A stretch of 45,732 nt of DNA, from NCBI GenBank assembly GCA_021801605.1, contig JAJYXU010000152.1, positions 1 through 45,732 on the forward strand, written 5' to 3'. Of this stretch, positions 1-45,732 are shown piece after piece; position 1 is the stretch's first letter, and each line of letters opens with the position of its first letter. The notes under the pieces were generated by a model that was not told where the DNA came from, did not search any database, and saw only the letters and a program-made list of their open reading frames with translations. Both the position numbers and the translations under genes were made by a program. Source of the DNA: Bacteroidota bacterium. GTDB taxonomy: Bacteria; Bacteroidota; Ignavibacteria; Ignavibacteriales; Melioribacteraceae.

Positions 1-1266
1 TTAGGAAAAGCACCGATCAACCCGGCAGGTGGTTCCGGTCAGATTGAAGGAACCGGAGATGCGAATGATATTTATGGTGGAACTGATCCTAATGATAATA
101 GCGGTACGTTAAAATATGTAAGAATAGAATATCCTGGTGTTGCATTTGCAAAAGATAATGAAATTAACGGATTAACATTTGGCGGAGTTGGTGCCGGAAC
201 TACGATTGATTACATCCAGGTTTATTACTCAGGTGACGATTCATACGAATGGTTTGGCGGTACAGTAAATTGTAAACACTTAATTGCTTATGCAGGAACC
301 GATGACGATTTCGATACAGATTTTGGTTTCCAGGGTAAGTTGCAATTCTTGTTAGGTGTAAGAGATCCTTTAGTTGCAGATCAAGCCGGTACATCAAACG
401 GATTCGAAAGTGATAACGATGGAACAGGTTCCTTGAACACACCAAGAACATCACCAACATGGTGGAATGTAACATTGATAGGACCGAAAGCAACACCAAC
501 TACTGCAATAGATGCAAAATATACTTATGGAATGCATTTAAGAAGATCATCACAGAACAAGATTACAAACACATTAATAGTAGGGTGGCCTAAAACAGCT
601 TTATATATTGATGGTTCACAGACAAATAAAGATTTGAAAGACGGATATATGTGGTTTACTAATGGAATAGTAGCCGGTGCAGCAAAAACAGTTGATACAA
701 AAGATGGAGTAGCTGGATTTGATTATAATAATTGGTTCACAATCAATAACAACAGATACTTTGATACAAATGGCAAGGCGCAATTGAACAACCCATTTGC
801 TCTTCCAAATCCTAATGCATTGCCACAAGTAAGTTCGCCAGCATTAATTGGTGGTGCAACACCTCCAAGCGATGGATTTTTTGATGTTACAGCAACATAT
901 GTTGGTGCATTTGGCACACAAGATTGGACAGCCGGCTGGTCAACAATTCATATGACATCAGTTATTACATCTGTCAAAGAAGAGAGAACAGAAACAGTAC
1001 CAACAAATTTTGAACTCTCTCAAAATTATCCGAATCCTTTCAATCCAACAACAACAATCAGATTCTCTTTGCCTCAGTCAGGTAATGTGAAATTAGTCGT
1101 TTTTAATTTGCTCGGACAGATTGTTGCCAACCTGGTAGATGGATACAAAGAAGCAGGTACTTATAATATAAATTGGAATGCTTCTAAACTTTCAAGCGGC
1201 ATTTATATCTACAGAATTGAATCAAACTCATTCAGTGTTACAAAGAAAATGACACTTTTAAAGTAA
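1..1266 (+). CDS. T9SS type A sorting domain-containing secreted protein (5' truncated by window edge)
   Basis: Frame 1 is open from base 1 to the TAA at 1264-1266; C-terminus NFELSQNYPNPFNPTTTIRFSLPQSGNVKLVVFNLLGQIVANLVDGYKEAGTYNINWNASKLSSGIYIYRIESNSFSVTKKMTLLK is a typical T9SS sorting domain. Confidence 0.9.
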   Translation, partial: LGKAPINPAGGSGQIEGTGDANDIYGGTDPNDNSGTLKYVRIEYPGVAFAKDNEINGLTFGGVGAGTTIDYIQVYYSGDDSYEWFGGTVNCKHLIAYAGTDDDFDTDFGFQGKLQFLLGVRDPLVADQAGTSNGFESDNDGTGSLNTPRTSPTWWNVTLIGPKATPTTAIDAKYTYGMHLRRSSQNKITNTLIVGWPKTALYIDGSQTNKDLKDGYMWFTNGIVAGAAKTVDTKDGVAGFDYNNWFTINNNRYFDTNGKAQLNNPFALPNPNALPQVSSPALIGGATPPSDGFFDVTATYVGAFGTQDWTAGWSTIHMTSVITSVKEERTETVPTNFELSQNYPNPFNPTTTIRFSLPQSGNVKLVVFNLLGQIVANLVDGYKEAGTYNINWNASKLSSGIYIYRIESNSFSVTKKMTLLK

Positions 1267-1291
1267 AATCTCTCTCTCTCTCCCAGTTCCA

Positions 1292-1321
1292 GGGGCGTCT
1301 CGTTCTCCAAGCGGGCGCCCC
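1292..1321 (+). terminator. Possible hairpin downstream of the T9SS protein gene
   Basis: GGGGCG (1292-1297) / CGCCCC (1316-1321) inverted repeat; only a weak T-rich tract follows. Confidence 0.3.
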
Positions 1322-1359
1322 AATATTTAGTTTATCTCATCTCAGTTTATCTCTCTTTT

Positions 1360-1399
1360 CTTAACAATTTCTTAACATTGGCTTAACACTGAGTTAACA
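1360..1399 (+). promoter_or_regulatory. Pho box: four direct repeats of CTTAACA/GTTAACA at 11-bp period
   Basis: CTTAACA at 1360, 1371 and 1382 and GTTAACA at 1393; followed 7 bp later by CATAAT (1407-1412), a -10-like hexamer; upstream of the porin-pst operon. Confidence 0.8.
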
Positions 1400-1462
1400 T
1401 TGAATCCATAATATTGCTAAGTCATTTGGAGATGACATTAAACTTGGAGAGAGGAGAGAAAA

Positions 1463-2512
1463 ATGAAACAAGTGTTTCGCATTATTACTTTGCTCATTTT
1501 TATGGGCAATTTTTTATCTGCACAAAATCAACCTAAATTCAGCGGCTTAATGTATAGCGATTTTTTCTATAACATTGATAATACAACTGCATCCAAAAAA
1601 GACCAAAACGGCTTTCAATTCAGAAGAATTTATTTTACAACTGATTATATAATATCAGATAATTTTGGATCTCGTTTCCGTTTAGAAGCAGACCAAAGCG
1701 CCGGTTCATTAACCTCGGGCGGGAAACTTGGAGTAATGGTTAAAGATGCATATCTAAAATGGAAAGGAATATTCAATGGATCAGATATGATTCTTGGTAT
1801 TGCACCTACTCCCGCATATGATGTATCAGAAGCTGCCTGGGGTTATCGTTCATTGGAGAAAACAATTTTGGATTTAGATGGTATAGTTCCCTCAAGAGAT
1901 TTTGGTGTTGACCTGAAAGGCAAATTAACCGGAGATGGTTCAGTTAATTATTGGTTGAAGATTGCTAACAATAGCGGGAACGCTCCGGAAACAGATAAGT
2001 ATAAAAGATATTCCGCAATGTTTCATTTCAAACTCGCCGAAGGATTACAAGCAACTGTTCATGGAGATTATGCATCCAAGGGTGATAAACTTGATAATTT
2101 TGACCATCAATCAAAATCCAACAATCAATTTGTGGGCTCAGTATTTTTAGGATACAAGCAGAAAGAAAATTTTTCACTCGGTCTTGAAGCTTTTACAAGA
2201 AGTATTCAAAACAACTTTGCAAAATCTGCAACAACAGCTCTTCAAAGTCAGAATAGTTTTGGTGTGTCTTTATGGGGATGGGCGTCATTATCCGAAGATT
2301 TCAAAATTGTTGGGAGATTTGATAGTTACGATCCAAACACGGATGCTGATAACGATGGGAACACATTCTTAATGGCAGGTCTCGATTATCGTCCAGCTAA
2401 GAACGTTAGTGTAATACCAAACTTCCAATATGTAAGCTACCAGGCAAAAGATGCACAAGGAAATTCCACAAAGGATTTAGTTGCAAGAATAACATTTGCA
2501 TATTCATTTTAA
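1463..2512 (+). CDS. Outer-membrane porin (phosphate-selective porin O/P-like)
   Basis: Signal peptide then beta-barrel-like sequence (FSGLMYSDFFYN...FQFRRIYFTTDY...), C-terminal aromatic residue; first gene of the pst operon. Confidence 0.7.
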   Translation: MKQVFRIITLLIFMGNFLSAQNQPKFSGLMYSDFFYNIDNTTASKKDQNGFQFRRIYFTTDYIISDNFGSRFRLEADQSAGSLTSGGKLGVMVKDAYLKWKGIFNGSDMILGIAPTPAYDVSEAAWGYRSLEKTILDLDGIVPSRDFGVDLKGKLTGDGSVNYWLKIANNSGNAPETDKYKRYSAMFHFKLAEGLQATVHGDYASKGDKLDNFDHQSKSNNQFVGSVFLGYKQKENFSLGLEAFTRSIQNNFAKSATTALQSQNSFGVSLWGWASLSEDFKIVGRFDSYDPNTDADNDGNTFLMAGLDYRPAKNVSVIPNFQYVSYQAKDAQGNSTKDLVARITFAYSF

Positions 2513-2533
2513 TTAAATTAATAGGAGACAAAA

Positions 2534-3577
2534 ATGAAAATCAGAACAATAATCGCAGCAATATTTTTAGCGCTTTCGGTTTCTTCGATTGCTAACGCAC
2601 AGTTACAATTAAACGGTGCTGGCGCAACATTTCCAGCGGTAATTTATTCAAAGTGGTTTGATGAATACAAAAACATGACCGGTGTACAATTTAACTATCA
2701 AGCAATTGGTAGCGGCGGTGGAATTAAACAAATCACAGAAGGAACCGTTGATTTTGGCGCCACAGATGGTCCAATGAATGATAAACAATTGAATGAAGCT
2801 AAGTCAAAACAAAAGACTGATATTCTTCATATTCCAACCGTTATGGGTGCTGTAGTTGTTGCATACAACGTACCCGGTGTATCAGGGTTGAACCTTGATG
2901 GGACTACACTTGCAGATATCTTTTTAGGCAAAATTCTTAAATGGAATGATGCCGCTATTAAAAAATTAAATCCAAAATTGAATCTTCCAAACGCAACAAT
3001 CGTAGTTGCTCACCGTTCCGATGGCAGCGGTACATCTTTCATCTTTACGGATTATTTAAGCAAAGTCAGCAAAGAATGGGAAACCAAAGTTGGTAAAGGC
3101 ACTTCCGTAAACTGGCCCGTTGGATTAGGCGGAAAAGGAAATGATGGCGTTGCGGGATTGGTTAAACAAACCGAAGGGGCAATTGGATATGTTGAATTAG
3201 CATACGCAGTCCAAAACAAAATTGCTTATGCCAATATGAAAAATAAAGCGGGAAAATTTGTTGAAGCTACTTTTGAATCTGTAAGTGCTGCAGCAGAAGG
3301 CGCCGCTAAAAATATGCCCGCAGATCTCCGCGTTTCAATTACAGATCCAGACGGTAAAAACTCTTATCCAATCTCCGGATTTACCTGGCTGCTTATTTAT
3401 CAGAATATGAAAGATGAAGCAAAAGCCAGAGCTCTTGTGAAATTCCTGAAATGGGCTATGGGTAAAGGGCAATCATTTGCTACCGAACTTTATTATGCGC
3501 CACTTCCCAAAGCAGTAGCTAAGATGTGCGAAAAGAACATTGCTACAATAACTGCAAATGGAAAAAAAATTAAATAG
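2534..3577 (+). CDS. pstS: Phosphate ABC transporter substrate-binding protein PstS
   Basis: LNGAGATFPAVIYSKWFDEYKNMTGVQFNYQAIGSGGGIKQI...HRSDGSGTSFIFTDYLSKVS motifs. Confidence 0.96.
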   Translation: MKIRTIIAAIFLALSVSSIANAQLQLNGAGATFPAVIYSKWFDEYKNMTGVQFNYQAIGSGGGIKQITEGTVDFGATDGPMNDKQLNEAKSKQKTDILHIPTVMGAVVVAYNVPGVSGLNLDGTTLADIFLGKILKWNDAAIKKLNPKLNLPNATIVVAHRSDGSGTSFIFTDYLSKVSKEWETKVGKGTSVNWPVGLGGKGNDGVAGLVKQTEGAIGYVELAYAVQNKIAYANMKNKAGKFVEATFESVSAAAEGAAKNMPADLRVSITDPDGKNSYPISGFTWLLIYQNMKDEAKARALVKFLKWAMGKGQSFATELYYAPLPKAVAKMCEKNIATITANGKKIK

Positions 3578-3592
3578 TAAACCGGCCTAACT

Positions 3593-4558
3593 GTGAGTAG
3601 TGTAAAAAAGAAATTTGAAAATAATATACTAAAGAAAATATTTTCTTCTCATAATCTTGGTGATCTGATATTCGAAAGACTGACATTGCTGTTTGCGGTG
3701 TCAGTCTTTCTGCTTGTTCTACTGATGGGTTATGAGATGTATCTGGGTTCTAAATTATCTATAGATAAATTTGGCTGGAGTTTTTTAGTCAATTCAACAT
3801 GGGACCCTGTTCAAGAAATATATGGCGCGTTGCCAATCATTTATGGTACAGTTGTTTCTTCATTGCTAGCGTTGATTATTGCTCTGCCGCTCAGTATCGG
3901 AGTAGCAATATATTTGGCGGAAGTAGCACCACCCTGGTTGGAAAAACCTCTTTCATTTCTGGTCGAATTATTAGCAGGTATCCCTAGTGTAATTTATGGT
4001 TTGTGGGGAATATTCGTTTTGGTACCGTGGATTCGTACTGATGTTGAACCTTACCTGTCAGATAAATTAGGTTTCTTGCCATTCTTCAGAGGTGCGCCTT
4101 ATGGATTTGGAATGTTAGCCGCCGTATTAATTCTTTCGATTATGGTTCTACCTATTATTTCATCCATCTCACGCGATGTGCTAAAATCTGTTCCTCACTC
4201 ACAACGTGAAGCAGCATTAGCACTCGGTGCAACAAAATGGCAATCAACAATTATTGTTTTGAAAGATGCAAAGTCAGGTATTCTTGGTGCAACAATGTTA
4301 GGATTGGGACGAGCTATTGGCGAGACAATGGCAGTAACAATGGTAATTGGAAACAGAGCATTAATTTCTCCTTCACTCTTTGATCCATCTTACACAATGG
4401 CAAGTGTAATTGCTAATGAGTTTACCGAAGCAACTTCCGAGATGTACTTGAGCGCATTGATTCAATTAGCATTAGTTTTATTTGTGATAACAATAATTAT
4501 TAATGCGTTCGCGCATCTATTGGTTTGGAGTATGAGTAGAAAATGGAAAACAGCTTAA
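3593..4558 (+). CDS. pstC: Phosphate ABC transporter permease PstC
   Basis: Permease with [22 protein letters not shown] start; between pstS and pstA. Confidence 0.95.
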   Translation: MSSVKKKFENNILKKIFSSHNLGDLIFERLTLLFAVSVFLLVLLMGYEMYLGSKLSIDKFGWSFLVNSTWDPVQEIYGALPIIYGTVVSSLLALIIALPLSIGVAIYLAEVAPPWLEKPLSFLVELLAGIPSVIYGLWGIFVLVPWIRTDVEPYLSDKLGFLPFFRGAPYGFGMLAAVLILSIMVLPIISSISRDVLKSVPHSQREAALALGATKWQSTIIVLKDAKSGILGATMLGLGRAIGETMAVTMVIGNRALISPSLFDPSYTMASVIANEFTEATSEMYLSALIQLALVLFVITIIINAFAHLLVWSMSRKWKTA

Positions 4559-5409
4559 TGAATTCAAAATATTTTTACTATAAAAGAAAACTAACAAGTT
4601 CAATTATGATGTTGTTAACATTTGTCGCTGCGTTAGCTGCTATCATACCGTTGGTTTTCATTTTCTATTACACGATTTCCAAAGGAGTTACTTATCTAAA
4701 TCTTGATTTCTTTATTGCAATGCCAAAACCTGTTGGAGAACCGGGCGGAGGTATGGCAAACGCAATTGTTGGGACACTTATTCTAATTGGAATAGGCGGC
4801 GCCATCGGAATTCCGGTTGGAGTTATGACGGGAACGTATCTATCGGAATTTGGAAACAATAAGTTTGTTTTTTTGGTGAGATTTTTGACGGATGTCTTAA
4901 GTGGTATCCCTTCAATTGTAGTAGGAGTTGTTGCATACACGATGGTTGTTTTACCAATGAAACATTTTTCTGCTTTAGCAGGCGGAATTGCATTAGGAAT
5001 TCTAATGATTCCGACAATCACAAGAACCACGGAAGAGATGATAAAACTTGTCCCTCATTCGTTGCGCGAAGCCGGATTAGCTTTAGGAATCCCTAAATGG
5101 AAAACAACACTCGCAATAATTTTGCGTACAGCATGGAAGGGAATTGCAACAGGCGTATTATTGGGTCTATCAAGAGCCGCAGGAGAGACAGCACCATTAT
5201 TATTTACTGCACTTGGTAATCGTTTCTGGTCAACTAATATTGGTCAGCCAATCGCTTCTCTTACAGTGTACATATATGATTATGCAAAATCTCCGTTCGA
5301 GGATTGGAATCAGCAAGCATGGACTGCTGCACTGGTGCTGATACTTTTAATTTCGGTACTCAGCTTAGTATTCAGAATTATAACTCGATCAAAATATAAA
5401 ACGAATTAG
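4543..5409 (+). CDS. pstA: Phosphate ABC transporter permease PstA
   Basis: VPHSLREAGLALGIPKWKTTLAIILRTAWKGIATGVLLGLSRAAGETAPLLFTA; overlaps pstC by 16 bp. Confidence 0.95.
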   Translation: MENSLMNSKYFYYKRKLTSSIMMLLTFVAALAAIIPLVFIFYYTISKGVTYLNLDFFIAMPKPVGEPGGGMANAIVGTLILIGIGGAIGIPVGVMTGTYLSEFGNNKFVFLVRFLTDVLSGIPSIVVGVVAYTMVVLPMKHFSALAGGIALGILMIPTITRTTEEMIKLVPHSLREAGLALGIPKWKTTLAIILRTAWKGIATGVLLGLSRAAGETAPLLFTALGNRFWSTNIGQPIASLTVYIYDYAKSPFEDWNQQAWTAALVLILLISVLSLVFRIITRSKYKTN

Positions 5410-5424
5410 GTACGTTGAAAGATT

Positions 5425-6174
5425 ATGGAAATAAAATTATCTGTTAAAAATTTAGATGCTTATTACGGTAAGAACAAAGTTCTCAATAATATTTCTCTGA
5501 ATATTCCAAAAAATAAGGTTGTGGCTATTATCGGTCCTTCCGGCTGTGGTAAATCAACATTTATCAGAACTCTGAATCGAATGCATGAAGTAGTTGGCGG
5601 AACAATAAAAGGAGAAATTCTACTAGACGGAGAAGATTTAGCCAAAACTGATCCGGTATTATTACGCAAGAGAATTGGAATGGTTTTTCAAAAACCAAAT
5701 CCATTTCCGACAATGTCCATCTTTAACAATGTTGCAGCCGGTTTGAGATTAAATGGAGTGCGAAATAAAAAGAAATTGACTCCCATTGTTGAAAAGTGTT
5801 TAAAACAAGCGGCGCTTTGGGATGAAGTAAAAAATAATTTGGATGATTCCGGTGCAAACATTTCCGGAGGTCAGCAGCAAAGACTTTGTATCGCTCGTAC
5901 ATTGGCAGTAGATCCTGAAGTTATCTTGATGGATGAACCTGCGAGTGCGCTCGATCCGATCTCTACAACAAAAATAGAAGACTTGATCTTTGAGTTGAAA
6001 AAAGATTATACGATTGTAATTGTAACTCACAACATGCAGCAAGCCGCACGTGTAAGCGACTACACTGCATTTTTCTATATGGGTGAGCTAATTGAATTTT
6101 CCGATACAAAAAAAATGTTTACATCACCCGAGAAACAACAAACCGAAGATTATATCCGGGGTCGGTTCGGATAA
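5425..6174 (+). CDS. pstB: Phosphate ABC transporter ATP-binding protein PstB (canonical copy)
   Basis: Walker [11 protein letters not shown]-loop [11 protein letters not shown], signature ISGGQQQRL, Walker B VILMDEP, H-loop VTHNM. Confidence 0.97.
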
Positions 6175-6190
6175 TAAAAAGGAAAATTTT

Positions 6191-6892
6191 ATGAAAGAAC
6201 ATTTTCAAGAAGAAATAGAAGAATTAAAAAATAATCTTGTTAAAATGGCATCTCTTGTTGATGAACAAGTTGATAAAGTTATTACTGCTCTGGAAACCGG
6301 CAACATCGAATTATGCAAAGGAGTTAAATCGAAAGATCTGGAAATAGATGCTTATGATAATTTGATTACAACTCAGTGTGAAAATGTTCTCGCGTTATTC
6401 CAGCCGGTTGCAGTTGATTTAAGATTAGTAATGTCGGTGATAATGATCAACAACAATTTAGAACGCTGCGGAGATATTGCGGTAAATATTTCTCAAAGAG
6501 TTAAAAAAGCCGGTAGCGAACGTTCTCTGGTTGTTGAGTCTCAAATTATTGATATGGCGCGTACTGCTCAATCTATGCTTAAAGATGCGATTGATTCATT
6601 TATTAAAAATGATACAGAGCTTGCAAGTAAAGTTATTTCAAGCGATGAAAAGGTTGATAATCTGAATAAACAAATATTCAATTTTCTTGTTTCAAAAATG
6701 CAGTCGAACCAGGAATTAATTGAAGCTTGTACTCATCTTGTTGTGATGTCTCGTCACATTGAACGAATGGCAGATCACGCAACAAACATTGCCGAGAACT
6801 TAGTCTTTTACGTTGAAGCAAAAATAATTGCGCATAAAAAAAAACTTGAAAGATATAAAGATACTAATGATGGAAAAGATAAAATTGTTTAG
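6191..6892 (+). CDS. phoU: Phosphate signalling complex protein PhoU (copy 1)
   Basis: Two PhoU-like repeats with LERCGDIAVNI and IERMADHATNIAENLVF; likely ATG at 6191 rather than the longer ORF start at 6092, which overlaps pstB. Confidence 0.93.
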   Translation: MKEHFQEEIEELKNNLVKMASLVDEQVDKVITALETGNIELCKGVKSKDLEIDAYDNLITTQCENVLALFQPVAVDLRLVMSVIMINNNLERCGDIAVNISQRVKKAGSERSLVVESQIIDMARTAQSMLKDAIDSFIKNDTELASKVISSDEKVDNLNKQIFNFLVSKMQSNQELIEACTHLVVMSRHIERMADHATNIAENLVFYVEAKIIAHKKKLERYKDTNDGKDKIV

Positions 6893-6950
6893 TGTACAAT
6901 CACATGATATTCTTGGCGAATTATTTTTAAGTGACCTCTGAAAAATTAAG

Positions 6951-7037
6951 AATAGCACACTGATGGCGCAGATTAAACGGATTCACACAGATTTAATCAG
7001 CGAAAATCTGCCAAATCCGCGTCATCCGCGTGCTATT
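6951..7037. repeat. Imperfect palindromic intergenic repeat (AATAGCAC...GTGCTATT ends)
   Basis: The terminal 24 bp pair with 4 mismatches: AATAGCACACTGATGGCGCAGATT against the reverse complement of AATCCGCGTCATCCGCGTGCTATT. Confidence 0.8.
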
Positions 7038-7159
7038 AAAAAAGTTGCCATTCTATGATAGATAATCCTATTTTTCAAAAGTCCCTTTTAACTAAATAGT
7101 AAACTTCTGTTACTTCAAGATTAATCACTTTACTGCAATTTTCTAAGAGAACAAACTTC

Positions 7160-7910
7160 CAGGGGCAACATATCCTATATAATCATTTAAAGCTTCTAAA
7201 TCCGGAATCATTGCAAGTATAATTCTTGGGATGGGACGTGCCATTGGCGAAACGATGGCAGTTATTATGGTTGCAGGAAATTCGGTGAATATACCACATT
7301 CTCCGCAACACCATTAGGAATTTTCACATCGGTTTATCTTTCCGAATATACTAAAGAAACAAAAGCAACAAGAATAATTCGATTTGGAACAGATTGTCTT
7401 GCCGGAATTCCATCGATCATTTTTGGTTTATTCGGTTATATATTTTTTGTGGTTACACTTGAATTTGGATGGTCTATTCTTTCCGGCGGATTGACATTAG
7501 CGGTTATGATTTTGCCGACTATAATCCGTACATCGGAAGAAGCAATTAGAGCAGTACCAAAATCTTATCGTGAAGTCAGCTTCTCTCTGGGTGCCACAAG
7601 CTGGCAGACAGTCAAAAAAGTAATTTTGCCAAATGCGCTTCCGGGCATTGTAACCGGCGTTATGCTTAGCATTGGTCGTGCGATAGGAGAGACTGCCGCA
7701 GTGATATTTACCGCCGGATCTTCATTACGGATTCCAAGTTCAATTTTCGATTCGACACGTACAATGGCGGTTCATTTTTATATTTTAGCACGTGAAGGAA
7801 TTTCAGCAGAGAATGCTTACAGTACCGCCGCTACACTTATAATTGCTGTACTGATGGTTAATCTTTCAGCTTACTGGCTGATGCACCGTTTTATCGCAAA
7901 GAGAAGTTAA
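7160..7910 (+). pseudogene. Degenerate pstC-pstA remnant (second pst locus)
   Basis: 7162-7314 translates to [46 protein letters not shown] (PstC C-terminal motifs with a stop), then a frame change into [13 protein letters not shown]...AGIPSIIFG...GRAIGETAAVIFTAG (PstA). The only intact ORF is 7449-7910. Confidence 0.85.
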
Positions 7911-7923
7911 ATTTATTGGTCAA

Positions 7924-8682
7924 TTGATGAAGATAAAATTTCACATAAAAGATATGGACTTATTTTTCAATGCAGAAAAAGTTTTAAAACGGGTTAATTT
8001 TGAAATACATGCCAATAAGATTTTGGGAATCATTGGACCATCGGGTTCCGGTAAAACTACCTTCTTAAGAGCACTAAATCGTATGAACGATTTGGAAGAT
8101 GGGACACGAATCGAAGGGAAAATTTTATTGGATGAAGAAGACATTTACAAACCGGATTATGATGTTGTTGCATTACGGAAAAAAGTCGGAATGGTCTTTG
8201 CAATGCCCGTTCCGTTACCAATGAGTATTTATGAAAATGTTGTTTATGGCGTGCGTCTATCAGGTGTTAACGATTCAAAGCGATTGGATGAATTGGTGGA
8301 AAAAAGTTTAACCGATTCATACCTTTGGGACGAAGTCAAAGACCGTTTAAGAACCTCAGGGATGAGACTTTCTGGCGGGCAGCAGCAACGGCTCTGTCTT
8401 GCGCGGGTGCTTGCAATGGAACCAGATGTGATTCTTCTTGACGAACCTTGTTCCGGATTGGATCCAATTTCAACTGCTAAGATAGAAGATGCACTTACAG
8501 TTCTGAAAAAAAATTATACAATTATTTTAGTAACCAACAATACTAAACAGGCAGCAAGAGTAGCGGATAATACAGCATTCTTCTTGATGGGTGAGTTGAT
8601 TGAAATAGGTTCAACAGAACAAATTTTTACTACTCCTAACAGAACCGAAACAAGTGATTACATTACAGGAAGGTTCGGCTGA
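7924..8682 (+). CDS. pstB: PstB-family ATP-binding protein, copy 2 (Q-loop Gln and H-switch His substituted)
   Basis: Walker [10 protein letters not shown] and LSGGQQQRL intact; Q-loop reads [11 protein letters not shown] and H-loop reads VTNNT; likely ATG at 7927. Confidence 0.93.
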
Positions 8683-9458
8683 TGACGGGAATGAAAACGG
8701 TTGCACAAAATAAAATTGAGATTGATAAGCTGGATCTATTCTATGGTAAATTCCAAGCGCTAATATCAGTGAATATGTCTGTCCAGCAAAAAATGATTAC
8801 TGCATTGATTGGTCCCTCGGGTTGTGGCAAATCAACATTGTTGCGCAGCTTAAACCGGATGAATGATTTAATCCACGGAGTTAAAATAACGGGAGGTGTT
8901 CTTCTTGATGAGATAGATATTTATCATTCATCTTTGGAAGTTGCCGAGTTAAGAAAAAGAGTAGGAATGGTTTTTCAGCGACCCAATCCGTTTCCACTTT
9001 CGATTTATGATAATGTTGTCTATGGACTTAGAATTGCCGGTATAAGGAACAAGAAAGAATCCGATGAGATTGCAGAAAGAAGTTTAAGAGGTGCATGGCT
9101 TTGGGATCAAGTGAAAGATAAACTCGATCATCCTGCATTGGAATTACCTCTGGATCAGCAGCAGCGTTTATGTATTGCACGTTTATTAGCCGTTCAACCG
9201 GAAGTTATTTTAATGGACGAACCATGCTCAGCTCTGGATCCAATTGCAACAATGAAGATTGAAGAGTTGATGTTAGACCTGAAAAAGAATTATACTATTG
9301 TTATAGTAACTCACAATATGCAGCAGGCTTCACGTGTATCGGATTTTACTGGCTACATGTTATTGGGAGAGATGATTGAATTTAATCAAACAAAAAGTAT
9401 ATTTACAAATCCATCAAAAAAATTAACTGAAGATTATATTTCGGGAAAGTACGGCTAA
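8682..9458 (+). CDS. pstB: PstB-family ATP-binding protein, copy 3 (ABC signature substituted)
   Basis: Walker [11 protein letters not shown]-loop [11 protein letters not shown] and H-loop VTHNM intact; signature position reads LPLDQQQRL instead of LSGGQQQRL; start overlaps the copy 2 stop codon. Confidence 0.93.
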
Positions 9459-9472
9459 AAAAGGAAGGGCTT

Positions 9473-10165
9473 ATGCAAGAAAATTTCAATCAACAGATAG
9501 AAAATTTGAAAATAAATCTGATTAAGATGGCTTCGCTTGTAGATGAACAAGCAGAAAGAGCTTTTACTGCGTTAGAAACCGGTAATGTTGAATTATGCCG
9601 CGGAATAAAAGCCAAAGAACTAGAGGTGAATATATATGATAACCTTATTCAGACTCAGTGTGAAAATATTCTGGCTCTTTTCCAACCTGTTGCTGTCGAT
9701 CTGCGCTTCATAATATCTGTGATGATGATTAACAATCAGTTAGAAAGATGCGGCGATATCGCTGTGAACATTGCGCAGCGAGTTAAGAAAACCGATGAAC
9801 ATCATTCACTTATTGCTGAGACACAAATTTTAGAAATGGGAAGACAAGCGCGCGAAATGTTGAAAAATGCTATTGATTCATTTATTAACAGCAACATTGA
9901 TCTTGCCAATAAAGTAATTGACAATGATGAAAGTGTGGACAAGTTGAATAAACAAATTTTCAAAGAACTTGTTCTTAAAATGCAAAATGAACCGTTGCTT
10001 ATTGAACCGTGCGCTCACTTGATAGTTTTAACGCGTCATATTGAAAGGTTGGCTGACCATGCGACAAACATTGCAGAGAATTTGGTTTTCTATGTGAACG
10101 CAAGAATCATTGCTCACAAGAAAAAGTTTGAAAAATGGGGCATAAGTGACCAAACAATCGAATAA
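9473..10165 (+). CDS. phoU: PhoU family protein (copy 2)
   Basis: LERCGDIAVNIAQRVKK and IERLADHATNIAENLVF; close paralog of 6191-6892. Confidence 0.93.
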   Translation: MQENFNQQIENLKINLIKMASLVDEQAERAFTALETGNVELCRGIKAKELEVNIYDNLIQTQCENILALFQPVAVDLRFIISVMMINNQLERCGDIAVNIAQRVKKTDEHHSLIAETQILEMGRQAREMLKNAIDSFINSNIDLANKVIDNDESVDKLNKQIFKELVLKMQNEPLLIEPCAHLIVLTRHIERLADHATNIAENLVFYVNARIIAHKKKFEKWGISDQTIE

Positions 10166-10354
10166 AAGCTCTTATAATATTTAGAACCAAGGAATGGGCT
10201 TTAATTGAGCTTTTTCCGGACAATTAAAAATACCCTTTGTCTGATATAAAATGCAATTTATTCTTCAAATTATTCCTATTTTCAACTTAAATTTTGCATC
10301 GAATATATCCTTTTACTATATTGAAATAGAATTCGTTCACGGAAATTATTGTTA

Positions 10355-11296
10355 ATGGGAATAATCAAACCAAAAAAACTGAAACCCGGAGATGTAATAG
10401 GAATAATTTCTCCGGCATCATCACCAGACGACCTCACAAAAATTAATAGCGGTGTGAAGTATTTAGAAAAAATTGGATACCGCGTTGAAGTGGGAAAAAA
10501 TGTCGGTTCTCAAGAAGGTTATCTTGCCGGGTCGGATTCACAACGAGTAGCCGATCTGCATGAAATGTTTAGGAACAAACAGATCAAAGCAATTTTTTCC
10601 ATTCGTGGCGGTTACGGTTCCGGACGGCTTCTAGATAAAATTGATTATAAACTCATTCGTAACAATCCCAAAATTTTTGTCGGATACAGCGACATAAATG
10701 CATTGCAGCTTGCATTTTTTACAAAGTGCGGTTTAATAACATTTGCCGGTCCAATGGTTGCTGTTGATTTTCATGATGAAGTTAGTGCCTTTACGGAAGA
10801 GGTTTTTTGGCGAACGATCACATCAAATAAAAAAATCGGAAAGCTTCAAAATCCGCGCAAAGAAAAATTTTATTTATTGAACAAAGGAAGAGCAGCGGGA
10901 AGAATTCTAGGCGGCAACTTAAGTTTATTGAACTCCCTGATTGGAACGGAATATCTTCCAAAACTAAAAGGTGCGATTCTTTTGCTGGAGGATATCCATG
11001 AAGCACCTTATAGAATTGATAGAATGCTGAATCAGCTGCGTCTTGCAAAGATATTCAAACAGATTAGCGGTGTTATTCTGGGTCATTTTGTTGATTGTAT
11101 TGAACAAGATCCAACCAAACAATCATTTACTCTTAACGAAGTGATAATAGAGTATTTTCAAAATAAAAAACTGCCCGTGCTTTACAACATCAAGCACGGT
11201 CATATTAAAGACAATATTACTATTCCATACGGTATAAAGTGCGTACTTAATGCCACACGAGGATACATCGAAATACCTGAAAATGCTGTTTTGTGA
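10355..11296 (+). CDS. LD-carboxypeptidase (peptidase S66 family)
   Basis: KPGDVIGIISPASSP...AIFSIRGGYGSGRLLDKIDY...GYSDINALQLAF...GRILGGNLSLLNSLIGT; ATG at 10355. Confidence 0.92.
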   Translation: MGIIKPKKLKPGDVIGIISPASSPDDLTKINSGVKYLEKIGYRVEVGKNVGSQEGYLAGSDSQRVADLHEMFRNKQIKAIFSIRGGYGSGRLLDKIDYKLIRNNPKIFVGYSDINALQLAFFTKCGLITFAGPMVAVDFHDEVSAFTEEVFWRTITSNKKIGKLQNPRKEKFYLLNKGRAAGRILGGNLSLLNSLIGTEYLPKLKGAILLLEDIHEAPYRIDRMLNQLRLAKIFKQISGVILGHFVDCIEQDPTKQSFTLNEVIIEYFQNKKLPVLYNIKHGHIKDNITIPYGIKCVLNATRGYIEIPENAVL

Positions 11297-11356
11297 TTGC
11301 ACAATTATTCATATTGTCTTTCAGGTAACCGTTAATAATGTTCAATGAACTTTTAC

Positions 11357-11461
11357 TAGAGGGTGGTTCTAAAAACTTCAATATTCTCTGCGAACTCGGC
11401 GTATTCTTTGCGTTCTCTGTGTTAAATTTTTAAAAAAGATAATTTTTAGAACCACCCTCTA
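11357..11461. repeat. MITE-like element with a perfect 19-bp terminal inverted repeat
   Basis: TAGAGGGTGGTTCTAAAAA (11357-11375) and TTTTTAGAACCACCCTCTA (11443-11461); core CTCTGCGAACTCGGCGTATTCTTTGCGTTCTCTGTG. Confidence 0.85.
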
Positions 11462-11602
11462 TTCTCTTTTTTAAGAAAAGACTTTCCATTTCTTCCCAAA
11501 ATATTTCAATTATATTCGTATTCTACCGATAATATTGCTGGTATATTTATTGCTTTACCTAGTCAACTAAAATAAATTAAACTCTACTTGCGGAGACACA
11601 CC

Positions 11603-12985
11603 ATGGAATTTATTGACGAATCTTATATTGCTTCCCTAATTGATGATGCCGGACTTAATGATCATGCACTTCAGAGGGAAGCGATTCAGAAATCAAAAGA
11701 AGCAAGAGGTTTAACGCTGAGCGAGAGCGCCGCTCTTCTCAATATTAATGACCCGGAGATAGCCGAAGAACTTTTTCACACAGCACGAGAAGTTAAAGAA
11801 AAAATTTACGGTAACCGTTTGGTTTTGTTCGCCCCGCTTTACATTACTAATCTTTGCATCAACAATTGTTTGTATTGTGCATTTCGTAAAGATAATAAAG
11901 AATTAAAACGCAAAACTCTTACCTTAGACGAGATCAAAGGTGAGACGGAATTTTTAGTTAAGCAGGGGCACAAAAGAGTTTTACTTGTCTGTGGTGAGCA
12001 TCCGAAAAAATCGAGTATGGAATTTATCGGTGAAGCAATTAAAACAATTTACGATGTAAATTTTAATGGCGGTAATATCCGCCGTATTAATGCAAACACT
12101 GCGCCGTTGAGCATAGCAGATTTTAAAACTTTAAAAAGTTTTGGCATAGGGACTTATCAATGCTTTCAGGAAACTTATCATTACAAAACATATATGCAGA
12201 TGCACCCCGATGGACCCAAGAGGGATTACGCATGGCGGTTATTTGCTATGGACCGTGCACTTCAAGCCGGTATTGACGATGTTGGTATCGGAGCATTATT
12301 CGGTCTAACAGATTACAAATTTGAAACTCTTGCAATGCTAAACCATGCATTTAATCTCGATCAAAGATTCGGTGTTGGTCCTCACACAATTTCGGTACCG
12401 CGAATCGAACCGGCGTTCAATGCGCCTGCTTCTGATAATCCGCCCTTTGCGGTTGATGACGCTTCGTTCAAAAAAATAATTGCAATAATACGTCTCGCTG
12501 TTCCATATACAGGCATAATTTTATCCACACGTGAACGTGCAGAATTACGCCGTGATCTTTTCAAAGTCGGTATTTCACAAATTAGTGCAGGCAGCAGAAC
12601 TTCTCCCGGAGCTTATATAGAATCGGAAGAGAATCATGAGATGGAACAATTCCAGCTTGGAGATCACCGAACGCTTGACGAGGTTGTAAAGGATTGTTGT
12701 GAATTAGGATTCTTGCCGAGTTTTTGCACAGCTTGTTATCGTTCGGAACGTACCGGCGACCGTTTTATGGAATTAGCTAAAAGTGGAAATATCGGAAAGT
12801 TATGCGTACCAAATGCACTTTCAACATTCAAAGAATATGCAAATGATTTTGCATCTGTAGAAACTAAAGAAACTGCCGATAAATTTGTCATAAAAGAAAT
12901 TGAAAGATTAGACGGCGCAACAAAACGTAAAACTGATGAGATGATCCAGAGAGTCAACAGCGGAGAACGGGATGTTTTCTTTTAA
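11603..12985 (+). CDS. hydG: [FeFe] hydrogenase H-cluster radical SAM maturase HydG
   Basis: Radical SAM CINNCLYC plus C-terminal CTACYRSERTGDRFMELAKSGNIGKLC (CX2CX22C), specific to HydG. Confidence 0.93.
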   Translation: MEFIDESYIASLIDDAGLNDHALQREAIQKSKEARGLTLSESAALLNINDPEIAEELFHTAREVKEKIYGNRLVLFAPLYITNLCINNCLYCAFRKDNKELKRKTLTLDEIKGETEFLVKQGHKRVLLVCGEHPKKSSMEFIGEAIKTIYDVNFNGGNIRRINANTAPLSIADFKTLKSFGIGTYQCFQETYHYKTYMQMHPDGPKRDYAWRLFAMDRALQAGIDDVGIGALFGLTDYKFETLAMLNHAFNLDQRFGVGPHTISVPRIEPAFNAPASDNPPFAVDDASFKKIIAIIRLAVPYTGIILSTRERAELRRDLFKVGISQISAGSRTSPGAYIESEENHEMEQFQLGDHRTLDEVVKDCCELGFLPSFCTACYRSERTGDRFMELAKSGNIGKLCVPNALSTFKEYANDFASVETKETADKFVIKEIERLDGATKRKTDEMIQRVNSGERDVFF

Positions 12986-12987
12986 TA

Positions 12988-13104
12988 TGTCATTCTGAGT
13001 CTCGCTTTAGCGAGGCGAAGAATCTCTTGCTCAGAAAAAGCCTGAGAATCTTCTGAAGGGATGTCTTCAGCATTCTTCCCGACAAAACTAGATTCAGAAT
13101 GACA
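12988..13104. repeat. TGTCATTCTGA-type palindromic repeat between hydG and hydE
   Basis: Perfect 11-bp terminal inverted repeat TGTCATTCTGA (12988-12998) / TCAGAATGACA (13094-13104). Confidence 0.85.
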
Positions 13105-13118
13105 ATACAATAGTAATT

Positions 13119-14165
13119 ATGAACCTCAATGAAATATTACATAAAGAGAATCTGACGAGAGAAGAAATTATTTTTCTTCTTAATCTTACCGATAAGAAAG
13201 ATCAGCAAATTCTTTTTGATCGTGCAGATGAAGTGCGGACACAATATTGCGGCAATGAAGTGCATCTTCGCGGAATTATTGAACTCTCAAATTATTGCGA
13301 ACAGAATTGTATCTATTGCGGATTGAGGGAAGATAATCATAAGCTCCAGCGTTACCGGATGACACCGGAAGAAATAATTGAGACAGCGCACGTTATTTCC
13401 AATCTTGGAATTTATACTGTTGTTCTACAATCGGGAGAAGATCATCAATTTGATACTGCCATGATTGCATATATTATCTATGAGATCAAACAAAAAGCTG
13501 AACTTGCAGTTACGTTAAGTCTTGGAGAGAGGGGATTTGATGAATACCGCGCATGGAAAATGGCAGGTGCCGACCGTTATTTATTGAAACATGAAACTGC
13601 AAATCCAAAGCTCTACTCGATTTATCATAATAAACAAAATTTGGATGACCGGCTTGCACATTTGAGATTTTTAAAAACGATCGGCTATCAAATCGGGTCG
13701 GGCAATATGATTGGACTCCCTTTACAGACGATCGAAGACATTGCCGATGATATTCTGCTGTGTAAAGAACTTGATCTTGATATGGCTGCCTTCGGTCCGT
13801 TTATCTCTTCACCGGAAACTCCTTACCGAAGTAAATCTGCCGGCGACGTTGATTTAACTTTGCGCGTTATGGCTGTTGGAAGAATTGTTTTGAAACAAGT
13901 TCATATTCCAGCTACAACAGCTCTGGCTACGTTAGATGATGCTGGACGTATAAAAGGTTTGAATGTAGGTGCCAATATTATTATGCCGGATTTAACACCG
14001 AGCCCATATAGAGAGCGGTATCAAATTTATCCGGATAGAAAATGTATTAATGATAATCCCCTAAACTGTAAAGGATGCCTGCAATTGCAAATTGAATCAA
14101 TAGGAAGAAAAATTTCAAATAGCAGGGGAGATTCGATGAAAATAGGTGAGCATTCCCGCGCATAA
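13119..14165 (+). CDS. hydE: [FeFe] hydrogenase H-cluster radical SAM maturase HydE
   Basis: Radical SAM CEQNCIYCGLREDN and C-terminal CINDNPLNCKGC (CX7CX2C), as in HydE proteins with the second cluster. Confidence 0.92.
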   Translation: MNLNEILHKENLTREEIIFLLNLTDKKDQQILFDRADEVRTQYCGNEVHLRGIIELSNYCEQNCIYCGLREDNHKLQRYRMTPEEIIETAHVISNLGIYTVVLQSGEDHQFDTAMIAYIIYEIKQKAELAVTLSLGERGFDEYRAWKMAGADRYLLKHETANPKLYSIYHNKQNLDDRLAHLRFLKTIGYQIGSGNMIGLPLQTIEDIADDILLCKELDLDMAAFGPFISSPETPYRSKSAGDVDLTLRVMAVGRIVLKQVHIPATTALATLDDAGRIKGLNVGANIIMPDLTPSPYRERYQIYPDRKCINDNPLNCKGCLQLQIESIGRKISNSRGDSMKIGEHSRA

Positions 14166-14197
14166 ATAAATCCCTTTCCTTGCTTTATCATTGATTG

Positions 14198-14205
14198 TAT
14201 ATTTG
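14198..14205 (+). promoter_or_regulatory. Possible Bacteroidetes-type -7 element TATATTTG
   Basis: TATATTTG (TAnnTTTG) 32 bp before the ATG at 14237; the -33 partner is weak. Confidence 0.35.
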
Positions 14206-14236
14206 CCGCCGAGAAACATAAAATTTAAGGACTAAT

Positions 14237-14740
14237 ATGAAAAAACTTATTACTGTTATAGTAGTTATTGTTCTTCTCTTTAACGGATGCGATACGAATA
14301 AAGAGAAAACTCTGCTTGATTCGGCAACTGCAAAAGCAAAAGCAAAAAATTATTCCGAAGCAATGAAAGATTATCAAAAAATTATAGATGAATATTCATC
14401 GAGTGATAATGCCGCCGAAAGTTACTTTGCAATTGCCACAATGTATCATATGTATCAGATTCCAAATATTTCAAAAGAAGAATCGCTCAAGAAAGCAGTT
14501 CAATATTATGAAAAACTTTACGAGCAATTCCCGAAGAACGAAAAATCGCCGAAAGCTTTATTCATGGCTGCTTACTTAAAGGGAAATGAATTAAACCAAT
14601 TAGACGGCGCGCGTAAATCATATCAGACTTTTTTAGATAAATTTCCGGGCAACGAACTTGCACCGCAAGCAAAAATTGAATTAGAAAATCTCGGCAAAAC
14701 TCCGGAAGAAATTCTTCAAGCAAAAACGGCAAAAAAATAG
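14237..14740 (+). CDS. TPR-containing lipoprotein (BamD/YbgF-like tetratricopeptide)
   Basis: Lipobox LLFNGC after a signal peptide; repeated A..Y..G....A...Y motifs. Confidence 0.75.
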   Translation: MKKLITVIVVIVLLFNGCDTNKEKTLLDSATAKAKAKNYSEAMKDYQKIIDEYSSSDNAAESYFAIATMYHMYQIPNISKEESLKKAVQYYEKLYEQFPKNEKSPKALFMAAYLKGNELNQLDGARKSYQTFLDKFPGNELAPQAKIELENLGKTPEEILQAKTAKK

Positions 14741-15648
14741 TGGCTGTTAAAACACAAGATTACAAAAAGTTTTTAGACCCGGTTATAATCTCAAAACTGA
14801 AAACTCTCGAACTCCGGGCACGTATGGTAGTCGAGGGTTTTAAAGTGGGATTGCACCGCAGTCCATACCACGGTTTCAGTGTCGAGTTCAGCGAGCACCG
14901 TCCTTACATGCAAGGCGATGCTCTGAAGAATGTTGACTGGAAAGTTTACGCAAAGAATGAAAAATATTTCATTAAACAGTTTGAAGAAGAAACCAATCTA
15001 ATCTGTAATATTTTTATTGATGTCAGCCGTTCGATGAATTACAAACACACGGCAAAAATTACTAAACTTGATTATGCCAAAACGCTTGCTGCTGCTTTAA
15101 GTTATGTTATGATAGATCAGCAGGATTCTGTTGGACTTGCAATCTACTCGGATAAAATTCATAGTTACTTACCGCCAAAATCAAACCGTGTTTATCTGAA
15201 AACAATTTTATCGGCATTGAATCAAATAGAGCCGGGCGGTGCTACAATCACATCTAAATGTTTGGATTCGGTTGCAGAAAAAATTAAGAAGCGGGGACTC
15301 ACAATTATCATCTCGGATTTTTTTGATGATATGGATTCCATTCTTACAGCGCTTAAGCATATTCATTATAAGAAGAATGAAGTGATAGTCTTTCAAATAT
15401 TAGATCCCATTGAAAAGAATTTTGGTTTTGGAAGCGATTCTATTTTTGTCGATCTGGAAACCGGCGAGCAGATGACTACACAGCCGCATCAGATTCAGAA
15501 GGCATATCAGCAAGCGATGAATGAATTTATGAACAAGCTGAAAAGTGAATGCCTTAACTACGGAATTGAATACAATGTTATTGAAACAACCCAGCCGTTC
15601 GATAAAGCACTCATAAGCTACTTTTCTAAACGCACACGAATGAATTAA
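14740..15648 (+). CDS. DUF58 domain-containing protein
   Basis: GLHRSPYHGFSVEFSEHRPYMQGDALKNVDWKVYAKNEKYFIKQFEEETNLICNIFIDVSRSM is typical of the DUF58/VWA-like family; GTG start. Confidence 0.92.
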   Translation: MAVKTQDYKKFLDPVIISKLKTLELRARMVVEGFKVGLHRSPYHGFSVEFSEHRPYMQGDALKNVDWKVYAKNEKYFIKQFEEETNLICNIFIDVSRSMNYKHTAKITKLDYAKTLAAALSYVMIDQQDSVGLAIYSDKIHSYLPPKSNRVYLKTILSALNQIEPGGATITSKCLDSVAEKIKKRGLTIIISDFFDDMDSILTALKHIHYKKNEVIVFQILDPIEKNFGFGSDSIFVDLETGEQMTTQPHQIQKAYQQAMNEFMNKLKSECLNYGIEYNVIETTQPFDKALISYFSKRTRMN

Positions 15649-15658
15649 GTTACTCAGT

Positions 15659-15690
15659 GACTGAGTATCTGAGTTCCTGAGTGACTGAGT
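15659..15690. repeat. 8-bp period short tandem repeat (nnCTGAGT x4)
   Basis: GACTGAGT ATCTGAGT TCCTGAGT GACTGAGT directly after the DUF58 stop codon. Confidence 0.8.
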
Positions 15691-16073
15691 GTTTGGTTCT
15701 TGGTGCAAAGTTGGGAATAGAAATTTTCTTTTGAATTGTAACGGTTTTTATTCTAAATCGCATTTGAGCATGGGGTAAGTTCTTAAGTGATTTTAGAAAC
15801 AAAAAATTTTTCTGTTACTCTACCAACACAAAGTCGGATCGCACTCCGCACAAACCGCTATAGTTTATCAGGTCATTTCACATATAAATCAACAGAAAAA
15901 AAATTACTCAGTAGTAAAGAAATGCTTTCCAGTCAAAGTGTGAATTGCGGGAGAAATGGTTTATTCTCGTTGCGACTTGAGAGATTGTCGGGCGTGATAT
16001 TATACTTTAATAGATGGAATGATATCACGCTAAAAAATACGAAAACGAAATGGGATAAAAGTTTTTGATAGCA

Positions 16074-16139
16074 GATAACAAACCAGCCGCCGGTTTGTTA
16101 TCGAGTTTAGCACTGGCGGGTTAATTAAAAGTTAGTTGC
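16074..16139. other. attC-like recombination site 1 (partial match), ending in GTTAGTTGC
   Basis: Contains palindrome GATAACAAACC-(7 nt)-GGTTTGTTATC (16074-16102) and ends in R'-like GTTAGTTGC (16131-16139). Confidence 0.45.
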
Positions 16140-16184
16140 TAAAATAGTTGTCTATAAAAATATAGTGAAATAAATAACTTTATA

Positions 16185-16694
16185 ATGGGACTTAAAGAAA
16201 TAAAAGAAGAACTTCTCAATCAAGATAAAGATACTCTGGTAAAACATCTTATTGAATTATATAAGAAATATGATTCTGTAAAAGAATATTTCAATTTTTA
16301 TATTAATCCGAACGAAGATGAGCTACTAATAAAATATAAAGAGAAAGTAAAAGAAGGATTTTTTCCAAAACGAGGTATGAGATTAAAGCTGTCCTTGTCG
16401 AGAAAAGCAATTAATGATTTTAAAAAATTAGAACCATCAAAAGAGAAATATGCTGACTTGATGCTTTATTATATCGAATGTGGGATTGAATTTATAAATG
16501 ATTTTGGGGACATAAGTGAATCTTTTTATACAAGTGCTGGAAATACTTTTGCCAATTCGTTGAAAATATTAAAGGAAGAAAATGTTTTAGAAACATATAA
16601 AGAAAGAGTTTCTAATTTTGTTAAAGAAACTATTGATATGGGTTACGGTTTTGGTGATACAATTGAAGATATATTTTCTGATTATTATGATTAG
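16185..16694 (+). CDS. DUF6155-like protein (cassette-like gene)
   Basis: MGLKEIKEELL...LIELYKKYDSVKEYFNFYINPNEDELLIKYKEKVKEGFFPKRGMRLKLS...AINDFKKL matches my recollection of the DUF6155 pattern. Confidence 0.75.
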   Translation: MGLKEIKEELLNQDKDTLVKHLIELYKKYDSVKEYFNFYINPNEDELLIKYKEKVKEGFFPKRGMRLKLSLSRKAINDFKKLEPSKEKYADLMLYYIECGIEFINDFGDISESFYTSAGNTFANSLKILKEENVLETYKERVSNFVKETIDMGYGFGDTIEDIFSDYYD

Positions 16695-16718
16695 CCTAAT
16701 TAGTAATACAATAAAATC

Positions 16719-17503
16719 GCAACTAACCAGTGGCTGCTAATGAACTCATTGTTGTAGTTTCGGAATTAGTGTATAGCCGAATCGTTTGGCTTGTTTCTGT
16801 AAATATTTCATTTGTCGTTCTTTGATTTTTTGTTCGTATTGTTTGATACCTTGTTCAACAAACTCAATTCCTTTGGTCATAACATTATAGAAGATAACGG
16901 CGATCTTCCGTGCAGTAGCCTTAATGGCACCAAGAGAACCTTTAGGGGCTTTGATCCTGTGATAAAAAGAAGTTAGTGCAAGATGTTTGCTTTGTGCAAT
17001 AGCTTGAGCAGCAAGGCGAAAGATTTGCCCTGCAGAAGTATGGCGTTTGAACTTTTTCTTTTTGTTTGTTAAACCTGATTGATGAGAATTAGGTGCAAGC
17101 CCTAACCAACTGGTAAAATGTTTTTCTGTCGGAAATCGTGATAAGTCAGTACCAACTTCAGAGATAACCTGAAGAAGAGTAGAATCAGTAAGTCCTGTAA
17201 TCTGAGAAGCATCTTTCCCGCCGGTAAGCTGCATAAGCTTAAGGTGTAGATCATCAATATTTGGTTTGTGGTGGCGAATAGGTTTAGGTTTGTTGAGTTT
17301 TTCGGGCTGAGATAACTCTTGCGTTATTAGAGAGAGATGATTTTCAATTTGCTTGTCGCAGTCATCAACATGCTTTAGGTAAAAAAGGTAAGCATTGCAA
17401 GTTTGTTCTATTCAATAAATTAGTTAAAAATTATTGGCAATAGCTTTTCAGTTCAGTATTGCAGTTTGGGGCGGACGGGTGAAAAGCCACGTCGTTAGGT
17501 AGC
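16719..17503. other. attC-like recombination site 2, split by an IS110-family remnant
   Basis: 5' half GCAACTAAC (16719-16727)-CA-GTGGCTGC; 3' half AGCCAC (17485-17490)-GTC-GTTAGGTAGC (17494-17503). GTGGCT and AGCCAC are reverse complements. GCAACTAAC is the reverse complement of GTTAGTTGC at 16131, the 5' boundary of the preceding cassette. Confidence 0.5.
16746..17409 (-). pseudogene. IS110/IS116/IS902-family transposase, N-terminally truncated
   Basis: LTGGKDASQITGLTDSTLLQVISEVGTDLSRFPTEKHFTSWLGLAPNSHQSGLT...(Transposase_20-like). The frame stays open upstream to about 17409 (EQTCNAYLFYLKHVDDCDKQIENHLSLITQELSQPEKL...) and then hits a stop; the N-terminal DEDD domain is absent. Confidence 0.85.
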
Positions 17504-17509
17504 ATAAAA

Positions 17510-17971
17510 ATGCAATACAAAAATGTTTATGTTTTATTGTTAATAATACTATTGGGCAGTATTACCACTAGCTCTCAATCTTTAAAAGTCGGATTTCGCT
17601 TTGAGCCAACAATTTTAATTACTGAACAAAATAATTCAACATCAATAGCTTTTACTCCTTATGCTATGTATTTAACTGTTGTTGTCGAACCAGTTGAAGG
17701 ATTGAGTTTTGAGGTAAGACCTGGTTATTTTCTTGGTGGTGAATATTACGGTGGTTTTGAGCTAGGTGCCTTTGCAAGATGGATGATTTTTACATCGAGG
17801 TTTTATTTGATTGGAGGTATAAATAATCACTCAAATAGCATAATTGGTTCTCATAACGGAGGTTCTGGTTTTTCAAAGAATATTAAAGGTGTAGGTATTG
17901 GTTTTCAAAGCCGCATTGCTGTGTTGGGTAGCGGCTTAAAAACAACGCCGTTAGGCAACTATAAGAAATGA
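17510..17971 (+). CDS. Hypothetical outer-membrane/secreted protein (cassette-like, 3' end possibly replaced)
   Basis: Signal peptide and beta-strand-rich sequence; the reading frame runs through a GCCGTTAGGCAAC boundary before stopping. Confidence 0.5.
   Translation: MQYKNVYVLLLIILLGSITTSSQSLKVGFRFEPTILITEQNNSTSIAFTPYAMYLTVVVEPVEGLSFEVRPGYFLGGEYYGGFELGAFARWMIFTSRFYLIGGINNHSNSIIGSHNGGSGFSKNIKGVGIGFQSRIAVLGSGLKTTPLGNYKK
17891..17962. other. attC-like half site 3 ending GTTAGGCAAC
   Basis: AAGCCGC-(16 nt)-GCGGCTT stem followed by AAAAACAACGCCGTTAGGCAAC; no matching R'' found upstream. Confidence 0.35.
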
Positions 17972-18131
17972 AAAAATTGTTAATAATATTGGTCGTATTA
18001 CAGATTTTTTTACAGAACGTAAAAATGAAAAATTAATCTGGAAAGATTCCCGGCTGCGGTAAACAATCCTTTTTTCTCCGGTCATCAATGACCACTCCTT
18101 GATGAGAAAAAAATAAGAATAATTCAGCCAC

Positions 18132-18264
18132 CTTACGCAAAAGTATTATCTCTGTGTAACTCTGCGGCACTCTGTGTAATAAAGTCCAACAAATAACACA
18201 GAGAAGCACTGAGCAGGCACAGAGAACCACGGAGAAAATATCTTCTCTTCAATTCTTGCGTAAG
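18132..18264. repeat. Palindromic repeat with CTTACGCAA/TTGCGTAAG ends and CTCTGTGT core
   Basis: 9-bp IR CTTACGCAA (18132-18140)/TTGCGTAAG (18256-18264) enclosing CTCTGTGTAACTCTGCGGCACTCTGTGTAAT...ACACAGAGAAGCACTGAGCAGGCACAGAGAACCACGGAG. Confidence 0.75.
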
Positions 18265-18288
18265 ATGAGTAATTCAGTCGAGGTATGG

Positions 18289-18406
18289 GAGTCTGTCCGA
18301 GAACTAGACTTTGCCGCATTGAACTCGTTTCAGAGTCTCAATTATAGTTCGTTTTCAAATGTTAGATTCCGAAACGAGTTCGGAATGACAGTATCCGAAC
18401 AGACTC
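18289..18406. repeat. Nested palindromic intergenic repeat
   Basis: Outer GAGTCTGTCCG (18289-18299)/CGAACAGACTC (18396-18406), 10 of 11 paired; inner GAACTCGTTTC (18321-18331)/GAAACGAGTTC (18371-18381), perfect. Confidence 0.75.
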
Positions 18407-18442
18407 ATAAAAGAAATTCTGAAACAGTTATAAAAATTTTGT

Positions 18443-19678
18443 CTAATTGTAGATGTAATACCTTTTTGAAAGTTTTCTAAACCAGTCCAGATCTTTTCTT
18501 AAAAACTTTTTAATATCTTCAACGCGGAAATGCTTTGAAAATTTCTTTCTTATTTTATCGGTTCCTAAAACCAAGTCGAACATTTTCATTCGGCTTGAAG
18601 TCGCAAGTGTGAAAGGATTTATATTTGGATAAAGCTGGTTATGCACTTGCAGAAAATAAAATTGAAGTTCGAGTAAGTTAACTTTTTCAAAATCTGTTAT
18701 ATGAATCTGCACGCCATTTAGAATTTTATCTTTCCAATCACCGTAAAGAACTTTGTAAGAGATAGGTCTAAATAAAACACCCGGCAAATTAAGATCATTC
18801 ATTTTTCTGGCAAGAGTGTCTGCATCAATCCATTCGGCTGCAAATGTTTGAAAGGGAAGTGAGTATGTAATTCCAATTCCAAAAACAGCAAGCTCGCCTA
18901 ATACTCCTGTGCTCACTAAGTAAGAAGGAGTTTCTTGATACGGAACGTTTGGAGAAGTCGGAACCCAGATCAATCCGGTATCACCGAATTTCATTGTGCG
19001 TTTCCATCCTTCCATCTTTACTACTTTTAACCGGCACTTAACTTTATTGCCGATAGCGCTTTTGGAGTTGATAAGATTAGCGAGTTCTCCGCATGTTAAA
19101 CCGTAGACATAAGGAATTTTGTAACGGCTTACGAATGAAACAAAATCATCTTCAACAACATTTCCCTCAATGCGTAGACCACCGAGCGGATTTGGTCTAT
19201 CCAAAACTATGAATTGAATCTTATTTTCTGCCGCCGCTTCCATTGCTAAACCTAATGTGCTGATGTAAGTATAAGAACGAACGCCGATATCTTGAATATC
19301 ATAAACAAGAACGTCAATCCCGGTCAACATTTCTTTAGTCGGTTTCTGAGTTTTACCGTAAAGAGAAAAATATTTTATTCCGGTTGCTGTATCGGTATAG
19401 TCATCAAATGATTGTCCCGAACCAATCGTTCCTTTCAATCCATGTTCCGGAGAAAAGACTGACGCCAATTTAAAGTTGTTAGCTTGTTTGAAAAGATCAA
19501 CTGTAGATTGAAGTTTACTGTTTGCTCCGGTGTGATTTGTAATTAATCCTACACGCATACCTGAGAGAAGAGAAAAATTATTTTTTTGAAGGACATCAAT
19601 TCCCAGCATCACTTTTTGTGCGGTACATTCAAAAGAAAAGAAAAGCAGAAAAAAAATGAACAATTTAACAATTGTCAT
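18443..19678 (-). CDS. DUF1343 domain-containing protein (NamZ-type exo-beta-N-acetylmuramidase family)
   Basis: GIDVLQKNNFSLLSGMRVGLITNHTGAN...SVFSPEHGLKGT...GIKYFSLYGKTQKPTKEML...DVLVYDIQDIGVRSYTYISTLG. Likely start at 19678 (MTIVKLFIFFLLFFSFECTAQ signal peptide); the longer ORF start at 19810 only adds repeat-encoded residues. Confidence 0.9.
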   Translation of the reverse strand: MTIVKLFIFFLLFFSFECTAQKVMLGIDVLQKNNFSLLSGMRVGLITNHTGANSKLQSTVDLFKQANNFKLASVFSPEHGLKGTIGSGQSFDDYTDTATGIKYFSLYGKTQKPTKEMLTGIDVLVYDIQDIGVRSYTYISTLGLAMEAAAENKIQFIVLDRPNPLGGLRIEGNVVEDDFVSFVSRYKIPYVYGLTCGELANLINSKSAIGNKVKCRLKVVKMEGWKRTMKFGDTGLIWVPTSPNVPYQETPSYLVSTGVLGELAVFGIGITYSLPFQTFAAEWIDADTLARKMNDLNLPGVLFRPISYKVLYGDWKDKILNGVQIHITDFEKVNLLELQFYFLQVHNQLYPNINPFTLATSSRMKMFDLVLGTDKIRKKFSKHFRVEDIKKFLRKDLDWFRKLSKRYYIYN

Positions 19679-19786
19679 TTCGAAGGAGATTGCCCTCAGT
19701 TTGCGTGTGAGCGACTGAGAAATCTTTTGAGTGGTTAAGATTTCTCGCCCGACAAGCCGTCGAAAACGAAGGGCTCGAAATGACAA
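19672..19786. repeat. TTGTCATTTCGA-type palindromic repeat overlapping the namZ-like start codon
   Basis: Perfect 12-bp terminal IR TTGTCATTTCGA (19672-19683)/TCGAAATGACAA (19775-19786). Confidence 0.85.
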
Positions 19787-19809
19787 ATGATTGTTTTGTT
19801 TCTCCGTCA

Positions 19810-20442
19810 TTATTGAGGCTGAATAGCTTTGACGACTTGTTCTATAAGGTGATCACTTGTTCTCAAGATTTCATCCATTTGAATATCTGTCCGTTTTTTT
19901 ATTTCGTTTGCAATAGTTTGATTACTCAGAGACGAACAATTAATCAGTACATTTAAATATGCTGATTTAGCTGCGGCATTGATTAATGATGCAGCTACAC
20001 CGGCATCCGATAATGAATTTTTATTTCCTTTCTCTATAACAATTTTTAGCATCGGCAGAATTTCATTGCACGCTTTCATAACATCAGCCGGAACTTCAGC
20101 TGCGCCGATTATCGCTTCTTCAATTTTGCTTATGCGAAATTCTTTCTCAGCGTCACTTTCTTTAGGAAGTTTGAAAGCTTCCATAACTTTATCGAAAGCG
20201 GAATTATCTTTTGCGCCAAGTACGAAAAATTTCTTTTGATATCCTTCCAGTTTTTCTTTCAACCGGATCATTTCCTGTTCAACATCAATATATTTCTTTT
20301 TACCAATTGTAAGATTGCAAACCATCATACCAAGACTTGCAGAAAGAGCGCCGCATAATGCCGCAACATTTCCACCGCCGGGCGTTGGTGAGTTTGATGA
20401 TAGTTCGTTAAAATATTCTTGTAGTGTTTTTGTGAGATTCAT
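19810..20442 (-). CDS. Cyclodeaminase/cyclohydrolase family protein (formimidotetrahydrofolate cyclodeaminase)
   Basis: ELSSNSPTPGGGNVAALCGALSASLGMMVCNLTIGKKKY...NKNSLSDAGVAASLINAAAKSAYLNVLIN. Confidence 0.93.
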   Translation of the reverse strand: MNLTKTLQEYFNELSSNSPTPGGGNVAALCGALSASLGMMVCNLTIGKKKYIDVEQEMIRLKEKLEGYQKKFFVLGAKDNSAFDKVMEAFKLPKESDAEKEFRISKIEEAIIGAAEVPADVMKACNEILPMLKIVIEKGNKNSLSDAGVAASLINAAAKSAYLNVLINCSSLSNQTIANEIKKRTDIQMDEILRTSDHLIEQVVKAIQPQ

Positions 20443-20501
20443 TATTACTCCTTTTTTTTAATTCTGAGCGCAGCGCCTGCCTGCCGAGTCAGTTGCAGAA
20501 C

Positions 20502-20607
20502 TTGTCATTCTGAATGAATCCGGCATTAGCCGGAGAAATGAAGAATCTCTATGCTAATTAATTCTAAATTTAAGTAGGAGATTCTTCGTCGTTAGCACTC
20601 CTCAGAA
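20502..20607. repeat. Degenerate TGTCATTCTGA-type repeat with a lost right end
   Basis: Begins TGTCATTCTGAATGAATCCGGCATTAGCCGG and contains AAGAATCTC...GAGATTCTTCG; the expected CAGAATGACA end is replaced by CAGAATTTTAAATC at the ftcD stop. Confidence 0.55.
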
Positions 20608-20609
20608 TT

Positions 20610-21644
20610 TTAAATCATATATTCAATTATTTTTTCTTCCGGTTTGAACGGATGAAGAGCACTTAATCCGAGGTTCTCAATTGCAGCTTCAACTAATTTT
20701 TTTTCATCCGATTCTTTTTCTTTTGTGTAAAATCTTCCGGCTTGTAATAGAGCTTCGAGCGGAACAAGTCCGACAATTTCGCTTCCGTTAACCTCAACGC
20801 CAAGCCGGTACGCTTCTTTCTTTACTTCTTCAAAGGCAACATGAATTGGTGTAGTGTTATAGTTGGTCAAGTTCATCGATACTTGTGTGATGTTGTACTT
20901 CTCTAATGCAATTCCCATTCCTTTCACTTCTTTCAATCGCCCGGGCACTTTAACTGCCTTTCCATCAACCTTTATAAGATTGCCATTCTCATCGCGTTTG
21001 GCATAACCGCTTTCGCGTAAGACTTCTCCGATCTCTTTGGAATATTTTACATCATTCGATTTGATATTTACATTGTATGCAACCAAAAAGAAACGGGAAC
21101 CTGTAACTATTGCACCCAATTTTGGATTGAATACTGGTCCACCGAAATCAGGCATCCAGTTTATGTCTTTTAACTTTTCTTCGAGTCCTTCATATTCGCC
21201 CTGTCTAATAGAGGTTAAACTTTTTCTATCGGCTTTCCGTGCTGCGCTTTCATAAAGATACACCGGAACTTTCAACTCGGCGGAAATAATTCTAGCAAAC
21301 TCTTCAGAAATTTTCACACACTCTTCTGTTGTAACATTTGAAACGGGAACAAATGGTACAACGTCAATCGCGCCAAGACGGGGATGTTCACCTTTGTGTC
21401 TTCTCATATCAATATATTCGGCGGCGGCACGACATGCATTAAGCGTTCCTTCTAATATTCCTTTTTCATCTCCGGCAAGAGTAACAACAACACGGTTATA
21501 ATCGGCATCAGGTTCAAGACTCAACAGCTTTACGTTATTTGATTTTCCAACTGCTTCTTTAATTGCTTCGAATGTTTCCGGATTTCTTCCTTCGCTAAAG
21601 TTTGGAACGCACTCAATAATTTTTTTGCCATCTTTATGAGACAT
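20610..21644 (-). CDS. ftcD: Glutamate formimidoyltransferase
   Basis: ECVPNFSEGRNPETFEAIKEAV...GEHPRLGAIDVVPFVPVSNVTTEECV...MPDFGGPVFNPKLGAIVTGSRFFLVAYNVNI. Confidence 0.95.
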   Translation of the reverse strand: MSHKDGKKIIECVPNFSEGRNPETFEAIKEAVGKSNNVKLLSLEPDADYNRVVVTLAGDEKGILEGTLNACRAAAEYIDMRRHKGEHPRLGAIDVVPFVPVSNVTTEECVKISEEFARIISAELKVPVYLYESAARKADRKSLTSIRQGEYEGLEEKLKDINWMPDFGGPVFNPKLGAIVTGSRFFLVAYNVNIKSNDVKYSKEIGEVLRESGYAKRDENGNLIKVDGKAVKVPGRLKEVKGMGIALEKYNITQVSMNLTNYNTTPIHVAFEEVKKEAYRLGVEVNGSEIVGLVPLEALLQAGRFYTKEKESDEKKLVEAAIENLGLSALHPFKPEEKIIEYMI

Positions 21645-22894
21645 TAGTTCTCCGCATTATGATAAATTATTTCACCTTTTTTTATTGTGTATCTATTCAA
21701 ATTAATTCCGATGTTGTAAATAATTTCTGAATATTCTTTTGCTGCAAAAACGGCAAAGTCTGCCTGTTTGCCAATCTCGATGCTTCCGACAATTTCATTT
21801 TTATCAACAGCTTTTGCCGCATTGATCGTAACTGCAGAAATAATCTCCTCAACACTCATTTTCAATTTAAGAGCGGCTAACTGCATAATAAGATGGAGAT
21901 TTGGAATATGTGATGAACCGGGATTATAATCTGTCGCAAGAGCAACTATAGCATTGTTCTCTATCAATTTTCGGGCGGGCGCATAATCATAATCCAAAAA
22001 GAAAGATGAACCGGGCAGAAGAACGGCAACAGTTTCACTCTTTGATAATTTAGGGATCTCTTCATCGCGAATAACTTCAAGATGATCAACAGATAGAGCT
22101 TTATGTTTTAATGCAACATCCAATCCGCCAACGTTATTGAATTGTTCCGTATGCAAACGCAGTTTATAACCGATTTTTTTTGCCTTAGTAAAAATTTTGT
22201 CCACTTCATCTGCAGAAAAAGCTGTCTTTTCACAAAATGCATCAACTTGATCTGCCAATTTGTTTTTAATGACGTAAGGAAGCAGTTCATTAGTAATAAG
22301 GTCAAGATATTGTTTATGATCGTTTTTGTATTCAGGCGGAAAAGTATGAGCACCAAGAAAAGTAGGAACAATTTCGATAGCTGAATTACTTTTAAAATAA
22401 TTTATAACCTGAAGAAGTTTTATTTCGTCATAATAACTCAAACCGTAACCGCTCTTGATCTCTAAAGTTGTAACACCTTGAGAAATAAAATGAGCTACTC
22501 TCGGTTTCAATAGTTTTACAAGTTCTTCAAAAGAAGAATTGCGGACAGCCTGCATTGTAGAACTAATTCCGCCGCCGGCTTTTGCAATTTCTTCATAGGT
22601 AGCTCCTTTCAAACGTAATAAAAATTCATTGGCGCGTGAACCGGCATAAGCAGCGTGAGTGTGGCACTCAATTAATCCCGGTAAAACGATTAACTCTTTC
22701 AGGTCAACCGTCTTATCAGCCGAAATCTTAGATAATGAAGAATTAGGAATAATATCTTTGATTATACCATCTTCAACAAGAATGGAATGATTTGATAGTA
22801 AACCAATTTCAGAAAGTTCTCTGCCGCGCTTGAAATGCTTGTTTTTAGTATCAACGGATACAATTTGTAAAGGATTCTTGAATAATGTTTTCAT
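21644..22894 (-). CDS. hutI: Imidazolonepropionase
   Basis: LIECHTHAAYAGSRANEFLLRLKGATYEEIAKAGGGISSTMQAVR...KSGYGLSYYDEIKLLQVI...ATDYNPGSSHIPNLHLIMQLA. Confidence 0.95.
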   Translation of the reverse strand: MKTLFKNPLQIVSVDTKNKHFKRGRELSEIGLLSNHSILVEDGIIKDIIPNSSLSKISADKTVDLKELIVLPGLIECHTHAAYAGSRANEFLLRLKGATYEEIAKAGGGISSTMQAVRNSSFEELVKLLKPRVAHFISQGVTTLEIKSGYGLSYYDEIKLLQVINYFKSNSAIEIVPTFLGAHTFPPEYKNDHKQYLDLITNELLPYVIKNKLADQVDAFCEKTAFSADEVDKIFTKAKKIGYKLRLHTEQFNNVGGLDVALKHKALSVDHLEVIRDEEIPKLSKSETVAVLLPGSSFFLDYDYAPARKLIENNAIVALATDYNPGSSHIPNLHLIMQLAALKLKMSVEEIISAVTINAAKAVDKNEIVGSIEIGKQADFAVFAAKEYSEIIYNIGINLNRYTIKKGEIIYHNAEN

Positions 22895-22954
22895 AAGTCT
22901 ATAATTAAAGAATGATTCAAAAATAGAGAAATCAAATCTTTATTTGCCAATATT

Positions 22955-22986
22955 TTTGTCTATCCCGCTCTATTTTCGTAATTTTG
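22955..22986 (+). promoter_or_regulatory. Bacteroidetes-type promoter for glgA (TTTG-N20-TAATTTTG)
   Basis: TTTG at 22955-22958 and TAATTTTG at 22979-22986, 28 bp before the glgA ATG. Confidence 0.5.
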
Positions 22987-23014
22987 CACATTAAAATTCG
23001 AAGGACAATTATAA

Positions 23015-24508
23015 ATGTCTTCAGGAAAAAAGCTCAAAATCCTTTTTGCTACATCAGAAGTAGTTCCATTTATTAAAACAGGCGGTTTGGCAGATGTCTC
23101 ATCGGCATTGCCGCAAAAACTTCAAGAGATGGGGCATTTTGTTAGAATAATTGTACCAAAGTATGGCGCTATTGATGAGCGAAAATTTAAGATTCATGAA
23201 GTTGTTCGCCTAAAAGATCTAAAAATTAATATTGGCGAGAATGAAGTTGTTTTCTCTTTGCGGTCTTCCTTTTTAATTGGACCAAAAACACGCGTTCAAA
23301 TCTACTTTTTAGATAATCCGCAATTTTACGGTAGCAGACATAGCTTGTATACCGATCCTTTGACCGGCGAAGATTATCCCGATAACGATGAACGGTTTAT
23401 TCTATTAGCGCGAGCAGTTTTTGAACTGATAACAAAATTAGGATGGACTCCCGATATAATTCATTGCAACGACTGGCAGACGGGATTAATACCTGCTTAT
23501 TTGAAATCAACTTATAAAAACGATCCTGTATTCAAACCGATAAAAACCTTGTTCACTATACACAATCTTTCATTCCAGGGTATTTTTCCTAAAGCGAATT
23601 TTAACAAAACTGCTTTACCGAAAGAGCTGGACAGCGAGAAAGGAATCCTTCACAAAGGGAAAATTAATTTTTTAAAGAGCGGGTTGCTTTACTCGGATAT
23701 GATTACAACCGTTAGCGAAACATATGCTAAAGAAATATACAAGGATAAAGATTTTGGATTTGGACTTGAAGATGTCTTGAGTAAACGGAAAAAAGATCTT
23801 TATGGAATTATTAATGGAATTGATGACACTATTTGGAATCCCGAAGTAGACACGAAAATTCCCAAGAGGTTTTCTGCTAAAAATTTAGAATTGAAGAAAG
23901 AGAGCAAACAGACATTAGCAAATAATTTTAATTTCACGCCAAAAGATGATACGCCTGTTATTGGAATGATCTCACGATTATTTGACAACAAAGGAATGGA
24001 CTTGATAGAAAAATCCTTTGCCGAATTGATGAACTTGAATATTCATCTTGTTATACTTGGCACAGGTGATAAAAAATATCACAAGTTTTTTTCAAGCATG
24101 GGTTCCAAGTATCATAACAAATTTTCTTGTTACATCGGTTTTGATGATGAACTTGCCCATTTGATCGAAGCCGGTTCCGACATGTTCTTGATGCCGTCAA
24201 AATTTGAACCGTGCGGATTGAATCAAATGTACAGTTTGATGTATGGTACTGTTCCTATTGTTCGTAAGACCGGAGGATTGGCGGACACAGTTCAGCAGTT
24301 TAATCCTAAAAACAAAACCGGTAACGGCTTTGTCTTCGAAAAATATTCGGCAAAAGAGATGATGGCTGAGACCAAACACGCCATAAAAATATTTACGAGC
24401 GATAAAGAAACGTGGCAGACTATAATGCGAAATGGAATGAAGTCAGATTTCAGCTGGTTAAATTCTTCAAAGAAGTATGTTGATCTTTATAAAAAACTTA
24501 CCGATTAA
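23015..24508 (+). CDS. glgA: Glycogen synthase (GT5)
   Basis: ATSEVVPFIKTGGLADVSSALPQKL...HCNDWQTGLIPAYL...PSKFEPCGLNQMYSLMYGTVPIVRKTGGLADTV. Confidence 0.96.
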   Translation: MSSGKKLKILFATSEVVPFIKTGGLADVSSALPQKLQEMGHFVRIIVPKYGAIDERKFKIHEVVRLKDLKINIGENEVVFSLRSSFLIGPKTRVQIYFLDNPQFYGSRHSLYTDPLTGEDYPDNDERFILLARAVFELITKLGWTPDIIHCNDWQTGLIPAYLKSTYKNDPVFKPIKTLFTIHNLSFQGIFPKANFNKTALPKELDSEKGILHKGKINFLKSGLLYSDMITTVSETYAKEIYKDKDFGFGLEDVLSKRKKDLYGIINGIDDTIWNPEVDTKIPKRFSAKNLELKKESKQTLANNFNFTPKDDTPVIGMISRLFDNKGMDLIEKSFAELMNLNIHLVILGTGDKKYHKFFSSMGSKYHNKFSCYIGFDDELAHLIEAGSDMFLMPSKFEPCGLNQMYSLMYGTVPIVRKTGGLADTVQQFNPKNKTGNGFVFEKYSAKEMMAETKHAIKIFTSDKETWQTIMRNGMKSDFSWLNSSKKYVDLYKKLTD

Positions 24509-24511
24509 TTG

Positions 24512-25084
24512 ATGCAGCGAGCAATATTTTTGGATCGTGACGGCACAATCAACCACGATCCCGGTTACATCAAAGATCCATCAGAAATAATAATTCTTGC
24601 CGGAGTAGCCGAAGGAATTAAAAAACTGAAAAAAGATTTCGGCTTCAAGATGATTGTTATATCAAATCAGGCAGGAGTTGCAAAGGGATTGATGACGCGC
24701 GAAGATGTTGAGGCAGTCAACCTTAGAATAAACGAATTGTTGATGATTGAAGGTGCTTCTATTGATGCATTCTACTATTGCCCTCACCATCCGGATATTG
24801 ACCCGCCGGAAAAATCAATTTGTAGGAAACCTTCTCCATTTATGATTGTTCAAGCTGCAGAAGATTTTAAGATTGATCTATCACAGTCTTACATGTTTGG
24901 CGATAAATCGAGCGATATTGAGTGTGGAATCAATGCCGGTCTAAAAACTGTTTTGCTAATTAGTGAATCTATTGAAAAAGAAATTTCTACCTTGCATAAT
25001 CTTGGAAAAAAGCCCAATTTTACAGCCGCTGATTTTAACGAAGCGTGCGATTTTGTAATCAAAGATTTATCCGGAGGAAATTAA
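24512..25084 (+). CDS. gmhB: D-glycero-beta-D-manno-heptose-1,7-bisphosphate 7-phosphatase-like HAD-IIIA phosphatase
   Basis: AIFLDRDGTINHDPGYIKDPSEI...VISNQAGVAKGLM...YYCPHHPD...CRKPSPFMI...MFGDKSSDIECGINAGLKTVL. Confidence 0.88.
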   Translation: MQRAIFLDRDGTINHDPGYIKDPSEIIILAGVAEGIKKLKKDFGFKMIVISNQAGVAKGLMTREDVEAVNLRINELLMIEGASIDAFYYCPHHPDIDPPEKSICRKPSPFMIVQAAEDFKIDLSQSYMFGDKSSDIECGINAGLKTVLLISESIEKEISTLHNLGKKPNFTAADFNEACDFVIKDLSGGN

Positions 25085-26278
25085 TTGATCAGATTTTTGC
25101 GTTTGTCTTTTTTTGCAGTAGCGCTTACCGTTATTTTCATCTCGTGTAATCAAGATCCTACTTCAGTCGGTGCCAACTTAGTATCAGAACAAGACCAATT
25201 TACTTTTAATCAACTTGATAGCTATGAATCTAATATTTCTCAAAAATCTGCATGGTCTCAGTTCACACCAAAACTTGGAACTTCACAATATGTTCTTCTT
25301 GGCAAGACTTCCTATGCGGAATCTTCGATGCTTCTGCTTTACAATATATATTTGCCCGATTCACTCTTAGCAAGATTAAAAGCGGGTGAATTACTTGTAA
25401 AATCTGCTTCACTGAAAATGATCCCAAAATATACTCTTGGTGATAATTCAGCATCCTTTGATTTCTCGGTCTATCAAATTAGAAGTCCTTGGACTGAGAA
25501 TGGATTTGACAGGGATAGTCTTTCTAAACTAAGTTACGACGTGAGTGATATCAAATCGAACCTGATAACAACCGATACTACAATCAACTTCAATTTAAAC
25601 ACTAATGTCGTAAAAGAATGGTTGATGCGTAAAGCAGATAGTACAGCGGCACCTAAAAATTATGGTCTTATTTTTAAGCCAAAGCCGTCAACACAGAAAA
25701 TTTTAGGATTCCTAGGAATTCAAGGCACAGCCGCCACTAATGAATCTATTCTTAATGTTATTTTAGAGCGTCCATCTACCGGTTATAAAGATACAATCAA
25801 TGTTTCACCTTATGAAGATGTTCACGTAGTAACTGGGACTTTACCAACTACCAGCAGTAATTTTTATCTCGAAGGCGGTTACTCTCTTAGAAGCACTCTC
25901 TTTTTTGATATCTCATCATTGGCAAAAAATTCTATAATTAATAAAGCAATTTTAGATTTAACTGTTGATGAATCTAATTCGCTTGATGGTTCACTCAAAT
26001 CAGATTCTGTTTATGTCCAGTTGTTAGCAGACAGCACTTCCAGGCGTCTGACGAGCGATAGCGTCTACTCTGTTCTGTTGAAGCGAACCGGAAATGTTTT
26101 TTCCGGAGATATATCATGGATAGTTCAAAAATGGCTGAGCGGTGTTGATAATCAAGGAGTGATAATAAGTCTTGTAGACGAATACTCTACGGCAGCTCGA
26201 ATTGCATTTTACGGTAGTAAGGATCCCAATAAAGCATTGCGTCCTAAACTCAAAATAACTTATATGCAGAAAAAATAA
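25085..26278 (+). CDS. Lipoprotein, possibly DUF4270-like
   Basis: Signal peptide with lipobox IFISC, then NQDPTSVGANLV; long beta-rich chain; TTG start. Confidence 0.55.
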   Translation: MIRFLRLSFFAVALTVIFISCNQDPTSVGANLVSEQDQFTFNQLDSYESNISQKSAWSQFTPKLGTSQYVLLGKTSYAESSMLLLYNIYLPDSLLARLKAGELLVKSASLKMIPKYTLGDNSASFDFSVYQIRSPWTENGFDRDSLSKLSYDVSDIKSNLITTDTTINFNLNTNVVKEWLMRKADSTAAPKNYGLIFKPKPSTQKILGFLGIQGTAATNESILNVILERPSTGYKDTINVSPYEDVHVVTGTLPTTSSNFYLEGGYSLRSTLFFDISSLAKNSIINKAILDLTVDESNSLDGSLKSDSVYVQLLADSTSRRLTSDSVYSVLLKRTGNVFSGDISWIVQKWLSGVDNQGVIISLVDEYSTAARIAFYGSKDPNKALRPKLKITYMQKK

Positions 26279-26281
26279 TTC

Positions 26282-27523
26282 ATGAGACAATTAAAAATTT
26301 TCATACTGTTTTTATTCTCAGCATCTCTGGTTCTTGCTGACGGCGGTTCAATATATTCACGGTTTGGACTTGGTGATCTACATTCTCCTTTTTCTGCCAG
26401 AAGATTTGCCATGGGTGAATTGGGAATAGCATTAAGTGATAAAAACTACTTGAGTTTTATCAATCCGGCAGGTCTAAACGAACTACAGTTTACACGCTTT
26501 GAAACCGGTTTTCTTTATACCGGAGACAATGCTCAAAATTCTGCGTTATCAGTGTTTCATACCAATTTACACTTTAATGGTTTGATGACCGGGTTTCCAA
26601 TTGACCATGATTATGGAATTTCTTTCGCTATCGGATTAGTACCATTCTCAGATGTCGCTTATGAAGTTTTGCAAACTCAGAGTAATCCTTTAGTTGATGA
26701 TCACACTGTTAGGTTTTCAGGAGAAGGCGGAATTTCAAAATTTGTTATGGGCGCATCTTACCGTTTGCCTCTCGATTTTGCACTTGGTGTTACTTATGAT
26801 TATTACTTCGGCAGAATAGGAAATAATTCATCTGTTACTTTTGTGTCCGGTTCCACAATGCGAAATGCTTCTTATCACAGAGAAACAAGTTATCATGGAA
26901 TTGGTCTTTCTGCCGGGTTGATCTCCAGCAATCTTTCTAAAATTTTAGGCATAAGTGATTTAAAAGATTTTAAAATTGGTTTGGTCTTCAGTCCTGAAGT
27001 TACATTATCTGCGGATAGTGTGGATAATTCCACATCATCAATTGGAACCATCGCAATTTCTTCAGGTTCGTCAAAAACTAAGTTGCCATACAAGTTGGGA
27101 GTTGGTGCTTCATTCAACTTGATTAATAAGTATACATTTGTTTTAGATTATTTATACCAGCCGTTCAGTCAATTCACAAACAACGGATTCCAATCAAGCA
27201 ATCTGCAAGATTATTATAAAATGAGTTTAGGATTTGAATTCCGGGATTCTGAAAATCGTTCTGATTCTTTCTGGGATCATATAACGTTGAGAACCGGTAT
27301 CAGTTATGAACAGTCTCAGTACAAAATAAACGGTTACGGCATTAATCAGTTTTCAATATATGGCGGCGTTGCTTTTCCAATCAGTTATGATAACACGATC
27401 GATCTTGGTCTTCAATATGGAAAAAGGGGAACTACAGATAATAATTTGATTTCTGAGAATATTTTTAAGTTTAATGTCACTTTGAGTCTGGGAGAAATTT
27501 GGTTCCTTCGCACCGATAGGTGA
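26282..27523 (+). CDS. Outer-membrane beta-barrel protein (FadL/OmpP1-like)
   Basis: GGSIYSRFGLGDLHSPFSARRFAMGELGIALSDKNYLSFINPAGLNEL, typical of Bacteroidota outer-membrane proteins. Confidence 0.7.
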   Translation: MRQLKIFILFLFSASLVLADGGSIYSRFGLGDLHSPFSARRFAMGELGIALSDKNYLSFINPAGLNELQFTRFETGFLYTGDNAQNSALSVFHTNLHFNGLMTGFPIDHDYGISFAIGLVPFSDVAYEVLQTQSNPLVDDHTVRFSGEGGISKFVMGASYRLPLDFALGVTYDYYFGRIGNNSSVTFVSGSTMRNASYHRETSYHGIGLSAGLISSNLSKILGISDLKDFKIGLVFSPEVTLSADSVDNSTSSIGTIAISSGSSKTKLPYKLGVGASFNLINKYTFVLDYLYQPFSQFTNNGFQSSNLQDYYKMSLGFEFRDSENRSDSFWDHITLRTGISYEQSQYKINGYGINQFSIYGGVAFPISYDNTIDLGLQYGKRGTTDNNLISENIFKFNVTLSLGEIWFLRTDR

Positions 27524-27722
27524 GTCATCTAAATGTAAAATATTTTATGGTTTCTGCTTTCATCCAATACTTTTCCCCTCTCAATAACGAAACACTCCAT
27601 CGTTCTAAGAACAATTCTTTTAAAAACTTTATTTTGAATTCATCATGTAGAACACCATATTTAAGATGAAAATTTTATTCTGCAATATCTAATTCATGAA
27701 ATAAAAATAAGCCGATACTAAC

Positions 27723-29018
27723 ATGTCAAACTACTTACAAAAAGATCAAGAAGCATTTAAAATTGCTCAACTCGAACTCAACAGAGAAGAAACCCATCTG
27801 GAATTAATTGCATCGGAAAATTTTGTATCGCTTGCGGTTTTAAATGCAGCAGGCTCTGTTCTTACCAACAAATATGCAGAAGGATACCCGGGTAAAAGAT
27901 ACTATGGCGGATGTGAATTTGTTGATATGGCGGAAGACCTTGCACGCGAACGGTTAAAAAAAATATTCGGTGCAGAATATGTCAATGTTCAGCCGCATAG
28001 CGGCTCTCAAGCTAATATGGCAGTCTATATGACCTTGCTTAAACCCGGAGATACTATCCTCGGTTTGAGTCTTGACCATGGCGGACATTTAACACATGGT
28101 TCCCCTGTAAATTTCTCGGGTCAAATTTATCATGCTGCTGGATATTCATTAAACAAAGAAACAAAACTTCTCGATTATAATTTGATTGAAGATTTAGCTA
28201 AAAAAGAAAAACCAAAATTGATTGTAATGGGTGCTAGCGCATATTCGCGCGATTGGGATTATGAAAAATTTAGAATGATTGCTGATAAAGTTGGCGCACT
28301 CTTAATGATGGATATGGCTCATCCTGCTGGATTGATTGCGAAAAGTTTACTGAACAATCCGCTTCCATATTGTGATGTTGTAACTTCAACCACACATAAA
28401 ACTTTGCGTGGTCCCAGAGGCGGAATTATTCTGATGGGAAAGGATCGTGAAAATCCATTCGGCATTAAAACTCTTAAAAGTGATCGCCTAAAATTAATGT
28501 CGGAAATGCTTGACAGCATGGTAATGCCCGGAATTCAAGGCGGTCCATTAATGCATATAATTATGGCAAAAGCTGTTGCATTTGGAGAAATTCTTCAAGA
28601 TTCATTTGCCGATTATGCTAAACAAATTATTAGAAACGCAAAGACTCTTGCCGGTGAAATGACATCGCTTGGATACGATATTGTCTCTGGAGGAACAGAT
28701 AACCATCTGATGCTAATTGATTTGACAAGCAAGAATTTAAGCGGAAAGAAAATTGAGAATACTCTTGGTTCAGCGGGAATGACTGTTAACAAAAACATGA
28801 TTCCGTTTGATACTAAGAGCCCATTTGTAACAAGCGGAATAAGAATTGGTACACCTGCTGTTACAACACGTGGTATGAAAGAAAACGAAATGAAAATAAT
28901 TGCGTCATTCATTGATAGAGCAATCAAAAATGTTGAAAATGAAACGGCACTTGCACAAATTAAAAAAGAAGTTGCCGAACTGTGCGGAAAATTTCCATTG
29001 TATCCAGAACTTACTTAG
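27723..29018 (+). CDS. glyA: Serine hydroxymethyltransferase
   Basis: [11 protein letters not shown]...[20 protein letters not shown]...[15 protein letters not shown]...[21 protein letters not shown]. Confidence 0.97.
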
Positions 29019-29027
29019 AGACTACCA

Positions 29028-29807
29028 TTGGCAGAATCGGAAGAAAAATTGTTCCCAGAATCGGTTCCTTCCGGAGAAGAAGGAAATTCAAAGAACGAAG
29101 TTGAGATGACTTTTCTCGATCATCTTGAAGAATTGAGATGGAGGATTATCTATTCTCTTATTGGAATTTTGATCGGAACGGCAATAGCCCTCTACTTCAG
29201 CGATTTCTTTGTTGATAAAGTTTTGTTACTACCTGCCAGGACAGCTAATTTTAAATTGCAAAATCTAAGACCGTTTGGACAATTGTTCCTTTATTTTCAG
29301 ACGGCAATGGTTATAGGATTGATAATCAGCTTTCCTAATGTAATTTACCAGCTTTGGAAGTTCATTGCGCCTGCTCTCAAGCAGAAAGAAAAAAAATACA
29401 TTAAATGGATTGTACTCTTTACAACTTTCTGTTTTATCTGTGGTATAGTATTCGGATATTTTTTAATGCTTCCGCTTACACTAAAATTTGCAGCGGGATT
29501 TGGTACTCAAGCAATTGCAAACAATTTTGCTTTGGATGAATATTTATCAATTGTTCTCAGTATAATTTTAGGCGCCGGTTTAGTTTTTGAATTGCCTATG
29601 CTTTCGTTCTTTCTTTCTAAAATTGGAATTTTAACTCCAAAGTTGATGAGAAAATATCGGCGCCATTCAATTGTTATTATTATGATCCTTGCAGCATTTT
29701 TATCACCGGGAACAGATCCGGTTTCTCAAGTTATGCTTGCCATTCCATTGGTTTTCTTATACGAAATAAGTATTATTGTTTCGAAAATATTTCAAAAGAA
29801 ACCTTGA
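29028..29807 (+). CDS. tatC: Sec-independent protein translocase TatC
   Basis: MTFLDHLEELRWRIIYSLIG...FPNVIYQLWKFIAPALKQKEKKY...AAFLSPGTDPVSQVMLAIPLVFLYEISI; TTG start. Confidence 0.95.
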   Translation: MAESEEKLFPESVPSGEEGNSKNEVEMTFLDHLEELRWRIIYSLIGILIGTAIALYFSDFFVDKVLLLPARTANFKLQNLRPFGQLFLYFQTAMVIGLIISFPNVIYQLWKFIAPALKQKEKKYIKWIVLFTTFCFICGIVFGYFLMLPLTLKFAAGFGTQAIANNFALDEYLSIVLSIILGAGLVFELPMLSFFLSKIGILTPKLMRKYRRHSIVIIMILAAFLSPGTDPVSQVMLAIPLVFLYEISIIVSKIFQKKP

Positions 29808-30784
29808 CGAATAAATCTCTCTCTGAAATAAATCATACGATTGAAAATGAGCTTAAGGAATTTAATAAGCTTTTCAGTCAAGCTTTAAAATCAAAAGTTG
29901 CTCTTCTTGAACTAATCACTCGTTACCTCCTAAAACAAAAAGGGAAGAAAATACGTCCACTTCTTGTTTTGCTCTCAAGTAATATTTGCGGCGGAATTAA
30001 AGAGCGCAGTTACCGAGGTGCATCTTTAGTAGAACTGCTTCATACTGCAACTCTTGTTCACGATGATGTGGTTGATAATGCTGAAACCCGCCGTAGTTTT
30101 CCGTCTATTAATGCGGTATGGAAAAATAAAATTGCAGTACTTATGGGAGATTATCTTCTTTCGCGCGGTTTAATGCTTGCCGTTGATGGGAATGATTTTG
30201 ATTTTCTCCGCGTCATCACAAACACTGTTAAACGAATGTCTGAAGGAGAACTACTCCAGATCAGTAAAACCAGAAAATTGAATATTGATGAAGAAACATA
30301 TTTCCGAATTATTTCTGATAAAACTGCTTCTTTACTTTCCACTTGTTGCGAAATAGGCGCTCGTGCATCTACCGAAGAGATGGACAAAATTTCTGCAATG
30401 AGAGAATTTGGAGAGAATCTCGGTATTGCATTTCAAATCCGAGATGATATTCTTGACTACATCGGTACCAAAAAAGTTTTTGGCAAACCTCTCGGGGGAG
30501 ATATAAAAGAAAAAAAAATTACGCTTCCTTTAATCTACGCACTAAAACAATCTCCTAAAGAAGAGAATAGTAAAATCATAAAACTGATTAAAAACGGTGC
30601 AAAGAAATCTGACATTGATGAAGTAATTTCATTCGTTAAGAAATATGACGGAATCAATTATGCAGATAAAGTCGCTGTTGAATATACCAATAGAGCGTTA
30701 AACAATCTAAAAATATTCGGTGAATCCGAATCGCGTAATGCGCTCGAATCATTGGTAAGTTTTGTTGTTGAAAGAATAAATTAA
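29804..30784 (+). CDS. Polyprenyl synthetase family protein (octaprenyl/heptaprenyl diphosphate synthase-like)
   Basis: GKKIRPLLVLLSS, ELLHTATLVHDDVVDNAETRR, GENLGIAFQIRDDILDYIG. Confidence 0.93.
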   Translation: MTNKSLSEINHTIENELKEFNKLFSQALKSKVALLELITRYLLKQKGKKIRPLLVLLSSNICGGIKERSYRGASLVELLHTATLVHDDVVDNAETRRSFPSINAVWKNKIAVLMGDYLLSRGLMLAVDGNDFDFLRVITNTVKRMSEGELLQISKTRKLNIDEETYFRIISDKTASLLSTCCEIGARASTEEMDKISAMREFGENLGIAFQIRDDILDYIGTKKVFGKPLGGDIKEKKITLPLIYALKQSPKEENSKIIKLIKNGAKKSDIDEVISFVKKYDGINYADKVAVEYTNRALNNLKIFGESESRNALESLVSFVVERIN

Positions 30785-31097
30785 TCCTTTAAACATCCCA
30801 TATAGAAGAATATTAATCCACGTGCCGAAGTTCTCTGAAAAAAAATCAGTTGATTAGCTTCTGTGTCCGGTAAAAAAATATTATTGTAGCCATAGTTTTT
30901 TTTATTTTTTTTGGGATAGAATAATCCGATGATATTTTTGGATTTCATATTTCCTTTATTATCTTTGTCCACTAAATTTTTGATAAGTATACATCTTATC
31001 CTTTTCTATTATCTGACACTGATGCTTGGATAATAATTTATTAATATTTATTTATAGAAATAATTTACAAGAACATTTTCTTATTTACAGGAATTAA

Positions 31098-31667
31098 ATG
31101 AAGAGAACGGTACTGGATTATGCACTAAAGATTCGCCTGCCTTTAACATTATTCGTTGTTGTGGTCTCGTTCATGTTAACCTTCTACATTTCAAGACCGG
31201 AAAGAGACAGCGTTGGTTATGCACCAGAGCAGCCAATTAAATTTTCTCATAAGCTGCACGCCGGGCAAATGACAATTGATTGTCAGTACTGTCATATTGG
31301 TGTTGCAAAGGAACGCCATGCAATAATTCCATCTGTAAATATTTGTATGAACTGCCACACTGTTGCACGCAAAGATAAACCGGAAATAATCAAACTTACT
31401 CGTTATTATGAAACCGGAGTACCAATTCCATGGAAACGAATTTATAAAGTGCCGGAGTATGCATATTTCAATCATAGCGTTCATGTGAATAAACAAATTG
31501 ATTGCGTTAGCTGCCACGGCAATGTAAAAGAAATGGAAGTTGTTAAAGAAGTAAAACCGTTTACGATGACTGCATGTTTAGATTGTCATAGAAATCCGCA
31601 TGACAATTTGCCCTATCTGCAAAAAGTAAATATTGGTCCGGAGAATTGTTCGGCTTGTCATCGTTAA
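31098..31667 (+). CDS. actA: ACIII subunit ActA, pentaheme c-type cytochrome
   Basis: Five CXXCH motifs (CQYCH, CMNCH, CVSCH, CLDCH, CSACH), N-terminal TM segment, first gene of the Alternative Complex III cluster. Confidence 0.9.
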   Translation: MKRTVLDYALKIRLPLTLFVVVVSFMLTFYISRPERDSVGYAPEQPIKFSHKLHAGQMTIDCQYCHIGVAKERHAIIPSVNICMNCHTVARKDKPEIIKLTRYYETGVPIPWKRIYKVPEYAYFNHSVHVNKQIDCVSCHGNVKEMEVVKEVKPFTMTACLDCHRNPHDNLPYLQKVNIGPENCSACHR

Positions 31668-31684
31668 TAATATTAGAGGTGAAG

Positions 31685-31861
31685 ATGGAGAGTATGAATA
31701 GAAATAAATTTTTTACTACTCTGGGTAAGAGTACATTACTGTTGGCAATTGCCTCTGCCATCCCGTTTAATTTTTTTTCAAAATTATCTAAAGTCTCCAC
31801 AGAAAAGAAAATTAAAATTGCAATTCATCCTTCTTCAGTTAAACGAAATAATAAGGTCTAA
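31685..31861 (+). CDS. Small ORF (58 aa) between actA and actB with an export-signal-like N-terminus
   Basis: MESMNRNKFFTTLGKSTLLLAIASAIPFNFFSKLSKVSTEKKIKIAIHPSSVKRNNKV; G-rich ribosome-binding-like stretch upstream; fits tightly between actA and actB. Confidence 0.6.
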   Translation: MESMNRNKFFTTLGKSTLLLAIASAIPFNFFSKLSKVSTEKKIKIAIHPSSVKRNNKV

Positions 31862-31863
31862 AA

Positions 31864-34800
31864 ATGAGTGATTCTTTGAATTCGTCAGATAAAAAAGAAT
31901 TATGGAAAAGTTTGCAAGATTATAATAACGATCCGGAATCTCTGAAATTCAAGCACAACGAATTTTTAGAAGAGGTAACAGAGAAATTCGATCCCGAAAA
32001 AATTTCCGGAATATCACGTAGAAAATTTTTAGCTCTCCTTTCAGCTTCTGCTGCTCTTACTGCAACCGCATGTACAAACTACCGCAATAAAGGCGAGATA
32101 ATTCCTTACAACAATCGCCCTGAAGAAGTTTTTCCAGGCACAGCCAACTACTATGCATCAACTTGCAACGGATGCGGACAGGCATGCGGTATTTTAATAA
32201 AGACACGCGAAGGAAGACCAATAAAAATTGACGGCAATCCTGATCACCCGATCAATCAAGGGAAGATTTGCGCTAAAGGTCAAGCCGGCATTCTAAATCT
32301 ATATGATCCGGAAAGATTACACAATCCGCTGTACAATAGTAAAATTGTTAGCTGGAAAAAAATTGATGATGAAATCATCCCTTCCTTGAACGAAACGCTT
32401 ACTAACGGAAATGAAATTGCCGTTGTTACCGGGTTAATTACTTCCCCGACAACTAAAAAAGTATTAGATGATTTTGTTGTTAAATACCCAAACACAAAAA
32501 TTTATTCTCATACACTTCTTAACGATGAACAGAGAAGAAATGCCTGGTATGAATGTTACGGAACCTATGATTATCCGGCAGTAAAGTTTGATGAAGCAAA
32601 TATAATTCTTGCCTTAGATGCTGATTTTCTTGGTAATGAAGGCAATTATATTGAGAACATGAGAAAGTATGCTGCTAAAAGAGAAGTAGTTGGGAAAACT
32701 GATTTTAACCGGCTGTACGTTGCAGAAGGGAGAATGAGCACAACCGGAATGATGGCAGATTACCGTATTAGTCTTTCTCCAACAAAGCAATATCAGTTTG
32801 TAATGACTTTAATTAATGAATTAATAAAAAACGGTTCTGCATTTTCTCTGGATGCATCCGCAAGATCTAAAGTTGAAAAATTTCAGAGTTCTTTTCTGAA
32901 CTCAAGTGAAAAAGAAAAAATTTCTCATTTGATTAATGATTTGAATGCGAACAGAGGCAAAGCGATAATTTATGCAGGCGATACGCTTCCTAAAGAAGTT
33001 CACATCTCTGTTAATTTATTAAATGAGGTCCTTGGCAATATTGAACTTTATGATTATTCATCTGCCTCCAAGTCATTGGTAAAACAATCAACACAACAAG
33101 AAGTATCCAAGCTAGTTGATTCAATGAAGAATGGTAAAGTTGGCGTTGTGGTTCAGTTCGATTGCAATCCCGTTTTTTCATTACCGGAAGATTATGGATA
33201 CTTATCCGCACTCAAAAAAGTTAAAACTGTTATCTCTTTAACGGAAGCAGAGAATGAATCTTCAGCAGCGGGAAATTATACTTTGCCAATAAATCATCCA
33301 TTTGAATCTTGGGGAGATGCAAACGTTCGAAGCGGAGTTTATAGTTTACAGCAGCCTGTAATTTCTCCAATCTTTAATACACGGCAAAAAGAATCTATAC
33401 TTCTAACTTGGATCTCCGGCGATTCCAATTCCTACCAAGAAAATTTTTATCATCAGTATTTGATGAATAATTTCAATGCAACAATCTATACCAAGAAAAA
33501 TCCTCTTGCCGATACTAAAACGTTTTGGTACTCTGCTCTTAATGATGGAGTAGTTCTATTCAATGAGTTATCTCAGCGTGCTAAATTTAATCTGAATGCT
33601 TTTTCAGCTTCGAAAGAAATCAGCTCGGTAACCGATTATACCGTTCATTTGACTGAAAGTTATTTTATTGGTGATGGAAAATTTTCTAATAACGGCTGGT
33701 TGCAAGAAACACCGCACCCCGTTTCGAAAGTTACTTGGGATAATTACGCATCAATATCACCAAAACTTGCAAAACAACTTTCGGTTGAGATGAATGATGT
33801 GGTTGAGGTTAAAGTGAATGGAAAAAGTTTAACCCTCCCGGTTCTCGTCCAGCCAGGAGTTGATCATAACACTATTAACATTGAATTTGGATACGGCAGA
33901 ACCGTTGTTGGCAATGTTGGTAAGGATATCGGATTCAATGCAATTACGCTAATGTCTAAAAATTATTCGTCTTCACCATTTATTTATGAAAACGTATCAA
34001 TAAAAAAAGTTAATGGAACGCATAAACTTGCTTCAACTCAAGAACATCATTCTCTTGATGACACATTCGTAAAAGATATTCACCGTACCAGAAAAATTAT
34101 TCAAGAAGGTACTGTTGAAAAGTATAAGAAGGAATCAAATTTTCTTCATGAAGGGAAAGAAAAACTTTTCAGTATTACAAATGAGCATCAATACACCGGA
34201 CATAAATGGGCAATGGCGATTGATCTAAACAAATGCACAAGCTGCGGAGGATGTGTAACCGCTTGTAATGTTGAAAACAACGTTCCGGTTGTTGGTAAAG
34301 ATCAAGTTCTTAATGGTCGTGAGATGCAGTGGATGAGAATTGATCGTTACTATTCCGGAACTCCGGATGAACCAATAATTAGTAATCAGCCGATGCTTTG
34401 CCAACACTGCGATAACGCACCATGCGAAAATGTTTGTCCGGTAAACGCAACTAATCACAGTCCCGATGGATTGAACCAGATGGTTTATAATCGTTGTGTT
34501 GGAACTCGTTATTGTTCCAATAACTGTCCTTATAAAGTTCGAAGATTTAATTTTTTCAACTTCCGCGATCACTTTGCAGATGCTTATTACGAAAACGATT
34601 TGACCTCTCTTGTTCATAATCCCGAAGTAACAGTCCGTTCTCGTGGTGTGATGGAGAAATGCACATTCTGTGTTCAAAGAATTATGGAAGCTCGTTCAAA
34701 TGCAATTCGCGATGGAAAAGAATTAAAGGGAACTGATGTTGTTACTGCTTGCCAGCAGGCATGTCCAACAACCGCAATTACATTTGGCGATGCCAACGAT

Positions 34801-34932
34801 CCGGATTCATTAGTTTCAAAACTTAGAGAACACGATTTGTCATATCATGTTTTGGAAGAACTGAACGTTAAACCGAATGTTACCTATATAGCCAAACTTC
34901 GGAATACTCATCATTCGCAGGAGATACTGTGA
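31864..34932 (+). CDS. actB: ACIII subunit ActB (molybdopterin-like domain fused to Fe-S domain)
   Basis: Tat motif [20 protein letters not shown], MopB-like N-terminal domain, C-terminal ferredoxin clusters [46 protein letters not shown]. Confidence 0.93.
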
Positions 34933-36296
34933 GTACTGTCGATTACACAAGAGAATTATCAGTCTTAGAAGCGAAACCGGCTTTACGCGAACTTGACGAC
35001 TTGATTTCCAAGCCGATTGAAACGAAACCGAACAAAAAATTCTACATCGCGCTGTCTATCACTCTTTCAATGTTAAGTTTGCTGGTAATTGGTCTTGGCT
35101 TAACTTTTTATTTTGGTATTGGAATGTGGGGCAATAACAATCCGGTTGGTTGGGCATTTGATATTGTCAATTTTGTCTTCTGGGTTGGTATTGGTCACGC
35201 GGGAACTTTGATTTCCGCTATATTATTTTTATTCAGACAGAAATGGCGTACGGGAATTGCACGCTTTGCGGAAGGAATGACGATCTTTGCGGTAATGACT
35301 GCGGGATTATTCCCATTGATACACCTTGGTCGTCCGTGGCTTGCAGGATATTTATTCCCTTATCCAAGCCAGAATTCAATTTGGGTTAACTTTACTTCGC
35401 CGCTGCTGTGGGATGTGTTCGCTGTATCAACATACTTTACAGTTTCGTTGATCTTCTGGTATGTTGGATTGGTACCAGACTTTGCCACACTTCGTGAAAA
35501 AACAAATCATAAATTCAAAAAAATAATTTATTCAGTATTTAGTTTAGGATGGCGCTTCTCCAACAGACATTGGCAGAATTATGAAATGGTTTATCTAATT
35601 CTTGCCGGTTTCGCTACTCCGCTTGTTCTCTCTGTTCACACAATTGTCAGTTTCGATTTTGCCGTTTCAATTATTCCCGGATGGCACACAACTATTTTTC
35701 CTCCCTATTTTGTAGCTGGCGCAGTATTTTCCGGATTTGCGATGGTTCAAAATGTTTTAATAATTGTTCGAAAGATTTTTAACTATGAGCATATTATTAC
35801 GTTGGATACACTTGAAAAGATGAACAAGGTCATTCTGTTGACGGGGTCGATGGTTGGTTACGGATATGCAATGGAGTTTTTTATTGCGTGGTATAGCGGA
35901 GTAGAAGCAGAGCAGTTCACATTCTTAAATAGAGCGCTCGGTCCGTATGCCTGGGCATTTTGGATAATGATTTCATGCAATGTCCTATTACCGCAGTTAT
36001 TCTGGATCAAAAAAAATCGTCGAACTATTCCGGTGATGTTTGCTATTGCCGTATTTATAAATGTTGGGATGTGGTTCGAAAGATTTGTAATCATTGTCAC
36101 TTCACTTTCAAGAGATTTTTTGCCGTCAAGCTGGGCATATTATAAACCCACATTGGTTGATGGAATGATTTTGATTGGCAGCTTCGGATTTTTCTTTACA
36201 TGGATTTTGCTCTTTGTAAAAGCATTGCCTGTGGTTTCAATGGCTGAGGTAAAAGCAGTTGTGGATGGCGCTCAACCTTCTCATAAGGAACTTTAA
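34929..36296 (+). CDS. actC: ACIII subunit ActC (NrfD/PsrC family membrane protein)
   Basis: Multi-TM protein with [48 protein letters not shown] start. Confidence 0.93.
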
Positions 36297-37438
36297 TGAT
36301 GAGAGAAAAAATCTTATATAGCTTCACTGCAATTTTTGATTCACCCGATCAAGTTTCTCATGCAACTGAAAAGGTAGTTGAGCAGGGATACACAAAGTTT
36401 GATGTTCACTCTCCATATCCGCTGCATGGGATGGATAAAGCAATGAAACTGCCGCCATCGAAACTTGGCTATGTTGCTTTAGTGTTTGGTTTATCAGGAA
36501 CTCTTGGTGCTTTATTGAGTTTATGGTGGGTCTCAGCAATAGATTATCCTATTTTAATTGGCGGTAAGCCGTTATTTTCTTTCCCGGCTTATGTTCCGGT
36601 AATGTTTGAGGTTACTGTTTTATCCGCATCTATAGCAACTGTACTCGCCATGTTATTTTTCTTTTTCAAATTGCCAAATAATGCTCATCCGCTTCATGGA
36701 TCGGATTATATGAAAAAAGTTTCTGCTGATAAATACGGAATTAGTATTCAGGCAGATGATCCAAAGTTTGATGAAGCATCGGTTAGAAAATTATTCGAAT
36801 CGGTTCATGCTAAAGAAATTAATTCCATATACTGGGATAACGAAGAGCTAACACATAAGCACAAAATATTCGAACCAAAATTTTTAACATTCCTCCTTAT
36901 TGTCGCAATCATTTCATCAGGAACGACTTACTTCACTCTGAACAAATTGATGTTCATGCTTCCATTCAATTGGATGATGGAACAACCGAAGCAAAGTGCA
37001 CAGCAGGAGAGTTTATTTTTTTCTGATGGTTTTGGAATGCGTCTGCCGGTTGCCGGAACTATCGCTCGCGGTTACCTGCCGTATCAATTCAAAGGGCAGC
37101 CTGATGTTGCTGGAGAAAAATTGGTAAACCCAATTCCTATCTCTATAGAATCATTAAAACTTGGTCAAACAAAGTTTGATATCTACTGCAGCCCGTGTCA
37201 CGGATACCATGCCGAAGGCGATAGCAGATTAAGAGGACAATTTCCAAATCCGCCAAGTTTGCACTCTGAAAAAATTAGGAAATGGAGTGACGGAAGAATT
37301 TTTGCAGTTCTCACAGATGGACAAAATATTATGCCCTCTTACACAACTCAACTTTCGGTTGATGAAAGATGGTCAGTGATAAATTATTTACGAGCATTAC
37401 AAAGAGCGTTCAACGCTAAGGAGTCTGATCTACAATGA
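36296..37438 (+). CDS. actDE: Fused ACIII subunits ActD (DUF3341) and ActE (monoheme cytochrome c)
   Basis: N-terminal DUF3341-like domain (YSFTAIFDSPDQVSHATEKVVEQGYTKFDVHSPYPLHGMDKAM) and, in the same ORF, C-terminal FDIYCSPCHGYHAEGDSRLRG...IMPSYTTQLSVDERWSVINYLRALQ. Confidence 0.92.
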   Translation: MMREKILYSFTAIFDSPDQVSHATEKVVEQGYTKFDVHSPYPLHGMDKAMKLPPSKLGYVALVFGLSGTLGALLSLWWVSAIDYPILIGGKPLFSFPAYVPVMFEVTVLSASIATVLAMLFFFFKLPNNAHPLHGSDYMKKVSADKYGISIQADDPKFDEASVRKLFESVHAKEINSIYWDNEELTHKHKIFEPKFLTFLLIVAIISSGTTYFTLNKLMFMLPFNWMMEQPKQSAQQESLFFSDGFGMRLPVAGTIARGYLPYQFKGQPDVAGEKLVNPIPISIESLKLGQTKFDIYCSPCHGYHAEGDSRLRGQFPNPPSLHSEKIRKWSDGRIFAVLTDGQNIMPSYTTQLSVDERWSVINYLRALQRAFNAKESDLQ

Positions 37439-38613
37439 GTTCCTCTTCAGTTGAATATTATAGAAAAGAATTACCATCGAAGGTTCAAACAATCGGTTTA
37501 GTATTGTTGCTCGTCGGTCTGGTAATTATAATTTTAGGTTACATCGTCAACCCGGCGAGAAGCGCTCAAAACAATATTATCGGGTTTACATTTGTAGTCA
37601 GCATTGCAGTCGGCTCGCTCTTCTTTGTCGCAATCGAATATCTATCAGGTGCTGTTTGGAGTACACCGTTCAGAAGGGTAGGAGAGTTTCTCTCATCATT
37701 AATTGTTATTCTGCCGTTTTTGGCAATTCCGCTTTTGCTGAATATCAACAGTGTATTTCATTGGACTCATCCAAAACCGGCAGATAAAATATTAATTGGT
37801 AAAGCTCCTTATCTCAATGTTCAGTTCTTCATTTTTCGTGTTATCGTTTTCTGGTTGATATGGTTAGTGTTTTATTATTTCATCACAAAAAATTCCAGAA
37901 AACAGGATCAGACAAAAGACCAGTTCCTCACGACTGCAAATGTAAAATTATCAGCTATCTTTATGCCGCTCTTTGCTTTGACGATTACTTTTACTGCAAT
38001 TGATTGGCTAATGAGTCTTGCACCGCATTGGTTCTCAACTATCTTTGGTGTTTACTATTTCTCCGGGACAGTTCTTGCGGCACTTGCAGCGGGAACTATT
38101 TTTATTGTTCTACTCAATGAACGCGGATATTTTGTAGAAGAAATTCATACAGATAGCTACTACAGTCTTGGAGCGCTTCTCTTTGCATTTACAAATTTCT
38201 GGGCGTATATCGCGTTCAGCCAGTTCTTACTTATCTGGTACGCGAATTTACCGGAAGAAACATTATGGTTCTTAGACCGATGGAATGGTAACTGGAAATT
38301 TTTCTCAATCGGATTGTTACTGGTTCATTTCCTTATCCCGTATATCGGATTACTGTCTCAGCCGTCTAAGTCAAACCCCAAAAGATTGGTTGTTATGGCA
38401 AGCGTACTTCTATTTGCGCACTATTACGATTTATATTGGCTGGTAATGCCAAACTTTTACAAAGATGGAATTGTTTTCGGATGGATAGAACTTGGTTTTC
38501 CGATACTAATTGCCGGACTGGTAATCTCGGTCTTTGTTTATAAGTCAAAGAAAGTAAACCTTGTTCCAATTGGCGATCCAAAACTTAAACGTGGAATTGA
38601 TTTCAGATTATAA
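37435..38613 (+). CDS. actF: ACIII subunit ActF (NrfD/PsrC family quinol-binding-like membrane protein)
   Basis: Multi-TM protein following actDE with FTAIDWLMSLAPHWFSTIFGVYYFSGTVLAALA. Confidence 0.92.
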   Translation: MSSSSVEYYRKELPSKVQTIGLVLLLVGLVIIILGYIVNPARSAQNNIIGFTFVVSIAVGSLFFVAIEYLSGAVWSTPFRRVGEFLSSLIVILPFLAIPLLLNINSVFHWTHPKPADKILIGKAPYLNVQFFIFRVIVFWLIWLVFYYFITKNSRKQDQTKDQFLTTANVKLSAIFMPLFALTITFTAIDWLMSLAPHWFSTIFGVYYFSGTVLAALAAGTIFIVLLNERGYFVEEIHTDSYYSLGALLFAFTNFWAYIAFSQFLLIWYANLPEETLWFLDRWNGNWKFFSIGLLLVHFLIPYIGLLSQPSKSNPKRLVVMASVLLFAHYYDLYWLVMPNFYKDGIVFGWIELGFPILIAGLVISVFVYKSKKVNLVPIGDPKLKRGIDFRL

Positions 38614-38625
38614 TTAAATACTAAC

Positions 38626-39555
38626 ATGAACTCATACAAAAAACCGGAAGATGAAATAAAATTTAGAGAATTGTTGAAGAACCCAATCCGTTTATTTGGT
38701 TGGATATTTCCATTGTTCTTGGTTCTCATTCTCGCACTCGGAATTTATTTTGTTAAACATTTGAATGATATCTCATTCAATGTTCAGACAGTAGATGTTC
38801 CCGATTCAACTTTTATTAAGAAAGATATTGAGATGAAGAAAGGTGGTATAATAGCTGCTGTTGATCTCGAACTTGTAAAATCTCCAACACCAGAGTTCAT
38901 ATCAAAGGGGAAAGAATTATTTGATGCAAATTGCAAATCGTGTCATGGTGATAACGGAATTGGTGATGGACCGGCTGGCGCTGCATTGGTTAAGAAGCCG
39001 AGAAATTTCCACTCAACAGATGGTTGGACAAACGGACGTAACATTGATCAGATGTATAAAACCCTACAAGAAGGAATTACTAAAAATGGGATGCCTGCTT
39101 ATGAATATATTCCTTCGTCTGATAGATTCGCAATTATATCATATATAAGAACATTCGCTAAATTTCCGGAGATTACTTATGATCAATTGATTCCGCTTGA
39201 TGCAGCTTATAATCTGTCATCAGGAACAACCGTCCCTAATACGATACCTGTTGAAATTTCCGAAAATAAATTAGTCGAAGAATCATCTTCTCAAAACGAT
39301 TTGTTATTACGTTCTGAAAGTAAAATTTTTACTACACAAGAAAATCCAGGCGCAGATTTATTGAAAAAATCTTCCGTTGATTACAATAAAATATTTTCTA
39401 CGTTTATTAGATCAAATGCAAGTGTTAGTATGGAAAAATATGTTTCCGCTGTTTTAGCTAATCCTATAAGTGCCGGATTTAAACCAACAGTTGCACAATT
39501 TTCTAAAGGAGAATGGAAGCAATTGTACGATTACTTGAAAACAGTAACGATGTAA
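38626..39555 (+). CDS. Membrane-anchored c-type cytochrome with a C-terminal extension
   Basis: N-terminal TM anchor; FDANCKSCHGDNGIGDGPAGAAL...GMPAYEYIPSSDRFAIISYIRTF; about 120 aa beyond the heme domain. Confidence 0.88.
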   Translation: MNSYKKPEDEIKFRELLKNPIRLFGWIFPLFLVLILALGIYFVKHLNDISFNVQTVDVPDSTFIKKDIEMKKGGIIAAVDLELVKSPTPEFISKGKELFDANCKSCHGDNGIGDGPAGAALVKKPRNFHSTDGWTNGRNIDQMYKTLQEGITKNGMPAYEYIPSSDRFAIISYIRTFAKFPEITYDQLIPLDAAYNLSSGTTVPNTIPVEISENKLVEESSSQNDLLLRSESKIFTTQENPGADLLKKSSVDYNKIFSTFIRSNASVSMEKYVSAVLANPISAGFKPTVAQFSKGEWKQLYDYLKTVTM

Positions 39556-39563
39556 AATTATAT

Positions 39564-40337
39564 ATGAAAAACGCAAAACTATATCTAACAATATTCTTAT
39601 TGATTTCTTTTTCTTTGTATGCTCAAAAGAAAATTGAAGTTGGTATTGATGAAAAACTCGGCAATACATTACCTCTGGAGTTGCAATTTCAAACTTCGGA
39701 AGGGAAGACTGTTGCTCTGAGAGATATCATAACAAAACCAACATTAATAGCATTGGTTTATTATGAATGTCCCGGGATTTGCAATCCAATGCAATCGGAA
39801 CTTGCCTGGACTATTGATAAACTTCAGCTTGAACCGGGAAAAGATTTTCAAGTGATAAGCATTAGTTTCGATCATACTGAAATGCCGGCAGTTGCAGCTA
39901 AATGGAAGAAAAATTATCTGCTGACAATCAAAAGAAAATTTGATCAGAAGGATTGGATTTTTTTAACCGGCGATAGTCTCAGCATTCAAAAATTAACTTA
40001 TGCTTGCGGCTTCTATTTCAAACCGGCAGATAAGCAATTTGTACATGCCGCAACATTGATAACCGTTACACCTCAAGGAAAAATTTCACGCTATATCTTT
40101 GGTACAGATTTCAATCCGTTTGATGTAAAGATGGCATTGCTTGAAGCCGAAAGCGGCAAAACAAGTCCAACAATTTCTAAAGTCTTGACTTACTGTTTCA
40201 GTTATGACCCGAAGGGAAGACAATACACTTTGAACGTTACCCGAATTGTTGGCGCTGTAATGATAATTGGAATTGGAATATTTCTTGGCGTGCTATTGTT
40301 GAGAAAAAAAACTGTTCATCTAAAAAAAACAAATTAA
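39564..40337 (+). CDS. SCO1/SenC family copper chaperone
   Basis: ALVYYECPGICNPMQSELAW (CXXXC), DFQVISISFDHTEMPAVAAKWK, C-terminal TM; ATG at 39564. Confidence 0.92.
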   Translation: MKNAKLYLTIFLLISFSLYAQKKIEVGIDEKLGNTLPLELQFQTSEGKTVALRDIITKPTLIALVYYECPGICNPMQSELAWTIDKLQLEPGKDFQVISISFDHTEMPAVAAKWKKNYLLTIKRKFDQKDWIFLTGDSLSIQKLTYACGFYFKPADKQFVHAATLITVTPQGKISRYIFGTDFNPFDVKMALLEAESGKTSPTISKVLTYCFSYDPKGRQYTLNVTRIVGAVMIIGIGIFLGVLLLRKKTVHLKKTN

Positions 40338-40401
40338 TTGATTAGAAAAATTTTAGATATCAAAGCTGCGTAGATTATAATAAGAAGCAAAACCTTTGCA
40401 T

Positions 40402-40429
40402 CTTTGCGTGAAAAAGATTCCACGCAAAG
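40402..40429. repeat. Palindromic CTTTGCGTG/CACGCAAAG repeat upstream of coxI
   Basis: CTTTGCGTG (40402-40410) and CACGCAAAG (40421-40429) with flanking GCAAAGAACGCAGAG strings resembling the core at 11386-11432. Confidence 0.6.
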
Positions 40430-40512
40430 GTCGCAATGAAAGCGCAAAGAACGCAGAGCAAATAACCGGTTAATTCTAGAAGTATAAAAATTGTATTAAG
40501 GAGTAAGAATAA

Positions 40513-42141
40513 ATGGCTAATGATGTAGCCGTAAAATCTTTTTATCAAGAAAGTACAAATAAGTATAGCGGAATTCTTTCCTGGCTTTTAACAAAAGACC
40601 ATAAAAGAATTGGCTTGATGTACATGATTGCAATACTTGCTTTTTTTGTTGTTGGTGTTATAATTGGTTTGTTAATGCGGCTTGAATTGATTGCGCCCGG
40701 CAGAACAATTATGGATGCGCAAACCTATAATACATTATTCACTTTACACGGAGTGATAATGATATTCTTGTTCATCATTCCGGGTTTGCCTGCCATCTTC
40801 GGAAATTTTTTCTTACCAATCCAAATCGGTGCCCGCGATGTTGCTTTTCCGCGGCTAAATTTACTTTCTTGGTATATTTATATTATTGGTGCAATCTTAG
40901 TCCTTGTCTCACTATTCTTACCGGGCGGACCGATTGATACCGGTTGGACATTTTACATTCCTTACAGTGTTCGATCTACAACAAATGTTTCGATGGCACT
41001 TTTTGCAGCTTTTGTTCTCGGCTTCTCATCAATTTTAACCGGGTTAAATTTTATTACAACTGTTCACAGATTGCGCGCGCCTGGTATGGGATTTTTCAAA
41101 ATGCCCCTATTCGTTTGGGCAACTTATGCAACAGCTTGGATCCAAATTCTTGCTACACCGGTTATTGCATTAACAATTTTGTTAGTAATTCTTGAACGAA
41201 CATTCGGTGTTGGAATTTTTGATCCGGCACTTGGCGGCGATCCGATTTTATTTCAACATATGTTTTGGATCTATTCTCATCCCGCTGTCTATATAATGAT
41301 TTTACCGGCGATGGGCGTTGTCTCGGAAATCATTCCAACATTTTCCAGAAGAACAATTTTTGGTTACAAGGCAATTGCAATGTCGTCATTAGCTATTGCG
41401 TTTGTCGGCTATCTTGTGTGGGCTCATCATATGTTCTCAAGCGGAATGAGCGACACTGCACGATGGATCTTTTCATTGCTTACATTCATTGTTGCTCTTC
41501 CAAGCGGAGTCAAAATTTTTAACTGGGTTGCGACAATGTACAAAGGTTCTATCGATCCGCAAACGCCGTTTTTGTGGGTGATGAATTTTATCTTTTTGTT
41601 TTCGATTGGAGGATTGACCGGATTAGTACTTGGTTCACTGGCAACAGATATTCATCTAACAGACACATACTTTGTAGTTGCACACTTTCATTACGTAATG
41701 TTTGGCGGAACCGGAACAATTTTCTTTGCCGCACTTCATTATTGGTTTCCTAAAATGTTTGGAAAAATGTATAACAAGAAGTTTGCAAATATTGCGGTGG
41801 TGGCTTACTTCATTGGTTTCAATATGCTCTACTTCCCAAAATTTATTATGGGGTACATGGGCATGCCAAGAAGATATTACGATTATCTACCACAGTTCAC
41901 TATTTATCAAGAAATTTCTACCATCGGTTCATGGATTTTATCCGGAACAATTTTCTTTATAATAGGATATTTAATTCACGCTTTGAAATATGGGAAAAAA
42001 GCAACATCAAATCCTTGGGGTGGTGTAACATTAGAGTGGCATATTCCTTCTCCACCGCCGCTTGAGAATTTTGAAACGATTCCCATTGTTACTCATGAAC
42101 CATACGATTTCAGTCAGTTGAAGGAGATGAAGGATGAATAA
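40513..42141 (+). CDS. ctaD: Cytochrome c oxidase subunit I, A2-type
   Basis: WIYSHPAVYIMILPAMGVVSEI (YS motif in place of the HPEVY glutamate), WAHHMFSSGM, HLTDTYFVVAHFHYVMFGG. Confidence 0.96.
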   Translation: MANDVAVKSFYQESTNKYSGILSWLLTKDHKRIGLMYMIAILAFFVVGVIIGLLMRLELIAPGRTIMDAQTYNTLFTLHGVIMIFLFIIPGLPAIFGNFFLPIQIGARDVAFPRLNLLSWYIYIIGAILVLVSLFLPGGPIDTGWTFYIPYSVRSTTNVSMALFAAFVLGFSSILTGLNFITTVHRLRAPGMGFFKMPLFVWATYATAWIQILATPVIALTILLVILERTFGVGIFDPALGGDPILFQHMFWIYSHPAVYIMILPAMGVVSEIIPTFSRRTIFGYKAIAMSSLAIAFVGYLVWAHHMFSSGMSDTARWIFSLLTFIVALPSGVKIFNWVATMYKGSIDPQTPFLWVMNFIFLFSIGGLTGLVLGSLATDIHLTDTYFVVAHFHYVMFGGTGTIFFAALHYWFPKMFGKMYNKKFANIAVVAYFIGFNMLYFPKFIMGYMGMPRRYYDYLPQFTIYQEISTIGSWILSGTIFFIIGYLIHALKYGKKATSNPWGGVTLEWHIPSPPPLENFETIPIVTHEPYDFSQLKEMKDE

Positions 42142-42757
42142 TCATGCAGATAGTGCGGTTCATCAAATTCATCGGGATGATGTTGGCGCAAAGATGGGAA
42201 TGTGGCTTTTTCTCTTTACCGAAGTACTCCTATTCGGCGGAATGTTTTTAGTTTATGCTGTGTACCGTTACCAATATCCTTCTCAATTTCACCTTGCTGC
42301 TATGGAATTAAACACAGCCATGGGGACATTCAATACTATAATTCTATTAACAAGCAGTTTAACCGTAGCGCTTTCAATTGCCGCTCTTCAGAATGGAAAA
42401 AAAATCTTATCGTTGATTCTTCTTTCAGCTACATTATTATTTGCATTGATGTTTATGGTTGTAAAATATTTTGAATGGACGGCAAAAATATCTCACGGAA
42501 TTTACCCCGGCTCGCCGGAACTTTTAGCTAAACACAACGGACAAATTCTTTTCTTCGGATTGTACTATGTAATGACCGGTCTTCATGGACTTCACGTTTT
42601 AATTGGAATGATAGTTATTGCATTTATGATAGTTTTTGTAGCAAGAGATAAAGTAACAACAGATAATTATGTTAAGCTGGAAAACTCCGCTTTGTATTGG
42701 CACCTTGTAGATTTAATCTGGATTTTCTTATTTCCACTTTTCTATTTAATTCAGTAA
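42134..42757 (+). CDS. ctaE: Cytochrome c oxidase subunit III
   Basis: GAKMGMWLFLFTEVLLFGGMFLVYAVYR...YYVMTGLHGLHVLIGM...YWHLVDLIWIFLFPLFYLI. Confidence 0.94.
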   Translation: MNNHADSAVHQIHRDDVGAKMGMWLFLFTEVLLFGGMFLVYAVYRYQYPSQFHLAAMELNTAMGTFNTIILLTSSLTVALSIAALQNGKKILSLILLSATLLFALMFMVVKYFEWTAKISHGIYPGSPELLAKHNGQILFFGLYYVMTGLHGLHVLIGMIVIAFMIVFVARDKVTTDNYVKLENSALYWHLVDLIWIFLFPLFYLIQ

Positions 42758-42767
42758 GGAAATTTTC

Positions 42768-43052
42768 ATGAGCGTAGATAACAAACAACATATTGGTTAC
42801 GGTACATACATTTTAGTATGGCTCGCGCTTCTCGCTTTTACCTCGATTACTGTTACAATTGCAGGTGTGAGTCTTGGACGATATACTTTATTTATTGCAT
42901 TATCAATTGCGGCAATAAAATCTGCGCTTGTTATAAATATATTTATGCATATCAGATTTGATGAGCCGATCTTTAAAACGTTTCTAGCAATAAGCGGAGC
43001 TACGTTATTAATTATTTTTCTCCTAACGTTTTTCGATTATATTTATCGCTGA
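42768..43052 (+). CDS. Cytochrome c oxidase subunit IV-type small membrane protein
   Basis: YGTYILVWLALLAFTSITVTIAGVSLGRYTLFIALSIAAIKSALVINIFMHIRFD. Confidence 0.88.
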   Translation: MSVDNKQHIGYGTYILVWLALLAFTSITVTIAGVSLGRYTLFIALSIAAIKSALVINIFMHIRFDEPIFKTFLAISGATLLIIFLLTFFDYIYR

Positions 43053-43061
43053 GGAATATAA

Positions 43062-43682
43062 ATGGGAATATCTCCTACAACACATGCTGAGTCAGTTGAT
43101 TTCGTGATGTTATATATTGTTGCCATTTCTGTTGTTCTCCTTCTTGGGATTACAGCTACGATGGTCTATTTTGTTTTCAAGTACAATAGAAAGAAAGGGC
43201 ACGCTCCGGTTGATATTCATGGTAATCTTCTTCTTGAAGTGATATGGATAGTTATACCAACATTGCTGGTCCTTTCAATGTTTTATTTCGGCTACACAAG
43301 TTTTAGAGAAACAAGAGAAATTCCGGATAATCCTTTTGTTGTAAAAGTTACGGCGCGTATGTGGCAATTTAGTTTTGAATACCCGAATGGGAAAAAGACT
43401 GATACTCTCTACGTTCCCCTTAGCACAGGAATAGATTTGGAAATGCGGTCAATGGATGTTAATCACGCATTCTATATTCCGGCATTTAGAATTAAGGAAG
43501 ACATTATTTACGGTAAAACAAATCATTTATACTTTACGCCGAAAGAAGTAGGCGATTATGATGTAGCGTGTGCAGAGTACTGCGGTTTGAGTCACTCGGC
43601 AATGTACACAAAAGTAAAAGTTATTCATGATAACGAATTTACCACCTGGTATGGCAGTAATTGGCAACCCCAAAATAAATAG
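43062..43682 (+). CDS. ctaC: Cytochrome c oxidase subunit II (CuA)
   Basis: ARMWQFSFEYPNGKKTDTLYVP...DVNHAFYIPAFRIKEDIIYG...CAEYCGLSHSAMYTKVKV CuA ligand motif. Confidence 0.94.
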   Translation: MGISPTTHAESVDFVMLYIVAISVVLLLGITATMVYFVFKYNRKKGHAPVDIHGNLLLEVIWIVIPTLLVLSMFYFGYTSFRETREIPDNPFVVKVTARMWQFSFEYPNGKKTDTLYVPLSTGIDLEMRSMDVNHAFYIPAFRIKEDIIYGKTNHLYFTPKEVGDYDVACAEYCGLSHSAMYTKVKVIHDNEFTTWYGSNWQPQNK

Positions 43683-43750
43683 AACACAGATCATTATGAT
43701 GATTATGATCATAACAAATCATAAAAGATCATAAAAATCTGCGTTCTATT
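43678..43750. repeat. Palindromic repeat AATAGAAC...GTTCTATT overlapping the ctaC stop codon
   Basis: AATAGAACACAGATC...AATCTGCGTTCTATT; same arrangement as 6951-7037 (AATAGCAC...GTGCTATT). Confidence 0.75.
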
Positions 43751-43774
43751 AGCGAAAATATTAAGAGCAAAATT

Positions 43775-44659
43775 TTGTTGAAGCAATTGAAAAAACATAT
43801 TGCAATAATTTTAGAACTTGGAAAGGTTAGAATTACTTTCTTTGTTGCTTTCTCAACATCGGTAGGATATCTCTATCATTCGCGATCTGTTGATTTAACT
43901 ATGGTTCTTATTGCGATTGGTGTTTTTCTTTTAGCCTGTGGTTCTTCAGCTATCAATCATTATCAAGAACGATTTTCTGATGCAATGATGGAAAGAACAA
44001 AAGGAAGACCTATCCCATCCGGAAGAATTTCTAAACGATACGCAATTATAGTTTCAATCGCATTAGTTGTTATTGGATTGGGAATAATTTATTTCTCGTC
44101 AAATGTAACGGCATTACTACTCGGAGTAGCTGCATTAGTTTGGTATAACGTTATTTACACTCCTCTGAAAAAAAAATATGCATTAGCTGTTGTTCCCGGA
44201 TCAGTTATCGGCGCGCTTCCTCCAATGATCGGGTGGGTAGCATCCGGCGGTTATGTTTTTGATAAAGAGATTTTGGCTTTAGCTTTTTTCTTTTTTATCT
44301 GGCAAATACCTCATTTCTGGCTTCTGTTAATGATACATAGTAAAGATTATGAGAAAGCAGGTTTTCCAACTCTAACTAAAATATTCACTGATTTTCAATT
44401 AGGCAGAATTACATTTGTCTGGATTGCCGCTCTTGCAACAAGCTGTTTGTTAATCCCATTCTTATCTTTCTCTTCAAGTATTTACTCGATGATTACGATG
44501 TTTATTCTTGGTGCATGGCTGCTATGGCAAACAAAATCAATTCTCTCTAATTATCTTGAACGGTTAATTTTTAGAAAAGCATTCCTAAGAATTAATTTTT
44601 ATGTGCTTGCAGTAGTGGTAATTATTTCATTAGATAAATTATTTTTTAAAGTTTTTTAA
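43775..44659 (+). CDS. ctaB: Protoheme IX farnesyltransferase
   Basis: AINHYQERFSDAMMERTKGRPIPSGRIS...YNVIYTPLKKKYALAVVPGSVIGALPPMIGWVA; TTG start. Confidence 0.95.
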   Translation: MLKQLKKHIAIILELGKVRITFFVAFSTSVGYLYHSRSVDLTMVLIAIGVFLLACGSSAINHYQERFSDAMMERTKGRPIPSGRISKRYAIIVSIALVVIGLGIIYFSSNVTALLLGVAALVWYNVIYTPLKKKYALAVVPGSVIGALPPMIGWVASGGYVFDKEILALAFFFFIWQIPHFWLLLMIHSKDYEKAGFPTLTKIFTDFQLGRITFVWIAALATSCLLIPFLSFSSSIYSMITMFILGAWLLWQTKSILSNYLERLIFRKAFLRINFYVLAVVVIISLDKLFFKVF

Positions 44660-44670
44660 TTGGTCATATT

Positions 44671-45732
44671 ATGGATTTATTAGATCATTCGGTTTTACCT
44701 CAATCAGCGCATCACTTGATATTGCTTAGATATCTATTGTCGCTTACCTTCATTCTTTTCTTCCTATACGTGAGCATTATGTTCGGCTTGCTTGTCTATT
44801 CATTGTATTTTAGGAGAAAAGCAGAGAAGTCGGGTGAAAAAAAATATAAACGGTTTTCTAAAGAACTTATTGACCTAGTTACATTTAATAAAGTTGTTGC
44901 AATTGCATTTGGAGTGATTCCGCTTTTAAGCGCTGTGTTTGGTTATGCGCAGCTTTTGCACAACAGCGGCTTAAATGTTCCCGAATTCTTATTGCTTACT
45001 CTTCTAATATTGATAATTGCGCTATTTCTTGTTTACATATACAAATACACATTCCATCTAAAAGAAATTTTTCGGTTTGCTGAAGAAAAAAAAGAAGACA
45101 GCAAAAACGAAACGGATTTGACCGAAGAAATATCATCCTATTACTTCAAGACTGGAAGATTACATAAGCAAAGCGGTTTTTATGCAGTCATATTCTTGAC
45201 TATTGCTGTTTATCTTTTCTTGAGTACAGTCCAACTTGCATCGGATACAGCAAGATGGGAAAGTGGTAATAATCTCTTTGGACTAATTTTTTCGTTTTCG
45301 GCTTTGATTGATTTTTCCCAATTCATTGCTGGTGCTTTTGCAATTACATCCGCACTTATTTTATATCTTCAATTCAGTCCTAATAGTGAGGTTGGACTTG
45401 ATGCTAATTATAAATCGTTTGTTAAAAATTTTAGTTTGCGTTCCGGCTTAATCGCAACTCTTATTCTTCCTTTTATAATTGTTCTGAATGTTATGACCCG
45501 AGAGATAACATCGCTCTCATTTGATTTCTTCGGAGTTGTAGTTGTTGTACTAATACTTCTTTTGTTAGTTGCTACTATTTTCTACCAGATGATAAAAGAT
45601 CCCTCGATCAATTATAGTACAGTTCTAATTTTTCTGTTAGTGCTTGTATTTTTGTTTTTAGTGATTGAAGATCAGTTAGCTTTTGATAATTCCACAAAGA
45701 TGCAGACGGCAATTCTTGTTAAGGAATATGAT
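44671..45732 (+). CDS. Multi-TM membrane protein adjacent to the oxidase operon (3' truncated by window edge)
   Basis: ATG at 44671 opens a frame with no stop through 45732 (MDLLDHSVLPQSAHHLILLRYLLSLTFILFFLYVSIMFGLLVYSLYFRRK...). Confidence 0.7.
   Translation, partial: MDLLDHSVLPQSAHHLILLRYLLSLTFILFFLYVSIMFGLLVYSLYFRRKAEKSGEKKYKRFSKELIDLVTFNKVVAIAFGVIPLLSAVFGYAQLLHNSGLNVPEFLLLTLLILIIALFLVYIYKYTFHLKEIFRFAEEKKEDSKNETDLTEEISSYYFKTGRLHKQSGFYAVIFLTIAVYLFLSTVQLASDTARWESGNNLFGLIFSFSALIDFSQFIAGAFAITSALILYLQFSPNSEVGLDANYKSFVKNFSLRSGLIATLILPFIIVLNVMTREITSLSFDFFGVVVVVLILLLLVATIFYQMIKDPSINYSTVLIFLLVLVFLFLVIEDQLAFDNSTKMQTAILVKEYD

Follow-up and report, generated by a model that had tools for sequence, protein, structure and literature searches.

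Pst is a textbook phosphate importer. Here we describe a conserved asymmetric Pst ATPase pair, encoded by two adjacent genes (pstB2 and pstB3) that divide the motifs of an ABC ATPase between them. The two proteins very probably act together as an obligate heterodimeric ATPase that drives a Pst-type importer and has two unlike ATP sites, one consensus and one degenerate. The conservation of the matched pair suggests a widespread phosphate importer in which one ATP site works and the other is broken.

Two pst operons in one window

The window, by which we mean the whole stretch of DNA analysed (45,732 nucleotides), carries two pst operons with the following features.

2534..6892, + strand: first operon, complete, pstS-pstC-pstA-pstB1-phoU, with the canonical PstB1 inside
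2534-3577: pstS of the first operon
5425-6174: pstB1 (copy 1), every motif kept, signature ISGGQ
7187..7304, + strand: pstC2 remnant, C-terminal part of an incomplete gene (blastn against the G006 and G001 loci)
7305..7910, + strand: pstA2 remnant, approximately codon 84 to the end, frame open, no N-terminus
7927..8682, + strand: pstB2 (copy 2), Walker A/B and LSGGQ intact, A92 at the Q-loop, N204 at the H-loop, D-loop SGLD
8680..8684, + strand: TGATG, in which the stop codon of pstB2 and the start codon of pstB3 overlap
8682..9458, + strand: pstB3 (copy 3), Walker A/B, Q-loop and H-loop kept; D158 replaces the second Gly of the signature, which reads LPLDQ
9473..10165, + strand: phoU2, last gene of the second pst operon, 67% identical to phoU1

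An earlier note, made from the letters of the window, had placed copy 2 at 7924-8682; the gene itself stands, and the ATG at 7927 is a likelier start than the TTG at 7924. The full motif set that it ascribed to copy 1 and the overlap that it described at the junction of copies 2 and 3 are both there, and the overlap is consistent with translational coupling. Elsewhere in the window, positions 340-1266 encode a secreted protein with a C-terminus (YPNPFNPTTTI...) resembling a type IX secretion sorting domain, and positions 11588-14165 hold two neighbouring radical-SAM genes resembling HydG and HydE of [FeFe]-hydrogenase maturation, both as judged by inspection only.

PstB2 retains Walker A/B and LSGGQ, and has Ala in place of the Q-loop Gln and Asn in place of the H-loop His (VTNNT). 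PstB3 retains Walker A/B, the Q-loop and the H-loop (VTHNM), and its signature reads LPLDQ. The catalytic Glu is E173 in PstB2 and E180 in PstB3. In a gap-free alignment with E. coli PstB (PDB 9k3x), A92 and N204 of PstB2 correspond to Q98 and H210, and D158 of PstB3 corresponds to G157, the second Gly of LSGGQ. The strings that the earlier note had read in both copies are present where it put them, and for copy 2 the alignment agrees with the motif states that it assigned. Neither PstB2 nor PstB3 holds by itself the full ABC ATPase motif set that each subunit has in a homodimer with two equal sites. Both score above the curated PstB cut-off of TIGR00972 (343.2 bits), PstB2 at 364.7 bits and PstB3 at 382.8 bits, and because this model labels both proteins as plain PstB the asymmetric form is invisible in annotation.

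Complementary motif states across PstB pairs

Proteins with the motif states of PstB2 and PstB3 are referred to below as type 2 and type 3. As the E-value alone separates type 3 poorly, with some canonical PstBs scoring equally high, motif states were read directly. Of the 107 PstB pairs that are distinct, adjacent and on the same strand, 101 are complementary, and in each of these type 2 precedes type 3; the remaining six are doubly canonical. The complementary pattern that the earlier note expected to see in relatives, always as a pair, is thus found, and the independent, non-complementary losses that it held would speak against a heterodimer do not occur: no non-complementary or mixed-state pair is present among the 107. 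Likewise, across 339 distinct PstB sequences, no protein carries both kinds of loss (altered Q/H together with an altered signature), and H to N accompanies the Q-loop change in 112 of 112 cases. Most of the collection was gathered with type-2 or type-3 profiles as seeds, so this absence of mixed states, though strong, is no unbiased census.

Within the 101 complementary pairs, the H position of type 2 is always Asn and the Q position is occupied by Ala in 100, the exception being a Glu (FEMPIPLP at locus L232, genome G1357, the sole type 2 of this kind). Every type 2 keeps the Walker A Lys (GK[ST]), the Walker B Asp and the catalytic Glu. At the position of the second signature Gly, type 3 has Glu or Asp in all 101, the commonest signatures being LTLEQ (29), LSLEQ (28), LPLDQ (12), LTGEQ (7) and LSEEM (7), and the Walker B Asp-Glu is retained throughout. 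A composite site with every consensus motif can be built in each of the 101 pairs from Walker A/B, Q and H of PstB3 and LSGGQ of PstB2; the opposite site combines an acidic second signature Gly position with the lost Q-loop Gln and H to N. Replacement of the catalytic Glu at the degenerate site, which is common though not universal in heterodimeric ABC transporters, is absent from all 101. Two pairs from the WOR-1 phylum (L216, L218) show further variation, the type 3 having DEI for DEP after Walker B and the type 2 having the canonical SALD rather than SGLD.

Distribution and descent

When the genome of the window and 38 relatives (39 genomes in all) were searched for the PstB family, such tandem PstBs turned up in seven members of the window's genus, counting its own genome, and in five genomes from another family of the order. 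All readable pairs of the relatives are alike, with FAMPV, LSGGQ and VTNN upstream and FQRPNPFP, L-x-L-D-Q and VTHN downstream. Two genomes of the window's family (G016 and G018; loci L049 and L050) have a separate, doubly canonical pstB tandem in their main pst operon.

A scan of GTDB genome contigs recovered the same pair in records titled Aminicenantes, Elusimicrobia, planctomycete, WOR-1 and Syntrophorhabdus, and complementary pairs span at least six phylum-level groups. In whole-genome profile searches, matches were obtained in 53 of 150 genomes for the phylum of the Elusimicrobia record, 21 of 74 for that of the WOR-1 record, 10 of 297 for that of the Aminicenantes record, 12 of 297 for that of the Syntrophorhabdus record and 5 of 396 for the window's own phylum; the type-3 profile matched 2 of 246 genomes in the phylum of the planctomycete record. 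Each of these phylum counts is a lower bound, because the searches covered samples of genomes and applied a strict threshold.

A tree built from 243 dereplicated PstBs places types 2 and 3 each on one side of a branch, with SH-aLRT values of 100 and 99, and each type is still one clade when the motif columns are removed (96 for type 2 and 94 for type 3). The simplest reading of the tree is that each motif state arose once and has since been kept, so that the more than 100 pairs would not be independent events. Over 87 dereplicated pairs, the distance matrix of one protein is correlated with that of the other (r = 0.84; none of 2,000 permutations reached this value). Such a correlation would arise between partners or between genes that are passed on together, and it partly reflects shared history.

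Membrane partners and split operons

The complete operon, present in relatives and in other phyla, runs pstS-pstC-pstA-pstB2-pstB3, usually with phoU last; in two Syntrophorhabdus-type loci (L251, L258) phoU precedes pstS2 rather than closing the operon. Relatives with covering contigs have full-length pstC2 and pstA2 of the pair's own, approximately 35–42% identical to those of the first operon, and a divergent pstS2 accompanies the pair in the relatives where this was examined.

The window departs from this arrangement: its second operon (6893-7910) lacks pstS2 and the greater part of pstC2 and has remnants of pstC2 and pstA2, a breakage missing from the earlier account of this DNA. A 46-residue stretch of the pstC2 remnant matches a relative's PstC2 at 85% identity, with one TAA within the match, and a 396-bp deletion relative to G006 joins the pstC2 fragment to codon 84 of pstA2. 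The rest of the window's 99.99% complete genome yielded no intact pstC2, and the PstC and PstA of the first operon are the only intact ones found in this genome. The pstA2 remnant still has a dN/dS of 0.02–0.04 against relatives, and the deletion is therefore either very recent or an assembly fault. At the expected place of pstS2 and pstC2, approximately 260 bases (6925-7186) have no match in the three relatives compared; within them, CAAATCCGCGTCATCCGCG at 7012 resembles a dispersed repeat and is present as a single copy in the window. The earlier proposal that the pair might use the PstC and PstA of the first operon does not fit relatives with the complete operon, which have their own divergent pstC2-pstA2, and survives as one option in the window's genome.

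The membrane proteins beside type 2 differ from those beside canonical PstB in the EAA motif of the coupling helix. In PstA, a Ser precedes LG in 73 of 82 proteins beside type 2 compared with 1 of 44 beside canonical PstB, and in PstC a Gly follows the Glu (E-G) in 75 of 83 compared with 2 of 34. These differences may reflect co-adaptation at the face that meets the Q-loop, or shared ancestry.

Nine Elusimicrobiota loci have type 2 without type 3 in the stretch examined. A whole-genome search located a type 3 with an acidic signature elsewhere in eight of the nine genomes (G1371, G1317, G1311, G1323, G1331, G1267, G1391 and G1353); in G1391 and G1353 type 2 lies near a contig end, which makes its true separation from type 3 uncertain, and in G1311 the two are approximately 15 kb apart on one contig. 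In the ninth (G1383), type 2 and a canonical PstB were found and type 3 was not, the contig ending after an inserted methyltransferase cassette. Hence, we rejected the idea that type 2 occurs alone. Such a DNA-methyltransferase-like cassette, probably of a restriction-modification system, lies immediately 3' of pstB2 at two loci, L237 (G1383) and L222 (G1285), and in L222 it sits between pstB2 and pstB3.

When the operon splits, phoU stays with type 3 and type 2 stays with pstS-pstC-pstA. In five of the genomes (G1371, G1317, G1311, G1323 and G1331), no PstB besides type 2 and type 3 was found, and pstS2-pstC2-pstA2 is present as well; if Pst works in these organisms, its ATPase must be built from the two. 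An unlinked or distant pair that supplies the only PstBs found in five Elusimicrobiota genomes is the strongest sign that the two proteins would function jointly.

Alternative explanations

That the tandem consists of decaying duplicates or assembly errors is next to inconceivable, even though pstC2 and pstA2 are broken and pstS2 is gone beside it in the window's genome. Both genes have full open frames, relatives and members of at least five other phylum-level groups carry matching substitutions, and dN/dS in the window's genus and order is 0.03–0.06 for pstB2 and 0.04–0.08 for pstB3, compared with 0.02–0.04 for pstB1. The elevated dN/dS in both genes that the earlier note would have taken as contrary evidence is not seen, and its concern over assembly errors is answered by the same substitutions recurring across the 101 complementary pairs. 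With 101 of 107 distinct adjacent pairs sharing these states, chance and sequencing error are excluded as well. It is also very unlikely that the proteins form homodimers, or pair with the canonical PstB1, and that their motif losses are tolerated specialisations instead of complementary ones. Several genomes do encode a canonical PstB as well (the window's, G414 and G417), and the tandem PstBs of E. faecalis have partly separate functions (PMC12096839), but in a homodimer of type 2 both sites would be without Q and H, and in one of type 3 both would carry the acidic signature. Moreover, no other PstB was found in the five genomes above, and across the 101 adjacent pairs and the split genomes neither type is seen without the other except in G1383, with its broken contig.

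The pair could instead be a regulatory or sensing module with PhoU, in which a slow heterodimer, holding nucleotide most of the time, would inform PhoU and the Pho pathway of Pst occupancy. The placing of phoU after type 3 in most loci, and its staying there when the operon splits, would suit this role, as would the window's genome, in which pstB2, pstB3 and phoU2 are intact while pstC2 and pstA2 are broken. We nevertheless consider it unlikely, given that the usual operon carries full-length pstS2, pstC2 and pstA2, that type 2 travels with pstS-pstC-pstA in split operons, and that in genomes where the pair are the only PstBs found it must also power import, if Pst works. An obligate heterodimer that powers import is the reading we prefer.

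Proposed mechanism

In an ABC dimer, each site is formed by Walker A/B, Q and H of one subunit and the signature of the other (PMC7756269). In a head-to-tail NBD dimer, Walker A/B, the Q-loop and the H-loop of PstB3 would thus meet LSGGQ of PstB2 in a consensus site that hydrolyses ATP. The other site would bring the Walker A of PstB2, with Q to A and H to N, to the acidic signature of PstB3, placing an acidic residue where the second signature Gly would face the gamma-phosphate; this degenerate site probably binds nucleotide and hydrolyses it poorly or not at all. From the motif pattern we infer a physical heterodimer with one hydrolytic site and approximately one ATP per cycle, and the gene family and operon point to phosphate as the substrate. 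H to N alone need not kill a site, since NBS2 of MRP1, with Asn at its H-loop, retains wild-type-like transport (PMC7756269); given this tolerance and the retained catalytic Glu of PstB2, the second site may still hydrolyse slowly. The PstB2-PstB3 heterodimer would be placed under a PstC2/PstA2 heterodimer with its distinctive coupling helices. In the window's genome, where pstS2, pstC2 and pstA2 are lost or broken, the pair would have lost its membrane partner very recently or would work with PstC1/PstA1.

More tentatively, an old lineage of phosphate importers might run on a single hydrolytic site, with the second site kept as a non-hydrolysing nucleotide clamp or sensor, a possibility that we hold to be somewhat doubtful. 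If true, single-site import may cost approximately one ATP per phosphate rather than two, or be gated differently, and could be of advantage to anaerobes that grow slowly under energy limitation. The role of a degenerate ATP site has so far been argued mainly in exporters, and the pair, if confirmed as a heterodimer, would offer a compact importer with separate, exchangeable NBD genes in which to test it. The answer bears on the number of ATP molecules that a binding-protein importer needs per substrate, and genomes that lack any other PstB are a natural test that one consensus site suffices.

Comparison with known systems

The system is closest in composition to E. coli PstSCAB (PDB 9k3x/9k3y/9k3s; TIGR00972), with which it shares the gap-free PstB alignment, scores above the family cut-off for both proteins and the operon genes pstS, pstC, pstA and phoU. 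In E. coli a single pstB gene holds all motifs, whereas here they are divided between two genes, so that two identical consensus sites cannot form. Tandem pstB genes in a pst operon are also known from Firmicutes, as in E. faecalis (PstB1/PstB2, PMC12096839) and B. subtilis (PstBA/PstBB, PMC11466899). The two E. faecalis proteins have unequal roles (PMC12096839), but, in contrast to the present pair, each has all four of the motifs that were checked (Walker A, Walker B, LSGGQ and H-loop). The four Firmicute tandem pairs in our collection (L105, L127, L129 and L134) are doubly canonical, and none of 250 Bacillota genomes has a match to the type-2 profile, a profile that matched other phyla and had no positive control within Bacillota. 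We therefore rejected the Bacillota tandems as instances of the same thing. The DppDF peptide importer likewise combines two different NBD genes with two different membrane subunits, but DppD and DppF each hydrolyse ATP and single E-to-Q mutants are active, so both sites work (PMC12136057).

In the literature searched, the scope of which left out most subscription papers and all preprints, we found no description of a phosphate importer with split, complementary NBD motifs. The earlier note had tied the layout with one degenerate site to asymmetric exporters; it does occur there, but the limit to exporters is too narrow, given that the importer ATPases RbsA and NupO are also reported to have one degenerate ATP site (PMC11466899). 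These differ from PstB2-PstB3 in that both NBDs lie in one chain, the importer is of another type and the Walker A Lys is lost, whereas it is kept here (PMC11466899). The heterodimeric exporters TM287/288, TAP, BmrCD and Pdr5 share with the pair the combination of one consensus composite site and one degenerate site with a changed signature (PMC7756269). In Pdr5, transport was abolished when the degenerate site was fully restored (PMC7756269). Their membrane domains are fused to the NBDs and their degenerate site usually lacks the catalytic Glu, whereas PstB2 and PstB3 keep the Glu and are separate importer NBDs of approximately 250 aa, with no exporter-type (type IV fold) membrane domain attached and with PstC and PstA encoded by separate genes. 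The likeness nevertheless extends to the residue level, as the degenerate signature of the yeast exporter Pdr5, LNVEQ, has its Glu at the same place as the acidic residue of LSLEQ and LPLDQ (PMC7756269).
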